From Candidatus Methanoliparum thermophilum (GTDB lineage Archaea > Halobacteriota > Methanoliparia > Methanoliparales > Methanoliparaceae): 64,000 nt of DNA. The notes under the pieces are model-generated. The model was given only the letters and a program-made list of their open reading frames with translations. It was not told where the DNA came from and did no database searches. Within the stretch, counting starts at the first letter, position 1. Each line of letters starts with the position of its first letter. The position numbers and the translations under genes are program-made. Shown here piece after piece: positions 1-64,000 of the stretch. The stretch spans positions 62,001 to 126,000 of the forward strand of contig RXIF01000006.1 in NCBI GenBank assembly GCA_004212075.1, read 5' to 3'.

Positions 1-2
1 TC

Positions 3-704
3 AAAGAGACGAACGTATCGATATTATCTAACGAAGAGAGATATATTGATATAGCGAAAAAGGCGATAATCTCTGCCAGAATGGATTTAGAAGATTATAT
101 AAAACGGGATCCTTTTTTTTATATAACCTTTGAGCCTTATCAGCCCAAGAAAGATGTGCCGGATGTGGTGAAAAGAATGTTATCTGCATCTGAAAAAGTT
201 GGAGTTGGGCCGATGGCGGCGGTTGCTGGAACGATCGCCTGGATAGCCGTAGAAAAGATGAGAATGGCTGGATCGAGATATGCTATCGTGGATAATGGAG
301 GAGATATCGCTATTATAAACGATAAAGTATGTTATGTAGGGATCTATGCCGGGTCGTCTCCAATTAGTTGCAAGTATGCATTCGAGATAGAACCACGTGA
401 TGATATAATAGGTATATGTACATCATCAGGTAGGGTAGGACCTTCTATAAGTTTAGGAGATGCTGATGCTGTTACAGTTTTTTCAAAAGATGTATCTTTA
501 GCAGATGCAGCGGCGACTGCTTTCGGTAATTTTATCCATAATGATTTCAATGATGAGATTAAAAAGATAGAGAGTATTATGAATGAAAATGATGATATAA
601 TCGGATCTCTGGTTGTTCAGAATGAAAAAGTGGCGTTATTAGGTGATCTTCCTCTGATAGTTAGTGCGAATGTAGACAAAGAACTTATAACAAAGCCGTA
701 TTAG
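3..704 (+). CDS. UPF0280 family protein, 5' end outside the window
   Basis: The reading frame is open from base 3 with no stop upstream, so the gene starts before the window and the methionine at 81 is internal. The visible part has the Gly/Ala-rich core GPMAAVAGTIA followed by NGGDIAI, typical of the UPF0280 (ApbE-like fold) proteins found mainly in methanogens and relatives. No biochemical role is established for the family. It ends 55 bases before a prepilin peptidase gene on the same strand. Family assignment is from recall of conserved motifs; confidence in it is high, in function none. Confidence 0.85.
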   Translation, partial: KETNVSILSNEERYIDIAKKAIISARMDLEDYIKRDPFFYITFEPYQPKKDVPDVVKRMLSASEKVGVGPMAAVAGTIAWIAVEKMRMAGSRYAIVDNGGDIAIINDKVCYVGIYAGSSPISCKYAFEIEPRDDIIGICTSSGRVGPSISLGDADAVTVFSKDVSLADAAATAFGNFIHNDFNDEIKKIESIMNENDDIIGSLVVQNEKVALLGDLPLIVSANVDKELITKPY

Positions 705-759
705 AAAAAGGCTTTATATTAGATTAATTATTAATTTTTGGGATTGGTGATATGGAATA

Positions 760-1485
760 ATGACTACTATTCTTGAATATATCGATATATTAAGAATATT
801 GGTAACTTTTGTTTTGTTGATATTCTGTTCTTATTCTGATATAAAATGGAGAAAGGTCACAAATAAAGTCTGGTTGCCTGTATTATTTATAGGGCTTATT
901 CTTGCTGCAGTAGAATATTCGATAACCTTTAATATTGCAGAAGTAATCTGGTATATTGTATCGTTCATAATAGTCTTTTTCGTATCATACTTTATATTTG
1001 CTATCGGAGGATTTGGTGGAGCGGATGCTAAACTATTTATAATCTTATCTGTCTTATTCACTCATTATCCTATTTTTGGAAGATATCCGTTAATGCCATT
1101 AGAACCGTCTCTTATGATCAGTCCTTTGACAGGGATGTTTGCAGTAGCCCCATCTATTGGAGCGTTTCCCCTTACTATCTTTCCTTTGGTAGTATTGGTA
1201 AATACGTTTATCATCTCTTTATCTGTGCCCATCTATATACTAGTATATAACTTGTTAAAGCTTCCAAGAGACCAAAGAAGCGATAAAGGTTACTATATGT
1301 TTATGTATCTAAAGAAGGAGAAGGATAAGATAGATGAGGTAAAGATGAGAGTTATGGACGAGGATGATGATTATGCCTGGGTTTCACCTAAAATACCTTT
1401 GATGGTCTTTATATTTATTGGTTTTATTATAGCATTGATCTACGGCGATTTAATATATGGAATAATGTCTATCCTCTTATCTTAA
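760..1485 (+). CDS. A24-family prepilin/preflagellin peptidase
   Basis: This membrane aspartyl protease should cleave class III signal peptides of archaeal pilins or archaellins. The two catalytic aspartates expected for the family are visible: SYSDIKWRKVTNK near residue 27 and the GGFGGADAK (GxGD-like) motif near residue 88. About six hydrophobic segments are spread over the 241 residues, and a charged cytosolic loop (KKEKDKIDEVK) lies near residue 185. The length fits the FlaK/EppA/TadV range. No pilin gene is adjacent, so the substrate class cannot be told. Confidence 0.85.
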   Translation: MTTILEYIDILRILVTFVLLIFCSYSDIKWRKVTNKVWLPVLFIGLILAAVEYSITFNIAEVIWYIVSFIIVFFVSYFIFAIGGFGGADAKLFIILSVLFTHYPIFGRYPLMPLEPSLMISPLTGMFAVAPSIGAFPLTIFPLVVLVNTFIISLSVPIYILVYNLLKLPRDQRSDKGYYMFMYLKKEKDKIDEVKMRVMDEDDDYAWVSPKIPLMVFIFIGFIIALIYGDLIYGIMSILLS

Positions 1486-1517
1486 AACAAATCGATAAAA
1501 ATTAGGAGATTTTAAAG

Positions 1518-2060
1518 ATGATTATAAAGAGATTAGAAGAAATAGAAGAAGAAACAGCTATAGAGATTGCAAAATATATGTTAGCATCTATGATAACCGC
1601 ACCTAAGACGAGAGGTATCAATGATCTGAACGTCTCTATGGTATTTGGAGATGATTTAAAAAAACTCTCCGATAAGATGAGATCATTATCCAAGAACGGA
1701 GATAAGAATTTTATACGGGATGCAAAAGGTGTGGACGATGCTTTGGTAGTGGTATTAATCGGAGTAAAGGAGGCAAGATATGCTGGATTGGATTGTGGTG
1801 CGTGTGGTCTAGATTGTAACGGTTTAGTAGATAATAGACGAAAAGGAAAGGATTTTTATGGTCCTATCTGTGCATTCAAGCTGATAGATATGGGTATTGC
1901 GATAGGTTCTGCTGTAAAAATTGCCAGCATGTTCAATATAGACAACAGGATAATGTATAGGGTGGGAGTTGCTGCGCTTCAATTAGGACAGATAGAAGGA
2001 GATATCGCATTAGGAATTCCTCTTACCATAAAAGGAAAAAACCCTTTCTTTGATAGATAG
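1518..2060 (+). CDS. DUF2148 ferredoxin-domain protein
   Basis: This soluble protein of 180 residues has a cysteine cluster (CGACGLDCNG, then GPICAFK) followed by a conserved helix region, IAIGSAVKIASMFNIDNR. This matches DUF2148 proteins, annotated as ferredoxin-like and common in anaerobes. The cysteines suggest an iron-sulfur cluster; the partner and reaction are unknown. A GGAG-like site (taggag) lies 11 bases before the ATG. It is 32 bases downstream of the prepilin peptidase gene and may be co-transcribed with it. Confidence 0.8.
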   Translation: MIIKRLEEIEEETAIEIAKYMLASMITAPKTRGINDLNVSMVFGDDLKKLSDKMRSLSKNGDKNFIRDAKGVDDALVVVLIGVKEARYAGLDCGACGLDCNGLVDNRRKGKDFYGPICAFKLIDMGIAIGSAVKIASMFNIDNRIMYRVGVAALQLGQIEGDIALGIPLTIKGKNPFFDR

Positions 2061-2115
2061 CTTAGTGTATTCTTTAATTAGTATTTTATTTATTATTCAT
2101 CTATTTTTACTTTAT

Positions 2116-3321
2116 TTAGCTCTTACTATCTTTTATACATCTTAAAAGTAGATATATAGCAATAAATTGGGTTATCACTGCATATAATGATACAATCATG
2201 ATGTTTATACTAAGATCGATGAAGAATCCATAAATCACACCACCGATAAGAAGTCCCAACCCATATATCGTGTTGAATATACCGTACGCCGTACCTCTCG
2301 ATTCCAACGGTGCCACGTCTGTAATTACAGCCCTATAAACCGATTCTTGTATTCCAAGAACGATGCCAAATAACACTGATGCAATAAGTATCGTATATAT
2401 ATTATGGCTGATTAAAACCATTATAGATGCTAATGCGGTGAAAATAAAAGGAATTATCAAAAATTTTATTCCTATCTTATCATAAAAATACCCAGAAGGA
2501 TAAGCAGCCAAGGCATCTACACCCATGATTACAACATATATTATAGGTCCAAACCATACGTATTCAGGTAGAATATGTCCTGCTTCAGAGATTACTAATA
2601 GTATATTTATAAGTCCCATACTGTTTACGAAGACTGCAAAAGAATATATGTAAAATTTTTTGTTCAACCTTTCCCTTTTTATGCCTGTCCTCCTTGCATT
2701 TTTCCTACTTTCCTCCATAATAGGTAGATTCTCAATCTTTCTATATGCATACCCAAGAGCGAACAACAATATCAAGAAAGGTATGAACAACACTCCAAAT
2801 ATATTGGTAAAATCGATAGCAGAGGATACCAACAATCCGATGATCAACGGTCCAATTATCGCGCCTATTTGATCCAAAGTCTCATGTATACCGAATGCTT
2901 TTCCAGAACCGACGCCTTTGCTTACTATTGAGAGAATAGTATCTCTTGAGGGAGCTCTTAATGCTTTACCAACTCTTTCGATCATTATCAGACTTATTGC
3001 CATACTTAGCTGCCACTTATTAGGTAAAAAAATTACAAAAGCCAAGAATGGTATCGATATAATCAGAAAATATCCTAAAAATGTAAAAAACCAATATCTC
3101 TGGGAAACATCAGCCCAATAACCAGCCAGAGGTCGGATAACATATCCCAAAAAATCTCCTAATCCTCCAACAAATCCTATCAATACTGCAGATGCACCTA
3201 AAAACTCCAAAAAGTATGGTATTATCGATCTTCCTCCTTCATAGACGATATCTCCCATCAAGCTTACTATACCCAGCAGGATGATCGATAGATAAGCAGC
3301 CCTTCTTGTATGATTCTGCAT
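2116..3321 (-). CDS. MFS transporter
   Basis: This is a polytopic membrane protein of 401 residues with about twelve hydrophobic segments. The N-terminal half has DFLGYVIRPLAGYWADVSQRYW, similar to the MFS loop 2-3 signature (G-x3-D-R/K), and the second half repeats the pattern with DALAAYPSGYFYDKIG. The central loop is basic (ESRKNARRTGIKRERLNKK). The fold is clear, but the substrate cannot be inferred. Its 3' end converges on the DUF2148 gene. Confidence 0.85.
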   Translation of the reverse strand: MQNHTRRAAYLSIILLGIVSLMGDIVYEGGRSIIPYFLEFLGASAVLIGFVGGLGDFLGYVIRPLAGYWADVSQRYWFFTFLGYFLIISIPFLAFVIFLPNKWQLSMAISLIMIERVGKALRAPSRDTILSIVSKGVGSGKAFGIHETLDQIGAIIGPLIIGLLVSSAIDFTNIFGVLFIPFLILLFALGYAYRKIENLPIMEESRKNARRTGIKRERLNKKFYIYSFAVFVNSMGLINILLVISEAGHILPEYVWFGPIIYVVIMGVDALAAYPSGYFYDKIGIKFLIIPFIFTALASIMVLISHNIYTILIASVLFGIVLGIQESVYRAVITDVAPLESRGTAYGIFNTIYGLGLLIGGVIYGFFIDLSINIMIVSLYAVITQFIAIYLLLRCIKDSKS

Positions 3322-3463
3322 ATTTTAGAGGAATATTTAAGCTATATTCATATTTATCATTTTCTATACTTCTCTTGATTTATTTATATTGGATTTAGAT
3401 CATATCATTTATTTTTAAACCGCCAATTTAATTAATTATTCTTATCATAGTAAAGTATATATA

Positions 3464-4197
3464 ATGATATATATGGATAATAATAAAGAAAAAGCTCAGC
3501 TACTAATTGATTATCTACACAGGATAGCATTTTACCATGTCTTTTGGTTTACAGAGATAGAACATCAATTAGGAGAAAATAAAGCGTATTCTGCATTAAA
3601 AGATGTCTATTCTCAGAGTTATAAAATATTTATAGATAGATTTGCAAGAACTTTAGGTTTTGATATCGAAGATGGCATACCTCTACCGCTTTTAAAGATA
3701 GATGAAGAGCAGTTGGATTCTCTGATTAAGTCTATAGGAACAAACTGGTTGGCAAACGATGGAGTCTGGTTTCAAACAGTAGAGGCTGAAAGAGGGATGA
3801 ACGACGCAAAAAGGTGTAATGATTCTTGTTGGTCTCGATTCTCCCCGTTTGAGGCGTATTCTATTAAAATCTCCTGAAATTAGAGAATCAACCAGGATTG
3901 GATGGTTTAGCAAAGGCGTTAAACTACAGGTTATACTCTGTAATCAATAAACAGACCGTAAAAAGGAAAAAAAATACTGTAATATTGGAGATGAACGACT
4001 GTAGAGTACAATCTGCAAGAAAAAGAAAAAATTTACCGGATTATCCATGCAAGATTGCAGGAATTGTGGAATATACGCGGTTTGCCGAGACTATAGATAA
4101 AAGAATAAAGACGGACGTTATTGCCTGCCCGCCTGATGATCATCCAGAAGACTATTTTTGTGCATGGAGGTTTGTATGTACTGATTGTGAAAAATAA
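3464..4197 (+). pseudogene. DUF6125-like protein gene interrupted by a one-base frameshift
   Basis: The first 137 codons (ending WSRFSPFEAYSIKIS) and a second frame ending at 4197 together read as one protein. Just after the break the second frame gives NLLKLENQPGLDGLAKALNY, which continues naturally from SIK. Restoring one A in the AAAA run at 3866-3869 joins the two. The family resemblance rests on the FWF segment, the KR-N-WxRFSP motif and the C-terminal PCKIAG...CPPDDHPEDYFCAW pattern. Function is unknown. The break could be a real mutation or a homopolymer sequencing error, since the rest of the reading frame is well preserved. Confidence 0.65.
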
Positions 4198-4392
4198 TTG
4201 ATATATCTTTTCAACTATTTGAACTGATTCTGTTAAGGAATAAGAACGATTAAAGACCTTGGATCAATATAAAAATGAGGATTATCTGATAAATAACCGA
4301 TCGCTAAGAGATTAAAAAGACCTAGATTAAAAACCCGTATAGATTTTTAATCGATCAGCGGTAACTATATCCGAAAATGATCGTTGAAAATA

Positions 4393-4918
4393 TTATATGA
4401 TTTTCTCGAATGGGAAGCAGACGTGATAGCCATAACCAGAATCGATGATGGCATATTCTACATGCCCAAACTCATCCTCAAAAATAGAGATAAGACTCTT
4501 TGCGTTTCTTAATGTCTCTTCTTTATCTCCCTCGTAATCTTTTGCGTCGAGATCGAAGAACACATTCCTAATATACAAGACACTCTCTGAGTCTCTTCCT
4601 TCATGTTCTCTCTCATTTACACCAACATATACGTTTATTGTCCGCTTAATCTCTCTCCAACTCTTCTGCTATTCTACCGCTTTCATCACGTGGATCTTTA
4701 GAGTGGAATCCCCACTCTTCTAAATCGTAGTGTATGCTATGAGAACGACCATTTTTTATGTAACGGACTTCCAACTCTTTTTCGGGTCTGATAATATGTC
4801 TTAAAAATTGATCGATCGTTCTTATCGCATTTTGACGAACCGAAAGATTTATATATACTAAACTTGCATTATTAAACAACATAACTCTTTTACAGTGTCT
4901 CCCACTGCAGATTTTCAC
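4393..4918 (-). pseudogene. Remnant of an archaeo-eukaryotic primase-like gene
   Basis: Two minus-strand frames join into one polypeptide. The first (4918 to 4646) begins with a small Cys/His motif (KICSGRHCKR) and ends at ELERD. The second continues as EIKRTINVYVGVNEREHEG and then carries NVFFDLDAKDYEG and DSGYGYHVCFPF. The DxD-like FDLDA and the SGxGYH motif resemble catalytic motifs I and II of PriS/primpol-type primases of plasmids and viruses. Restoring one GA unit in the GAGAGAGA tract near 4650-4658 rejoins the frames. The protein stops right after motif II, so the C-terminal half is missing. It is probably a dead fragment of a mobile element. Confidence 0.5.
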
Positions 4919-4989
4919 CTCGCTTTTTTTTATTTAAAAATTAGAAATTCATTCTTTTAAGTTTTCTGCGACTTTTAGAACGGCTGACA

Positions 4990-5203
4990 ATTCTTCCGAT
5001 ACTAGAGGTGGCCGCCAACTGCTACGAGGCGGCAAAAAAAAGCAAACGGTCTAGTGGTGGCCGACTTCGGATCCCAAACGTGGAGCGGTTATTCTTCTTT
5101 GCCGGGCGCCGCTTAGTATTCACCCAAGGCCAAGCGGAACACCGTGCTTTACCGCCTTTCAAGAAAGGTATGATGCCGCGAGTCCATCTCTAAAAAAGGA
5201 TAA
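4990..5203. other. GC-rich patch of unknown origin at a truncation junction
   Basis: This stretch of about 200 bases is much richer in G and C than anything near it (for example ggtggccgcc, gccgggcgccgc) and sits between the AT-rich primase remnant and the point where the SNF2 helicase remnant begins. Both strands have short open frames of about 60 codons, but neither resembles a protein family I recognise. It most likely marks a foreign insertion or a rearrangement joint that removed the helicase N-terminus. Confidence 0.4.
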
Positions 5204-6437
5204 AATTTATGTGACTTAAATGGTAGACCGTTATTTACAAAAAAATGTGCGAAAACTGTTCCATTTAAATTAAGTATTGATGAATATGAACTTTACGAGG
5301 TGATAACAAATTATCTGAACAGGTTTTTAGCAATACAGGGAACTGGGCGAATCAGACACATTAACTAGGACGGTATTCCAAAGACGTCTGGCAAGTTCTA
5401 CTTATGCAATTTATGAAAGCCTTAAAAGAAGATTACAAAAGCAGAAGGATTTTTTAGATGAACTTGAGAGTATATCAGCTAAAGAGAAAGTCAAGTTATT
5501 AGAAAGACGTAGGGATATAGCAATAGATGAAGAGATAGCATCCCTGAAAGATCTTGTTGAGATGGCAAGGATTGTTTATGAGCAGGCAACGGATACTAAA
5601 TTGAAAGCTCTCAAAGAATGTCTAGATAAAGCAAAATTTGCAGAACTCAAAGATGGCAGAGGAAAACTTCTGATTTTTACAGAATACAGGAATACTCTCT
5701 CTTATATAAAAAAGCAAATTGAAGGTTGGGGATTCTCTACATGTAGAATTAACGGCCTTATGGATGTCTATCAGAGTAAAAAAGCTCAGGAAGATTTGTG
5801 TTGCCACAGAGGCAGCTGGTAAAGGGATAAATCTCCAATTTTGTCATCTCATAATTTATTATGATATACCTTGGAATCCTGCACGCCTTGAGCAGAGAAT
5901 GGGTCGAATCCATCGTATAGGACAAAAAAGGGATGTTTACATATTCAATTATGTAGATTTAGCAGAAATTCTAAGGGAAGCAGCCTATAATCCTCATCGG
6001 CTTGAGGAATATCTGTAAACTATTGAAGAGATTGATCCTGAGAAACTAAAGAAATATGAAGAGATGATTGGAATTGCGTTAGCTCGTGCATATGTGGATT
6101 TCGGCAGTTTTCAGAAGAAGAATTTCGAGGCGGAAGAAAAAAGGCTTATACCTGAATATGTAGAGAAATACTTCCGAAATTCAGTAGAACTAGCTGGATT
6201 AAAGGTTGAGAAAAGAGCAGATGGTCTGTTACGGATCCTCCATGTTCCCACCTCTTTCCGCTCCGAACAACTGGAATCTGTAAGGCACTACGGTAAACCA
6301 GAATCAGAGTATAAAAAGATTACTTTTCATAAAGAAGACCTGGAGAAAGATACACATGTTGATGCTGTTCTCTAAGTCCCGGGCATCCGCTTTATGCAAT
6401 GGTTGATGAAAAGTTATTGACAAAATTAAGGAGGTGA
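5204..6437 (+). pseudogene. Decayed SNF2-family helicase (C-terminal half only)
   Basis: Several frames together encode the C-terminal half of a large SNF2/RapA-type helicase. In order they read GRPLFTKKCAKTVPFKLS, FQRRLASSTYAIYESLKRR, LLIFTEYRNTLSYI (motif IV region), ICVATEAAGKGINLQ (motif V), PWNPARLEQRMGRIHRIGQ (motif VI) and a tail ending PGHPLYAMVDEKLL. At least four lesions are visible: a frame change near 5330-5365, another with lost residues near 5795, an in-frame TAA at 6016-6018, and one missing base near 6375. The DEAD-box half is absent. The order helicase then DUF499 matches phage-defence operons of the DISARM-like, DrmD-type helicase kind. It is not functional. Confidence 0.75.
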
Positions 6438-6441
6438 AAAA

Positions 6442-6695
6442 GTGAGCGATATAAAACCATGGACAGAAGTTGTAAGACTACACTCGGATGTAGAATCAGA
6501 ATCAACCGCAATATCAGCCTACGCAGTAGATTTAGGTGCACTGGTAGAGAAAGACCCGAATATCCCGCCAACCTACAGGGATGCATATTCTTTTTCCGTG
6601 CTACCCATCTGACAAGTGATATGAGAATGTTGGTAGAAGAGGTCTATAATAGGCTATACGGTAAAGAGGGCAATTTCTTTCCAACAAAGAGATGA
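6442..6695 (+). pseudogene. N-terminal fragment of a DUF499-type ATPase
   Basis: A GTG at 6442, with AGGAGGTG overlapping the helicase stop, opens SDIKPWTEVVRLHSDVESES and then AVDLGALVEKDPNIPPTYRDAY. One base is missing in the T-run near 6590. The next frame continues FFRATHLTSDMRMLVEEVYNRLYGKEGN and stops at 6695, before any Walker A motif. The KPWxEVVxxHxDV opening and the FFRxTHLTxxMRxLV segment resemble DUF499 proteins, large ATPases found beside SNF2 helicases and DUF1156 methylases in defence islands. Only the first tenth or so of the family length remains, so this is a dead remnant. Confidence 0.6.
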
Positions 6696-6850
6696 TTCTA
6701 CAAAAAGATACAAAAAGGATAGATTTACATCAGATTTTTGCATCTCATCTGCTTTGTGGTTACTATCGTCATCTGGCATATCAGGTAATAGATTTGTCAT
6801 ATTTCAACTATAATTATTCGTACTCCAACCAAGAACATTTTGTATTTTCT

Positions 6851-8338
6851 TTATTTGGTTATTTTTGGAAGTACAAATGAGAATATAAGAACTATACCAA
6901 TTAAGCCCCATAAACCTAAAGCCGATGCCCAGAAGGGATAACCAGCATAACCATAGATGTCTCCTGAGACAAAAAGCCCCCATACAATCTCGAATGTTAT
7001 TACGATTGGGATCACAAACTTGATAATTATATCTAGCCACCTACCAAAATGTATCGTAGAAATCCTGTTTGTGTGTTCTCGTAGTTTGCTGGGGTCATAC
7101 ACCCAACCAAAGATTATGCACATTACCAAACCTCCTATCATCACCCCATAGTAGCATACTCCCCTATCCACCATATCCAGCCAGTGCATACCAAAGCCTC
7201 GGGCAAAGACGAATATGCTGAGAGTCATTGGTATAAGAATTGTTAGTGCTGTGGCTTTTTTTCTTGAAATTTTGAAGTTGTCTATCAGAGTGGTGATAAA
7301 GGCTCCCGCTATCCCATAGGCAGAGGTAAAGGCAAGCATAAAGATACTTGTGAAGCACAATATGCCAAAAACTTGCGACATCGCAGGCATCATTGAAATA
7401 GCTGTTGGAAGCGTTATAAAAAGCAAAGGTATGCCAGAGAGAGTCACCTCTGAAACTTCTACCCCAAGTGAATACGCCAAAAAACCTGCGCTGCTAAATA
7501 CTGCAAAGCCTGCAAGAATCGATGTAAACATATTTAAAAAGCCTATTATTAAACTATACTTATTTACGTCCGCTTTTTCTGGCAAATAACTGGCGTAGGC
7601 AGCCATTCCCCCACCCAGTGCCAAAGAGAATGCTGCTTGGCTAGCAGCTGATGCCCATACTTCTGGATCGAGCATCGCCGAAAAATCTGGAGTAAGATAG
7701 CTTCTTAAACCAATGTCAATACCACCGGGCAACATCGCACCTCTGATTGAAAATATTATTAATAAGATCCATGCTAGAAAAACAAAATATACTGAAACTT
7801 TTTCTATCCTTTTTATACCTTTAGAACATATAAGATATATAAAAAACCACACTAAAATTGTAGCAACTACCACGGGTATAGAAAAACCTCCAGCAATCTC
7901 AATACTTTCTGATAACCCGATAAATTCATTATAAAAAAAGTTATTCACGCCAGAAACGGCCTCTGCTCCTTCCCCCCATGGAAGATAACTAGAAAACGCA
8001 ATATAACAGATGGCCCACGCAGTTATCACAACATAATAAGAGTTGAGTATAAGAATACAGAGTTCCTGAATCCAACCAGCCCATTCAGCTTTTTTTCCTA
8101 CAATACTGCGAAAAGCCCTTGGTGGGCTACTTTTGCCCATGTGTCCGATACTCAGCAAAAGATAGAGCAGGGGTATTGCTATGAGAAGAGCCGAAATCAA
8201 ATAAGGTATGAAAAATGCTCCGCCACCATATTTAAATGTAAGATATGGAAATCGCCACATATTCCCAAGCCCAGCAGCACAACCCACCGCTGTGAAGACG
8301 TAACCAGCCTTGCTACTCCATGTTTCCCTCTTAACCAT
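6851..8338 (-). CDS. Sodium:neurotransmitter symporter (NSS) family transporter
   Basis: This intact 495-residue membrane protein has the NSS signature at its N-terminus: W-x6-F, CAAGLGNMWRFPYLTFKYGGGAFFIPY (residues 20-46). About twelve hydrophobic segments follow, including the conserved unwound TM6 region QAAFSLALGGGMAAYASYL. LeuT-type members import amino acids with sodium; the substrate here cannot be read from sequence. It stands alone among broken genes in the accessory stretch, and its own frame is uninterrupted. Confidence 0.9.
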   Translation of the reverse strand: MVKRETWSSKAGYVFTAVGCAAGLGNMWRFPYLTFKYGGGAFFIPYLISALLIAIPLLYLLLSIGHMGKSSPPRAFRSIVGKKAEWAGWIQELCILILNSYYVVITAWAICYIAFSSYLPWGEGAEAVSGVNNFFYNEFIGLSESIEIAGGFSIPVVVATILVWFFIYLICSKGIKRIEKVSVYFVFLAWILLIIFSIRGAMLPGGIDIGLRSYLTPDFSAMLDPEVWASAASQAAFSLALGGGMAAYASYLPEKADVNKYSLIIGFLNMFTSILAGFAVFSSAGFLAYSLGVEVSEVTLSGIPLLFITLPTAISMMPAMSQVFGILCFTSIFMLAFTSAYGIAGAFITTLIDNFKISRKKATALTILIPMTLSIFVFARGFGMHWLDMVDRGVCYYGVMIGGLVMCIIFGWVYDPSKLREHTNRISTIHFGRWLDIIIKFVIPIVITFEIVWGLFVSGDIYGYAGYPFWASALGLWGLIGIVLIFSFVLPKITK

Positions 8339-8808
8339 AAGCTTTATGTATCACCTTATATTTAATTAAATTTATTTATCTACAGATCGCTGAGACTTTA
8401 ATCTACTCTCTTTTTTTACTCTTTAGAGATATATTCTTTTTTCCTCTTTTCCTATTTTTTCTCTCCTTTAATAATTAGAGAGATTTTTGCCTCTTTTTTA
8501 AAATAAGGATTTAACAGAAGAAATATTTCGTTATTCGTAATAACTGCAGGCCGTAAGCGTTGTTAAGTATCTCTCAATCGATACCATGAATAGAGCCTCT
8601 TTCAACAATATGTTCGAGAGATCCCGAAGAGATAGTCTTCGACATGAATTTTAGATTTAACAAAAATCCTTTTGTTAAATCTCTATCTGTACACATCAAT
8701 AGAGGTCTCTTAAACACTTTCTAACCATAGTCGATATAATTTTTATCCTGCATATCGTCTTGCTATCTTTTTATATGTGGAATGTTTTATTAAATGAAAT
8801 GAGGTGAA
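8339..8808. other. Long intergenic region with one perfect hairpin
   Basis: No convincing gene is seen in these 470 bases. They are AT-rich, with pyrimidine tracts near 8410-8490 upstream of the symporter start. Two similar short stretches (aatagagcctctt near 8590 and aatagaggtctctt near 8699) flank the hairpin described separately. Confidence 0.6.
8653..8682. repeat. Perfect 13-bp inverted repeat with 4-base loop
   Basis: AGATTTAACAAAA at 8653-8665 is the exact complement of TTTTGTTAAATCT at 8670-8682, separated by ATCC. It lies between the divergent symporter gene and a small winged-helix gene. It could be a transcript-end hairpin, a protein-binding palindrome or the relic of a mobile element; nothing in the sequence decides between these. 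Confidence 0.7.
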
Positions 8809-9078
8809 ATGATTATGTTAGTTAAAGAAAATGCTGAAAATATCCTTTCTGTTCTTGTCAATCAGCCACCTGACTACTATACCGAAGGACCTGAATTGCA
8901 AAAGTTAAAAGGTTTAACTCCCGAAGAAATAAATGATGCAGTTGACATCTTAGAAAAATATGGTTATGTGAAAGTGTTTACTGCAATGGGAACAGTACCA
9001 TACCATTTTAAAAAAATTATTCTACTCCCGAGAGGTAGATATAAATATGAACAAGACAATAGGATAAAAGGACAATAA
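8809..9078 (+). CDS. Small winged-helix-like protein
   Basis: This is an 89-residue protein. The pattern ENILSVLVN...TPEEINDAVDILEKYGYVKVF...VPYHFKKIILLPRGR resembles a winged helix: two helices, a recognition helix followed by a beta wing, then a basic end. GAGGTGAAATG gives a strong ribosome-binding site just before the start. It is followed 68 bases later by a secreted protein gene, and the two may form a unit. DNA binding is an inference from the fold pattern only. Confidence 0.6.
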   Translation: MIMLVKENAENILSVLVNQPPDYYTEGPELQKLKGLTPEEINDAVDILEKYGYVKVFTAMGTVPYHFKKIILLPRGRYKYEQDNRIKGQ

Positions 9079-9146
9079 AGGAATTAGGAAAAATTATGGA
9101 TAGAACATTAGAGGGTATGCTAAAAAACCTTAAAGTGTGGTGATAT

Positions 9147-9944
9147 ATGAAGCGATCAATCATTATCCCACTATTATTGGTGTTCCTCTTTCTTGGCATG
9201 GTTCTTTATCCAGTAGAAGCAAAGCATTACGTTACCGCCTCCGGCGAGGTTATCAGGGTAAACCAAGTTACTTCGGATAGTGGTATGCTGAAAGATGGTA
9301 AATCTTACACTTACAGACTTGTTGACAATGATGGTAAACAGCTGGCCCTTCTGACATATTCTATCAAAAAATCCACATATAGGGACCAACCATGCTACAG
9401 AATAGAGTATAAGGAGGTCTATTCATCAGGAGAAGAAAAAACCTGTTACAGCTACATAAATGAAAGCACTTTAGAGCTCCTCTATCAGAATCGTTCAACT
9501 CCTGCGGCAGAGGGATCATCGGTAATGGAGATTTCTATAGATCCTTTGAACAAAGAGCTAACAATCACATCCCGCTATAAAGACCTTTCAATGATAAAAA
9601 CATTAAAGACGGAAAAGGAAGTAGTGATAGATGATATTAATCTCTATATTGTGATTAGCGGATTGCTGGATGATCTCTCCACTACCCCTTTAAAATGCAA
9701 ATATTTGTGGGGACCTTCTCTGTATATAGGTCTTTTAGATATGGAAATAACAGGCAAAGGCAAGGAAGAAATATACGCCGACAATAAGAGTTATATGTGC
9801 CGCAGAGTTCAGATTGATATTGCGAGCAAAATACCGAATTACGAGTTCGAAATAAAGCATATCGCATGGTACAATGAAAATAACATATTGATGAAAGTAA
9901 GCCTTCAGGGAGGGGGGACTATAGAGTATGTTTCCGCGCAGTAA
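9147..9944 (+). CDS. Secreted protein with signal peptide, DUF3108-like
   Basis: The 265-residue product starts with a clear signal peptide (MKRS, then a hydrophobic run to VEAKHY, cleavage likely near residue 25). The rest is beta-rich with alternating polar and hydrophobic residues and motifs such as KSYTYRLVDNDGKQLALLTY and KSYMCRRVQIDI. It resembles the LolA-like or DUF3108 folds that bind lipid or sit at the cell surface, but no catalytic motif is visible. Four cysteines in the mature part might form disulfides. Function is unknown. Confidence 0.6.
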   Translation: MKRSIIIPLLLVFLFLGMVLYPVEAKHYVTASGEVIRVNQVTSDSGMLKDGKSYTYRLVDNDGKQLALLTYSIKKSTYRDQPCYRIEYKEVYSSGEEKTCYSYINESTLELLYQNRSTPAAEGSSVMEISIDPLNKELTITSRYKDLSMIKTLKTEKEVVIDDINLYIVISGLLDDLSTTPLKCKYLWGPSLYIGLLDMEITGKGKEEIYADNKSYMCRRVQIDIASKIPNYEFEIKHIAWYNENNILMKVSLQGGGTIEYVSAQ

Positions 9945-10144
9945 AACAATCGATATTGTGCTCGAGAGAGAAATTGACAGACCTATAAAATCTGTTTTAA
10001 GCTTTGTCTCGGTGCTTACACGGTATAAACCTGGTAAAATCTGCTCTCCAAGTCATTCAAACCGGCTAAAACACTTTGAAAGATCTCACAGAGGTGTCTC
10101 TTGTAGACATATCCAACTATACTAATGTTCATTGGAGACTTTAC
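9945..10144. other. Intergenic region, nothing recognised
   Basis: These 200 bases separate the secreted protein gene from the 3' end of the broken gene on the opposite strand. I see no gene, RNA or clear hairpin in it. Confidence 0.5.
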
Positions 10145-10882
10145 TTAACAATTCGCAATCTTTTTATATGCATCTTCGTATCCCAACTCCATAATCATAC
10201 CCACAAATTTTAAATGTTCTTCTATTAATGTTCTCACCTCTTCATCCTTCAAGAATTTTTTATAAAAGATTTCTTGTTTTATTTTCCTCTTTAATATATT
10301 TAACGGCGTGCATGGCTCATCAACTATGATCTCTCTTGTTTAAAAGCCCAATATAGAGAGAGCGGTTAAGAGATCTTCTGATGCATTTATACATATATTT
10401 CTCTTTCCTGCTCTACTGGCTATATATTCCGTATCATTTCTTGCTGATTCTATCTCGTAATAAATATCGTCTCGCAGGAGATCCTTTCATTCATCCGTCT
10501 TTATCACGCCTATCCTACCTCTTACTGTTAATAATAATAATATCCTTAGGGCGATATCTCTGGAAAGAAAAAGAGATGAATCTTTTTTATAACAGTATAT
10601 AGTTGTATTATAATTAGCTTTCAACGATGGTAAGATTTCAAATAATGGTTTAGCTGCTTTGTAATCCTGTGCATCTTCAGGCTCCTTCACCAGACCAAGC
10701 TCATTCATCTTCTCTATAACAAACTCATAATCGGCTCCTTCCGCTATTGCTCTCATAAAATCCTCCTGATTTCTTGCTAAATCCAGAAAAATACAGTCAT
10801 AATCATTCTTTTTAAGAATCTCTACCGCTTTTTCTTTTGAATAGCTCGTATTAATTGTTATAAGGTTTGTTAATTCTTTCAT
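10145..10882 (-). pseudogene. Gene of unknown family with two in-frame stop codons
   Basis: One continuous minus-strand frame of 246 codons runs from ATG at 10882 to TAA at 10145-10147, interrupted by TGA at 10487-10489 and TAA at 10340-10342. The sequence reads coherently across both stops: GVIKTDE(*)KDLLRDDIYYEIESARN and TALSILGF(*)TREIIVDEP. No frame change is involved, so sequencing indels do not explain it. The protein is soluble and mixed alpha/beta, with NTSYSKEKAVEILKKNDYDCIFLDL near the start. I do not recognise the family. It is most simply a pseudogene caused by point mutations. Confidence 0.6.
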
Positions 10883-11316
10883 TTCATCGCTTCCGTATAC
10901 CTTTTAAAATTCAATTTAAAAGATTATTGCTTAATTATCTTGAAAGTCTTAAAATCTTGATTTTTGGATGTTACAAAACTTCGACTTTTGAGCAAATCCA
11001 CCAAAATATGTCTTTAAGATGGAAGATAGACTAAATCGTGTATTTGGTGATATTACATTTAAAGTCTAGATAAAATGATTATAGGTTCAATAGGAGATAT
11101 AGAGTATTGGAGAAAGCTTTAAGTTGATAAAGTGAGAGGAGGCTGTGCATAGATGATATTCTAAAACCTGTAAATTGAGAAATATTCAAGGAGTTTCACA
11201 AAGCCCTCTATAAACAAATATTTGCATATCTCGCTTTGGATTTATCTCTGTGCTACAATTTGAGCAAAATTTAGCTCTTTTCCCATCTTTATAGACGTAA
11301 TCTATACCATACAAAT
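10883..11316. other. Long intergenic region holding one possible small zinc-motif ORF
   Basis: Apart from a 42-codon minus-strand frame at 11186-11314, these 434 bases show no gene. The segment from 10900 to 11180 is AT-rich, without clear hairpins. Confidence 0.5.
11186..11314 (-). CDS. Possible small zinc-binding peptide downstream of the transglutaminase gene
   Basis: A TTG at 11314, two bases after the transglutaminase stop, opens a 42-residue frame LYGIDYVYKDGKRAKFCSNC and then STEINPKRDMQIF to GLCETP. The CSNC pair resembles half of a zinc ribbon (compare CxxCGxEINPxxxFC tails of archaeal proteins). It could also be the relic of a longer zinc-ribbon tail. There is no clear ribosome-binding site, so the call is weak. 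Confidence 0.25.
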   Translation of the reverse strand: MYGIDYVYKDGKRAKFCSNCSTEINPKRDMQIFVYRGLCETP

Positions 11317-11916
11317 TTATTTTCCATAAGTCTCCATCTCAATCTTTAATATTCGATCTAGGGGGAGATCACTATAAGAGCCGTGATATTTGATATATTC
11401 TATATAAGGTTCTCCTTTATTGTTATATTTGGGTAAGATTGCATCTTTTCTTCCATCAAATTCTACCACTGGTACATCAATCTTCTGGCACATTTTAAGA
11501 TCGAATGTAGGAGTTGCCTTGATCCATCTCCCTTCGATAAAAAGTTCACTATACCCATGAACTAAGAGATTGGTACCCAAAAATTTAACAAGTTCCTTTG
11601 GTGCGAGATGATTTCTGATGGTGGCAAACCCCAATCTGGAGGGAATGCCTACAGCCCTTGCCAAAGTGCTCAACAAAACTGCTTTCTGTACGCAGTATCC
11701 TTCCCCACGATTCAAGATCTTGCTTGCTATGAAGTCTTCCGCATCGGATGAGTATAGATAGGGGTCATATTTTATCTCGTCTCGCACAAAATAAAAAACT
11801 TCTCTTGCTTTATCTAATTCATGGTCGGTGCTTCTAACAAGCTCTTTGGCTTTGTCTTTAATAAGAAGAGAGTCGCAATCCATAAAATAAGTAGATCTCA
11901 GATATTCTTTCATCAT
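11317..11916 (-). CDS. Transglutaminase-like cysteine protease-fold protein
   Basis: The 199-residue protein has the transglutaminase-core catalytic triad: Cys in NRGEGYCVQKAVLLSTLARAVGIPSRL (near residue 75), His in LVHGYSELFIEGRWIKATPTFD (near 139) and Asp of the same segment (near 156). Such domains act as proteases, amidases or cross-linkers. There is no signal peptide, so it should be cytoplasmic. It is a stand-alone gene with no informative neighbour. Confidence 0.85.
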   Translation of the reverse strand: MMKEYLRSTYFMDCDSLLIKDKAKELVRSTDHELDKAREVFYFVRDEIKYDPYLYSSDAEDFIASKILNRGEGYCVQKAVLLSTLARAVGIPSRLGFATIRNHLAPKELVKFLGTNLLVHGYSELFIEGRWIKATPTFDLKMCQKIDVPVVEFDGRKDAILPKYNNKGEPYIEYIKYHGSYSDLPLDRILKIEMETYGK

Positions 11917-12020
11917 GCTATCCCGAATTTTTTCTTCTTGAGCATAGTATATAAAGATGCTTTAGTGTTATACCATTCCTGATAATCTTTTTTGTAGCTG
12001 TTAGAGATCTCGTGCGGAGT

Positions 12021-13157
12021 CTAAGAACGCTCCAATTCGATGGCTATCTGCTTCCTGTGAGAGTCGGTATCCCCAAAAGCAAACTCCGCTGCCTTTGTGC
12101 GCAGATAATAGAGCCCAACATCTTCTTCCCTCGTGAATCCAATTGCCCCGTGAATTCTGATACCCTCAATGCAAGTTCGCTGATAAACTTCATTCGCTTT
12201 TGCCTTGCCCATAGATATCAGTAAATCGGATGGAGAACCAACATTTATCATCCATGCCGCCTCATAGACGAGATATCGCAGTCCTTCAATCTCAGTAAAC
12301 ATATCGGCCAATTTATGCTGAATTGCCTGGAATGAACCAATAGGGCGATCAAACTGGACCCTCTCCTTGGCATAATCGTTGGCCATTTCTAGTACGGCTT
12401 GAGCCCCTCCAACCATCTCGGCGCATTTTAAGACCGCTCCCCTTTGGATGATAAAGTTCACCACATCCCATCCTCTGCCCACATCTCCCAAGACATTGTC
12501 TTTGGAAACCTTTACATGATCAAATCTTACCTCACATTGCTTGTCATGTGCCGCAGTAGGGATAACCTCCACCTCCAAGCCTTTGGTCTTTGCAACATCC
12601 ACAATAAAGACTGTGATTCCATCTTTTGGGTTTTTTTCCTCGCTTGTTCGGGCAACAACCAAGAGGCGATCTGCCACGTGAGCGTATGGAACGAAGAGCT
12701 TGGTTCCTTCGAGAATGTACTCCTCCTTTTCTGGAATGGCGCGAAGTTTTATGCCTGATGCTTCATAGGTAACCGATGACTCCATCAAGGCGAGGGTCCA
12801 AATCTCCTCCCCCTTGGCTATCTTGGGAAGAAATTTTTCCTTCTGTCCCTCATCACCATATTCCAGGATGGAGAGAGAAGAAAGAATGGTGGAGAAGAAG
12901 GGGGAGGGGAGAATGTATCTTCCCATCTCTTCTACCAAGATCATTAAGTCGATGAAGTCCCCTTCTGTTCCACCATACTCTTCAGGAAATACGACACCCA
13001 TCCACTCCAGCTCCGCCATCTTTTTCCACATCTCTATGTCGTATCCTCTTTCATCTTCCTCCAACTCTCTTACCTTATCTTTGGAACACTCCTTATTCAG
13101 AAATTCCCTAACCGATGTTTGGAGTATCTTTTGATCCCCTGAAAGATCGAAGTCCAT
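12021..13157 (-). CDS. Acyl-CoA dehydrogenase, subunit with FAD-binding motif but no catalytic Glu
   Basis: This 378-residue acyl-CoA dehydrogenase fold protein carries YAKERVQFDRPIGSFQAIQHKLADM (near residue 262), the family's flavin-contacting signature with its arginine. At the usual catalytic-base positions it has IIQRG (Gln near 238) and AEFAFGDTDSHR near the C-terminus, neither with the expected glutamate. It lies 11 bases after a second acyl-CoA dehydrogenase gene that has the opposite set of motifs. This resembles the paired FadE subunits of actinobacteria that form alpha2beta2 enzymes. Base composition is richer in GC than the flanks, suggesting transfer. Confidence 0.9.
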   Translation of the reverse strand: MDFDLSGDQKILQTSVREFLNKECSKDKVRELEEDERGYDIEMWKKMAELEWMGVVFPEEYGGTEGDFIDLMILVEEMGRYILPSPFFSTILSSLSILEYGDEGQKEKFLPKIAKGEEIWTLALMESSVTYEASGIKLRAIPEKEEYILEGTKLFVPYAHVADRLLVVARTSEEKNPKDGITVFIVDVAKTKGLEVEVIPTAAHDKQCEVRFDHVKVSKDNVLGDVGRGWDVVNFIIQRGAVLKCAEMVGGAQAVLEMANDYAKERVQFDRPIGSFQAIQHKLADMFTEIEGLRYLVYEAAWMINVGSPSDLLISMGKAKANEVYQRTCIEGIRIHGAIGFTREEDVGLYYLRTKAAEFAFGDTDSHRKQIAIELERS

Positions 13158-13168
13158 TTTTTATCCTC

Positions 13169-14368
13169 CTAATACGATTTGGGTAACCCCAACCCAAATT
13201 GACCGATGATGTTCTTCTCGATCTCATCCGTCCCAGCCGAAATCGATATGCCAGGAAAGAGCCAATATAAACTCTCCACGCAACCTCTAAGCTTGGACCA
13301 TCTGGAATCCCGATGTAATGGATCTATTTGAGAGTACGCTCCCAGGATCTCTGTTCCGGTGATAGCCAGCCGCTCTTGCACCTTGTCATTGAAAACTTTG
13401 TCTCTCGATGGCTCGTAAGTGGGCATCTCTCCTTTGCTCATTTTCCAAGTCGTTTGGCTGACAAGCATCCTTTGCATCTCAACTTCAATAGCCATATCAG
13501 CCAATTTACAGCGGATCTCGTGCTTTTGGAAGAGATTGGTCTCCTTGGCATATCTAACCAGCTCGTCCAGTATCCTCTTGTTGTACCCATAGCCTGAGGG
13601 ACCGAGACTGCCCCGCTCGTATGCCAGAGAGGTCATCAACTGATACCACCCTCTATTCTCCTCACCGACCAAGCTGGATTCTGGAACCCTTACATCATCG
13701 AAGAAGACCTCGTTGAAGATGTGGTATCCCGCATAGTTCACCAGAGGATTGACTGTAACGCCCTTGCTCTTCATATCCACGATAAGAACACTGATCCGCT
13801 GATGCTTTTTGGGGGCATTTGGATTGGTTACAGCCGCAAGCCAGCACCATCTTGCCCTGTGGGCAGCACTGGTCCACGTTTTCTGCCCGTTGATAACATA
13901 TTCGTCTTCCTCCCTCACAGCCCGGGTCTGAATATTGGCAAAATCGGAGCCAGCATTGGGTTCACTATATCCTGTGCACCAAACACCGTCTGGCTCTCCA
14001 GAGGCGATTAACGGGAGATATTTCTCCTTCTGCTCCTCGCTACCATACATCATGAGGGAGGGACCTACCCATGCCACCCCACTTATACCCATCATCGTGC
14101 CTGGTATTCCCCAGTACCCAGATTCTTCCAGATATACCAGTTGTTCCCACAGCGAAGCTCCCTTGCCACCGTATTCCTCGGGCCAAGACATCGTGAGCCA
14201 TCCTCTCTCGGAAAGTTTCTTGGATATAGACATGGCAAACGCCCAATCTTCGTCGCGGCTTTCCTCCTCTAACATGACCGTAAGCCATCCCGGCGGAAGC
14301 TCCTCTCTTGCAAACTCACGAATCTCCTCTCTCAACGCCTCTTCTTTCTCGCCAAATTTGAAATCCAT
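13169..14368 (-). CDS. Acyl-CoA dehydrogenase, subunit with likely catalytic Glu
   Basis: The protein has the family's substrate-binding segment CTGYSEPNAGSDFANIQT and LAYERG, where the glutamate (near residue 251 from this start) matches the catalytic base position of isovaleryl/long-chain type enzymes. The flavin signature seen in its neighbour is missing (YAKETNLFQKHEIRCKLADM, no Arg-x-Gln-Phe). The C-terminus is SAGTDEIEKNII. GAGGTG just upstream favours the second methionine at 14368 over 14383. Together with the downstream gene it probably forms one heteromeric enzyme that oxidises an acyl-CoA; the substrate is unknown. Confidence 0.9.
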   Translation of the reverse strand: MDFKFGEKEEALREEIREFAREELPPGWLTVMLEEESRDEDWAFAMSISKKLSERGWLTMSWPEEYGGKGASLWEQLVYLEESGYWGIPGTMMGISGVAWVGPSLMMYGSEEQKEKYLPLIASGEPDGVWCTGYSEPNAGSDFANIQTRAVREEDEYVINGQKTWTSAAHRARWCWLAAVTNPNAPKKHQRISVLIVDMKSKGVTVNPLVNYAGYHIFNEVFFDDVRVPESSLVGEENRGWYQLMTSLAYERGSLGPSGYGYNKRILDELVRYAKETNLFQKHEIRCKLADMAIEVEMQRMLVSQTTWKMSKGEMPTYEPSRDKVFNDKVQERLAITGTEILGAYSQIDPLHRDSRWSKLRGCVESLYWLFPGISISAGTDEIEKNIIGQFGLGLPKSY

Positions 14369-14531
14369 CTTTTTACACCTCATTTTTAATCGTTTATTAT
14401 TTAAAATAATATTTAATTCCTATAATATTTAAATATATCTTTAATAACTTAATTAAACTTAAAATAGAACTTAATTAAACATCTTCTCCGTTGGCGTCTT
14501 TGGCAAATCCTCATCTCTAATATCAGATAAT

Positions 14532-15428
14532 TTATTCTTTGTATATCTCTTTAGCCTTAATCAGGTTGTATAGAGTCTCATTAACATCGCAATTCAGCAT
14601 ATAACTTCTACCAATCCGTACAATCTCCCCATTTATCTCGTCTATCTCAGTCTTTTTACCTCTATCTATATCTTGTAACATAGATGATCTGTTCTTTTCA
14701 GTCCGTTTTGCAATCATCAATACCTTATCTTCATTCACATCAACGTTAATACCAACCTTATTTGCAACGTTTATCGCCTCTCTAACTACTTTTCTGCTTA
14801 TATCTCTTAAATTTGTTATTTTATAAATATAACCATTTTCCAGTCCTGTTATAGCACCAATCGCATTTATACCTGCATTAATTATAAGTTTGTTCCATAA
14901 TTCTTTTTTTATATTAGAGGTTAAAGTCGTCTCAATCTTTGAATTATCAAATATACTCTTGATCTCCTTTATCCGTTTCGTAACCCTCCCATCCATCTCG
15001 CCTATGATGGTTTCCCCGTATCCTGTATGTCTTATTTCTCCAGCCTTTACAAGTAAGGCAGCTTGAGATGTTACACCACCCACCACATGATTAGCCCCAA
15101 TTATTCTGGCAATTATCTCTTCGTTCCTTATTCCATTTTGTAGGCTTAAAACCACGCTATCTTCCTTAATCAAAAGAGATTTTGCTGATTTCTCTGTATC
15201 GTACGCTTTTACCGTCATTAATATTAAATCCGACTCTACAGGTTCGGTATATACTTCAGGATATGCGTAAAATTCGTCTGCGTTATGAATGTGCAACCCA
15301 TTATTTTTTATTTTCTCAATCTGCCAATCTTTTCCTATCAAGATTACTTTATATCCTGCTTTGGAGATCAAACCACCAAACAAACAGCCTATTGCTCCTG
15401 CTCCCATTACCATTATATTTTTAAACAT
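14532..15428 (-). CDS. panE: Ketopantoate reductase family protein
   Basis: This 298-residue NAD(P)-dependent reductase begins with the Rossmann motif GAGAIGCLFGG (residues 8-18) and contains LSLQNGIRNEE, GGVTSQAALL and the C-terminal-domain lysine region KKELWNKLIINAGINAIGAITG. These match 2-dehydropantoate 2-reductase, which makes pantoate for coenzyme A. CoaD, another CoA enzyme, is encoded elsewhere in the window (35049). Other reductases share this fold, so the exact substrate is inferred. Confidence 0.8.
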   Translation of the reverse strand: MFKNIMVMGAGAIGCLFGGLISKAGYKVILIGKDWQIEKIKNNGLHIHNADEFYAYPEVYTEPVESDLILMTVKAYDTEKSAKSLLIKEDSVVLSLQNGIRNEEIIARIIGANHVVGGVTSQAALLVKAGEIRHTGYGETIIGEMDGRVTKRIKEIKSIFDNSKIETTLTSNIKKELWNKLIINAGINAIGAITGLENGYIYKITNLRDISRKVVREAINVANKVGINVDVNEDKVLMIAKRTEKNRSSMLQDIDRGKKTEIDEINGEIVRIGRSYMLNCDVNETLYNLIKAKEIYKE

Positions 15429-15521
15429 AACGCTTGTTTCTATTTTTTGTTATAAATATAATCAGGCAGATTAATAAAAAAGAAAAAGATTTTAAATGAT
15501 TATAACGGTTCATTTAAGAAT

Positions 15522-15989
15522 ATGCACAAATATGATGATATTATCTCTAAATGTATAATAGCAACGTTTAATTCTAATTTAGAAGATTTATTATCCGATA
15601 TAGGATTTAAAAATATAAGAAGAATAACTCTTATCGATGATAAACGATGCATGAAGAGCACCTTAAAAGGATGCGATGTTATTATAAGTAACGGAGAAAA
15701 AGAGGAATTTTTATCAGAGGTATCATCAGAGCTAGGAATACCATTTATAACAGGAAAGGTAGTTACCGTGATTCTCCCAGACGGATATAAATACAAAGAT
15801 TTGAATTTATCAAGATTTGAAGATATATCACATACCCCAGATGATAGAAGGATTTTAGAATCGATCCAGATTAAAGAGACGATAAACGTTTTAACAGACG
15901 ATGAAACACCTCTTTTTGCACCTAAAGCAATAAAGATAGAGAACAAAAAGTTAAAAAAGATAAATCTCTTCGATAGTTTAAAAGTCTAA
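15522..15989 (+). CDS. Hypothetical protein, 155 residues
   Basis: I do not recognise this family. The protein is soluble and mixed alpha/beta, with a KGCDVIISNGEKEEFLSEVSSELG segment that looks like a Rossmann-type half and a C-terminal basic tail. It converges with the Fae-Hps gene, overlapping its 3' end by four bases. No signal peptide, membrane segment or cysteine pair is seen. Confidence 0.5.
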   Translation: MHKYDDIISKCIIATFNSNLEDLLSDIGFKNIRRITLIDDKRCMKSTLKGCDVIISNGEKEEFLSEVSSELGIPFITGKVVTVILPDGYKYKDLNLSRFEDISHTPDDRRILESIQIKETINVLTDDETPLFAPKAIKIENKKLKKINLFDSLKV

Positions 15990-17192
15990 AAATCTGTTTT
16001 GACTCTGTATTGATCGATCTCTTCCGTATTTAAATGTTTTAAAAACTTTCTTGTCTCACCCTCAACATCTTTAGACGCTGTGATTCCTCGCCCCACGATA
16101 AGTATATCTGCACCACTATCAAGTGCCTTTTGAACATTCTCAGGTCTGAGACCGCCTGCAACTCCCACCAATATATTTTTGAACTTGCTTTTAATCTCTT
16201 TCACGATAATCCAATCTTCTTTCTCAATTGATTCGTTATCTATCGCCCTATGAATCTCGACAACATTTGGTTTTATTGATAAACTGGATAAAACACTTAT
16301 AGGGTCTTTTACATTCAACATATCTATAACAGAATAAATACCAGTCTTTTTTGCTTCATAAATAGCTTTTTCTATTGTTTTAATCGGTGCAAGCCCTGAA
16401 ATTACTATAGCATCCCCTGATGCATCTGCTACGATTCTTGCTTCAAGATTTCCCGTATCCAATGTCTTCAAATCTGCAACTATAAATAGACCCGGTTTTT
16501 TCTCTCGTATCTTATCTATAACATCTATACCGTATCTCTTGATTAAAGGAGTTCCTATCTCGATAATAATATGATCGCTGTCCGGCAGCTGTTCTACCAC
16601 TTCTTGCATTCTACGTAGTTCAGGCAAATCTAAAGCAACCTGAAGATAGGGCGGATTCCACAATCTCTGTACAGAAAATCCCATTATAGGATTTATAGAC
16701 CGATCTTTCTCGTATAAAACGGTATCGATATCAGGAAACGATGAGAGAGCCCTGTTTATTGCAAGTTTGGTTGCACCGTAGTTATATCTATAAATCTTCT
16801 CATAATCTTTCGCATTAGGATGGATGAATACGCTTGCTATGATAACTATCCGTTCTACATCTTTCTTCGGGATAACCCCCTCTTCTACACAATCCGCAAC
16901 GGCTTTTGCAACGGCTGATTGAGCAGGACCAAATATTTTGTTCGCATCATTCATATCTCTGATAGTAACCTTCGGTATGATTAAAGTAGATGGTTTTGGC
17001 GGCAAGTTTGGTCTTATAACGGACAATAATGGTGTATGCCCCTTTGAAAGGTTTACTAATCCGTTAGCAAACGCATCTCCCACAGCCCCCCTTTTGTCTC
17101 CTATAATCAGATCGATATGAGCTACTTCGTCACCTTCTCCAACCAACGCCTCTCCAACTAAATATAAGAAATCATCATCTCTTAATTCCAAT
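15986..17192 (-). CDS. fae-hps: Bifunctional formaldehyde-activating enzyme / 3-hexulose-6-phosphate synthase (Fae-Hps)
   Basis: The N-terminal domain (about 165 residues) is Fae, with [19 protein letters not shown] and [21 protein letters not shown]; it condenses formaldehyde with tetrahydromethanopterin. The C-terminal TIM barrel is Hps, with [23 protein letters not shown] and [12 protein letters not shown]; it joins formaldehyde and ribulose 5-phosphate. Such fusions are typical of methanogens and relatives, where they supply pentose phosphates. I place the start at TTG 17192 because GAGGTG lies five bases before it and the Fae core follows at once; the ATG at 17266 has no such site and adds a tail foreign to the family. 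Confidence 0.93.
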
Positions 17193-17275
17193 ATAACACC
17201 TCTCGATTGTTCAAATCTTAACTCTACTATACTTATAAACACTTGTATATTTTTTGTATATTTCAAGTTCCTGGC

Positions 17276-18133
17276 TTATAATGCTCGAATATCTTCGCTT
17301 CGCAATAGATAAGTCTTATTTTTTTCAATGATATCGTCGATGGTCTTTATAATTTTATCTTTATCCTCAGGAAGTCTTCCTCCTAGTGGGAGATAATTAG
17401 ATGCATGATTGCTTCTAAAGATACAGTCACTGACCTCCATATTTTCAATTATGCTTCTGCATTCCAAAATGCTCTCTATAGGACTTAAAAGAGTCAATCG
17501 TCCAGCTGTAGAAGGAGTGATCATTAAAGTTAAAGCACCGACATAATCCGGATCCATATCACTCAATAATCTTGCAGTCTCTTTTGCATGTGTTTTACTA
17601 CCTTCTTTCCCGCCTAAACCTAATATAATAGTTACAGATAGTTTAATACCAGCTTTTTTAGCCTTTAATCCTGCATCAAGCATCTCGTCCCGTGTTACTC
17701 CTTTACCGATTGATCTCAAAAGATTGTTATCCCCGGTCTCTACGCCAAGATAAACCAGATCCAATCCATGTTTTTTTAATTTTTTAAGATCATCAATATC
17801 CTTATCTAATAAGTTATGAGGAGTAGCATACGTACTCACACGTTCTAACTTAGAAAAAGCTTTGTTTAAGTCATCTATTATCTTTAAAAGATAATCTGTA
17901 TCTAAGACGAGTGCGTCTCCATCTGCAAGAAATACTCGTCTTATTTTATCACCGTAAACCATTTTTGCTGTCTCGATATCGTCTTTTATCTCATCGTACT
18001 CTTTTATTCTGAAGTCTTTATAACGATACATCGAACAGAATGTGCACTTATTCCAAGAACATCCCACTGTTGCTTGAATAATAAGACTCTCTGCCTCGCT
18101 CGGCGGTCTAAAAATCATACCTTCGTATGGCAT
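17276..18133 (-). CDS. Radical SAM protein
   Basis: The N-terminus has a three-cysteine cluster motif, GCSWNKCTFC (C-x4-C-x2-C, residues 24-33), a variant spacing used by one radical SAM group. It is followed by the SAM-binding GVETGDNNLL and ILGLGGKEGSKTHAKET regions of an Elp3/HemN-type barrel. At 285 residues it has little more than the barrel core. The substrate is unknown. Similar archaeal proteins are annotated only as radical SAM family. It lies directly upstream of the Fae-Hps gene on the same strand. Confidence 0.85.
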   Translation of the reverse strand: MPYEGMIFRPPSEAESLIIQATVGCSWNKCTFCSMYRYKDFRIKEYDEIKDDIETAKMVYGDKIRRVFLADGDALVLDTDYLLKIIDDLNKAFSKLERVSTYATPHNLLDKDIDDLKKLKKHGLDLVYLGVETGDNNLLRSIGKGVTRDEMLDAGLKAKKAGIKLSVTIILGLGGKEGSKTHAKETARLLSDMDPDYVGALTLMITPSTAGRLTLLSPIESILECRSIIENMEVSDCIFRSNHASNYLPLGGRLPEDKDKIIKTIDDIIEKNKTYLLRSEDIRAL

Positions 18134-18162
18134 TTTTATCTTACATGGACAAATCTTTTATT

Positions 18163-18570
18163 TTAGATAGATACGGAGAATATATACTGTGTTGTTGTAG
18201 GCAACATTTTTCGTAGATTAGCGACATCGTTGGCATATAATATAATCTCGTCATCCTTTTCGTAATAGTATCCTTCTCCCAGTATTCTTTTTACAATATC
18301 ACAATTTATCTTGCCGACAACCCGTCCAGCACCTCTTCCATAATCCGAATTCATCTCTATATAAATCGGCAAGAATAATCGGTCATAATCTTCTTTAGGC
18401 AGAATCTCCGCAATCTTATCAAGTTCCTTCTTTTTAAATACATGTAGCGATCCATCCCTTCCTCGCACCATCGGTCGATTCTCTGACAAAAGAGATGATA
18501 AAGTCTTTCTTTCTTTCGGAATGTGACTATTTAGAGACTCTACCATCTTTCTAAATGTCCTTTCTTTCAT
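18163..18570 (-). CDS. UPF0216 (DUF61) family protein
   Basis: This 135-residue archaeal protein has the family pattern NSHIPKERKTLSSLL, then VRGRDGSLHVFKKKEL and LPIYIEMNSDYGRGAGRVVG. No function is known for UPF0216. Its start overlaps the end of the upstream regulator gene by 20 bases, indicating an operon with the two HTH genes upstream. Confidence 0.8.
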   Translation of the reverse strand: MKERTFRKMVESLNSHIPKERKTLSSLLSENRPMVRGRDGSLHVFKKKELDKIAEILPKEDYDRLFLPIYIEMNSDYGRGAGRVVGKINCDIVKRILGEGYYYEKDDEIILYANDVANLRKMLPTTTQYIFSVSI

Positions 18571-19351
18571 AGATCACACACTCTACTTTATATTTCAAGT
18601 TTCTTTTATTTAATTCTTTTATTATGTTTATAATATTATCGTTCGTACATACAAACAAGGTTTCTAATCCATGCTCTGCTGCATCGCATACAGATGCAAT
18701 CGACCCAAAAAAAGAGTTTATGTTAGCATTGATCTTTTTTAGAGATACGTAAGATTCTAAATCGTAAGCAGAGATAAAATCTTTATCTTTCACAAAATTC
18801 TCCAATTTTTTGTAATCTACTCTTCGGCTTCCACCATCTTTGATGCTTGGCACCTGGAGTATGGTTACCTCTTTAATATCCATCTTAATTATACCTTTTA
18901 TCTCGCTTATTCCAACATCTTCTCCATTTAAAGCATAACAGACAGCCACCCCCGTAGCTCCACCATCTACATCCCTTCCTGCATAGAGCATCCCTTTTTT
19001 CATATATAACCCTACTTTATCTCCTTTTTTGATATCGTACGAAGCAATTGCTGGAGATATAGCGATGGTTTTGACTATGTTATCTAGTATCTCTTTCGTA
19101 TATGCTTTAAGATCGTTTAAACTGGATATTATATAATCCGTTCCTTCTTTTGTTATCTTGTATCTTCCTTTAGATGGAGAATAGATCAACCCCTCTTTTA
19201 TCATCTCTTTGATATACTCAGAGACCGCCTGGGGTGTTATCTCTAATTTTTCAGATATGTCTTTCTGTCTTACGTTTGGTTGATTGGCAGCTATTTCGAC
19301 CAAGATTTGAAATTTAGTACTATTTTTTTTATTTTTCAGCAATATAGGCAT
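18551..19351 (-). CDS. Winged helix-turn-helix transcriptional regulator with C-terminal sensor-like domain
   Basis: Residues 10-70 form a MarR-like winged helix (QILVEIAANQPNVRQKDISEKLEITPQAVSEYIKEMIKEGLI). The remaining 190 residues form a conserved archaeal domain with KVGLYMKKGMLYAGRDVDGGATG. The protein likely binds DNA and senses an unknown ligand. The gene overlaps its upstream neighbour by 23 bases and DUF61 downstream by 20, so all three are probably translated from one message. Confidence 0.75.
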   Translation of the reverse strand: MPILLKNKKNSTKFQILVEIAANQPNVRQKDISEKLEITPQAVSEYIKEMIKEGLIYSPSKGRYKITKEGTDYIISSLNDLKAYTKEILDNIVKTIAISPAIASYDIKKGDKVGLYMKKGMLYAGRDVDGGATGVAVCYALNGEDVGISEIKGIIKMDIKEVTILQVPSIKDGGSRRVDYKKLENFVKDKDFISAYDLESYVSLKKINANINSFFGSIASVCDAAEHGLETLFVCTNDNIINIIKELNKRNLKYKVECVIYERKDI

Positions 19352-19850
19352 TTTTTATCATCACCACGTCTTGTCCTCTCAAATCTAACAACAATGATCT
19401 TTTCAACAAACCTTTTAGAAAATATAATGGATAATCCAGTTCTCTACAGATCTCATTGATCGATTTTTTATCCTTACTTATCTTTTTTATTACCTCTGTC
19501 TCATACTCTTCAAACGTCTCATCATCCATAATCGCTATATCTATAATCTCGGCTAGATCACTGAAATTTGATTGAAAATCAGCTTTTATTTTAGAGTATA
19601 TTGCTGTATATTCCATTTCAGGCTTTTCTCCTCTTTCAGGTGTTCTCCATCGACCTGATATCAGATTTCCCGCCTTGAGTAACTCTATACTCTTATTTAT
19701 ATCCATCCTTATTATCTCTTCCAACTCTTTTTCAGTCTTCCATCCTCTCAAGAGCTCATTATAGACTGATCTATGTAGAGCAGAATTGAATATATACAAT
19801 ATTGGAACGAGATCTGTTGGATTAGAAATGATTTTTACTCTTTGATTCAT
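19329..19850 (-). CDS. ArsR-like winged-helix regulator
   Basis: The 173-residue protein has LHRSVYNELLRGWKTEKELEEIIRMDINKSIELLKAGNLISGRWR, an HTH with a following wing, and a second helix-rich region (KSINEICRELDYPLYFLKGLLKRSLL) that looks like another HTH. It contains no metal-binding cysteines. It heads a three-gene overlapping unit. DNA binding is likely; targets are unknown. Confidence 0.65.
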   Translation of the reverse strand: MNQRVKIISNPTDLVPILYIFNSALHRSVYNELLRGWKTEKELEEIIRMDINKSIELLKAGNLISGRWRTPERGEKPEMEYTAIYSKIKADFQSNFSDLAEIIDIAIMDDETFEEYETEVIKKISKDKKSINEICRELDYPLYFLKGLLKRSLLLDLRGQDVVMIKNAYIAEK

Positions 19851-19937
19851 ATAATCACCAACAAAGAATAATCCATTAATATAACGTTCTTATGATATAA
19901 AGATATAGTTTTTAAATCAAATAATAAGGTTAAATAT

Positions 19938-19979
19938 TACGAATCAAAGATTCGTAGCTCACAAATCGAAGATTTGTGA
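19938..19979. repeat. Two adjacent small palindromes of the form AATC-N3-GATT
   Basis: TACGAATC-AAA-GATTCGTA at 19938-19956 is followed at once by TCACAAATC-GAA-GATTTGTGA at 19959-19979. The second contains the stop codon of the UPF0200 gene. A related CAAATC-TTT-GATTTG lies at 23360-23374 near the DUF1614 start. They may end transcripts or belong to a small repeat family. Confidence 0.55.
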
Positions 19980-20552
19980 TATCTCTTTTACTTTATATTT
20001 CAAATCGGTTAAAGAAGAATCGTTTATTATTACAATATCTGCATCTTTCATAACTTTTTCTAAGCCCCATCCTATCTCACGCCGGTCTCTCTCATCCAAA
20101 TCTTCGGATGCATCTTCTCTTCCTCTCTTCAAGATGCGTTCGAATCGTGTATTCTTGTCTGCGGTTACGTTAATCAACACGAACTTATCCGTCAGAGACC
20201 GGAATAATTCCACCTCTTCTATATTTCTGATACCTTCGATCAATATATATCTTAGGTTATCTCCCTTCTCGTCGATTATTTTTTCGATCTCAGGAATACA
20301 TCTTTTAGCAATGGTATTCATTCCCTCTTTTTTCCTTAAATAATCGGCATATTTTCCAATATCACAAACCCTTTGATTCGTAATATTTTCTAAATCGTCC
20401 ATCTTCTGAAACTCTTTTCTTATAACATCACCCATATTTATAGATGGAATACCCATCTCTTTAATAAAGTTGGCTACCTCTGTCTTTCCTGATGCAGGCA
20501 ATCCTGTTATCCCAATTATCACAAAACCTTGTTTCTTTTTCATAAGTCTCAT
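19959..20552 (-). CDS. UPF0200 family nucleotide kinase-like protein
   Basis: A P-loop at the N-terminus (GLPASGKTEV, residues 16-25), an INMGDVIRKE segment and RFERILKRGREDASEDLDERDRRE give the pattern of the archaeal UPF0200 kinases, related to dephospho-CoA and adenylate kinases. The length of 197 residues is usual. The exact nucleotide or coenzyme substrate is not known. The start could also be Met4. Confidence 0.8.
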   Translation of the reverse strand: MRLMKKKQGFVIIGITGLPASGKTEVANFIKEMGIPSINMGDVIRKEFQKMDDLENITNQRVCDIGKYADYLRKKEGMNTIAKRCIPEIEKIIDEKGDNLRYILIEGIRNIEEVELFRSLTDKFVLINVTADKNTRFERILKRGREDASEDLDERDRREIGWGLEKVMKDADIVIINDSSLTDLKYKVKEISQIFDL

Positions 20553-20799
20553 ATAATCTTAATCAAGATAATAATCTCAATTATTATATATTTTTTGTAT
20601 ATAAAAACTATTAAAACTACTCTCTAATTGGGATCTCTCAAATATTTTGGGTTTAGATTATTTTTAATATTTATAAAATTTTATAATCTTACGTATAATA
20701 AGCAAATCTTAATATGCCAATAAAACTTTGTGAAGATCAAAATGTTTTTATACAGAATGTAATATAAACAATCAACTTTAACAGGAGGGAAGAAAATAA

Positions 20800-20946
20800 A
20801 TGGTACGGTTTCCTGAAGCAGATGCGAGGCTATTCAATAAAAAAATTTGTATGAGATGCAATGCAAATAATCCACTAAAAGCAAAACGATGCAGAAAGTG
20901 TGGATACGATAAACTGAGAAAGAAGTCTAAAGAAAGAAGAGCTTAG
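20800..20946 (+). CDS. rpl40e: Large ribosomal subunit protein eL40
   Basis: This 48-residue protein, [20 protein letters not shown] and then [20 protein letters not shown], matches archaeal eL40: the [10 protein letters not shown] motif and a four-cysteine zinc ribbon (C-x2-C, C-x2-C). AGGAGGG lies ten bases before the ATG, and a TTTTTATA box lies about 50 bases upstream. Pth2 and TruD follow, so this may be the first gene of a translation-related operon. Confidence 0.95.
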
Positions 20947-20964
20947 TTCATTGTTCTTTGTTAA

Positions 20965-21309
20965 ATGGAATATAAACAGACTATAATAATCAGAACGGAT
21001 TTAAAATTATCAAAAGGAAAAATTGCAGTACAGGTTGCACATGCTGCAGTCTCCTCTTTTCTAAAAGCTAAGTTTACAGTAAGACGGCAATGGATTAAAA
21101 GTGGACAGAAAAAGATAGTCCTTAAAGTGTCATCGATAGAAGAGCTATTGAATCTTAAAGAGATTGCTGAAGGATACAAACTACCTTGTTCCCTTATACA
21201 AGATGCAGGATTGACAGAGATTCCACCAGGCACGATTACAGCTTTAGGCATAGGACCAAGTAGATCCTCTATTATAGATAAAGTTACTGGTCATTTAAGG
21301 ATGCTATGA
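20965..21309 (+). CDS. pth2: Peptidyl-tRNA hydrolase, archaeal type
   Basis: The 114-residue enzyme frees tRNA from prematurely released peptidyl-tRNA. It shows the Pth2 pattern: TDLKLSKGKIAVQVAHAAV near the start, WIKSGQKKIVLKV, IQDAGLTEIPPGTITALGIGP and the final KVTGHLRML. The lysine and aspartate of the Pth2 active site are present. It overlaps truD by four bases (ATGA), a sign of translational coupling. Confidence 0.95.
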   Translation: MEYKQTIIIRTDLKLSKGKIAVQVAHAAVSSFLKAKFTVRRQWIKSGQKKIVLKVSSIEELLNLKEIAEGYKLPCSLIQDAGLTEIPPGTITALGIGPSRSSIIDKVTGHLRML

Positions 21310-22598
21310 TCCCAACACCATACAGTATAGAGAAAGAGGTCGGTATAGACTATTATCTAACGGATACGAAAGGTATCGGTGGTAGGATAAAGACCGTACC
21401 TAACGATTTTGTAGTCGAGGAGATATACGATCCAGAGAAGATTTTAAAGATTGTATCAAACAGAATAAACAAGATTTATTCTATAATTTTAGTAAAAAAG
21501 TTAAACTGGGATACTCATACGTTGGTGAGAGAGATCGCACGCCGATTAGGAATAAGTAAAAAGAGAATAGGCTTTTCTGGGACTAAGGATAAGAATGCGT
21601 TATCCATACAACTTATGAGTTGTGATGTTACAAAAGAGAGTATAGAAAAAATCAAGATAAAAGATGCGGATATAAAATTTGTCGGTTATTCAACCAGCCC
21701 GGTAAAGTTAGGTAACCATATTGCGAATCGATTCAAGATAACGATAAGAGATATTAACCACGAATCGGATATATGTGATACAGTAGCAGAGATCGAAAGA
21801 GAGGTAGACGATAAAGGTGGTTTTCCAAATTTTTTTGGTATGCAGAGGTTCGGTACGATACGCCCGATCTCTCATAAAATTGGAGAAAAAATACTTAAAA
21901 GAGATTTTAAAGGAGCAGTACTGACTTATTTATCTTATGAAAACAATTACGAACCGGAAGATACAAGATATGCAAGAAGATACGCAAAAGAAGAAGATTT
22001 TAAGAATGCCTTGAGATATTTTCCACATCATCTGCGATACGAAAGAGCACTGGCAAACCATCTTGTAAGATATCCTGAAGATTATATAGGTGCGTTGAGA
22101 GATATACAGTTAGGCGTACGGATGATGTTTATACATGCATACCAGTCTTATTTGTTCAACAAGATCGTGAGCAAGCGTATAGAAGAAGGGATATTTAACA
22201 GGGTTATAGAAGGAGATTATGTATATTTCAAAAATGGTGGCATAGACAAAGTTAATCTGAATAAAGTAAAATTATACGAAAATTTGATAGATAAAGGAAG
22301 ATCAAGCATTACTGCTCCATTAATAGGGTATAATAGCGTTCTGAACGATTTCGAACTTAAAGTGATAGAGGAGTCGGAAGAAATTAAAGGAGAAGATTTG
22401 ATAAGATCGTTTAAGATAAAAGAATTGCCAGAATTATCTTCAAAAGGGATAAGGCGTCCTATATCTATAAAAGCTCATATAACTTCCAGTAAAATAGATG
22501 ATGCTCTATCACTAAACTTTTTGTTGGATAAAGGAAGCTATGCAACGTCTATATTGAGAGAGATAATGAAAGAAGATCCATTAAAGGCTAATTTTTAA
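21306..22598 (+). CDS. truD: tRNA pseudouridine(13) synthase TruD
   Basis: The 430-residue protein contains the catalytic-aspartate motif GFSGTKDKNALSIQ (near residue 97), the FPNFFGMQRFGTIRPISHKIG segment, and the inserted domain typical of TruD. It makes pseudouridine at tRNA position 13. Archaeal members are of this length. Its ATG overlaps the pth2 stop, and its 3' end converges on the DUF1614 gene. Confidence 0.95.
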   Translation: MIPTPYSIEKEVGIDYYLTDTKGIGGRIKTVPNDFVVEEIYDPEKILKIVSNRINKIYSIILVKKLNWDTHTLVREIARRLGISKKRIGFSGTKDKNALSIQLMSCDVTKESIEKIKIKDADIKFVGYSTSPVKLGNHIANRFKITIRDINHESDICDTVAEIEREVDDKGGFPNFFGMQRFGTIRPISHKIGEKILKRDFKGAVLTYLSYENNYEPEDTRYARRYAKEEDFKNALRYFPHHLRYERALANHLVRYPEDYIGALRDIQLGVRMMFIHAYQSYLFNKIVSKRIEEGIFNRVIEGDYVYFKNGGIDKVNLNKVKLYENLIDKGRSSITAPLIGYNSVLNDFELKVIEESEEIKGEDLIRSFKIKELPELSSKGIRRPISIKAHITSSKIDDALSLNFLLDKGSYATSILREIMKEDPLKANF

Positions 22599-23362
22599 AT
22601 CATAAACAAGACGGATACGATCGCTGATATCACACCGGTTATAAAAATTCCGTCAAAAGATCCTGCACCACCTATACTGATCATCGGTGCTCCTATCTTT
22701 CGGACCTTTTTTAAATTAAGGATATCCGCCCCTATTAATACGCCTAAAACCCCAGAACTGAAAGATATTCTTCCTAAAAGATCTAATGGGCAATTTAATA
22801 TATAAGATAAAACCAAGGCTGTTAAGACGGTAACGGTCGGTGGAAGAAAGATCGGCAGTGTTATGCCTATATCTACGATCTTTGCAAATCTGTTAGATAC
22901 TACGGTAACAACCAGTAACGTTATCAATAAAGTCGTTATAAATTCTAATCGAATATTGGGATAATTCATCAAGGAAGAGATTATAAAGTAGAGAGATACT
23001 CCTGCAGGTATAACAGCACCGCCAAGATTCATGCATACGACTGTCTTCTGGTTTACAGCCGGTATTTTAAACCTGACACCAAAAAAAGATACTTCTCGCT
23101 CTAAATAATAATTTTCTGGATTGTTATACTCTTTTAAAGGGATGTTTATCGCGCTACCTATCGTTATTGCCATAAATAATAAGAACAACTCTACCAAGCC
23201 AATGTCTAGTGCCGTTCCGATGCTCAATGCTGTAAAAAAGAAGAGATAGATCAATATCGGGGCGAAAATTAGGAGTATAATCAATAGAAGTATCAAGATT
23301 AATGGAAACGGATAAAATATCGGTCCTCTTCGATTTGTCATATTGTCATAAAACCTCCTCAA
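22595..23362 (-). CDS. DUF1614 membrane protein
   Basis: The product is a 255-residue membrane protein with about seven hydrophobic segments and conserved polar patches typical of DUF1614: VCMNLGGAVIPAGVSLYF, LPPTVTVLTALVL and ISIGGAGSFDGIFITGVISA. The glycine/aspartate patch near the C-terminus could line a substrate path. Function is unknown. The start could be Met1 (23362) or Met8. A CAAATC-TTT-GATTTG palindrome straddles the 5' end. Confidence 0.75.
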   Translation of the reverse strand: MRRFYDNMTNRRGPIFYPFPLILILLLIILLIFAPILIYLFFFTALSIGTALDIGLVELFLLFMAITIGSAINIPLKEYNNPENYYLEREVSFFGVRFKIPAVNQKTVVCMNLGGAVIPAGVSLYFIISSLMNYPNIRLEFITTLLITLLVVTVVSNRFAKIVDIGITLPIFLPPTVTVLTALVLSYILNCPLDLLGRISFSSGVLGVLIGADILNLKKVRKIGAPMISIGGAGSFDGIFITGVISAIVSVLFMI

Positions 23363-23386
23363 ATCTTTGATTTGTCATAAACCTTT

Positions 23387-24079
23387 TTATAAGCATATTC
23401 TTGTTCCTATCTCTTCTCCATTTACGGCTCTCAATATATTTTTAGGATCTCTTCCATCTATGATGTACGTCTTTATATTGGATCGTTCTATCACTTTTAT
23501 AGCAAGTATATCGAGTATCATGTTCAACCCGGCATCCATCTTTGCCTCTCCTATTATCCTCATCAGATCGTTTGTAGTCAAAGAATCGATCTTTTTTGCA
23601 TCCTTGTATCTATTAGGGTCTTTATCATAGACTCCATCTACCGATGTTGCATTTATAAACATATCAGCAGAGACGTATTCGGCAAGGATTGCACCCACAG
23701 CATCGGTCGTATGCCCCGGTTCTGTACCTCCCATGACGACTATATCTTTGAACGTTGAAAAATTTTTTGCATCTTTGAAATTGAGAGCAACATCGTTATA
23801 TACGCTTTCTTCTGGTAAGGCGGAGATTAAAAGTTTGGCGTTTATTCTTGTCAGGTCGATCCCTATATAATCAGCTTCAGAATTGTTTAATCCGAGATCT
23901 TTTGCCACTTTTATGTATCTTCTTGCTATGTGTCCTCCGCCAACGACTATGAATACCTTGTTATCTTTAGAGATCTCGTATATAACGTCTGTATATCTTT
24001 TTATCCTTTCTGATGATAGATCGTTGATGAGTATCGATCCGCCTATCGAGATCACTATCTTCATCTTTTTTCTGCTCAT
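23387..24079 (-). CDS. pyrH: Uridylate kinase (UMP kinase), archaeal type
   Basis: The 230-residue amino-acid-kinase-fold enzyme converts UMP to UDP. Visible motifs are ISIGGSIL at the N-terminus, VVGGGHIARRYI (the nucleotide glycine loop), IGIDLTRINAKLLI, GGTEPGHTTDAVGAILAE and ATSVDGVYDKDPNRYKDA. These match archaeal PyrH. It stands 24 bases upstream of the DUF1614 gene on the same strand. Confidence 0.93.
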   Translation of the reverse strand: MSRKKMKIVISIGGSILINDLSSERIKRYTDVIYEISKDNKVFIVVGGGHIARRYIKVAKDLGLNNSEADYIGIDLTRINAKLLISALPEESVYNDVALNFKDAKNFSTFKDIVVMGGTEPGHTTDAVGAILAEYVSADMFINATSVDGVYDKDPNRYKDAKKIDSLTTNDLMRIIGEAKMDAGLNMILDILAIKVIERSNIKTYIIDGRDPKNILRAVNGEEIGTRICL

Positions 24080-24230
24080 CTATTGAATAACCCTCTTGTT
24101 ATAAAAAGTATTCTTTCTCTTATCGATTGTTATATTAATAAATAAAGTTTTATATTATAAGTTGATGTTGTTCAATTCATTGAAACTTGATATTTATTTG
24201 AATTACGTATGCTCTTAATGGAGGATCAAA

Positions 24231-25394
24231 ATGCAAAGGGTATATATGGATCATTCTGCAACGACACCTGTCGATCCAGAGGTACTTCAGGCGATGCTTC
24301 CATATTTCAGTGAGAGATATGGGAGTGCTTCTTCTCTGCATACACATGGAAGAGAGGGGAGGGATGCGGTAGAGGATGCTCGAAGAAAAGTCTCATCTCT
24401 GATCGGTGCAAAGGAGGAAGAAATATTTTTTACGAGTGGAGGAACGGAATCGAATAATTTGGCCATAATTGGGACGGCAAGAAAGAAGAGGAAAGGGAGG
24501 ATAATAACGAGCTCTATTGAGCATCCCTCTGTTCTTGAACCATGCAGATATCTTGAAAGAGAGGGATTTGAGATAATTCGTTTGGGTGTCGATAAATACG
24601 GGATGATAGATCCATCTGAGATAGAGAATAGCATCACTAAAGATACTATCTTAATAACGGTGATGCATGCTAACAATGAGATAGGTACTATTGAGGATAT
24701 CAGAGAAATCGGAGAGATAGCGTCTAATAAAAATATTCCATTTCACACAGACGCAGTCCAATCCTTTGGGAAGATTCCTATCGATGTGGAGGATACGAAT
24801 ATAGATATGTTGTCTATATCCTCACATAAGATATACGGGCCGAAGGGAGTAGGAGCAATTTACATAAGAGAAGGAACAGATCTTGATCCGATTATCTTCG
24901 GTGGAGGGCATGAAAAAGGAATCAGAAGTGGGACAGAGAACGTCCCTGGGATTGTCGGTCTTGGAAAAGCGTGTGAGATTGCAAAAATGAGGATGAAAAA
25001 GGATACAAAAATGCTGGAGAAAATGAGAGACATATTGATAGATGGAATATCTAAGAACATACCTGAATCTTATCTAAATGGGCATCCGAGAAAGAGGCTT
25101 CCAAATAATGTTAATTTTAGATTTTCCGGTGTTTTGGGTGAATCTTTGGTCAAAGCCCTGGACAAGCATGGTATATCTGCGTCTGTGGCTTCGGCATGCT
25201 CCTCTGGAAATCCTGATGCTTCTCATGTTCTATTAGCGATCGGATTAGATATGGAGGAGGCACGATCATCGATCAGATTGACAATCGGAAGAGAAAACAA
25301 CAAAAAAGATATCAAGTACGTTCTGGACATACTTCCCCGCATCATCGAAGAACTGAGATTAACTTCTCCATCATGGAACAAGGGATGCTGGTAA
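24231..25394 (+). CDS. Cysteine desulfurase (NifS/IscS family)
   Basis: The 387-residue PLP enzyme opens with YMDHSATTPVDPEVL. The PLP lysine is in SISSHKIYGPKGVGAIYI (near residue 197) and the persulfide cysteine in SVASACSSGNPDASHVLLAIG (near 324). It takes sulfur from cysteine for Fe-S clusters or thiolation. AATGGAGGATC gives a strong ribosome-binding site. No IscU gene follows; a NifU-like scaffold lies at 39959. GC content is somewhat above the local mean. Confidence 0.93.
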   Translation: MQRVYMDHSATTPVDPEVLQAMLPYFSERYGSASSLHTHGREGRDAVEDARRKVSSLIGAKEEEIFFTSGGTESNNLAIIGTARKKRKGRIITSSIEHPSVLEPCRYLEREGFEIIRLGVDKYGMIDPSEIENSITKDTILITVMHANNEIGTIEDIREIGEIASNKNIPFHTDAVQSFGKIPIDVEDTNIDMLSISSHKIYGPKGVGAIYIREGTDLDPIIFGGGHEKGIRSGTENVPGIVGLGKACEIAKMRMKKDTKMLEKMRDILIDGISKNIPESYLNGHPRKRLPNNVNFRFSGVLGESLVKALDKHGISASVASACSSGNPDASHVLLAIGLDMEEARSSIRLTIGRENNKKDIKYVLDILPRIIEELRLTSPSWNKGCW

Positions 25395-25646
25395 ATGCTC
25401 AAAATGTCTTTGATCCTGATATTCTTTGGAACTTTCTTCTGTGCCGATGCCATTGCCTCTATGATATATTATGGTGGATATAACATTCCCCAGGTCGGTA
25501 GGGTTATAAGGGTGATATTCGGGTCGATGCTCATCGCATTTGGCATCTCAGATATGTTACTTGAAGATATACCCCTCTATGTCATCGTCTGTTTTTTCTG
25601 TATAATAAGTATTTTATGTGGATATCTCCTCGGGAAAAGTTTTTAG
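25395..25646 (+). CDS. Small membrane protein of unknown function
   Basis: The ATG follows the cysteine desulfurase stop directly. The 83-residue product has three hydrophobic segments: LILIFFGTFFCADAIASMIYY, VIFGSMLIAFGISDMLL and YVIVCFFCIISILCGYLLG. I do not recognise a family. Its last 65 bases run antisense to the ferredoxin gene. The direct coupling to the upstream gene and the membrane pattern favour a real gene. Confidence 0.5.
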   Translation: MLKMSLILIFFGTFFCADAIASMIYYGGYNIPQVGRVIRVIFGSMLIAFGISDMLLEDIPLYVIVCFFCIISILCGYLLGKSF

Positions 25647-25815
25647 ATCGTGAAAGCCTCCCACTTATCGCCTCGACCGGACAGATCTTCTCACATGAGC
25701 CACAACCGATGCATCCCTCTCCGATTTTTAATTCCCCTCCAACGATTGTCAAGTTATCCACAGGACAGACCCCGACACAAGCCCCGCACAATACACATTC
25801 TCCTTCTATCTGCAT
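25582..25815 (-). CDS. Ferredoxin with two [4Fe-4S] clusters, at the end of the lipid operon
   Basis: CVLCGACVGVCPVDNL and CIGCGSCEKICPVEAI are two full C-x2-C-x2-C-x3-C-P motifs. I start at MQIEGEC (25815), six bases after the prenyl synthase stop; a GTG-containing purine stretch precedes it. A start at 25845 would overlap that gene. Three FAD reductases of the geranylgeranyl reductase type are upstream. In Methanosarcina a ferredoxin encoded beside geranylgeranyl reductase is known to support lipid saturation, so this is its likely role. A basic tail of about 25 residues is unusual. Confidence 0.88.
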   Translation of the reverse strand: MQIEGECVLCGACVGVCPVDNLTIVGGELKIGEGCIGCGSCEKICPVEAISGRLSRSKNFSRGDIHIKYLLYRKNRR

Positions 25816-25820
25816 CTCAA

Positions 25821-26831
25821 TCACTTTTCCCTTGTTACAGACCAATCCGCCATCTCCAGGAGAACATCCTTAGCGTCAGATTCTGGAAGAATCTTCAGAT
25901 GGGACTTTGCCCTTCTTTTTATCTCCTCTAACTTATTCTCACAGTATCTGATCGATCCTGTATGATCTAAGATAATCTTTGCCATCTTGACGTCTCCTGG
26001 TCTGGGATCTCCCATCAATAGATGCTTTAAGACCTCTCTGTACTCATCTTGTGCATTCTGCAATGCATGAACTATGTATAACGTCCTCTTCCTTCCTTTT
26101 ATATCTATCCCAACAGTCTTTCCAAGCAATTCCTCTTTTCCAACGATACCCAAAAGATCGTCCTTTATCTGGAACATTACCCCGAAATCTCTACCAAATT
26201 TTGAGAGTTCTTCTATCTCCTTTGCATTCCCTCCCCCAAGTATTGCACCACCTCTTGCGGCTAGCCAGTGCAATGCAGCTGTCTTCTTTTCTATCATCAC
26301 CATATATTCATCTATCGTGACATCGAATCGATTCATAAATGACAGGTCAAGGGCCTCTCCAAAGTAGAGGTCTTTTGCAGCAATAGCAATCGAAACGATC
26401 AGCTCCTTGACCACATCTATCCCATGATGCTCCATCCTGAATTCCGGCAGTGTAGATAGTATATTGAATGCCTCGCTAAGTAGAGCATCCCCAACAGTTA
26501 TCGCAAGAGGAATACCGTATTTTTCATGAACCGTCGGTACATTCCTTCTCTTTGTGTCACCATCTATTATATCATCGTGAATCAGAGATGAGTTGTGAAT
26601 GAGCTCCACACCTAAACCCCACTGCATTGCATCCTCTGGATATCCTCCAAGCGCATCGCAACAAAGTGTCGCTAATATTGGCCTTATCCTCTTTCCTCCT
26701 ATGAGTGGGACGTGCCTTATCGCCTCGTAAAATATCTGTGGCTCTTCATCAGAGAGTTTGGTCTCCAAATAGTGTACCAATCTGTTATCAAATCGCTCTG
26801 AATATCTATTCAATACAAGCTCAAGATCCAT
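25821..26831 (-). CDS. Polyprenyl (geranylgeranyl-type) diphosphate synthase, copy 2
   Basis: The 336-residue trans-prenyl synthase has the first Asp-rich motif SSLIHDDIIDGD with KRRNVPTVHEKYG after it, and the second, FQIKDDLLGIVG. It condenses isopentenyl diphosphate for archaeal lipid chains. The residue five before the first motif is Ser, small rather than aromatic, so the product should be C20 or longer. A 199-base stretch (26059-26257) is nearly identical to copy 1 at 30679-30877, while the rest has diverged. Leu-Gly-Lys-Thr-Val near the second motif resembles the family's final Lys region. Confidence 0.9.
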   Translation of the reverse strand: MDLELVLNRYSERFDNRLVHYLETKLSDEEPQIFYEAIRHVPLIGGKRIRPILATLCCDALGGYPEDAMQWGLGVELIHNSSLIHDDIIDGDTKRRNVPTVHEKYGIPLAITVGDALLSEAFNILSTLPEFRMEHHGIDVVKELIVSIAIAAKDLYFGEALDLSFMNRFDVTIDEYMVMIEKKTAALHWLAARGGAILGGGNAKEIEELSKFGRDFGVMFQIKDDLLGIVGKEELLGKTVGIDIKGRKRTLYIVHALQNAQDEYREVLKHLLMGDPRPGDVKMAKIILDHTGSIRYCENKLEEIKRRAKSHLKILPESDAKDVLLEMADWSVTREK

Positions 26832-26855
26832 AAAAATCCTTATCCTTAAGAACTA

Positions 26856-27998
26856 TCATCTAACGAATAAATCCCAAATACTGCAATCATAACGCTTAAA
26901 TTTTTCGAATAACGTTCTTCTTAACTTTGATCTTCTACTTCCAACAAGTTTTTTGAAGGACGCATCCGTGAAGAAACCATCCTCATCCTTTAAGATATGA
27001 AAGAGGGAATTTACATCTTCCCTCGATAGATTTTTCTCTAAGAACTTTCTGACATCGTATTCTATATCGTTTCTTGCCCCATGAAGCTTATACCATCTCT
27101 TCTCGTATCTTGATAAGAGATCGGAAGAAAAATCATTTTCCTCATACGCCTCCACAATTGTCTCTCCAGCAAGAATGCCAGAATCTATCGCACAAAGCAC
27201 TCCAAATCTGCTGAAAGGAGATGCACATCCAGCAGAATCTCCAACAAGCATCATTCCATCCTTTATAGTTCCATTGGATCCAAATGGAATCTGGGAACTA
27301 TACTTCTCTATCACTTCTGCTTCTGGTAAGTTCTCTTTGATGAATAGATTCATCTGCTCTTCGGTAGGATTCGAGGAAAAGAGAGTAATCGCAAATTTGT
27401 CTCCCTTTGGAACGATATAGAAAAATTCGAATTTATCTCCTATACTGTAATGTATATACTCCCTATCAAGATCTACATCCTCCACAAGATATTCGATGCA
27501 CGAATCGACCTCCTTAAAACTCCTATACTTCGATTCGATCCCCCTTGCATCTATCACAAGATTTGACCTTATTTCATCCTTCTTTGTCTTGACCCCTCTA
27601 ACCCTCCCATCCTCTTTTATCAGTTCTACGACTTCTTCCCCACTCATCAATTGTGTTCCTGCAGAGACAGCAAGTTTTACCAGTTCATCGTTAAATCTCC
27701 CCCTGTTTAAAGAGAAGAAAAGTTCAAAATTTTTCGGCTCGTGCATCTCGATTTCTGTTCTATCTGGAGAAATTATCCTTATTCCACGAATCTTTGCATC
27801 TAAGAATCGATCATCGATCTTTATATAATCAAATATCCTTCTATGTAAGAGGACAGGTTTTGTCCCTTCTCTAAAGTCTTTTTCTCTCTCGATTAACACG
27901 GTGTCCAATCCATGCTTTGCACATGTCTTTGCAGCCATAGAACCAGAAGGACCTGCACCTATGATGACTACATCACAGCTTAATTTTCCATCCGTCAT
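26856..27998 (-). CDS. Geranylgeranyl-reductase-family FAD oxidoreductase, divergent paralogue A
   Basis: The N-terminus has CDVVIIGAGPSGSMAAKTCAKHGLDTVLIER (FAD Rossmann), and GMMLVGDSAGCASPFSRFG is the second flavin motif. The canonical Cys-Gly-Gly region is replaced by VLLHRRIFDYIKI, and the YxWxFP substrate motif by FFYIVPKGDKF. These changes are partly shared with paralogue B (29164). I start at ATG 27998, which overlaps the upstream stop as ATGA. It probably reduces double bonds of an isoprenoid, but on a different substrate or position from the canonical enzyme. Confidence 0.8.
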   Translation of the reverse strand: MTDGKLSCDVVIIGAGPSGSMAAKTCAKHGLDTVLIEREKDFREGTKPVLLHRRIFDYIKIDDRFLDAKIRGIRIISPDRTEIEMHEPKNFELFFSLNRGRFNDELVKLAVSAGTQLMSGEEVVELIKEDGRVRGVKTKKDEIRSNLVIDARGIESKYRSFKEVDSCIEYLVEDVDLDREYIHYSIGDKFEFFYIVPKGDKFAITLFSSNPTEEQMNLFIKENLPEAEVIEKYSSQIPFGSNGTIKDGMMLVGDSAGCASPFSRFGVLCAIDSGILAGETIVEAYEENDFSSDLLSRYEKRWYKLHGARNDIEYDVRKFLEKNLSREDVNSLFHILKDEDGFFTDASFKKLVGSRRSKLRRTLFEKFKRYDCSIWDLFVR

Positions 27999-29152
27999 AT
28001 TAATACATCCATATAATCTTTGATCGTGTCCCATGAGGCAAGGGTCGTCGGAGCAAATAACTGCGATAGATACAAGAAACTGGCAAATCCAGGATAAATC
28101 TTCAAAGATTTTGCCAGTAGATAATTTGCTCTGCTCAACGCTCTATGTCCATATTTAGAATTTTCCAACCATCCAAGCATCTTTTGAATACGTTTTGGTT
28201 CTAATTTCTTTATAGAAAAAAAATCCGCTGCAAATAGAAGAGGATTCACGATCTGATGGTGTCTGTAAACATCTTTTATCGGTTTCTTGTATTTGTATTT
28301 CTTATCAATTATTGCATTCGCTGCTATCTCTCCAGATCTCATTGCCTGATATATTCCTTCTCCTGTCAGTGGATTTAAGAATGAGGCAGAATCCCCTATG
28401 AGATATACGTTTCTCCTTTTGAAATAGTTATAAGCGATATTCATCGGTGCTGATCTCTTCTTTGCATACTTCAAATCGATTCCTCTTTCTTTGAAGAAAT
28501 TCTCTATCTTCTTTCTCTCATTTATTCCTTTCTGACCGAACCTTGGAATATAACCAGAACCGATGGATGCATGATCTCCATGTGGGAATATCCATGCGTA
28601 TCGGATTCCTATCTTCTCAACATCATAAAAAATCTCCATATCTCTAAAATGCTCTTCGATATCATAGTCGTATCCGATCGTTATATATGTCCTCAATCCT
28701 AACCTCTTCAACAGTCTCGAATTCGAACCACATGCGACGATGAGGTTATCGTATCCGATCTCCTCCCCTTTACAGATGACCTTATTCTGCCTCAATTTTA
28801 CATAGGAGACAGGAGAATTGCCTCTCACTTCAGCACCGAACTTTTCTGCTTCCCTCAATTGATACTGACCTAAATCTATTCTATCGACCGATGCGACCTT
28901 CATTCCCAATAGTTGCGCCGTTGCTTCGATCCCTCCTAAATGTATTATAGGTGTGAATACTCCTTTGAAGAGTGAAGAAGGAACATCCTTCCAGACCCTC
29001 TCAGGAAGACCTCCACCACAGACTTTTTCTCCTATCTTATCTTCTGGTTTTCTTTCGAGGAGAAGAACATCCCTGTCTTTCTTAGCGAGCTCCTTCGCCG
29101 CAGTTAGACCGCCCGGTCCAGCTCCTATAATGACTATCTCGTGTTTTTCCAT
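27995..29152 (-). CDS. Geranylgeranyl reductase, canonical type
   Basis: This FAD enzyme saturates the double bonds of geranylgeranyl lipids. It has GAGPGGLTAAKELAKKDRDVLLLER at the N-terminus, the conserved KVCGGGLPERV cysteine motif near residue 45, IRYAWIFPHGDHASIGSGY (YxWxFP substrate motif) and VYLIGDSASFLNPLTGEGI. I choose the ATG at 29152 because GGAGTGG lies five bases upstream; the longer frame to 29242 adds an unrelated tail that overlaps the upstream gene. It is the only one of the three paralogues with all known catalytic motifs. Confidence 0.88.
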   Translation of the reverse strand: MEKHEIVIIGAGPGGLTAAKELAKKDRDVLLLERKPEDKIGEKVCGGGLPERVWKDVPSSLFKGVFTPIIHLGGIEATAQLLGMKVASVDRIDLGQYQLREAEKFGAEVRGNSPVSYVKLRQNKVICKGEEIGYDNLIVACGSNSRLLKRLGLRTYITIGYDYDIEEHFRDMEIFYDVEKIGIRYAWIFPHGDHASIGSGYIPRFGQKGINERKKIENFFKERGIDLKYAKKRSAPMNIAYNYFKRRNVYLIGDSASFLNPLTGEGIYQAMRSGEIAANAIIDKKYKYKKPIKDVYRHHQIVNPLLFAADFFSIKKLEPKRIQKMLGWLENSKYGHRALSRANYLLAKSLKIYPGFASFLYLSQLFAPTTLASWDTIKDYMDVLI

Positions 29153-29163
29153 CTTAACCACTC

Positions 29164-30444
29164 CTACAGGAATGTATCCCAAAAATTTCTGTGATATTTT
29201 TTTAAGAGAGATACCAAAGAGAACATATCGTTTATACCCCATCCTTCATTCTTAAGCCCGTTTATGAATTTAGAGATGATCTTTGGTGATTTAGATGCTT
29301 CTTTAAAAATTTCATCAGTGAATGTGTAATTGTTATCTTCAAGCAGAGAGAAGAACCTATTAATATCTTTATTAGGCAGATAATCATAAAATCTAACGAT
29401 ATAGTAGTTAAGAAAATATTTCTCTCCATATAGCCGATACCACCTCTTATCATACCTCGATAAGAACTCGGAAGAGAAATCTCCCTCTTCGTGAGCCTCC
29501 ACTGCCACTTCCCCACTTAAGACTCCATTCTCCATCGCCTGTATCAGACCATCCTGACGTATCGGATTATTATGATGTGCCGTAACACCGACGAGCATCA
29601 CCCCATCTGTTATATGTTTCTTAAATTGGTTGAATGGAATTACACCACCACTCCGCTCTACGATCTTTGATCTTGAGAAGAAAGGATGATTTTTGATGAA
29701 ATAACGTTCAGCATCAAAAAATTCCCCTTTTTTTGTTGGATAGTGAGGTCTTTTAAATCGCATAGTATCTAACACGACCTTTCCGTCCCCTTTTGGACCC
29801 GAAGCAAAAACTATATCGGGAAGATGCTTATATCCAAACCATTCAAAATATGTAAGACGTTCTTCCTCATCCATATTTACGTCATCAAGCACAGATTCAA
29901 TTACAAGGAGTGAGTCATTGAGGTTTAAACCTTTATCATATATCCCCGCCCATCTTCCAACCTTTGATTGCACCCCGTCAGCCCCTATCACAATGTTTGA
30001 TCTTATCTCAACCTCCTCTTTCTCCTCTATCTTCGCTTTGATACCCTTTATCCTTCCATCCTCTCTTATCAGTCCTGTCGCCCTTGTCTTGGTGAGAACC
30101 TCTGCCCCTGCTTTAAGAGGGAGTTTTAACAACTCACGATCGAAGGTTTTCCTATTTACTTGATAACCAAATTCGTATCCGGGTGGTTCATACGTGGAGA
30201 TCTTTCTTCCATCTGGAGAGTATGATACCAGTCCTCTTATAGGTGATTCGATGATCTTCTTATCGATCTTTATATAATCAAGAAGTCTTCTATGCACCAT
30301 ACAGAAATTTATTTCCGGTCTCGCCGGATATTCCTTCCTCTCCACCAAGACAGTATCCAATCCATACTTAGCACACGTCTTCGCCGCCATTGATCCCCCA
30401 GGACCCGCACCAACCACAACTACATCGCATTTTATTTTCTTCAT
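29164..30444 (-). CDS. Geranylgeranyl-reductase-family FAD oxidoreductase, divergent paralogue B
   Basis: CDVVVVGAGPGGSMAAKTCAKYGLDTVLVER starts the protein, and DGVMLVGVTAHHNNPIRQDG occupies the second flavin motif with GVT in place of the usual GDS. CMVHRRLLDYIKI replaces the CGG motif and is shared with paralogue A. The length is 426 residues from the ATG at 30444, which overlaps the prenyl synthase stop as ATGA. The altered GDS motif means flavin binding or chemistry may differ. It likely acts on an isoprenoid substrate, by context. Confidence 0.78.
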   Translation of the reverse strand: MKKIKCDVVVVGAGPGGSMAAKTCAKYGLDTVLVERKEYPARPEINFCMVHRRLLDYIKIDKKIIESPIRGLVSYSPDGRKISTYEPPGYEFGYQVNRKTFDRELLKLPLKAGAEVLTKTRATGLIREDGRIKGIKAKIEEKEEVEIRSNIVIGADGVQSKVGRWAGIYDKGLNLNDSLLVIESVLDDVNMDEEERLTYFEWFGYKHLPDIVFASGPKGDGKVVLDTMRFKRPHYPTKKGEFFDAERYFIKNHPFFSRSKIVERSGGVIPFNQFKKHITDGVMLVGVTAHHNNPIRQDGLIQAMENGVLSGEVAVEAHEEGDFSSEFLSRYDKRWYRLYGEKYFLNYYIVRFYDYLPNKDINRFFSLLEDNNYTFTDEIFKEASKSPKIISKFINGLKNEGWGINDMFSLVSLLKKYHRNFWDTFL

Positions 30445-31451
30445 ATCTCCCTCTCTATAGACCAATCCACCAAATCAGATAGAGCCTGTTTTGCCTCCGA
30501 GGAAGGTAAGATCTCAAGATGAGAGAGTGCACTATCTTTTATTTCCTGAAGCTTCTTCTCACAGTAATCTATCGATCCTGTGCGTTCAAATATTTCCATC
30601 TCTAAATCGATGTCTCCTGGCATATATTTTCTCTTCAAGATCTTATTTAATTCAGATTTGTCTTTCTCCGATGCATTATGCAATGCATGAACCATGTATA
30701 GCGTCCTCTTCCTTCCTTTTATATCTATCCCAACAGTCTTTCCAAGCAACTCCTCTTTTCCAACGATACCCAAAAGATCGTCCTTTATCTGGAACATTAT
30801 CCCGAAATCTCTACCAAATTTTGAAAGTTCTTCTATCTCCTTTGTATTCCCTCCCCCAAGTATTGCACCACCTCTTGTAGAAAGCATGTAAAGAGAAGAT
30901 GTCTTTTTCATGACCATCTTCATATATTCCTCTTCGGTGATGTCGAGTCGATCCATAAATTCTATGTCCTGTGCCTCCCCGCTATACAATCCCTTTGTGG
31001 CAAGGGTAAACGAAACAAAGAGCTCCTTCACTACGGCAAGTCCGTACTTTTGCATTCTCACCTTCGGAAGCATCGCGATCATGTAAAACGCTTCCCCAAC
31101 AAGAGCATCTCCAACATTTATCGCGATAGGAACACCGTATTTTTCATGAACCGTCGGTACATTCCTTCTCTTTTTGTCCCCATCTATTATATCATCGTGA
31201 ATCAAACTAGCGTTATGCAAGAGCTCAACCGCCAGTGCAAGCTCCATTGCATCATCTGACCTTCCTCCAACTGCTTCACAAGAGAGAACGGCGAGTATGG
31301 GCCTTATCCTTTTACCGGTTGTCAATGGGATGTGCCCCATCGCATCATAGAATTCGTCGTATCCATCTTCCTTAAGTTTGTAATCTATATATTGATGTAA
31401 GCGGTTATCGAATATCTCTGAATATTTATCTAACAGTGCCTCTATCTGCAT
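30441..31451 (-). CDS. Polyprenyl (geranylgeranyl-type) diphosphate synthase, copy 1
   Basis: First gene of the lipid operon, 336 residues. Asp-rich motifs ASLIHDDIIDGD and FQIKDDLLGIVG, as well as KRRNVPTVHEKYG, are present. The residue five before the first motif is Ala, again compatible with a C20 or longer product. By eye it is roughly half identical to copy 2 overall, but nearly identical around both Asp-rich motifs. A promoter-like AT-rich stretch precedes the ATG. Two synthases in one operon may form a heteromer or make different chain lengths. Confidence 0.9.
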   Translation of the reverse strand: MQIEALLDKYSEIFDNRLHQYIDYKLKEDGYDEFYDAMGHIPLTTGKRIRPILAVLSCEAVGGRSDDAMELALAVELLHNASLIHDDIIDGDKKRRNVPTVHEKYGVPIAINVGDALVGEAFYMIAMLPKVRMQKYGLAVVKELFVSFTLATKGLYSGEAQDIEFMDRLDITEEEYMKMVMKKTSSLYMLSTRGGAILGGGNTKEIEELSKFGRDFGIMFQIKDDLLGIVGKEELLGKTVGIDIKGRKRTLYMVHALHNASEKDKSELNKILKRKYMPGDIDLEMEIFERTGSIDYCEKKLQEIKDSALSHLEILPSSEAKQALSDLVDWSIEREI

Positions 31452-31574
31452 ATAAAAATTTATGAATATATGTGTATAAAAATATTCTTATATTATTAAA
31501 AATGGTTGAACGTAGTTCTTATTTAGCAAACTTTTAAATAGTATTAATTTCAATCTTTATATAAAGGTGATGTA

Positions 31575-32042
31575 ATGAGATCGTTTAAAGAAATGGTAAC
31601 TGATGAGTCAGCGCAAGAGATACTTTTACAGGCAGCCCTCCCACAAGCAGCTGCACCTGCTCTTGCAGAATGTGCTGCAATGATGCAGGGAGCTTTGCCA
31701 CCAGCTACGATGGCTACCATGGTAGGCAGACCAATCGTTTTTTCTACAGGATCGAGTTTTGCCACGCTATATGTTGAAAAAGGCGAGAGTGAATTCAAAG
31801 TAAAAGAAGGTGAACCAGAGTCTTACTCGAAATCTCTAATAATAGAGGCAGATAATCCAGGGGATGTAATGGCTAAGCTTAGACCACTTATGGAGAAGAA
31901 CCCGATAAAGATGTTACCTCTCCTGCTTTCTGGGAAAGTAAGGATCAGGGGATCGATAAGAACGGCAATCAGGTTCAGAAAGATCATGAAGATTGCGAGA
32001 GAAGAGTCAAGACGCCAGCGCAAAGAACTCTATGGATTTTAA
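31575..32042 (+). CDS. SCP2-like lipid-binding domain protein
   Basis: The 155-residue protein contains KSLIIEADNPGDVMAKLRPL, then LLSGKVRIRGSIRTAIRFRKIM, the pattern of the sterol-carrier-protein-2-like fold, which forms a hydrophobic tunnel for lipids. The N-terminal third is Ala/Pro/Met-rich. It is divergent from and next to the lipid operon, so a role with isoprenoid intermediates is possible but unproven. AAAGGTGATGTA precedes the start. Confidence 0.55.
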   Translation: MRSFKEMVTDESAQEILLQAALPQAAAPALAECAAMMQGALPPATMATMVGRPIVFSTGSSFATLYVEKGESEFKVKEGEPESYSKSLIIEADNPGDVMAKLRPLMEKNPIKMLPLLLSGKVRIRGSIRTAIRFRKIMKIAREESRRQRKELYGF

Positions 32043-32171
32043 CTCTTTCTATATTTTTTTCTTTACAAGATAATATCTTTCGAATCATCTGTTTTAATGT
32101 AAGGTCATAATAAATAAAGAGTTTGATTAAATAAGCAGAATCGATCTTTAATTTATAAAAAAGGAGGTAAT

Positions 32172-32297
32172 ATGAGTTTGATAAAAGAAATAGAAGAGGC
32201 AGTAAAAAAATTAATAGATGGCATAGAAAAAATGGTGCTAAAAGCGGAAGAGGCTATAAAAGCATTTTATAAAAGATTTAAAGGGAATCAAAAATAA
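32172..32297 (+). CDS. Small 41-residue helical protein
   Basis: MSLIKEIEEAVKKLIDGIEK and then MVLKAEEAIKAFYKRFKG make a single amphipathic helix pattern with heptad-like spacing of Leu/Ile/Val. AAAGGAGGTAAT is a near-ideal ribosome-binding site six bases upstream, which supports translation of this short frame. It may form a coiled coil. The function is unknown. Confidence 0.55.
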   Translation: MSLIKEIEEAVKKLIDGIEKMVLKAEEAIKAFYKRFKGNQK

Positions 32298-32317
32298 TTT
32301 AGTTTTTAGATTATCAT

Positions 32318-32893
32318 CTATAAGGATTGAAATTCCAAAAATTTTAACGCTTCTATCGTTCTTTCATCGCCGCATCTCCTGATTATAGGTGAATAGATAG
32401 GATACATCTTGTTATACTCGTCCGTTATCTCTCTCCTGCTTGAAAGGATGGCAAGTTCCAATAAGAGGTTGAATCCTCTGTTTATACCTCTTATCCTTCT
32501 ATCTCTTATCTTTTTAAAGACCAATCTTAAAAAGAATTTGCTGGATAACTCTTTCTCTTCTATCCGGGTAACAGCAAATTTTAGGACGGCAGAAGCTTTT
32601 TTTATGAAAGGAAAACCGTCTATCGTATAGTAATCATCATCGTTCAGATCACCAAATATAGATTCTACGAAAAGCACAGGATCATAGACTAAATTTATCC
32701 CTATCTCTCCCGACTCCATCAAGTTCTTATAAGTATGGCTTCCTCGGAATATCTCAACATATATAGCCTCTCTATTGACCAATCCTACAGGTGCAGCGTT
32801 GAACCTCAAACCTTTGGTCGTTGATATCGTCTCTGTGATACCTTTTCCAATGCCAACCGCTTTAAGATCGTCTCTCGTAATCATAAAAATCAA
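32318..32893 (-). CDS. DUF447 family flavin-binding-like protein
   Basis: The 191-residue protein has GITETISTTKGLRFNAAPVGLVNRE near the start, then GEIGINLVYDPVLFVESIFGDL, matching DUF447, a split-barrel fold like FMN-binding proteins. DUF447 genes recur with tetrahydromethanopterin-related clusters in archaea and methylotrophic bacteria, as far as I recall. It lies four bases after a CitG-like gene, forming a two-gene unit. The reaction is unknown. Confidence 0.75.
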   Translation of the reverse strand: MIFMITRDDLKAVGIGKGITETISTTKGLRFNAAPVGLVNREAIYVEIFRGSHTYKNLMESGEIGINLVYDPVLFVESIFGDLNDDDYYTIDGFPFIKKASAVLKFAVTRIEEKELSSKFFLRLVFKKIRDRRIRGINRGFNLLLELAILSSRREITDEYNKMYPIYSPIIRRCGDERTIEALKFLEFQSL

Positions 32894-32896
32894 ATT

Positions 32897-33790
32897 TTAT
32901 ATTTTATATCCACCGTAAGCCAGGAAGATGTATAAAGCCGATACGATTATATCCGCAGTTGATCCTGGGTTTATCTCCCTCTCTATCAGATAACAATCGA
33001 ATTTTTTTACTTTATCTATCGAATAATCTTTTATTATATCTTCTGCTATTTTTTTAACATTTTTAGCCTCTTCTAATCCATGTTTGGCAACAATAAGTCC
33101 ATCTATGTTCTCAGATAAAAGTCTGACGTATTCGTAAACTATATTATCGTTCAAATCAAATTTTTCCGACTTTGAGCTTTTCACCAACCTTTTTGCAACG
33201 TTTAAACTCCTTGGATAACCCTCGACCCATTCCCTTGCAACAAGGTTGTACGATGGAGCAAGTGTCATAAGATTAAACAACCCTATCTCTTTGTCTCTGA
33301 TGAGGTTTAACGATTTTTGATCTTTTACGTTGAATTTTTCCGCTTTTTCTACCTTTATATTCTCTAAAGAGAAAGTTTTGTAAAAATTTATCGAATCTGT
33401 ATAGTCCGTGTCTCTTAATACACTTTCCGCCTCGTTTATAATCTTGTCTATCAATATGGATCTATCCTTTAATAGGTTGTATCTATCTTCCAACCTTCTT
33501 GATGATTTAATCAGAGGAATTAACAGAGTAAACGCACCAAAATGTGTATTTCCTCCCTTCTGCCATTTTGAACTCTCTTTTACCCCCATCTTAATCAATT
33601 TGCCTACTCCTTCATCCGTCTTATACGCTTCCAAGAAGACTGGATAGGCTGATGCGGCAGATGCTAAAAACTCTTCGTAACGAGCATCTTTAAAATTGTG
33701 ATCTCTATCTATATTACCTGGTTTTGGATTTGCAGATACCTCCAACAGCATCGAAAGCTGGGCACAACTCGCATAATAAAATTCGTCCAT
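32897..33790 (-). CDS. Triphosphoribosyl-dephospho-CoA synthase-like (CitG family) protein
   Basis: The N-terminus ASCAQLSMLLEVSANPKPGNIDRDHNF, GGNTHFGAFTLLIPLI, and NPGSTADIIVSALYIFL at the C-terminus are hallmarks of the CitG/MdcB family (297 residues). In bacteria CitG makes the citrate lyase prosthetic group. Archaeal methanogen homologues have no citrate lyase and are thought to serve a pterin or related cofactor pathway. The pairing with DUF447 supports a cofactor role. Confidence 0.75.
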   Translation of the reverse strand: MDEFYYASCAQLSMLLEVSANPKPGNIDRDHNFKDARYEEFLASAASAYPVFLEAYKTDEGVGKLIKMGVKESSKWQKGGNTHFGAFTLLIPLIKSSRRLEDRYNLLKDRSILIDKIINEAESVLRDTDYTDSINFYKTFSLENIKVEKAEKFNVKDQKSLNLIRDKEIGLFNLMTLAPSYNLVAREWVEGYPRSLNVAKRLVKSSKSEKFDLNDNIVYEYVRLLSENIDGLIVAKHGLEEAKNVKKIAEDIIKDYSIDKVKKFDCYLIEREINPGSTADIIVSALYIFLAYGGYKI

Positions 33791-33898
33791 ATCAAATCAC
33801 GAAAGGTTTAACTATTAAGATAAATGATATTTAAGACAGATGATATATTGTATATTATATTTATCATATTTAAACAATTTGTGGTGGTTTAGTTTATC

Positions 33899-35044
33899 AT
33901 GATAAATACAGAAAGGATAAGACAGGTTATTAGAGAAAGAAGGAACGAATTAATAACCCTTACCAAGGATTTAATCAAGTTTAAAAGCATCAGTGGGAAA
34001 GAAGACGATATTAGCGAGTATATACAAGATTTTTTTAAATCTATCGACTTTTATGTGAGATCTATCGATAAGAATATAATAACATGCGAAAAAAGAGAGA
34101 ATAAAGATGCAAAATTGATATTAAATGGTCATATGGACGTAGTACCAGCTGGCTCTTTTTGGGATTATCCTCCGTTCGATCCGCAGATAACAGACGGAAA
34201 GATATACGGGCGCGGTTCTTGTGATATGAAAGGTGGTCTTGCATCGATGATGACTGCTATTAAAGTTCTTCACGATCTTGGGATAGACATGGGTAGTGAT
34301 ATCGTCTTTACAGCAACGGTAGAGGAAGAAATTGGCGGTTTGAACGGTACTGGTAGGATTATAGATTATTTAAACGGAGATATGTGTGTTATTGCAGAAC
34401 CGACCGATCTAAATATATGTATAGGACATAAAGGCTCCAACATATACGAGATAACGGTCAAAGGAAAATCTGCCCATGGAAGCATGCCACATTTAGGAAA
34501 GAACGCTATATATTATGCTTCGCGGATGATCGTTGCTTTGGAAGATTTTAAATTCGATATTGAGGACAGTTTGTTGGGAAAACCGACTATTAACGTTGGT
34601 AAAATTACTGGCGGTACAGAAGTGAATGTAGTCCCTGATAGATGTATATTCGAAGTTGATAGAAGAACGATCCCTGAAGAGGATGGAGAAAGTGTCTTTT
34701 ATGAATTAAACCGTATAATAGATAGAGAAAAGGTTGATGGGATTGAGATAGATACAAAAAAAGTTATAGAGATGCTACCTGTGAAGGTTTCGGAGGATGA
34801 AAAGGTGGTTAAATTGCTGAAAAAATCTACAAAAGAAGTTTTTGGATACGAAAAACCTACTACGAGCATAGACGGATGTACAGATGCAAGATTTTTTATA
34901 GATAGAAAGATTCCTACTGTTATCTTCGGTCCGGGCAAAAAAGATTGTGCTCATGTTTCTAACGAGTTCATAAACATAGAAGACCTTATAGATGCATCTT
35001 CATCTTTTGCGTCTCTTATATTGAACGTGATTAAAGAAGAGTGA
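33899..35044 (+). CDS. M20 family metallopeptidase (ArgE/DapE-like)
   Basis: The 381-residue zinc hydrolase has LNGHMDVVPAG (first metal His/Asp), GRGSCDMKGGLASM (bridging Asp), TATVEEEIGGLNGTGR (catalytic and metal Glu), VIAEPT and, at the end, SIDGCTDARFF with FGPGKKDCAHVSNEFI. It should remove acyl groups from amino acids, as acetylornithine deacetylase or succinyl-diaminopimelate desuccinylase do. Sequence alone does not tell which. It is four bases upstream of coaD. Confidence 0.88.
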   Translation: MINTERIRQVIRERRNELITLTKDLIKFKSISGKEDDISEYIQDFFKSIDFYVRSIDKNIITCEKRENKDAKLILNGHMDVVPAGSFWDYPPFDPQITDGKIYGRGSCDMKGGLASMMTAIKVLHDLGIDMGSDIVFTATVEEEIGGLNGTGRIIDYLNGDMCVIAEPTDLNICIGHKGSNIYEITVKGKSAHGSMPHLGKNAIYYASRMIVALEDFKFDIEDSLLGKPTINVGKITGGTEVNVVPDRCIFEVDRRTIPEEDGESVFYELNRIIDREKVDGIEIDTKKVIEMLPVKVSEDEKVVKLLKKSTKEVFGYEKPTTSIDGCTDARFFIDRKIPTVIFGPGKKDCAHVSNEFINIEDLIDASSSFASLILNVIKEE

Positions 35045-35048
35045 TCTT

Positions 35049-35555
35049 ATGTTAGTAGCACTTGGTGGTACTTTCAGCCCGCTGCATAAAGGGCATAAAA
35101 AACTCATACAGACGGCTTTCAGTCTAGGAGATGTATGCATAGGGCTCACTTCGGACTATCTTGCAAAAAAAAATAGAGAAAGGTTTGTTTTGCCGTTCTC
35201 TGTCAGAAAAGAAAATTTATCGCAATATATCAAAAAAACGTACGGTAAAGATGCAAATATAATTGAATTAAACGATCCTTTCGGTCCTGTCTCCTCTGAA
35301 AAAGATTTTGGGTATTTAGTGGTCTCTCCAGAGACGTATCCTGTAGCAAGAACGATTAATAAAATAAGAGTTAGTAAAAGGCTTAAAGAGGTAAAGATCG
35401 TAAGGGTAGAACATGTATTGGCAGATGATGGTGTCTATATCTCATCTACAAGAATAAAAAAAGGTGAGATCGATACGGAGGGTCATTTAATAATGGACTC
35501 GACGGGATTTGAACCCGTGGCCTCCGCCTCGCGAAGGCGGCACTCTTCCAGCTGA
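35049..35555 (+). CDS. coaD: Phosphopantetheine adenylyltransferase, archaeal type
   Basis: The nucleotidyltransferase motif GGTFSPLHKGHKKLI is at the N-terminus, with YLVVSPETYPVARTIN and VYISSTRIKKGEID at the end of the conserved part. The enzyme joins phosphopantetheine and ATP in CoA synthesis. The natural end of the family falls near GEIDTEGHL. Here no stop occurs there, and the frame runs on for about 20 codons through the antisense of the tRNA-Ala gene, ending at TGA 35553-35555. Confidence 0.9.
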   Translation: MLVALGGTFSPLHKGHKKLIQTAFSLGDVCIGLTSDYLAKKNRERFVLPFSVRKENLSQYIKKTYGKDANIIELNDPFGPVSSEKDFGYLVVSPETYPVARTINKIRVSKRLKEVKIVRVEHVLADDGVYISSTRIKKGEIDTEGHLIMDSTGFEPVASASRRRHSSS

Positions 35556-35566
35556 GCTACGAGCCC
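35494..35566 (-). tRNA. tRNA-Ala (anticodon CGC)
   Basis: On the minus strand the 73 bases fold as a cloverleaf. The acceptor is GGGCTCG paired with CGAGTCC, including the G3:U70 wobble that identifies alanine tRNA. The anticodon arm is CCGCC-TTCGCGA-GGCGG with anticodon CGC, and the T arm contains GGTTCAAATC. The discriminator is A, and CCA is not encoded. There is no intron. The 3' part is overlapped by the end of coaD on the other strand. Confidence 0.96.
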
Positions 35567-35628
35567 TTGAAATAATAAAATAAAAATATAGTTAAAAACC
35601 TTGTTATAAAGCCTAATCGATCTTTTAT

Positions 35629-35895
35629 CTATATTAGCCCTACGCTCTCAACCATTACGCTCTCTACGTCCTCCAATCTGGATATTGCTCTTTCTATATC
35701 TTCGGTGCCTCCTTCTTTATCTTCCATAACGAATAATGCATACAATGCCATTAATCCAAACGCTATCGGTTTCACATCAAAATTTTTTAATTCTACGCCT
35801 TTTGGTATCATCTTTTTTATCTCATCTTTCAGTTTATCCATATCTACATCTGGATCTTTAGGCATTATCTTTATCGTTGCAGCAACTCTTCCCAT
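35629..35895 (-). CDS. ef1b: Elongation factor 1-beta (aEF-1beta)
   Basis: The 88-residue protein is the guanine-nucleotide exchange factor for aEF-1alpha. MGRVAATIKIMPKDPDVDMD, then VKPIAFGLMALYALFVMED and SVMVESVGLI, match the archaeal family end to end. I start at the ATG 35895, one base after the stop of the upstream zinc-finger gene; a longer frame would overlap that gene. The pairing with the small zinc protein is usual in archaea. Confidence 0.93.
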   Translation of the reverse strand: MGRVAATIKIMPKDPDVDMDKLKDEIKKMIPKGVELKNFDVKPIAFGLMALYALFVMEDKEGGTEDIERAISRLEDVESVMVESVGLI

Positions 35896-35896
35896 T

Positions 35897-36070
35897 TTAT
35901 GGTCCCTCGTATCCACATTTTGGACATTTATATATTACAGCAAGTTCTCTACATTTAACACATCTTGCGATAGTCTCTCCACAGTGAGGACAAGGAAAAC
36001 GCACGAACCCTTTTTCTACAAGTCTTGTATTACAAGAGGTACAAAACTCAATATTTTTAATCTTCATCAT
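35897..36070 (-). CDS. Small CPxCG-type zinc-finger protein (HVO_2753-like)
   Basis: The 57-residue protein MMKIKNIEFCTSCNTRLVEK continues FPCPHCGETIARCVKCRELA and ends KCPKCGYEGP. It has four C-x2-C pairs, enough for two zinc sites. Proteins of this kind sit directly upstream of aEF-1beta in many archaea and are presumed RNA- or translation-related. The ATG may be at 36070 or 36067. Confidence 0.88.
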   Translation of the reverse strand: MMKIKNIEFCTSCNTRLVEKGFVRFPCPHCGETIARCVKCRELAVIYKCPKCGYEGP

Positions 36071-36135
36071 TTCAATATCATCTCATGAGATATTTATATA
36101 TTAATCTTTTCTTAAAGTATAATACTTGATTCATC

Positions 36136-36240
36136 CTGACATACTCCCCGCCCTGAAGGACGAGGGTTCTGAGGTTAGTAGCGTTCATACTATTGCCTCT
36201 TGAGGGGTATCAGTGCTCCCTTCCGTTACATCCCTGTCTG
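36136..36240 (-). ncRNA. Candidate omega (reRNA) guide RNA scaffold at the tnpB 3' end
   Basis: TnpB proteins use an RNA transcribed from the 3' end of their own gene and the element end. Here the minus strand past the tnpB stop carries GAGGGG-type pairing and the hairpin CCTCGTCC-TTCA-GGGCGGGG close to the element edge, the expected place for the scaffold. This rests on position and hairpin alone. Confidence 0.4.
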
Positions 36241-37188
36241 CAACGGATCGATCTGCGTACGCAAAGCTATATTGAACGCAGCATTCACATCCGCATGATC
36301 AACGTGCCCGCATTCTGGACACTCAAAAATCTTACCATTCCGATTACCTATCGCACCACATCTACTACACTTCTTTGATGTATAATATGGATCTACATAT
36401 TCGACAGGCACTCCAAGCAGCTTAGCCTTATATTCTATCATCTTTTGTAGCTGATAGAACGACCAACTGTGCAAGGAGTATCGGAACGATTTTCTCGTCT
36501 TCGTTCCCTCTCTTATCCCTTTTAACTTTTCCAGCCTTATTCCACTCTTCGCTTTTCTCGCTATATTCACTATCACCCGACTTATTTTGTGATTCAAATC
36601 TTTCACTATTCGTCTTTCTCTATCTCCTACCTTCTTTAGTTCTCTGTATTTCCCTGCTTTTTGCAATCGCTTCCTAATATGCTTATACTTCTCATGAACA
36701 TGCTTAGCTTTCTTCCCTAACTTTTTCACTTTACCTGTTTGAGGGTTTGCTATTACTGCAATATGCCCCGTAGTATTCAAATCAACACCTATCCAATTAT
36801 CCGTTTTCATAGGTGCTTCTTCAGGTACAGTTACTGAAACGAAGACGTATTCGCTGTTTATCTCTATTTGATTGACCTTAGTGAAGTTATTAGGAAAACA
36901 ATAGTTAAATGAAAATTTTAAAGATGGTATTCTTATCTCCCGATTATTCTTATCAACTTTTATTCCCTGATTTGGAATAGTTAGATTCACATGCTTTATA
37001 CGCTTTAATTTCTTATTCCTGCTGTATTTCCGCAATATCTGGTTGGAAATAATCGACTTTAACCCTATATGTTTAACATCTTTAGAAGAAAGAGATTTGT
37101 GCTCTAAAGCATATTTAGCTACTTGTTCTGCTTTCTTTAGCTCTTCTGTGAAGTCTTGTTCGTGCTTTATCTTATATGTCAGTATCAT
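36226..37188 (-). CDS. tnpB: TnpB, RNA-guided nuclease of an IS605-type transposon
   Basis: The 320-residue protein has the RuvC-like residues: Asp in WIGVDLNTTGHIAV (near 139), Glu in IRLEKLKGIREG (near 225) and Asp in HADVNAAFNIALR (near 302). Between them lies the zinc ribbon CSRCGAIGNRNGKIFECPECG. TnpB cuts DNA under RNA guidance and helps the element persist. The frame is intact and all catalytic residues are present, so it may be active. At 320 residues it is compact compared with the usual 350-450. Confidence 0.92.
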   Translation of the reverse strand: MILTYKIKHEQDFTEELKKAEQVAKYALEHKSLSSKDVKHIGLKSIISNQILRKYSRNKKLKRIKHVNLTIPNQGIKVDKNNREIRIPSLKFSFNYCFPNNFTKVNQIEINSEYVFVSVTVPEEAPMKTDNWIGVDLNTTGHIAVIANPQTGKVKKLGKKAKHVHEKYKHIRKRLQKAGKYRELKKVGDRERRIVKDLNHKISRVIVNIARKAKSGIRLEKLKGIREGTKTRKSFRYSLHSWSFYQLQKMIEYKAKLLGVPVEYVDPYYTSKKCSRCGAIGNRNGKIFECPECGHVDHADVNAAFNIALRTQIDPLQTGM

Positions 37189-37190
37189 TT

Positions 37191-37295
37191 TCGTCTCCGC
37201 ACTACGATAATTTTATATGCTTTTATCTTATTTAAAGATTTAGGGTATAGATGGAAGGAGATTTATTCGTCTCTGCACTACGACCATCTATACCC
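37191..37295. repeat. Direct and inverted repeats upstream of tnpB
   Basis: TCGTCTCcGCACTACGA at 37191-37207 recurs as TCGTCTCtGCACTACGA at 37267-37283. Around the second copy, GGGTATAGATGG (37243-37254) and CCATCTATACCC (37284-37295) form a perfect 12-bp inverted repeat with a 29-base loop. They may be the transposon's left end, or a nested older end. Confidence 0.6.
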
Positions 37296-37342
37296 ATCGC
37301 ATTCATCCCCACCCTGAAGAGTGAGGCTTTCTGCGTGGAGAA

Positions 37343-38314
37343 ATGGTAATATGTAAGGTGATAACGATTAAAGAAGAGATCTGGATAGAAAAATACAGGC
37401 CAAAAAGACTTGATGAGATAATAGGACAAGATTTGGTTATAGAAAGATTAAAAGCTTATGTAAACTCAAAAGATATGCCTCATCTTTTATTTTCGGGTTT
37501 GCCAGGTGTAGGTAAGACAGCATCTGCAATTGCCTTAGCAAGAGAACTCTACGGAGAAGACTGGATTTATAATTTCACAGAATTAAACGCAAGCGATGAT
37601 AGAGGGATAGATGTTGTAAGGGATAAGATAAAAAATTTTGCGAAAGTATCACCGATCGGCCAATCTGAATTCAAGATAATATTTTTGGATGAGGCGGATG
37701 CATTGACTAACGATGCTCAATCTGCACTTAGAAGAACTATGGAGATCTTTCATAAAAATTGCCGGTTTATCATAAGCTGTAATTATCCCTCAAAAATTAT
37801 CGAACCTATTCAAAGCAGATGCGTCGTGTATAGATTTAAACCGTTATCTAAAGAGGCGACAAAAGAGGTTATAAAAAAAATAATTGATAAAGAAAAGATA
37901 GATGTTAAAGACGATGCAATAGACGCTATTTTTGAAATATCAGAAGGAGATATGCGAAAAGCCATAAACGTGCTTCAAAGTGCTGCATCATTAAAGAAAG
38001 AGATAAATTCAGAGATAATTTATGCAGTCGAAGGTAGTATTAAACTTGATGATATTAAAAAGATTTTTCACCTCGTTTTGAACGGATCTTTCGACCAAGC
38101 GAGGGAGTATCTGCATCAGATATTGGATGAGGGAGTATCTGCAGAAGAGATAATCAAAGGGATACATAAGGGCATACATGATCTTGATATACCAATAGAC
38201 AAGCAGCTTAAGATAATAGATCGATTAGGAGAGACAGATTTTAGGATAACCGAAGGATCAAACGAAAAGATACAACTGGACGCGCTTCTTGCCTATATGT
38301 TTCTTGAATTATGA
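37343..38314 (+). CDS. rfcS: Replication factor C small subunit
   Basis: The 323-residue clamp-loader subunit has WIEKYRPKRLDEIIGQ, the Walker A motif GLPGVGKTASAIALA, the Walker B IIFLDEADALTNDAQ, and the SRC motif IQSRCVVYRF. It loads PCNA onto primed DNA with RfcL. The start could be ATG 37343 or GTG 37361. The IS605-type element ends only a few bases upstream, so its 5' leader may have been altered by the insertion. No intein is present. Confidence 0.95.
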   Translation: MVICKVITIKEEIWIEKYRPKRLDEIIGQDLVIERLKAYVNSKDMPHLLFSGLPGVGKTASAIALARELYGEDWIYNFTELNASDDRGIDVVRDKIKNFAKVSPIGQSEFKIIFLDEADALTNDAQSALRRTMEIFHKNCRFIISCNYPSKIIEPIQSRCVVYRFKPLSKEATKEVIKKIIDKEKIDVKDDAIDAIFEISEGDMRKAINVLQSAASLKKEINSEIIYAVEGSIKLDDIKKIFHLVLNGSFDQAREYLHQILDEGVSAEEIIKGIHKGIHDLDIPIDKQLKIIDRLGETDFRITEGSNEKIQLDALLAYMFLEL

Positions 38315-38345
38315 ATCGAATAATATAAATTCGTTTTATTCTATA

Positions 38346-38801
38346 TCAGATCATCTTCGGATTAAAAAATTCTCTCTCTATATCTTTAACTTTTTTAATT
38401 CGTCTTATATGCCGATCATCTATATCCATCGGATTCAGCCATATCTTTATAATCTTTTCAGCCATCCGTGGTTCGGTTAACCTGCCACTCAGTGTTATTA
38501 TATCGACATTAAGCTTATTCGCATTTCTTGCCGTCTCTTCATTCCAACAAACGGCTGCCAAAATACCGAAGACTTTATTAGCTGCAATATCCATCCCTTG
38601 ACCAGTTCCACAGAATAGTATGCCTTTTTCTCTGTTATTCAAGACTTTTTTACATACCTTTAAGGCATAGTCAGGATAATCGTCGTTCTCATCGTAGATA
38701 TAAGCGCCCATATCTTCAAACTCGTAATTTTCTCTCTTTAAAAACTCTTTTATCCTCTCTTTTAGTTCAAACCCTGCGTGGTCGCTCCCCAAGTAGATCA
38801 T
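38346..38801 (-). CDS. rpiB: Ribose-5-phosphate isomerase B-type protein
   Basis: The 151-residue protein shows YLGSDHAGFELKERI, DYPDYALKVCKKVL, GILFCGTGQGMDIAANKV (with the catalytic cysteine region) and AAVCWNEETARNANKLN, typical of RpiB/LacAB. It interconverts ribose and ribulose 5-phosphate, which links to the Hps half of Fae-Hps in pentose supply. It lies 11 bases after the GAPDH gene on the same strand. Confidence 0.9.
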   Translation of the reverse strand: MIYLGSDHAGFELKERIKEFLKRENYEFEDMGAYIYDENDDYPDYALKVCKKVLNNREKGILFCGTGQGMDIAANKVFGILAAVCWNEETARNANKLNVDIITLSGRLTEPRMAEKIIKIWLNPMDIDDRHIRRIKKVKDIEREFFNPKMI

Positions 38802-38811
38802 AAAAAATCGC

Positions 38812-39840
38812 CTAATTAAAAGTAATATCTGATCTTATAATACCAAGATTTTTATCGGTTATATCCATCGACTTTTCTCCATCCTCCATGCCCATAACCG
38901 CTCTTATAGCATCTATGTTCTCTGGAACTACATCGCTCTCTTGGTGTATCGCCTGATAATAATACAAAACGCCATCTTTTATATTCGTTCCATCTCTCCA
39001 TACCGCAATCTCGAAAAGATCGCCCCTTTTTCGGCCTAAATCTCTTGCATACTCCATTATTTCTGCAGTAGATGCCAGTCTGTCAGCCCCGTCTATCAAG
39101 ATTACCCGTCGAGCCTCGTTAAATGCGTTAATAACATCATCGAGACTGGTTTTTTTATCGATTAGATCTACCGTTATAGCATGAAGGTGCATCAGAGTAG
39201 TCGGGACTTTTACTGCCATCGTTGATATATCTATCCTTGGTAGAACGGTCTTAACGTCCGGTCCATGGTGAGATGGTATCTTTAAAACAGGTTCTATAGC
39301 GTTTATTGGACCTTTTTTTGAGTCTCCTGGATCGGTTGCTCGTCTTATTATTGTTGCATTTACTTTTTTTATTCCGGCAAGTTCGTCTATCACCTTAAGC
39401 GTTCTACATAACCCTGTCGTGTTGCAGGAGACAACCCTAACATAGTCTTTATACAACGCGTCTTTATAATTGGATTGGGCATTAAAGGATACCCCGGTCA
39501 ATTCATGTGTTTCTCCACCTTGAAAGATTGCCTTAACTCCATGTCTTTCATACATAATTTTATTTTTTGCACCTATACCTTCTGGAGAAGCATCTACGAC
39601 GACGTCTACATCATCTAATAGGTTATCTACAGTTCCCTCCACCCCTATCCCTTTATTTTTGAACTCTTTAATATTTTCAGGATCAGTAGTATAGAGTTTG
39701 TATATTTTGACTGCCATCTTTGATATAAAATCAGGCTTCGTTTTTACTACTCCTACTACTCTCATATCTTCCTGGCATGATACCGCGTCTGCAACTCTTT
39801 TTCCTATGGTTCCATACCCATTTATACCTACTTTGATCAT
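38812..39840 (-). CDS. gap: Glyceraldehyde-3-phosphate dehydrogenase, archaeal type II
   Basis: [19 protein letters not shown] opens the Rossmann domain, and [13 protein letters not shown] contains the catalytic cysteine (near residue 139). The archaeal-type segments [17 protein letters not shown] and [13 protein letters not shown] follow. It acts in glycolysis/gluconeogenesis. I start at the ATG 39840, where the conserved core begins. The longer frame to 39888 includes an AT-rich stretch with a TTTATAA box that looks like promoter. Confidence 0.94.
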
Positions 39841-39958
39841 CTTAAAATCATTTTTAACTGATCTTTCTCCTCTTATAAATATTATCATTTGCGTATTATA
39901 TCAAAAAGCAGAATATTAGAAAAATATATATATACGATTTTAAAGAAAAGACCAAATC

Positions 39959-40198
39959 ATGGATACTGAGACAAAAATAAAAGAGGTAATTGATAAGGAA
40001 ATAAAACCAGCTTTGGCAATGGAGGGAGGATCGGTAGAATTTTTAGGGTTAGAAGATGGTGTTGTCAAGGTAGCATTGTTGGGTGCTTGTGGTGGTTGCC
40101 CTTTAAGCCAGATGACTTTAAAAAATTTCGTTGAGACTACAATAAAACAGAGAGTTCCTGATGTAAAAAAAGTGGTCGCTTCCAACGATTTTTTTTAA
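39959..40198 (+). CDS. NifU C-terminal-domain Fe-S scaffold protein
   Basis: The 79-residue protein has IKPALAMEGGSVEFLGLEDG and GACGGCPLSQMTLKNFVE, the C-x2-C scaffold motif of NifU C-terminal domains. It carries [4Fe-4S] clusters for delivery to apoproteins. With the cysteine desulfurase at 24231 it could form a minimal cluster-assembly route. It is a single-gene unit with a TATATATA-like box about 30 bases upstream. Confidence 0.9.
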   Translation: MDTETKIKEVIDKEIKPALAMEGGSVEFLGLEDGVVKVALLGACGGCPLSQMTLKNFVETTIKQRVPDVKKVVASNDFF

Positions 40199-40258
40199 AT
40201 TTAACCATTTGATATATTTTATATTTTTTAAAGTATATAAAAAACATATTATACATTT

Positions 40259-41002
40259 ATGCAGCAAGACGATGACGGATCATTTATCGATACTATAAAG
40301 ATTACCGAATGGAACGATGGTAAAAAGATTAAAAAGACGGATCTCGTTATAAAAGAGGTTAATGTCCTTGTAAAGATTGATGGTAAAGATTATAGACGGT
40401 TTTCGTGCTCACCAGGCTATTTTAAATATTTCGCAACAGGTATCTTTATAACGAATGGGTTTGATCCTAGGCTTATCCAACAGGTGGATGTATCTAGGGA
40501 TGAAAGATCCTACATCGTCGATATTTCTACTGAAAATAAGATCTTCGACTGGAACGATAGCATCTACGAAATTAAACCTAAAAAGATAACTTCCCGACTA
40601 ACTATATCAAAAAACTTGGTTTTAGATTTAGTAAGAAAGCTCGATGAGAATAGTTTTTTGTTTAAAAAGACAGGAGGTACTCATGTTGTAGGAATTTGTC
40701 AAAAAAAAACGTTTATGGCTGTTGAAGATATAAGCAGGCATTCTGCCATAGACAAAGCGATAGGCATGTCTTTTTTAAATGGTATAGATCCTCTATCAAG
40801 TATTATTGTTGTATCCTGCAGAGAAACAGAATCTATCATGAATAAGATTATAATGGGCGGTTTTCCCATTATTATAGGATTATCTGCCCCGACAGATGCT
40901 GCAATAAATATAGCAAACGATTTTAATGTAACTTTAATCGGGTTTGCATCTAAAAATAGATTTAACGTTTATACCAACGATTGGCGAGTACTTTTTTTGT
41001 AG
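40259..41002 (+). CDS. fdhD: FdhD-like protein lacking the sulfur-transfer cysteines
   Basis: GGTHVVGIC, VEDISRHSAIDKAIG and VVSCRETESIMNKIIMGGFPIIIGLSAPTDAAI are strong FdhD motifs. FdhD passes sulfur from a desulfurase to the molybdenum/tungsten cofactor of formate dehydrogenase. The CGxCG-type loop normally found near residues 110-117 reads ITSRLTIS here, with no cysteine. It may act as a cofactor-binding chaperone only, or have another partner. Its 3' end overlaps the neighbouring convergent gene by 34 bases. Confidence 0.85.
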   Translation: MQQDDDGSFIDTIKITEWNDGKKIKKTDLVIKEVNVLVKIDGKDYRRFSCSPGYFKYFATGIFITNGFDPRLIQQVDVSRDERSYIVDISTENKIFDWNDSIYEIKPKKITSRLTISKNLVLDLVRKLDENSFLFKKTGGTHVVGICQKKTFMAVEDISRHSAIDKAIGMSFLNGIDPLSSIIVVSCRETESIMNKIIMGGFPIIIGLSAPTDAAINIANDFNVTLIGFASKNRFNVYTNDWRVLFL

Positions 41003-41658
41003 ATTATTTTATATTCTGTCAGGAGATCCTTGCCCAATACTCTCACTCCTTTTAATTTAGCAAAGAATATATCAGATAGATCTTTTATACCTTCGCCCTC
41101 AACCAAAGATGGTGCATCTCTTCCACCTATTAGTATCGGTAGATGTATTATCTTTATCTCATCAACCAATTGATCCTTTAGAATATTCCATAGAATAGTC
41201 GGTCCGCCTTCCACCATCAGTTTTTTTATTCCAATGGCATACAGATTCTCCATCAAGAGTTTAAAATCTACCTTATCTTCACCGCATACCATAACCTCCA
41301 CTCCTTTCCTACGTATCGCATCTATATTTTTTGCAGGCGCTTTTTTAGATGTTACGATTATAGTAGGTGCACTTTTGTCTAAAACGTTTGAATTTAATGG
41401 AATATCGGCAAATGAACAAGGAATTATCCTTATCGGTGATCTTCCTTTGACGTATCTTACAGTAAGGTTAGAATTGTCTATCTTGATGGTGTTACATCCT
41501 ACCATTATGGCATCCGATGATGCTCTCTCTTTATGTAAAAAGATATTTGACTCTTTAGACATATAATTCATAATAATCTTGCTTGAGACACCCCTTCTTA
41601 AAGTAAGTTTACCATCAAGTGTCATTTCAGAGATCACAAACAGATAGGGTTTTTTCAT
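40969..41658 (-). CDS. arfC: RibD C-terminal-domain reductase (riboflavin/F420 pathway)
   Basis: The 229-residue protein carries ISEMTLDGKLTLRRGVSS, DAIMVGCNTIKIDNSNLTVR, KLMVEGGPTILWNIL and the DEIKIIHLPILIGGRDAPSLVEG end, matching archaeal 2,5-diamino-6-ribosylamino-pyrimidinone 5'-phosphate reductase. This is an early step toward riboflavin and the deazaflavin F420. It uses NAD(P)H. It lies just after a NifH-like gene on the same strand. Confidence 0.88.
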   Translation of the reverse strand: MKKPYLFVISEMTLDGKLTLRRGVSSKIIMNYMSKESNIFLHKERASSDAIMVGCNTIKIDNSNLTVRYVKGRSPIRIIPCSFADIPLNSNVLDKSAPTIIVTSKKAPAKNIDAIRRKGVEVMVCGEDKVDFKLLMENLYAIGIKKLMVEGGPTILWNILKDQLVDEIKIIHLPILIGGRDAPSLVEGEGIKDLSDIFFAKLKGVRVLGKDLLTEYKIIYKKSTRQSLV

Positions 41659-41681
41659 TTAATACACTTAAATTAATTGGA

Positions 41682-42521
41682 TTACAAACCTTTATTATAT
41701 GATTGGACAAGATCTTCCAATTCTTCCATCGTTAGCGGTTTGGGTATATCTGATCTATCATTCTCCAAGACACACCTTGCCATATCCCTATATATATCCG
41801 CTTGATTGGATTTAGGAGCGTATTCAATCACCGTTTTTTTGTTTATCTCTGCATCTTGAACGATGTTATCTCTGGGTACAAAATATATAAGCTTCGATCC
41901 TATCCTTCTTGAAAATTCTTCTGCAATCTCTCTTTCTCCATACACATTACGAGAATTGCAGATAACTCCGCCAAGACCGATTTTGCTTCTACTTGCAAAC
42001 GTTTTAATCGCCTCACAAATATTGTTTGCAGCATATAGTGCCATAAACTCGCCTGAAATAATTATGTATATCTCTTTTGAAAATCCTTCACGCATCGGCA
42101 TTGCAAAACCGCCGCATACCACGTCTCCAAGAACATCGTATATTGCGAAATCTATCTTATACGCACCAAAGGCATCTAAATTTTTTAATTTTTGAAGAGC
42201 TGTTAAAACACCCCTCCCGGCACAACCTACGCCTGGTTTTGGTCCCCCTGCCTCTACACAATATATACCTTCATCCGATCTAAAAACGATATCATCAAGG
42301 GATATATCTGTATCCTTTTTTCCGCTATCATGAAACTTTCTGTAAGTGTCGAGCACCGTAGGAATAAATCTACCTTTGGTTAAAACCCGGGTAGAATCAC
42401 GTTTAGGATCACAACCTATTTGCATTACGTTTAATCCTCTCTCACGTAAAGCCATAGATAAATTCGAAGATATAGTGCTCTTTCCAATTCCCCCTTTTCC
42501 ATAAATTGCAATCTGCCTCAT
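41682..42521 (-). CDS. cfbC: NifH-family ATPase, probably CfbC of coenzyme F430 synthesis
   Basis: The 279-residue protein has the P-loop GKGGIGKSTISSNLS, GCDPKRDSTRV, and the two cluster cysteines in GVGCAGRGVL and GDVVCGGFAMP that bridge a [4Fe-4S] cluster between subunits. It donates electrons with ATP hydrolysis. In methanogens without nitrogen fixation, the closest role is CfbC, reducing Ni-sirohydrochlorin a,c-diamide with CfbD. No nifDK or cfbD gene lies beside it, so NifH or another NifH-like reductase cannot be ruled out. Confidence 0.75.
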   Translation of the reverse strand: MRQIAIYGKGGIGKSTISSNLSMALRERGLNVMQIGCDPKRDSTRVLTKGRFIPTVLDTYRKFHDSGKKDTDISLDDIVFRSDEGIYCVEAGGPKPGVGCAGRGVLTALQKLKNLDAFGAYKIDFAIYDVLGDVVCGGFAMPMREGFSKEIYIIISGEFMALYAANNICEAIKTFASRSKIGLGGVICNSRNVYGEREIAEEFSRRIGSKLIYFVPRDNIVQDAEINKKTVIEYAPKSNQADIYRDMARCVLENDRSDIPKPLTMEELEDLVQSYNKGL

Positions 42522-42643
42522 TTTGATGATTTTTAATTTTTCATATACATATTAAGGTTCCTTAAAGTTTTTGTAAGTTTTGTATATAAGGGTTAAGTAT
42601 ACATCGGCAAAGCCGGCTCTTTTTTCTCCAAAAAATCTTTTTA

Positions 42644-43096
42644 TCATAACCACCCAATCTGCGACTCCTCTTTTATCGTGTCCAAGACGATATAGGTATT
42701 TATTCTCTCAATACCGTCAATTTTGTTTATCTTATCGATGATCGATTTGCATTCTTCACGTTCTGTAAGCGAAAAACATTTAAAGCTGGCAATAAGGTCA
42801 AAATCTCCGGTTATATTATATACATAGCATGTCTCTCTTAGCTCTGCAATCTTTTTACCTATCTCTCGCGCGCTAAATAAAGGTTTCACACAAATAATCG
42901 CGATAAGTGTCGTTATACCTATTTTGGAGGAGTTAAGAATCACACTGTATCCCTTTATCATCCCGGATTTTTCTAATCTTCTCACTCTATCGCTTACCGT
43001 GGCTGTGCTAGTTCCAACTCGCTTTGCAATCTTTGTATATGAGAGCCTTGCATCTTCCTGAAGCACCTTCAATATCTTTTTATCAAGTTCATCCAT
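42644..43096 (-). CDS. Lrp/AsnC family transcriptional regulator
   Basis: The N-terminal HTH is classic (LDKKILKVLQEDARLSYTKIAKRVGTSTATVSDRVRRLEKSGMIKGY). It is followed by a RAM ligand domain with CYVYNITGDFDLIASFKC. At 150 residues it is full length. The gene is divergent from the thioredoxin gene, with about 140 bases between, so it may control that redox island. This is inferred from position only. Confidence 0.9.
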   Translation of the reverse strand: MDELDKKILKVLQEDARLSYTKIAKRVGTSTATVSDRVRRLEKSGMIKGYSVILNSSKIGITTLIAIICVKPLFSAREIGKKIAELRETCYVYNITGDFDLIASFKCFSLTEREECKSIIDKINKIDGIERINTYIVLDTIKEESQIGWL

Positions 43097-43160
43097 ACTA
43101 TTATCAAATATTCATTGAATTATTTCTATTAATACTTTACGTTTGTTTAATAAAAGGAGC

Positions 43161-43174
43161 AAAAACTTTATATA
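43161..43174 (+). promoter_or_regulatory. Archaeal promoter (BRE/TATA) of the thioredoxin gene
   Basis: AAAAACTTTATATA combines a purine-rich BRE-like stretch with a TATA box, about 65 bases before the thioredoxin ATG. This would leave a leader of about 40 bases containing GGAGGAAC. Confidence 0.55.
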
Positions 43175-43238
43175 TGAGTGCATGAATATCTAAATTTTTA
43201 GAATTTTGTCGAGATAAGATAAAGGAGGAACAAGAACT

Positions 43239-43640
43239 ATGAATATATTTAAAAAGAAAGATACTTCGAGCGACAGAGTATATAAAAGCATAAAAGATTT
43301 TAAAGAGGGAGAATATCCTCACGAACCTCTGTTAGTGACCGATGAGACTATTAATGAGACGATAAGCAGATTTCCCCTTGTCGTGGTAGATTGCTGGGCT
43401 GAATGGTGTGGACCATGCAGAAGGATCGCACCTATCATTGATGATCTAGCAAAGGAGATGGCAGGAAAGATCGTCTTTGGAAAGTTGAATGTGGATGAAA
43501 ATAGGTCAAGCTCGGTAAAATATAGGATAACGGCAATTCCCACACTACTCATTTTTAAAGATGGAAAATTTGTCGATCAAATAATCGGTGCGATGCCGAA
43601 GAAAGCTCTGGAGAATAAACTCAAAGGTTACGTTGGGTAA
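43239..43640 (+). CDS. trx: Thioredoxin
   Basis: VVVDCWAEWCGPCRRIAPIIDDLAKEM contains the redox motif WCGPC (residues 55-59), and ITAIPTLLIFKDGK the cis-proline region. The 133 residues include a basic N-terminal extension of about 30. GGAGGAAC gives the ribosome-binding site. It is followed by a broken ferredoxin gene and, on the other strand, a ferredoxin-thioredoxin reductase catalytic subunit, its likely reductant. A paralogue is encoded at 60708. Confidence 0.94.
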   Translation: MNIFKKKDTSSDRVYKSIKDFKEGEYPHEPLLVTDETINETISRFPLVVVDCWAEWCGPCRRIAPIIDDLAKEMAGKIVFGKLNVDENRSSSVKYRITAIPTLLIFKDGKFVDQIIGAMPKKALENKLKGYVG

Positions 43641-43641
43641 G

Positions 43642-43826
43642 ATGAGTTCTATCGATCAGGAGTCAAAAAGGATGCCGATGGTAGCTGTTTTAGATTGCAA
43701 AGGGTGTGGAACATGTGACAATGTCTGCCCCCTTCGATGCGATCGAGAATAAATTACGATAAGTGCACCGGCTGTCTAAAATGCGTAGAATGTTGTCCAA
43801 ATAAGGCACTGATCGTGATGGATTGA
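43642..43826 (+). pseudogene. Ferredoxin gene with frameshift(s)
   Basis: From ATG 43642 the frame gives AVLDCKGCGTCDNVCP and then breaks in a run of C. A second frame encodes INYDKCTGCLKCVECCPNKA up to TGA 43824-43826. Joined, these make a normal two-[4Fe-4S] ferredoxin of about 60 residues. The expected linker PFDAIE appears in the third frame, so two single-base changes are needed (one in CCCCC near 43733, one near 43750). It is either a dead gene or an error in a repeated-base tract. It begins one base after the thioredoxin stop. Confidence 0.7.
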
Positions 43827-43887
43827 GAATTGATTTCCGTTTTTTAATAATTTAATAATGCCAGAATTAATCGGTAGATGGTGTTGA

Positions 43888-43968
43888 TTAAAATATTATA
43901 TTCTGAAAATCTATTATGATCCCGCAGATCACCCACAAAACGACATAGAATATTTCTTCTTTATTCAT
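43888..43968 (-). CDS. Possible 26-residue membrane peptide
   Basis: The ATG overlaps the stop of the upstream small membrane protein gene as ATGA. The product, MNKEEIFYVVLWVICGIIID and then FQNIIF, is one hydrophobic helix. Coupled start and membrane pattern match the neighbour, but a frame this short can arise by chance. Confidence 0.3.
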   Translation of the reverse strand: MNKEEIFYVVLWVICGIIIDFQNIIF

Positions 43969-44159
43969 TTTTCACCTTCTCTTCTTCTTCTACGCTCAAA
44001 AAAGTAAGCAGTCAAAAATATTGTAACACATGCTAACGCTAACAAGGGAATATTGAGAAATCCGTGAGTGATCCAGTCAATTATTACTCCAGTAGCCACT
44101 AATATTCCTCCCACTCCCGTCATCACACAACCAATTTCAGACAGTTTCATATTCAACAC
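43965..44159 (-). CDS. Small two-helix membrane protein
   Basis: The 64 residues hold two hydrophobic segments (GCVMTGVGGILVATGVIIDWI and IPLLALACVTIFLTAYF) and a strongly basic tail, ERRRRREGEK, which should face the cytoplasm. No family is recognised. It is close to the FTR gene on the same strand. Confidence 0.5.
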   Translation of the reverse strand: MLNMKLSEIGCVMTGVGGILVATGVIIDWITHGFLNIPLLALACVTIFLTAYFFERRRRREGEK

Positions 44160-44206
44160 ATCTTATCCGTGTTTACATTCTCTATTTTTTGATTTTCTTT
44201 TCCAAC

Positions 44207-44509
44207 TCATTTTATCACTTCCTTTTTATCATAAAACAACATACAATGGCAGTGCCCATCCCTTTTTATCTCCTCCTCATGATAGACGCAGGGACATATA
44301 TTCTTCTTATCTTCCGTGGCATCACCTGTTACAATTCTGCAAGGGCAATATCTTCGCCCATATTTGATCTTATTATGAGCCAGCCCGTTTATTAATGTTT
44401 CTAAGGTTTCTTTGTCTGGATTAAGCACGTATCCTTTTTTTTGTGCGTATCTCTCTATAAATTTCTTTATTTCATCTTTTATCTTATCTATATCATTTTT
44501 GTCATCCAT
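44207..44509 (-). CDS. ftrB: Ferredoxin-thioredoxin reductase catalytic subunit
   Basis: The 100-residue protein has all the FTR cysteine motifs: YCPCRIV, NICPCVYH and GHCHCMLFY, which form the active-site disulfide next to a [4Fe-4S] cluster. It passes single electrons from ferredoxin to thioredoxin. Archaeal versions act without the plant variable subunit. The thioredoxin (43239) and broken ferredoxin (43642) genes are beside it, making a complete redox relay if the ferredoxin is intact or supplied elsewhere. Confidence 0.93.
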   Translation of the reverse strand: MDDKNDIDKIKDEIKKFIERYAQKKGYVLNPDKETLETLINGLAHNKIKYGRRYCPCRIVTGDATEDKKNICPCVYHEEEIKRDGHCHCMLFYDKKEVIK

Positions 44510-44608
44510 TTAGAACACCATATTTATAGAAATTATAAAGATAAACCTTTATAAAATCTTAATATAGAGAATATTTTAAATATAGAATTTGATAAATTAT
44601 AGGATAAA

Positions 44609-45436
44609 ATGCTTACTAAGAGAATAGTACCATGTCTTGACGTAACCTTAAATAAGAATGGTAGTGCGGTCGTAAAAGGTATAGAATTTACCAATTTGAG
44701 AGAGGTAGGAGATCCTGTAGAATTGGCTAAGGAGTACAACGATCAGCAGGCGGATGAGCTTGTGTTTTTGGATATAACCGCCTCTAACGAGGGTAGAAAA
44801 ACGATGATAGACGTCATAGAAAAAACGTCCGAAGAGGTCTTTATACCGTTAACAGTTGGTGGTGGCGTTAGATCTATAGATGATATGAATGCAATCTTAA
44901 AAGCGGGTGCAGATAAGATATCGATCAACACGGCAGCAGTTAAAGATCAGTATCTTATAAAGCAAGGTTCAGATATCTTTGGATCTCAATGCATCGTAGT
45001 AGCAATAGACTGTAAGAGGCGATTTTTCAGCGATCAAGATGTCAATTTATTGGATAAGAACCGTATAGATGTGGAGGGTCGTGAATGTTGGTACGAGGTG
45101 ATGATCAATGGAGGGAGAGAAAGAACGGGTATCGATGCCATATCTTGGGCAAAAAAAGCGGAAAAATTTGGTGCTGGAGAGATATTACTGACCAGCATGG
45201 ATACGGATGGTACAAAGAATGGGTATGATATACCTATCACTAAAGCGATAGCCGAGAGCGTGGATATACCGGTTATAGCATCAGGTGGAGCAGGAACGCT
45301 TGAACATTTTTACCATGGATTTAAGGATGGTAAAGCCGATGCTTGTCTTGCTGCCAGCATATTTCATTTTGGAGAATACACCGTGGCAGATATCAAAAAA
45401 TATCTATTCGATAGAGGGATCCCTGTAAGGTTATAA
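44609..45436 (+). CDS. hisF: Imidazole glycerol phosphate synthase subunit HisF
   Basis: [20 protein letters not shown] with the catalytic Asp, [27 protein letters not shown] and [19 protein letters not shown] match HisF over 275 residues. It makes imidazole glycerol phosphate and AICAR in histidine synthesis. No other his gene is in the window. The length, some 20 residues above the usual 250-255, reflects an insert around [12 protein letters not shown]. Confidence 0.94.
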
Positions 45437-45488
45437 GAATTACCTTATATTTAATATTCAATTCGATTTTTATCTAATTCTCTTTTTT

Positions 45489-45857
45489 TTAAATTTTGAT
45501 GACTAAATGCTTTTTTTCAAATTTTGGTAAATCGATATTTAACACTCCTTTTTTAAACCATGCAGTGGTCTTCTCAGGATTTACTTTTTCAGGTAGCTTA
45601 ATCTGTTTTTTAAACTGGTTAAATATAATCTTTCTTTGAATTGTGCCCCATCTCTCCCAACAAAGAGTTTTTTTCATGGATGCCTCTAATTCTATGGAAT
45701 CTTCCGCAACGTATAAATTTATATTATCTTTATCTACATAAGGAAGATCAAAAGTTATTAAAAATCTATCATCTAAATCTTCTATCTCGTACAATGGTTC
45801 TAAACATCCATTATCCATCCACATTATCTCATTTATCTTTTCAAACATTATCGTCAC
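45489..45857 (-). CDS. Hsp20/alpha-crystallin-like small protein
   Basis: LITFDLPYVDKDNINLYVAEDSIELEASM and FKKGVLNIDLPKFEKKHLVIKI show the beta-sandwich pattern of Hsp20, with GVLNIDLPK matching the conserved A-x-x-x-n-GVL motif. At 122 residues it is a short form. A chaperone role is likely. It sits six bases downstream of the PAC2 family gene. Confidence 0.8.
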   Translation of the reverse strand: MTIMFEKINEIMWMDNGCLEPLYEIEDLDDRFLITFDLPYVDKDNINLYVAEDSIELEASMKKTLCWERWGTIQRKIIFNQFKKQIKLPEKVNPEKTTAWFKKGVLNIDLPKFEKKHLVIKI

Positions 45858-45862
45858 CTCCC

Positions 45863-46639
45863 CTACCCATACATGATGGGAAGACTCTGTTCTATATTTT
45901 TTTGTATATCACCTATCACTCTTCTAGTCTGTTGCATAAGATCTCTTGCCTTCATTTTAATCTCTTCGCCTTTCACAAATAATTCTTCTAGGTCTATTTT
46001 TATATTAATAAGTTTTTGTAACGATTTAAGAACAGATGCAGCTGCTTCTGGGTCAGGGTAATTTGGGAAGCATTGAGAGAGAAGGAGGGTTCCTGGTACC
46101 CCTTCTTTTTTACATCTTTTCAATAATTCTGGGTATATTCCTATCAAAAAACCTTCTAACATCTCTTCAATATCTGCATTCTTAAGCATAACTTTTGTCT
46201 CTTTTGTGTTGCTTATCCCGATACATTCAGGCTCTTCGATTTCTAAACGGTTAGTTACGGATATACCAGACAATAATATGACCGAACTTGCGTTTTTTCT
46301 TTTAAACCAATCTACAAGAGATTCGGCTAAAGGAGATATTATCGATGGTGATATTGCTATTTCAGATAGGATCACAATGATTCCTCCATCTTTATCACTA
46401 TAAATCCGAACAGGATTTTTTATGTCGCCGTTATGAATCACTACAAGAGGAGGGAAAAGTTCTGAGTCGATATAACCTATTTCTTCAAAATTTAACTTAT
46501 CGAGCATGAAAGACGTTGCTATAGTACCCACGAGACCAACTTCTGGAAAACCTACTATAATTACCGGATTATTAAATCTTTTATCAGTTTCTTCTATAAC
46601 CTTTACTCTTACCTCGCTATTCAGATTTTTATCGTTCAT
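45863..46639 (-). CDS. Proteasome assembly chaperone (PAC2) family protein
   Basis: The 258-residue protein shows VIIVGFPEVGLVGTIATSFML, ESLVDWFKRKNASSVILLSGI and LLSQCFPNYPDPEAAASVLKSL, the archaeal PbaB/DUF75 pattern. Homologues assist assembly of proteasome-related complexes. The C-terminal helix KGEEIKMKARDLMQQ is typical. It forms a probable two-gene unit with Hsp20. Confidence 0.87.
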   Translation of the reverse strand: MNDKNLNSEVRVKVIEETDKRFNNPVIIVGFPEVGLVGTIATSFMLDKLNFEEIGYIDSELFPPLVVIHNGDIKNPVRIYSDKDGGIIVILSEIAISPSIISPLAESLVDWFKRKNASSVILLSGISVTNRLEIEEPECIGISNTKETKVMLKNADIEEMLEGFLIGIYPELLKRCKKEGVPGTLLLSQCFPNYPDPEAAASVLKSLQKLINIKIDLEELFVKGEEIKMKARDLMQQTRRVIGDIQKNIEQSLPIMYG

Positions 46640-46720
46640 ATTAGTAATAATAATTTAGATTAATATAAATTTTGTTGATTTAAAGATTAGATATCTTGAT
46701 CCGATGTAAGAGGAACAAAT

Positions 46721-46729
46721 TTTTATATA
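46721..46729 (+). promoter_or_regulatory. TATA box of the acyl-CoA synthetase gene
   Basis: TTTTATATA lies about 45 bases before the ATG at 46770, with a purine-rich stretch (aagaggaacaaa) just upstream as BRE. Confidence 0.5.
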
Positions 46730-46769
46730 CAAAAAGTATATTACATAAATTAAAAAAGAAGGTAAAATA

Positions 46770-48179
46770 ATGCAGAATATTGAGTATATTTTCAATCCCA
46801 GGTCGATAGCGGTGGTGGGTGTCTCTGAATCGAATTTTGCCAAACTGGCTTTTTTAGATCCTTTAATAGAATTTAAGTATAAAGGAGAGATCTATCCCAT
46901 AAATCCCAAAGTAAAAGAAATATCTGGTTTAAAGGCATATGCCAGCATTTTAGACGTTCCAGGGCCTGTAGATCATGTTATTTGCTGTATTAAAGCGAGT
47001 CTTACTCCTCAATTAATGAGAGAATGTGTAATAAAGGGAGTAAAATCTATTCATCTCTTCACCTCAGGTTTTAGTGAGACAGGAGAAGAAAAAGGAATCC
47101 GTCTTGAAAGAGAGATTGTAGATATTGCTCGCGAAGGTGGGGTGAGAATTATAGGACCGAACTGTATGGGAATATACTGCCCTAGGTCTGGAATATCTTT
47201 CGATAATTCCTTTCCCAAAGAAGAGGGAGATGTGGCTTTCCTATCCCAGAGTGGAGGAAACTCTGTCGAACTGGTCCAACTTGGGTCGGTTAGAGATCTC
47301 CGTTTTAGTAAGGTTATTAGCTTTGGAAATGCCTCAGATTTGAATGAGTGTGATTTCATAGAGTATCTTGCTCATGATCCACAAACAAATATTATATTAA
47401 TCTATCTTGAGGGGACAAAGGATGGAAAGCGCCTTATTAATGCATTGAAAGAGGCTGCAAAAAGAAAATTTATAATCATACTTAAAGGAGGGGTGAGTGA
47501 TGCAGGAAGAAGAGCTGTAGCGTCCCACACGGGGGCTTTGGCTGGTGATAGATCCATCTGGAATGCGTTCTTTGATCAGTTGGGCATAGTGCAGGCTCAA
47601 GATCTTGAAGAGTTGGTTGATATGGCTTTAGCGTTTAAGCATCTTAAATCGCCAAAGGGAAAACGGGTAGGAATCATCGGTGTAGGTGGAGGTTTTGGTG
47701 TCCTAGCAACAGACAATTGTGAAAATGAAGGTTTATCTGTACCTTCACTCCCAGATAAAATGAAGAAAAAGCTAAGAGAGATCGTCCCTGAGGAGGTAGA
47801 TCCAGGAACGAGTGTACGAAATCCAGTAGACTTGTCAACCTCAGGATGGAATCTAGACATCTTTTCTAGAGCTCTCAAGACGTTGGCTGACTATGAAGGA
47901 ATTGATTTTCTTTTTGTATACACTACGGTAGCTTTTGGGCTCTACCGTGGAACAAACGTAATGGTAGATATGCTGATCGATACCATCATCGAAGAGAAAA
48001 AGAGTATAGATAAACCTCTCGTTGTGGTGGTGCGTTCAAGTGGCGATCCAGAGGTGGCACCGTTTGTTCATGATGTGCAAGAAAGACTTCTCAAAGCTGG
48101 TATACCTGTATACCCCTCTACGATCAGGGCGGCACGTGTCATGAGCAGATTTATTTGGTCCTTCCTCAAGAGAAGATAA
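46770..48179 (+). CDS. ADP-forming acyl/acetyl-CoA synthetase, alpha subunit
   Basis: The 469-residue protein has the CoA-binding domain (FNPRSIAVVGVSE), RIIGPNCMGIY, FLSQSGGNS, and the phosphorylated histidine loop RAVASHTGALAGDR (near residue 252). The enzyme turns acyl-CoA, ADP and phosphate into acid, CoA and ATP. The beta (ATP-grasp) subunit is not adjacent and must be elsewhere if this is functional. It fits with acyl-CoA dehydrogenases at 12-14 kb as part of acid metabolism, by inference. Confidence 0.88.
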   Translation: MQNIEYIFNPRSIAVVGVSESNFAKLAFLDPLIEFKYKGEIYPINPKVKEISGLKAYASILDVPGPVDHVICCIKASLTPQLMRECVIKGVKSIHLFTSGFSETGEEKGIRLEREIVDIAREGGVRIIGPNCMGIYCPRSGISFDNSFPKEEGDVAFLSQSGGNSVELVQLGSVRDLRFSKVISFGNASDLNECDFIEYLAHDPQTNIILIYLEGTKDGKRLINALKEAAKRKFIIILKGGVSDAGRRAVASHTGALAGDRSIWNAFFDQLGIVQAQDLEELVDMALAFKHLKSPKGKRVGIIGVGGGFGVLATDNCENEGLSVPSLPDKMKKKLREIVPEEVDPGTSVRNPVDLSTSGWNLDIFSRALKTLADYEGIDFLFVYTTVAFGLYRGTNVMVDMLIDTIIEEKKSIDKPLVVVVRSSGDPEVAPFVHDVQERLLKAGIPVYPSTIRAARVMSRFIWSFLKRR

Positions 48180-48221
48180 GTCTTTAGATTGTCTTGCCTG
48201 CGTGAAGCATATCGGTTCGAT

Positions 48222-49133
48222 ATGATAAGATGTAATAAGTGTTCTTACGAATCGTTTTATTTCCAAAGATATTCAGGAATGCATCTGTGTCAGAAACACT
48301 TTAAAGAAGATGTAGAACGAAGAATAAGAAAGACAATAAGAAAAAAAAAGATTAATAAAGGAGATAAGATAGCTGTAGCCTTAAGTGGTGGAAAAGATAG
48401 CTCTGTGGCGCTTTATTCAATCAAAAATGTATTTAAAAATTGGAAAAATTTAGAGATAGTTGCTATAACCATAGACGAGGGTATAACTGGATATAGAGAC
48501 AGATCTATTGAGAATTCTAAATTATTAACGAAAAGATTGGGTATCGAACAGAGGATAGCCAGCTTTAAGGAATATTTTGGATATACTACAGATGAGATCG
48601 CTTCCTTGAAACGAGAGAAAGGAATTTGTAGTTTTTGTGGCGTTTTGAGGAGAAAGCTGCTTAACGAGTTAGCATTAGAAGAAAATGCCACGGTCTTAGT
48701 AACAGGACATAATTTGAACGATGAATCGGAAACCATTCTATTGAATCTTATTAGAGGTGATATAGAAAGACTTGCAAGATTTTTGCCATCTAAAGTTCAA
48801 GAAGGACTTATACCAAGATTAAAACCATTAAACAGCATTCCTGAAGAGGAAGTAGTATTATATGCCAAGTTGAAAGATCTTCCCACAAAAAAAGAGCGTT
48901 GTCCATATATTAACGAGGCGATGAGATTCGAGGTAAGGCAGATTATAAAAAATCTTGAAGAAAGGCATCCTGGTACAAGATATGCAATAATGAAATCTTT
49001 TTATGAGTTAGAAGACCTTTTAAGAGTAAAATATGGCGAAAAGAACCTGAAAAGATGTAAGATATGCAAATCACCTTGTATTGGAGAGATATGTCAATCT
49101 TGTAATCTCTTATTAGATATAAAAAAAGGGTAA
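48222..49133 (+). CDS. ttuA: TtuA/NcsA-like tRNA thiolation enzyme
   Basis: An N-terminal zinc finger (MIRCNKCSYESFYFQRYSG, then HLCQKHF), the PP-loop ALSGGKDSSVAL, CSFCGVLRRKLL with catalytic cysteines, and a C-terminal zinc finger (CKICKSPCIGEICQSC) match the TtuA group that thiolates tRNA uridines. I start at ATG 48222, where the zinc finger begins; the frame to TTG 48189 adds no conserved residues. Confidence 0.9.
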   Translation: MIRCNKCSYESFYFQRYSGMHLCQKHFKEDVERRIRKTIRKKKINKGDKIAVALSGGKDSSVALYSIKNVFKNWKNLEIVAITIDEGITGYRDRSIENSKLLTKRLGIEQRIASFKEYFGYTTDEIASLKREKGICSFCGVLRRKLLNELALEENATVLVTGHNLNDESETILLNLIRGDIERLARFLPSKVQEGLIPRLKPLNSIPEEEVVLYAKLKDLPTKKERCPYINEAMRFEVRQIIKNLEERHPGTRYAIMKSFYELEDLLRVKYGEKNLKRCKICKSPCIGEICQSCNLLLDIKKG

Positions 49134-49162
49134 AATTAAAATATTTTATAAGGTTTTATAAG

Positions 49163-50314
49163 TTATAACCACTCTATCGATCCGTCTGCTCTTCTACTTC
49201 TGTTTTGATTTTTATAAGAGCTATCTAAATCTAAATCCCTAATCTCATCTGAAGACTTTTTGTCAGGCACTACTTGATCGGATGAAATACCTGTCATTAT
49301 GGCGAGTACCCTTATCTTTCCATCAAAATCATCCATTACCTTTGCACCCCAGATTATATTTGCATTATCATCTATCGAATAGGTAACCAAGTCTGCTATT
49401 TCTTCCGCCTCTCTTAATGTCATATCTTTTCCTCCAGTTAGGTGTAATAGACATCCTTTTGCTCCTGTATAATCTACATCAAGAAGAGGATGACCAACGA
49501 TCTGTTTGGTCGATCCCACAGACCTTCTTTGTCTCTCTATCTCGTTTACAAGCATTACTGCCAATCCGCCACAGTTCATTATCGTCTTAACATCTGCAAA
49601 ATCAAGATTGATCAAAGAAGGCTGTGTAATAGTCTCTGTTAATCCCTTTATAGTATCTGCAATCAAACAATCCATAACTGCGAATGATTGATCAAGAGGA
49701 AGATTCGGCACATAATCCAAAAGTTTGTTATTATCCAATACTATAACCGTATCAGCGGATTGTCTTAGATTTTCAATCCCATTCTTTGCCACGTTTCTTC
49801 TTGCTCTTTCAACCATAAATGGTGCTGATACCATTGCTACCACAATTGCTCCCATCCTCTTTGCAACATCTGCTATTACTGGAGAGGCACCAGTACCGGT
49901 TCCTCCACCCATTCCTGCAGTCAAAAAGACAAGATCTACATCCGTAAATATCTTTTCAAAGTCATCTCTTGATAATTCCGCAGCTTTTTCACCGATTTCA
50001 ACAAATCCTCCTGCACCTAACCCTTTTGTCAACTTTTTGCCTATAAGTATCTTCCGATCTGATTTTATAGCGTTTAGATGTATTCCATCAGTGTTAACCG
50101 CTATAGCATCTGCTCCTTTAATTCCCATACTATATAATCTGTTTATTGTATTGTTTCCAGCACCACCACAACCTACAACTACAATTCTCGGCTTTTTCAT
50201 GTATTCTTTTATACTTTTATCACCGGTATCCTCTATAATATTACCATCTATTCCCGATTCGGTAATTTCACTCTTGTTTTGTTTAAACGCTTCTCTTACA
50301 AATGATTCCAACAC
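49163..50314 (-). CDS. ftsZ: Cell division GTPase FtsZ
   Basis: The tubulin-like protein has [29 protein letters not shown], the GTP motif [23 protein letters not shown], and [19 protein letters not shown] over 383 residues. It forms the division ring. An acidic N-terminal extension of about 40 residues precedes the core, common in archaeal FtsZ. The C-terminal tail ends in GSIEWL. No other division gene is adjacent. Confidence 0.96.
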
Positions 50315-50485
50315 CCCACCCCCGTATAGTTTTATACGTTTTTTATTTTGTTTATTCTGTTATAAATAGATTTCTATAATATTTTTTATATGCTTAATTC
50401 TTTTTATTTCTAAACAAAAACTTATAAATACAATTAGAATAATAGATATAAATATGAATAAAGAACAGAATAAAGAGGTGGCAAG

Positions 50486-50749
50486 ATGGTAGAGATTGGT
50501 GATGTAGTAATCTATGCTAATACAGGCACTAAAGGTGTTGTTAAAGAAATAAAAGAGAAAAGTGGAAGAAAATGGGCATTACTTGACAACGGATTATACT
50601 ATATTACGGACCTGTTAAAACAGGCTAGCATTAAAGAAAGTGCAGAAAAGAATGATCTATCTTTATCAGAGATAAAGACAAAACTTGAGGAGGAGAAGAA
50701 GATGGATTTATCAAAAATCTCTGATGAGGTTTGTGGTGGAGGGGGTTAA
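50486..50749 (+). CDS. DUF2098 family protein
   Basis: The 87-residue protein starts VEIGDVVIYANTGTKGVVKEIKEK and WALLDNGLYYI, a small SH3-like barrel seen in the methanogen-specific DUF2098 family, followed by a charged helix and a CGGGG end. AGAGGTGGCAAG precedes the ATG. Function is unknown, but the distribution points to methanogen-type metabolism. It is on the same strand as the marker-2 gene 260 bases further on. Confidence 0.8.
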   Translation: MVEIGDVVIYANTGTKGVVKEIKEKSGRKWALLDNGLYYITDLLKQASIKESAEKNDLSLSEIKTKLEEEKKMDLSKISDEVCGGGG

Positions 50750-50943
50750 AACTGCCGTATCGAACAATTTAATAGATCTATTGACAGATAGTCTAAAGCC
50801 TTTATCTCAGTTCGGTTTATCCTTGTGAGCATATCATAAAAGAGATGCCGATCTTTACCCGCTTTTCATTATTCTATACTCTTCTCAACCTCTATTTTTA
50901 TAGAGCATCCCTTCCTGATAATACGATTCTTGGCTTAAAACTT

Positions 50944-50982
50944 ATATTCGATATAGCAATAAATATTCGATATAGCAATAAA
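50944..50982. repeat. Tandem 19-bp repeat in the marker-2 gene upstream region
   Basis: ATATTCGATATAGCAATAA occurs twice head to tail with no mismatch (50944-50962 and 50963-50981). Each copy contains the half-palindrome TCGATA. It lies just upstream of a TATATATATTTAA box and 28-66 bases before the ATG, a good position for a regulator site. Confidence 0.75.
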
Positions 50983-51009
50983 TATATATATTTAACCATT
51001 TAAGAATAG

Positions 51010-52017
51010 ATGACAAAGATGAGATTAGACGACCTTATAAAAGAGATAAAAGAATTCAGAGGAATAAAAAGAAAGAAGAGTATTGGTTTTATCACAAACT
51101 ATTTGAACGATATATCCAATTTTCCATTGATAATAGCCTCGTTTGGAGAGGATGCCGCCGTTTTAGATCATGGTAAAGAAGTTATCCTTATTTCTGCAGA
51201 CGGTATTATGGAAGATCTTATAAAGAAAGATCCATACTGGTCTGGATACTGTGCAATACTCGTTAATATACATGATATATGCGCTATGGGCGGAAAACCA
51301 CTTGCTATGGTAGATATTCTATCTATGCATTTAGAAAATACCTGCTTGGAGATATTAAGAGGAATGAGAGATGCAATAGCGAAATTAAAAATACCTGTAG
51401 TTGGAGGGCATACGCACCCAGATACTTCATACAATTCGATAGTTGTTGCGATAGTCGGAATAGCAGATAAAGATTCTGTTATATATAGCCATACTGCATC
51501 TCCTAATGACGATATAATTGTAGCAATCGATTTAAACGGAAGAAGATACCCTAGTTGTCCTTTATGTTGGGATACAGTGACTCAGAGGGATAACGATACT
51601 TTAAAAAAACAGATAGAAGTTATGAGCGTTCTCGGTAAAAGAAGGTTGGTAACAGCAGGAAAGGATCTGAGTAATCCCGGAATACTAGGTACAACCGGCA
51701 TGTTGCTTGAAGTAAGTGATATGGGTGCTATCGTCGATCTCGATGAGATACCTATACCCAAAGGATTTAGCCTAGAAGAATGGCTTAATCTCTATCCAGT
51801 AGGAGGTATAGGATTTGTAGTAACCTGTAAAAAACAGAATACGGATGAGGTAATCTCCCTCTTCGAGGAGACTACAATGTCTTCCAAGAAGATAGGTAAC
51901 GTTACAAAAGATAAAAAATTTATAGTTAAAAAAGGAGACGAAGAAGGAGTGTTATTCGATTTTAATAAAGAAGGAATAACAAAAATAAAATCGAGAAGTA
52001 AACAGCAATATCTATAA
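51010..52017 (+). CDS. mmp2: Methanogenesis marker protein 2 (PurM/AIR synthase-like)
   Basis: The 335-residue protein has the PurM-fold features FGEDAAVLDHGKEVILISADGI, the NIHDICAMGGKPLAMVDIL metal/ATP segment and PVVGGHTHPDTSYNSIVVAIVG. Unlike SelD or PurM it lacks their N-terminal catalytic signature, matching the methanogen-specific marker 2 family. It probably makes an acyl-phosphate intermediate with ATP, by fold. The tandem repeat upstream suggests its own control. Confidence 0.85.
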   Translation: MTKMRLDDLIKEIKEFRGIKRKKSIGFITNYLNDISNFPLIIASFGEDAAVLDHGKEVILISADGIMEDLIKKDPYWSGYCAILVNIHDICAMGGKPLAMVDILSMHLENTCLEILRGMRDAIAKLKIPVVGGHTHPDTSYNSIVVAIVGIADKDSVIYSHTASPNDDIIVAIDLNGRRYPSCPLCWDTVTQRDNDTLKKQIEVMSVLGKRRLVTAGKDLSNPGILGTTGMLLEVSDMGAIVDLDEIPIPKGFSLEEWLNLYPVGGIGFVVTCKKQNTDEVISLFEETTMSSKKIGNVTKDKKFIVKKGDEEGVLFDFNKEGITKIKSRSKQQYL

Positions 52018-52027
52018 GATTTACGTT

Positions 52028-52702
52028 TCATCCCTTGAGTACATTTTCCTTGAATTTATCAAATCCTATCTTGTTTATATATTTTCCCAACCTTTGTTTC
52101 GTATCGGAATTTTTATAATAGTTTATCACTTTATCGGCAAGCTCTAACGCTTCATCATTGGTTAAGTCTTTCATTAACGTCTGTGCTATCGTTGGCGATG
52201 CGGCAGCAGATCCTCCAACAACAACTTCCCATCCATTAGGCCTACCTATAAAGCCTAAATCTTTGATTCTTGATTCTCCACAACAGTTTGTACAACCAGA
52301 GACGCCTATCTTAAATTTGGCGGGCATGCTGATTCCATGATATCTTTTATCGAGCTCTATACCTAACTTTACAGAATCTTGTTTTCCTCTTTTACAAAAT
52401 GTGGTTCCAGGGCAGAATTTTACGCTTCTCACACATAATCCGGCAGCATGCCCTGGTGGCATATCAAGCTCTTTCCATACTTTATCTATATCGTTCTCAG
52501 ATATACCAACAATAGCAATCCGTTGAGCGGATGTCAACTTTAATGCTTTGGCATTGTATTTTTCTGCAACATCTGCAATCTTTCTTAAAGTTTGGGGATC
52601 ACATATGCCTCCTGGCAGGTGAGGAGCAACTGCGTACGTCTCATAATCCCTCTGAACTATAGCTCCTTTTTCTAACAGATCTGTTTTTTTATCTTTTTCC
52701 AT
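52028..52702 (-). CDS. Small sulfite-reductase-like siroheme/Fe-S protein
   Basis: LPPGHAAGLCVRSVKFCPG-type and SGCTNCCGES motifs (CPGTTFCKRG near residue 97, SGCTNCCGESRIKDLG near 134) supply the four cysteines that bridge a [4Fe-4S] cluster to siroheme in sulfite/nitrite reductases. At 224 residues it is about half the size of a true Dsr subunit, matching the small Dsr-like proteins of methanogens. These may reduce a sulfur compound or act in siroheme handling. It converges with the marker-2 gene. Confidence 0.85.
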   Translation of the reverse strand: MEKDKKTDLLEKGAIVQRDYETYAVAPHLPGGICDPQTLRKIADVAEKYNAKALKLTSAQRIAIVGISENDIDKVWKELDMPPGHAAGLCVRSVKFCPGTTFCKRGKQDSVKLGIELDKRYHGISMPAKFKIGVSGCTNCCGESRIKDLGFIGRPNGWEVVVGGSAAASPTIAQTLMKDLTNDEALELADKVINYYKNSDTKQRLGKYINKIGFDKFKENVLKG

Positions 52703-52813
52703 ATATTTAGCCTCATTCTATCTTTAATCTTTATTATCTAATTTAAAACTATATAAAATATTACTATAATTTTTCTGTTATAGTAATAGTCTTAATTAAG
52801 AGGAGGTATAACG

Positions 52814-53623
52814 TTGATCAAAGCAGCTGCAATACAAGTACAAAAGGATAAAGAAGTAAAGAAGAATTTTAAAAGGATAGAAAAACTTATAGAAAGAGCA
52901 ATATCCAAAAATTCAGATATAATATGTCTTCCAGAATATTTTTCGATGGATAGCAATTTTTTAAAAACGTTAGATGAAAATAAAGAAGATACATTGAGTT
53001 TTTTAAAAGATATCTCTCAAAAATATGGAATAATAATATTAGGTAACGTTTTAGAAGAGATAGAAGAAAGATATTATAACATAGCTTATATTTATGAAAA
53101 AGGATCTTTGATAGGGAAACAGGTAAAGATACACCCCACAAGAGGGGAAAGAGCATTAGGCATAACTCCAGGTAGAGAGATAAATGCATTTGAGAGTTCG
53201 ATCGGACGTATCGGGGTTTTAGTCTGTGCTGACGTATTGTATCCAGAGATGTGCCGGATATTAGGATTAATGAATATAGATATTGTATTAAATCCGGTAG
53301 TATCATTTTACAGAGATACTGATCCAACTAAAGACGCAAGAAGAGCATTATATATATCTCGTGCCTATGACAACAGTTATTATATAATAAAGGCTGGAGG
53401 AATCGGTAAGTCTATCACAGGGCTTAAAATTGTCGGAAGAAGTCTTATCGTTGCACCATGGGGGATATTAAAGTATTCAACAGATGAGAATAAGGAAGAA
53501 GTCGTTACTGCCGATCTTGATATAGACCTTTTGAAAGAGATACGAAAAGAGAATTATTCCTTAACAGATAGAGTTCCAGAAGCATATAAACTGTTAATCA
53601 AGCAGACGGATATCATAAAATAG
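52814..53623 (+). CDS. Carbon-nitrogen hydrolase (nitrilase superfamily)
   Basis: The catalytic triad is visible: Glu in IICLPEYFSM (near residue 42), Lys in KQVKIHPTRGE (near 107) and Cys in VLVCADVLYPEMCR (near 137). This soluble amidase or carbamoylase of 269 residues has no class-defining substrate motif. AGAGGAGGTATAACG gives a strong ribosome-binding site. Confidence 0.9.
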   Translation: MIKAAAIQVQKDKEVKKNFKRIEKLIERAISKNSDIICLPEYFSMDSNFLKTLDENKEDTLSFLKDISQKYGIIILGNVLEEIEERYYNIAYIYEKGSLIGKQVKIHPTRGERALGITPGREINAFESSIGRIGVLVCADVLYPEMCRILGLMNIDIVLNPVVSFYRDTDPTKDARRALYISRAYDNSYYIIKAGGIGKSITGLKIVGRSLIVAPWGILKYSTDENKEEVVTADLDIDLLKEIRKENYSLTDRVPEAYKLLIKQTDIIK

Positions 53624-53924
53624 GATTAAATATGAGAAAAAGAGATATCTGGTCTCATCTTATGTATCACCAAGCACTCGCTTTATAAGCTTACTGCTCC
53701 TATCAGACGTATTACCTATCTCTTTTGGCAATGTCCTCTTATAACCTCGGTATATCCTCTATACTGAGAAGTTAAGAATAACAGGCATCTCAATTCCATT
53801 CCCATGTATGGCTGTAGTATAATTTAACATTACAACAACAGATTATATAAATTTTTGTTTTAAGTTTCATCATTAGAAAAATTTATATTGAGATAAGAAG
53901 TTCTTGAAATCCAAGTGATCTAAA
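53624..53924. other. Intergenic region with a likely promoter for mtdB
   Basis: No gene is seen in these 301 bases. AT-rich boxes ATTATATAAATTT (around 53840) and AAATTTATATTGAG (around 53879) precede mtdB; the second lies about 45 bases before the ATG and is the better promoter candidate. Confidence 0.5.
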
Positions 53925-54805
53925 ATGAAAAATATATTACTACTGTTCGACACGGATGAATATACAACACCTTTTGACATACTGATATCGTACGATGCAG
54001 GTTTCGATATAGTAGTACCATACGCAAAAGTAACCGCTGAGAGTGCTATAACATTAACACAAGATGCTATGTTTCCAAGAGGAGTAAAAGGTGTTGCACA
54101 TACTACGATATTCGTCGGCGGTAAAGACGACGAAGAGGCAAAAAAAATCCTGACAAATATAAAAAAGACGCTCTTTCCCCCGTTTGAGATAGCAGTAATC
54201 GTAGATCCGAGAGGAGGACATACGACTGCATCCGCACTCGTTGCTAAGATAGAGAAATTATTAGTAAAGAATAATTATAGCCTTAAAGGATTAAAAGTCG
54301 TTATCTTAGCAGGTACAGGTCAAGTGGGACAATTAGCCGCGATGATTTGTGCATCAGAAGGTGCAGAGGTAGTTATTACATCAAGGAAAAAGGAAAGAGC
54401 AGAGAAGATTGTTGGTGAACTAGAAAAAGAGTCAGGTTTCAAGATGAAAGGAGTTCAGGCTTCAAACGATGATGAGATATTGGAATCTATAAAAGATGCC
54501 GATGTGGTCATCGCGACAGGCAAAGCAGGTGTATGTCTGGTCAATAAAGAGATGTTAGGGAAATTAGAGAGATGTAAAGTAGTAGCCGATGTAAATGCAA
54601 ACCCACCATTAGGTATAGAAGGATTAGAGCTTTCTTCTGATGGAAAAGAGATTGTTCCTGGGATATACGGTTTGGGTGCGTTGGCAGTTGGAGATTTGAA
54701 ATACAAGGTAGAGATCGCCATGTTACAGGCTGCCAAAGATGCTAAGAAAGGAATATTTGATTATAAATATGCATTTAACAAGGCAAAAGAGATCCTAGAT
54801 CTAAA

Positions 54806-54809
<4 letters not shown>
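53925..54809 (+). CDS. mtdB: NAD(P)-dependent methylene-tetrahydromethanopterin dehydrogenase
   Basis: The 294-residue protein aligns with MtdA/MtdB: the N-terminus KNILLLFDTDEYTTPFD, ITLTQDAMFPRG, DPRGGHTTASALVAKIE and a Rossmann half with AGTGQVGQL (near residue 129). ITSRKKER at the end of beta-2 suggests NADP binding. It oxidises methylene-H4MPT to methenyl-H4MPT. This class is typical of methylotrophic bacteria, while methanogens normally use F420-dependent Mtd. It overlaps the Nfn-like pair by four bases (ATGA), so the NAD(P)H it makes is likely passed to them. Confidence 0.9.
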
Positions 54810-57035
<2,226 letters not shown>

Positions 57036-57105
57036 ATCAGAGAGATAGGAAAAAAGTATATAAATGAGAAGATACATGTTTTTTAATCTTGTGTAGTATA
57101 AAGGT

Positions 57106-57124
57106 ATGTCGCAAAGAGCGACAT
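57106..57124. repeat. Hairpin ATGTCGC-N5-GCGACAT before the L7Ae gene
   Basis: A perfect 7-bp stem with a five-base loop (AAAGA) lies about 100 bases before the L7Ae ATG and 70 after the nfnB stop. No T-run follows. It could end the upstream transcript or sit in the leader of the ribosomal operon; a TATATAAA box is at about 57058. Confidence 0.5.
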
Positions 57125-57227
57125 TTATCATTTATGCTATGCAGGATTAAAACTTTGATTTTGGAAGGTTTTCATACCAATGAATAATGAGAGCATATTT
57201 AATATGACTTGAAAGAGGTTTTAAAAA

Positions 57228-57596
57228 ATGGTAAGACCAATATTTGTTAGATTTGATGTTCCTGTAGAGTTGGAGAAAGAATCGTTGGATATACTGGCCG
57301 AGGCGAAAGATACGGGCAAGATTAAAAAAGGTACAAACGAGGTTACAAAATCTATTGAGAGAGGAATGGCAAGATTAGTCTACATAAGCGAAGATGTGAA
57401 ACCAGAGGAGATAGTCGCACATATCCCTCTGCTCTGTGAGGAAAAAGGAGTTCCGTATATTTACATTAAAAATAAAAATGAGCTAGGTAACGCTTGTGGA
57501 TTAACTGTACCTACTGCAACCGCAGCGATCATCGATCTGGTTAAGAGCAGAGATGCGCTGGATAGATTAATAAAAAAAATAAAATCTTTAAAGTGA
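57228..57596 (+). CDS. rpl7ae: Ribosomal protein eL8/L7Ae
   Basis: The 122-residue K-turn-binding protein contains GKIKKGTNEVTKSIERGMARLVYISEDVKPEEIVAHIPLLCEEK and NELGNACGL, the full L7Ae signature. It acts in the ribosome, box C/D and H/ACA RNPs and RNase P. GAGGTTTTAAAA lies before the ATG. The cluster continues with eS28, eL24 and Ndk. Confidence 0.97.
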   Translation: MVRPIFVRFDVPVELEKESLDILAEAKDTGKIKKGTNEVTKSIERGMARLVYISEDVKPEEIVAHIPLLCEEKGVPYIYIKNKNELGNACGLTVPTATAAIIDLVKSRDALDRLIKKIKSLK

Positions 57597-57602
57597 TGAG
57601 AT

Positions 57603-57812
57603 ATGGCAGATGAGGGAGCGATGGCAGAAGTGATAGAAATTGTAGGTAGGACAGGAACGCATGGGGAAGCAATTCAAGTAAGATGTAAAGTATTAGATGG
57701 TCCTAACAAAGGACGGATGATAACTAGAAACGTTCTTGGGCGAGTGAAGGTAGGAGATATTCTGATTTTAATGGAGTCATCAAGAGAGGCAAAAAAACTT
57801 TCGATAAAATAG
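57603..57812 (+). CDS. rps28e: Ribosomal protein eS28
   Basis: The 69-residue protein has [20 protein letters not shown] and [19 protein letters not shown], then [11 protein letters not shown], the eS28 pattern. The gene is six bases after L7Ae, as is usual in archaea. Confidence 0.96.
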
Positions 57813-57902
57813 ATAGATTAAATTAGATTCGTTATTCTTTTTTACTACCTAATACATCGGGGATTAAGAATTCTCGATTGATATGTTTTGAGGTTTTATA
57901 AT

Positions 57903-58082
57903 ATGACAGAAGAGTTTAATTGTAATTTTTGCGAGGCGAAAATACCTATAGGAAAAGGGAAAGTTTACGTAAAGAACAATGGGACCGTGCTTCGTTTTTG
58001 TTCAAAAAAATGCCAAAAAAATATGCTAAAATTAGGCAGAGTTCCGAGGAAAGTAAAATGGGTGAAGAAAAAAACGGTTTAG
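57903..58082 (+). CDS. rpl24e: Ribosomal protein eL24
   Basis: The 59-residue protein carries [21 protein letters not shown] and [13 protein letters not shown], a four-cysteine zinc site typical of eL24. GAGGTTTTATA precedes the ATG at 57903, which I prefer over the TTG at 57888. Its end overlaps ndk by 25 bases. Confidence 0.95.
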
Positions 58083-58528
58083 AAGAGACATTTGTTATGA
58101 TAAAGCCTGATGGAGTGCAGAGATGTATAGTTGGCAAAATTATTCAGAGATTTGAGCAGAAAGGATTGAAGATAAAAGGATTAAAGATGTATCAAATGAC
58201 GACAAAAGAGGCGGAGGAGCATTATGCAGAACATAAAGACAAAAATTTTTATAAAAACCTTATCTCTTTTATAACATCTGGTCCTGTTGTCTCAATGGTC
58301 ATCGAGGGAAAAGGTGCAGTATCAATCGTTAGGTCTATGGTTGGAAAGACAGATCCAAAAGATGCTGCTTCAGGAACTATAAGAGGAGATTATGGGATAG
58401 ATCTCGGCAGAAATGTTATTCATGCGTCAGATTCACACGAATCTGCAAAACGAGAGATAGAACAACATTTTTCAAAAAAAGAGATGATCAATTATAGAAG
58501 AATCGATGAAGATTGGCTTTATGAATAG
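58058..58528 (+). CDS. ndk: Nucleoside diphosphate kinase
   Basis: [40 protein letters not shown], and [16 protein letters not shown] with the catalytic His identify Ndk. It equalises nucleoside triphosphate pools. GAGGAAAGTAAA precedes ATG 58058, which lies inside the end of eL24; a longer frame upstream would be the antisense-like shadow of that gene. It overlaps infB by 23 bases. Confidence 0.95.
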
Positions 58529-60296
58529 ATCCAAATATGTTATAAGAACTCCTATCGTCTGTGTTTTAGGCCATGTTGATCATGGGAAGACTTCCCTACT
58601 TGACAAGATAAGAGGAAGTAGTATACAGAGTAAGGAGGCTGGATTTATAACTCAACATATTGGTGCCACAGAGATCCCTATCAAGATTATAAAAGACTTA
58701 TGTGGAGTAAAATTGCATTATAAGGTTCCAGGTCTTCTTTTTATAGACACACCCGGTCATCATGCATTTACTACACTTAGAAATCGAGGAGGTGCTTTGG
58801 CAGATTTAGCTATTCTTGTTGTGGATATAACGGAAGGATTTAAACCTCAAACTATAGAATCCCTAAACATCCTAAGAAATTATAAAACTCCGTTTGTTGT
58901 TGCTGCTAATAAAATAGATAAGATAGAAGGATGGAGGCCATATAAAAATGCAAAGTTTCTCGATTCGTACGATAAACAATCGGAATCTAGCAGAAAATTA
59001 TTAGATGATAGTCTGTATATGCTTATAGGTCAGCTCTACGATTACCAATTCAGTGCTGATAGATTCGATAAGATAAGGGATTTTAGTAAGAATATTTGTG
59101 TGGTTCCTATAAGTGCAAAAACAGGAGAAGGTGTTGCCGATCTACTTCTTGTTTTGGTTGGTCTTGCACAACGGTTTTTAGAGGAGAGTCTTAAGATATA
59201 TCCAGAGGGTCCAGCAGAGGGTGTCGTAGTAGAGGTAAAAGAGGAAAAAGGATTAGGAACTACTATAAATGCGATAATATATGATGGTGAGCTAAAGATA
59301 GGCGATACGATCATACTTAGTGGGAGAGATAATGTATTTATAGAGACGAAAGTGAGGGCTTTGTTAAAGACAGAACCTGGGACCGATATAAGGTTTGAAA
59401 AAAAATTTAAGAACGTTAAAAAAGTCAATGCAGCTGCTGGTATAAAGATTGTTGCCCCAAATTTGGAAAATGCCATGGCAGGATCTCCTATAATGGTTGT
59501 CTCTGATGAAAGAAGCGTAGATGAGATAAAAAAAGAGATAGATGCAAGATTAGAAAAGATAATGATCAGTACTGATAAAGATGGAGTAATAGTAAAAGCA
59601 GATACGATAGGAAGCCTTGATGCGATTATTAACGAGTTGAGTGCTAAAAACATATCTATTAAGATGGCAAACCTGGGTAACATCTCAAAACGAGATATAA
59701 TTGAGGCGGATATAGTAGAAAACGACCTTTATGCGGTTATAATCGGTTTCAACGTAGATATACTACCAAACGCAAGCGAATATTTAAAACAATCTAATGT
59801 GAAGGTGTTCACTGGAGATGTAATCTATCAACTTATAGATGAATATACAGAATGGATAGAAGAGCAAGAAAAAATTAAGGAGCAAGAAAAGGTTGAAGCT
59901 ATCGTCAAACCTGGTATCATTGAAATATTGCCTAACTGTATATTCAGAAGTAGCAAGCCAGCAATAGTGGGTGTAAAAGTGTTAGCAGGTAGTATAAAGA
60001 CCGGAGTAACATTAATAAACAAAGCTGGAAAATATTCCGGAAAAATTAAACAGATACAGGATAAGAATGAGAATTTGAAAATTGCAGGGAAGAATCAAGA
60101 GGTTGCAATATCTATAGAATCCGTGATAGTAGGGAGGCATATAAAAGAGAGAGATACATTGTACGTCGATATACCAGAAAAACATGCGAAAATAATAGAA
60201 GAAGAATTGTACGATAAATTATCAGCAGATGAAATCGAGGCTTTTAACCAATTTATCAGTTTAAAAAGAAAAGATAACCCTTTTTGGGCTAAATAA
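58506..60296 (+). CDS. infB: Translation initiation factor IF-2 (aIF5B)
   Basis: The 596-residue GTPase begins with [23 protein letters not shown] (G1), then [18 protein letters not shown] (G3) and AANKIDKI (G4). It has the archaeal aIF5B length with no bacterial N-terminal domain and no intein. It joins subunits at initiation. The start may be ATG 58506 or 58521; neither has a clear ribosome-binding site, in line with coupling to ndk, whose end it overlaps. Confidence 0.95.
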
Positions 60297-60337
60297 GAGA
60301 TAGCAAATCAAAAATCTTTAAAAGAGAGTGTATAATT

Positions 60338-60721
60338 ATGACAAAAATTAAATTAGTAATATCGGATAAAAATACAGGAAGGGCGTATCAGATAGATACT
60401 GAGAACGTATTTTTGGGTTTAGAGATAGGAAAAGAGTTTGATGGCAGTAAGATTGGATTAAAAGGATACAAATTAAGGGTAACCGGCGGATCAAATAAAG
60501 ACGGAACTCCAATGCGGGCAGATTTGCCTGGTGGGGATAAGAAAAAAGTGCTGTTCAGGAAGAATGGAGTTGGATATAAACAGAAAAGAAAAGGTGAAAG
60601 AAAAAGAAAGATGGTTTGCGGAAGAAGAGTTACAGGAGATACCGTCCAATTGAATACAGTCATATCTCAATACGGGAATATTGATATAGAAGAAGCGGTC
60701 GGTAAGCTTAAGACAGAATAA
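60338..60721 (+). CDS. rps6e: Ribosomal protein eS6
   Basis: KLVISDKNTGRAYQIDTENVFLGLEIGKEFDG, then KLRVTGGSNKDGTPMRADLPGGDKKKVL and the basic KQKRKGERKRKMVCG make archaeal eS6 (127 residues). It ends 14 bases inside the convergent thioredoxin gene. Confidence 0.96.
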   Translation: MTKIKLVISDKNTGRAYQIDTENVFLGLEIGKEFDGSKIGLKGYKLRVTGGSNKDGTPMRADLPGGDKKKVLFRKNGVGYKQKRKGERKRKMVCGRRVTGDTVQLNTVISQYGNIDIEEAVGKLKTE

Positions 60722-61142
60722 AGACTTTTTTCAGTCTCTGCTCAAATGCCTCTTTTGGAAGGGCGCCGATCATTGTATCTACTTTTTTTCCATCTTTAAA
60801 GAATAAAAATGTTGGTATCGCCGTTATTCCAAACTTCATTGCCAGTCTGCTATTTTCATCGGTATTAAGCTTTCCAAAGACCACTCTTCCACGATATTCC
60901 TTAGCCAACTCATCTATAATAGGAGCAACCATCCTGCATGGTCCACACCATTCAGCCCAGCAATCTATCATCACGTTAGGATACTTAGAAATAAATTCGT
61001 TGAAATTTTTCTCATTTACTATGACAGGTTTGTCTAAATATTTATACTCTTCTTGTTCACTGATTTTTTTCATAATTTCCTCCATTTTCTTCTTTTTGAT
61101 CTCTTTTATAGTCTTATCTTCCTCAAAATTATCTTTTTTCAT
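60708..61142 (-). CDS. trx: Thioredoxin, N-terminally extended
   Basis: MIDCWAEWCGPCRMVAPIIDELAKEY has the WCGPC motif near residue 69, and GITAIPTFLFFKDGKKVDTMIGALPKEA closes the fold. The N-terminal 40 residues are highly charged (DKTIKEIKKKKMEEIMKKISE). It overlaps the DUF166 gene by 14 bases and so belongs to the CODH/ACS-maturation operon, where it may keep thiols reduced. It is a paralogue of the protein at 43239. Confidence 0.93.
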   Translation of the reverse strand: MKKDNFEEDKTIKEIKKKKMEEIMKKISEQEEYKYLDKPVIVNEKNFNEFISKYPNVMIDCWAEWCGPCRMVAPIIDELAKEYRGRVVFGKLNTDENSRLAMKFGITAIPTFLFFKDGKKVDTMIGALPKEAFEQRLKKVFILS

Positions 61143-61812
61143 CTTTTATTGCATCCTCCATAGCTTTTTTATGAACTTCTCCGGCCAGATGTATCCCTTC
61201 TACTTCATTAGCAACATAATTGTAACCTCTTGGTGCTCGGCAAGGATAATATTGAGCAAATAATGCCGCTTGTTGCGGAGCCTCTTCTACAGAACAACCA
61301 AGAATATTTTTAGCTACAAAATAAGACGCTCCGCATGGAGCAGATTTAATCGCCTTACAGGATACTATCCGTCCGTTCTCGATCTTACATTTGAATATAG
61401 GTATACCAAATAGTTTAGAATATTCCCCTAATACAGGAGAACTCTTCTCACCAAGCATACACATGATCCTGGGAAATGCAAACGTGACACCTGTTTTTTT
61501 CAGCTCTTTTACCAAAGCAGATCTTTCAGAATGCCAAACATTCTCCTCTCCAGGAATTAGCAACTCGGTATTATTTTTTGCACACAATTTTGCAATATAT
61601 AAGTCTAGATCGATATGTAAAGCAAACGAGATTATTAGATCAGAATCTCTGAAGAACCCAAGATCTTTATCTATATAATCTTCAGGATAATCGATAAACG
61701 AGGGTAGATCCTCTTGTACCTCAATAGAGACTACATCAAATGGGGAATGGTTTTTTAAAGTATCTATAAGACGTGATCCGTATTTTCCTCTTTTAATTAC
61801 TCCTATTTTCAA
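61129..61812 (-). CDS. DUF166 family protein
   Basis: The 227-residue protein has the pattern of archaeal DUF166: an N-terminal Rossmann-like half, DSDLIISFALHIDLDLYIAK, PGEENVWHSERSALVKELKK, and APCGASYFVAKNILG with FAQYYPCRAPRGYNYVA. The Pro-Cys-Gly-Ala and Tyr-Pro-Cys motifs suggest metal or redox chemistry. Archaeal homologues sit near CODH/ACS genes, as here, so a role in its assembly is plausible. It overlaps cooC by 20 bases. Confidence 0.8.
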   Translation of the reverse strand: MKIGVIKRGKYGSRLIDTLKNHSPFDVVSIEVQEDLPSFIDYPEDYIDKDLGFFRDSDLIISFALHIDLDLYIAKLCAKNNTELLIPGEENVWHSERSALVKELKKTGVTFAFPRIMCMLGEKSSPVLGEYSKLFGIPIFKCKIENGRIVSCKAIKSAPCGASYFVAKNILGCSVEEAPQQAALFAQYYPCRAPRGYNYVANEVEGIHLAGEVHKKAMEDAIKDEKR

Positions 61813-62578
61813 CAGGTAACCTCTCTTGTAACCTCTCTTTTATATGTTGTATAGATTTTATAATCTTAGAATCAGAATTAAAATCTAAAATTGAAATTTC
61901 TTCCCTATCTGCCTTAATTAGCTCTAAATCAAATGGAATCGTGCCTAATAGTGTTATTCCTGAATTAAAAAGGCTTTCTTCTATAAATTTTTCCTCATCT
62001 TTATTAGATATTTTGTTTCCTACCGCAAAAACATTTTTTATACCTATATCACTTGCTAATTGTTTTACCCTTTCTGCTGTCTCAATTGCGCGTTTTCCTG
62101 GTTCAACAACTACGATCATCGCATCGACACTCTCTGCCACCCCTCTCCCAAGATGTTCTATTCCAGCCTCCATATCCATAATAATTATCTCATCCCGTTT
62201 AGTAACAGTATGCCGCATTAGGGCTCTTAAAAAGGCTGCCTCAGGACAATAACACCCAGAGCCTCCTTTTTTAACTGTCCCCATTACGAGGAGTCTTATA
62301 TTATCTGGTCCTTCTGTACTGTATCTATCGATTATATCATCCACTTTGGGATTAAGTTTATAAATTCCTCCTTTTACACCCACTCTATCCTCTATAAGTT
62401 TTTTATGTTCGATTATAGGCGTTGGTATATCTTTAATCCCTATTGAAGAGGCGAGATTCATATCAGGATCTGCATCTATCGCTATAACAGAGTATCCATC
62501 CTCCCCGAATAATCTTGCCAAAACTCCTGCCAACGTAGTCTTTCCAACACCACCCTTACCTGCTATTGCAATCTTCAA
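61793..62578 (-). CDS. cooC: CooC-like ATPase for CODH/ACS nickel-site maturation
   Basis: KIAIAGKGGVGKTTLAGVLARLFGEDGY is the deviant Walker A loop of the MinD/CooC group. AIDADPDMNLASSIG, GCYCPEAAFLRALMRH (cysteine pair of CooC proteins) and DMEAGIEHLGRGVAESVDAMIVVVEPG complete the pattern. It should insert nickel into CO dehydrogenase or acetyl-CoA synthase using ATP. It lies directly downstream of cdhE. Confidence 0.9.
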   Translation of the reverse strand: MKIAIAGKGGVGKTTLAGVLARLFGEDGYSVIAIDADPDMNLASSIGIKDIPTPIIEHKKLIEDRVGVKGGIYKLNPKVDDIIDRYSTEGPDNIRLLVMGTVKKGGSGCYCPEAAFLRALMRHTVTKRDEIIIMDMEAGIEHLGRGVAESVDAMIVVVEPGKRAIETAERVKQLASDIGIKNVFAVGNKISNKDEEKFIEESLFNSGITLLGTIPFDLELIKADREEISILDFNSDSKIIKSIQHIKERLQERLPVENRSN

Positions 62579-62625
62579 AAATTCACCCCTATATTAAAAG
62601 ATAAAAAATTAAAATAGATAAAAGA

Positions 62626-64000
62626 TCATTTATCTGATTCCCAGTGATCTTCCATCCATTTGGCTATTCTACCAGAATCAGTCGGACCTACCAAAACTTT
62701 CATACCTGTTTCGTCCTCCGTTGCACCAGATAATCTAGCAGCAAGCCCTGGGAGTACCAAAGTATTATGTTTTATCACCTCTTTTGCTTTCGTAGTCTCT
62801 ATAGCATCTTTTATCTTGCCAGTATTCAACTGGCCACCAGCAACCGATGCCTCCACGCCGATACCGTCTGTGTTTACTACTAGAAGATAAGAATCTATAT
62901 TATTAGACTCCAGATCGCTCTTCACTGTAAAGTATGTAAGTGCAAAGTTTGTTGTCAGGAAGAGAGGAGAATTCTCGTCTGGATTGCCCATCTTGAATAA
63001 ACCAGCATCAACCTGTACAGGAGATCTCGGGTCTGTGTATATGTTAAATCTTAGATGGATAGCCGGTAGGATGGCGTAAGGTGCGATATTATGAAATACC
63101 AATAGATCGCCATACTTTAAAATCTCTAATATCGTCAATATTGATTCGGAGACAGCCTGTTCAAACTCATCTTTATCCTTGCTTATCAATGAAGAGATCG
63201 CCGGTATGCCTATGAGTGGAAACGCCACATCTTTGTTACCATCTTTGATAGCACTTCGTCTTAGTTTGATAAACCTCTCAAATGTGCCCATTAACTGTTT
63301 TCCAGAAGGATAAGTACCTGGATCAAGTACAAGCTCATCCATCCCCATTTCAACAAACGTTTTCGCTAGAGACGATAGTTTGTCTAGATCTGGCGAGAAC
63401 AATACGACCGGTACTTTATATTTATCTATAAGTTCTGCAACCTTCTGCCAGTTATCCTCGTTTGCTGCATATACAAGAGGTCTTCTATCCTTAATAATCT
63501 CCAACCCAGCATCTAAAACATCCGGATTGAAAGACATAAGTATGATAGGTAACTCTGTCAGATCCTTTACCTTTTTAACGCATTCTTTAAACTTTTCAGG
63601 ATCATCTGAGACACTACGTATTGCAATCATATCCAGTCTTAAAAAATTGCCAACGTAGAATTTTTTGTAATTGTTAACAAAATTTACTCGTTCTGTGATC
63701 TCTTTCTCACTCATTACATCTGTTACGTCATATGCAAACGGTGGTTGATTATAAAAGGTTAACTGGTGCCTGTATAAGACATCTTCACCACCAACCTTCA
63801 CAGCTTTATCCCCAACACCAATAATTATCTCCTTTATCTCAGGAGAAAGCATATCTTCTAATTTTTCATACTCTTCTTTATAAGCCTCGTCTAAGATCTC
63901 TTTACACATATCTAACGTTTTAGAACGATCAATAAGCTTAGAAGCGAATGCCATGCATGTCTCCTCTCCACACTCCTTACAGTTGGTACCTGGAAGATAA
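62626..64000 (-). CDS. cdhE: CODH/ACS corrinoid iron-sulfur protein large subunit (gamma), 5' end beyond the window
   Basis: The frame is open to the right edge, so the gene is cut. The visible N-terminus has the [4Fe-4S] motif CKECGEETCMAFASKLIDR with a fourth Cys soon after, then LTFYNQPPFAYDVTD, ELVLDPGTYPSGKQLMGTFERFI and VQVDAGLFKMGNPDENSP of the TIM-barrel domain. The C-terminal corrinoid-binding domain has LVVNTDGIGVEASVAGGQLN. It carries the methyl group from H4MPT to acetyl-CoA synthase. The ATG at 63954 is internal. Confidence 0.95.
   Translation of the reverse strand, partial: YLPGTNCKECGEETCMAFASKLIDRSKTLDMCKEILDEAYKEEYEKLEDMLSPEIKEIIIGVGDKAVKVGGEDVLYRHQLTFYNQPPFAYDVTDVMSEKEITERVNFVNNYKKFYVGNFLRLDMIAIRSVSDDPEKFKECVKKVKDLTELPIILMSFNPDVLDAGLEIIKDRRPLVYAANEDNWQKVAELIDKYKVPVVLFSPDLDKLSSLAKTFVEMGMDELVLDPGTYPSGKQLMGTFERFIKLRRSAIKDGNKDVAFPLIGIPAISSLISKDKDEFEQAVSESILTILEILKYGDLLVFHNIAPYAILPAIHLRFNIYTDPRSPVQVDAGLFKMGNPDENSPLFLTTNFALTYFTVKSDLESNNIDSYLLVVNTDGIGVEASVAGGQLNTGKIKDAIETTKAKEVIKHNTLVLPGLAARLSGATEDETGMKVLVGPTDSGRIAKWMEDHWESDK

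Follow-up and report, generated by a model that had tools for sequence, protein, structure and literature searches.

Results

An adjacent pair of acyl-CoA dehydrogenase genes

The window, meaning the whole stretch of 64,000 nucleotides that was analyzed, is C2:62001-126000 of the archaeal genome G000 (1.26 Mb, 86% complete, 12 contigs). Two adjacent acyl-CoA dehydrogenase (ACAD) genes lie in it on the minus strand. The first, at positions 13169 to 14368, encodes an ACAD of 399 amino acids, called here the alpha subunit, that carries a catalytic glutamate and lacks the clamp that holds the ADP portion of FAD. The second, at positions 12021 to 13157, encodes an ACAD homolog of 378 amino acids, the beta subunit, that carries this clamp and lacks glutamate at both catalytic positions. 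A sequence-only reading of this DNA had described both open reading frames, and they are present as described, including the alpha start. The longest alpha frame extends from 13169 to 14383 (404 amino acids), beginning at an upstream ATG at 14383. Position 14368 was chosen because the orthologs begin there (MDFKF or MDF), and a start at 14383 seems less likely. The number of the catalytic residue in alpha, Glu256, counts from the ATG at 14383.

Only 11 bases separate the alpha stop codon from the beta ATG. A Shine-Dalgarno-like GGAGGA for beta, read from the sequence at 13164 to 13169 (minus strand), touches the alpha stop codon, and translation of the two genes is thus likely to be coupled. 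All three ACAD domains occur in both proteins (Pfam), and the single-chain models adopt the ACAD fold, with a pLDDT of 88 and a pTM of 0.87 for alpha and a pLDDT of 93 and a pTM of 0.92 for beta. The pair is isolated in the window, flanked by a transglutaminase-like gene and a PanE-like gene, and no beta-oxidation genes were seen beside it.

Division of catalytic and flavin-binding residues

Catalytic positions were assigned by aligning profiles to homomeric ACADs, in a stretch free of gaps. In alpha, Glu256 (codon at 13616 to 13618, minus strand), followed by Arg257, occupies the isovaleryl-CoA-dehydrogenase-type catalytic position and also aligns with the Glu-Arg of ChsE4; the Glu-Arg pair is found in all 32 of 32 homologs. 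The MCAD Glu376-type position is taken by A383. The R-x-Q-F clamp was looked for in the alpha sequence and is absent. The clamp occurs in beta as R266-V-Q-F-D-R-P-I273 (RVQFDRPIGSFQ; positions 12339 to 12362, minus strand), and its conservation across 30 beta sequences is high: R266 and Q277 are each present in 30/30, F269 and P272 in 29/30, and Q268 in 28/30. G337 and G340 are likewise invariant across the beta sequences (n = 30). The Q-x-x-G-G of beta, which also contacts FAD, is changed in the window protein, where R334 and A338 are found. The earlier claims that alpha has the catalytic-type glutamate without the flavin signature, and that beta has the signature, are thus borne out in the relatives as well.

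One detail of that reading required correction. It had described beta as having Gln in place of Glu in the motif IIQRG, but the catalytic position is Gly240 (codon at 12438 to 12440, minus strand), and the Gln in question, Q238, lies two residues earlier. The arginine that follows the catalytic position aligns with A241 of beta. Among the 30 beta sequences, column 240 contains Ala (22), Gly (4), Val (2), Leu (1), or Trp (1), and Glu in none. The correction makes the statement stronger than the original because a catalytic glutamate occurs in no beta relative. The Q238 column (Gln 18, Glu 7, Arg 2, Pro 2, Asp 1) is not diagnostic, since glutamate is found there in 7 of the 30 related beta subunits. 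The idea that those seven (motif LEKA) retain a catalytic glutamate was dropped, as that residue belongs to the Q238 column, two residues off. The remaining claim, that beta has no glutamate at the alternative position, stands: F361 is found there, and glutamate occurs at column 361 in 0/30 relatives. Judged from these alignments, the defects of alpha and beta are complementary and are kept across the whole family.

Relationship to heteromeric and homomeric ACADs

In published alpha2beta2 ACADs, FAD is held by both subunits: its isoalloxazine ring is bound by alpha, which also has the glutamate and the substrate, and its ADP-ribose is bound by beta (PMC11153573). Such tetramers have two active sites and two FADs, and both subunits are needed; a fused form, CasC, has also been described (reviewed in PMC8399759). 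When a profile of alpha relatives was compared with PDB chains, the best score was obtained with ChsE4 (4x28_A, 356 bits), followed by Tcur3483 (6wy8/6wy9, 324 bits), versus 253 bits for the best homomeric ACAD. A Foldseek search with the alpha model agreed, its best four matches being the alpha chains of the ChsE4-ChsE5 and Tcur3481-3483 heterotetramers.

The closest solved structures are therefore steroid ACADs, FadE26-27 among them, and the sequence-only reading had drawn a link to steroid degradation. A heteromer with a FadE26-29 function would also fit some bacterial relatives, in which the pair lies near genes for ChsH2-type OB-fold (DUF35) proteins and SCP2-like thiolases, kinds of parts that are also used in steroid side-chain cleavage. 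Yet the identity is only ∼32%, and the key glycine of the steroid type (Gly363 of Tcur3483, changed in 6wy9, the G363A variant of 6wy8) corresponds to Ser382 in the window alpha and to Ala in the nearest bacterial sisters. Alpha scores equally well with the dicarboxylate enzyme PimC, and steroid genes were looked for next to the window pair and none were seen. The proposed link is thus not supported, and we consider a steroid-type enzyme improbable. Pimeloyl-CoA dehydrogenase was itself tried as the identity of the pair and rejected, with the PimC and PimD models (TIGR03204 and TIGR03203) giving 215.2 and 192.1 bits, far under their curated cut-offs of 623.85 and 652.7 bits, respectively.

The beta subunit gave a more mixed picture. 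Homomeric ACADs score above heteromer beta chains with the beta profile, and in the Foldseek search with the beta model, 6wy8_A and 6wy8_C rank third and fourth. Class profiles built here drew a clean line between the classes, placing the window alpha with the alpha class (606 bits, versus 256 bits for the homomeric profile) and the window beta with the beta class (607 versus 292 bits), and every other archaeal ACAD examined preferred the homomeric profile. A beta-class gene lies at most one gene away from alpha in 47 of 73 testable relatives; the other 26 alphas have none within one gene, so some of them would have a partner elsewhere or work alone. A natural beta-alpha fusion of 814 amino acids is encoded in an Acidimicrobiia genome (L128:10331-12775, plus strand). 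In it, R-x-Q-F and QIHGGIG are present only in the first, beta half, and the catalytic Glu-Arg (GFERN) only in the second, alpha half.

These data bear on whether the two proteins might be separate homomeric ACADs that are neighbors by chance and whose active sites are atypical yet functional. The full three-domain fold and confident models of both proteins, the sequence proximity of beta to homomeric ACADs, and the absence of a beta neighbor for some alpha relatives would all be expected of such enzymes. However, the complementary losses are fixed across the whole family, alpha is nearest to the alpha chains of heterotetramers, and the two subunits occur naturally fused. In addition, their trees are congruent, and they were transferred as a single unit, with DNA similarity ending at the borders of the pair (see below). 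Two independent homomers are, in light of this, quite improbable.

In a number of Dehalococcoidia/Chloroflexi loci (L074, L075, L076, L078, L079, L081, L082, L083, L084, and L086), two different alphas are followed by one beta. This suggests that a single beta is common to two catalytic alphas in those bacteria.

Proposed enzyme

The best explanation of the pair, as the sequence-only reading had proposed, is a heteromer. The conserved complementary losses, the proximity of alpha to the alpha chains of solved alpha2beta2 enzymes, the L128 fusion, and the published division of the active site all point in this direction. Taken as a whole, the pair is very probably a bacterial-type heteromeric ACAD, most likely an alpha2beta2 enzyme with two FADs, that was acquired from Thermodesulfobacteriota-related bacteria. 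We infer the quaternary structure, the FAD count, and the activity as follows. One FAD would sit at each alpha/beta interface, where the pocket for flavin and substrate, along with Glu256 as catalytic base, would come from alpha and the ADP-ribose end would be clamped by the R266-x-Q-F of beta. The pocket of beta itself would be dead (Gly240 and Phe361), and alpha would be unable to clamp a second FAD; for these reasons, four subunits would have two active sites and neither subunit would work alone. The reaction would be the oxidation of acyl-CoA to 2-enoyl-CoA, with the electrons passing to ETF, for which genes were found in the G000 genome.

It might instead be proposed that the enzyme is a homotetramer of alpha that binds FAD less tightly and that beta is a non-catalytic scaffold or regulator without FAD. 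Every catalytic residue is indeed in alpha, and beta lacks glutamate at both positions. But R266-x-Q-F is among the best-kept parts of beta (R266 in 30/30), a degree of conservation that would make little sense if beta did not bind FAD, and the beta of solved relatives binds the ADP-ribose of FAD (PMC11153573). An alpha-only enzyme is accordingly very improbable.

Origin of the pair by transfer

The nearest relatives of the pair outside Methanoliparia are bacterial. The Desulfobacterales bin CR_Bin_129 shows 78 to 79% identity in alpha and 73% in beta, Syntrophaceae CG2_30_49_12 shows 76% and 66%, and other deltaproteobacterial bins show 73 to 74% and 69%. An alpha-type ACAD was found in only 2 of 295 genomes of the phylum, namely, G000, which contains the window, and G004, "Candidatus Methanolliviera" sp. 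GoM_oil, of a related genus. The pair is accordingly present in two of the five sampled genomes of the Methanoliparia family; no alpha-type ACAD was found in G001, of the same genus as G000, or in G002 and G003 of the Methanolliviera group, all of which are incomplete genomes. Separate alpha and beta trees are congruent. In both, the window and G004 sequences are sister to the Desulfobacterales pair, inside the Thermodesulfobacteriota clade, and a concatenated alpha and beta tree supports the sister branch at 97/93. A constraint holding the four nearest bacterial rows together was mildly rejected (AU p 0.035). Under vertical descent, the bacteria should form one clade apart from the archaea and divergence should be ordinary; the opposite was seen.

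The G004 copy lies on an 18,199-base contig (C19, CABGHG010000019.1) whose GC content, 0.44, is normal for that genome and which has other Methanoliparia-type genes. Among 50 reciprocal best hits that link G000 with G004, the pair is the strongest outlier, at 93.7% (alpha) and 85.5% (beta) amino acid identity, versus a median of 57.7% and a next-best value of 80.9%. At the nucleotide level the two genes are 91 and 87% identical, and fourfold sites are 0.70 and 0.73 identical, versus 0.28 to 0.35 for orthologs of ordinary divergence. The DNA similarity spans positions 12021 to 14385 of the window and ends at the borders of the pair. Composition was also informative. The pair had been described as richer in GC than its flanks, and blocks of 1 kb indeed have a GC content of 0.47 to 0.48 in the pair versus 0.35 to 0.38 beside it. 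The GC3 values in G000 are 0.57 and 0.50 for alpha and beta, versus 0.32 ± 0.05 in other genes, and those in G004 are 0.60 and 0.56, versus 0.46 ± 0.06 for the genome. The pair thus looks foreign in both genomes, since its GC3 exceeds that of the genome in each.

The transfer from bacteria that the sequence-only reading had suggested is strongly backed by the trees, the identity outliers, and the composition, and acquisition of the pair from Thermodesulfobacteriota-related (sulfate-reducer-type) bacteria is well supported. Because the G000 and G004 copies are far more alike than vertical orthologs, a further step must have taken place, and two histories fit: the pair entered once and was then exchanged from one genus to the other, or it came in on two occasions from close donors. 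Vertical inheritance or an assembly artifact, with the GC difference arising by chance, is exceedingly improbable: although G000 is an incomplete assembly of 12 contigs, and the flanking transglutaminase-like and PanE-like genes, sought side by side as an empty site, occur together in no same-family or same-genus genome, the pair is also present in the second, independent GoM_oil assembly on a contig of normal GC, its copies differ in DNA and hence are not contamination by one common strain, its fourfold sites are far more alike than those of vertical orthologs (∼0.33), and the alpha type is confined to 2 of the 295 genomes.

A second recent exchange between G000 and G004 was apparently seen elsewhere. 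Three adjacent genes at L062:12064-15218 (G000 contig C1) and L154:797-4355 (G004) have 60 to 65% of fourfold sites in common, the usual proportion being about one-third. They resemble genes for an ABC transporter of a metal or cobalamin.

Gene neighborhoods and possible substrates

In G004, the gene row that holds the pair also encodes a third ACAD, an AMP-forming acyl-CoA ligase, and a small hydrophobic protein. The neighbors of the bacterial pairs were surveyed at 45 loci; the most frequent were genes for 3-hydroxyacyl-CoA dehydrogenase/enoyl-CoA hydratase (17 loci), SCP2-like thiolase (15), acyl-CoA carboxylase (10), beta-keto acid cleavage enzyme (10), and DUF35 OB-fold protein (9). Those neighbors would be consistent with a beta-oxidation that has extra steps for awkward acyl groups. 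Known heteromeric ACADs act on the side chains of sterols or bile acids or are required when dicarboxylates serve as the growth substrate (PMC8399759, PMC12543098). As a guess, made with low confidence, the substrate of the archaeal pair may be a bulky, ring-ended, branched, or omega-carboxylated acyl-CoA derived from oil hydrocarbons, not a plain fatty acyl-CoA.

We tentatively put forward, as a doubtful but possible role, that the pair is an accessory, exchangeable enzyme with which certain Methanoliparia strains oxidize acyl-CoAs beyond the reach of their own homomeric ACADs, namely, branched or ring-ended ones derived from alkylcyclohexanes, alkylbenzenes, or isoprenoid alkanes. Bacterial cassettes handed on from strain to strain and from genus to genus would then determine the hydrocarbon range of these archaea. 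If this is true, the pair broadens what alkane-degrading methanogens can feed on. The pair makes the substrate range of these archaea testable through a single two-gene cassette.

Other ACAD-linked genes were noted in Methanoliparia. A second adjacent pair of ACAD homologs, outside the window on G000 contig C7 (L060:8663-9937 and 9945-11189, minus strand), has members that are 34% alike, and an orthologous pair is present in G002 (contig C163). Neither member has a glutamate at either known catalytic position or an R-x-Q-F clamp. The best match of one member is cyclohex-1-ene-1-carboxyl-CoA dehydrogenase (7p98, 67 bits); the other matches the cyclohexane-1-carbonyl-CoA dehydrogenase family at 128 bits, far under the cut-off. 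This pair was considered as a second case of complementary alpha and beta ACADs and rejected, the catalytic glutamate being in neither member. Four small, repetitive, amphipathic proteins of 143 to 237 amino acids, all encoded on the minus strand (L061:17040-17612, L061:17698-18144, L060:7949-8662, and L164:13307-13738), were also found; two of the four lie in gene rows that contain an ACAD. The protein at L061:17698-18144 has relatives in four of five Methanoliparia-family genomes, with 3 to 13 matches per genome, and in 0 of 95 other genomes searched. No confident Pfam match was obtained. As a guess, these small proteins might act at hydrocarbon or lipid surfaces.

Comparison with known systems

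The ChsE4-ChsE5 enzyme (FadE26-FadE27) of Mycobacterium tuberculosis (PDB 4x28) resembles the window pair in having two ACAD subunits, with the glutamate and substrate site in alpha and the ADP-ribose clamp in beta. It differs in acting on a steroid C26-oyl-CoA, in sharing only ∼32% identity, and in its flavin loop, which is G-G-G versus S382-A-G in the window alpha. The bile-acid ACAD Tcur3481-Tcur3483 of Thermomonospora curvata (PDB 6wy8/6wy9) is the best fold match of the alpha model, and its residues are divided alike, but the identity is 33 to 34% and its key Gly363 is Ser382 here. PimC/PimD is likewise a two-gene ACAD, and PimC is the best NCBIfam model for alpha. For PimCD-like, dicarboxylate-specific pairs of beta-proteobacteria, a heterotetramer has been proposed, and a phenotype on C8 to C12 dicarboxylates was reported (PMC12543098).

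The nearest systems are the unnamed alpha-beta pairs of Thermodesulfobacteriota and Dehalococcoidia (L066 to L110), none of which has been characterized. The closest of them are orthologs, with 73 to 79% identity in alpha and 66 to 73% in beta and the same gene order, and many of the Dehalococcoidia have two alphas and one beta. Unlike the window pair, these pairs are bacterial and often stand beside genes for 3-hydroxyacyl-CoA dehydrogenase, thiolase, acyl-CoA carboxylase, or BKACE. A literature search found no paper naming a heteromeric ACAD in archaea, which is limited evidence of absence. The heteromeric ACADs described so far come from bacterial degraders of steroids, bile acids, or dicarboxylates. 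The one predicted here belongs to an archaeon from a group that converts oil hydrocarbons to methane; the bacterial lineage that donated it is clear, and a further archaeal genus took part in a second exchange or a second entry. Enzymes of this kind are already known from bacteria; what is new is the presence of one, by transfer, in this archaeal lineage.
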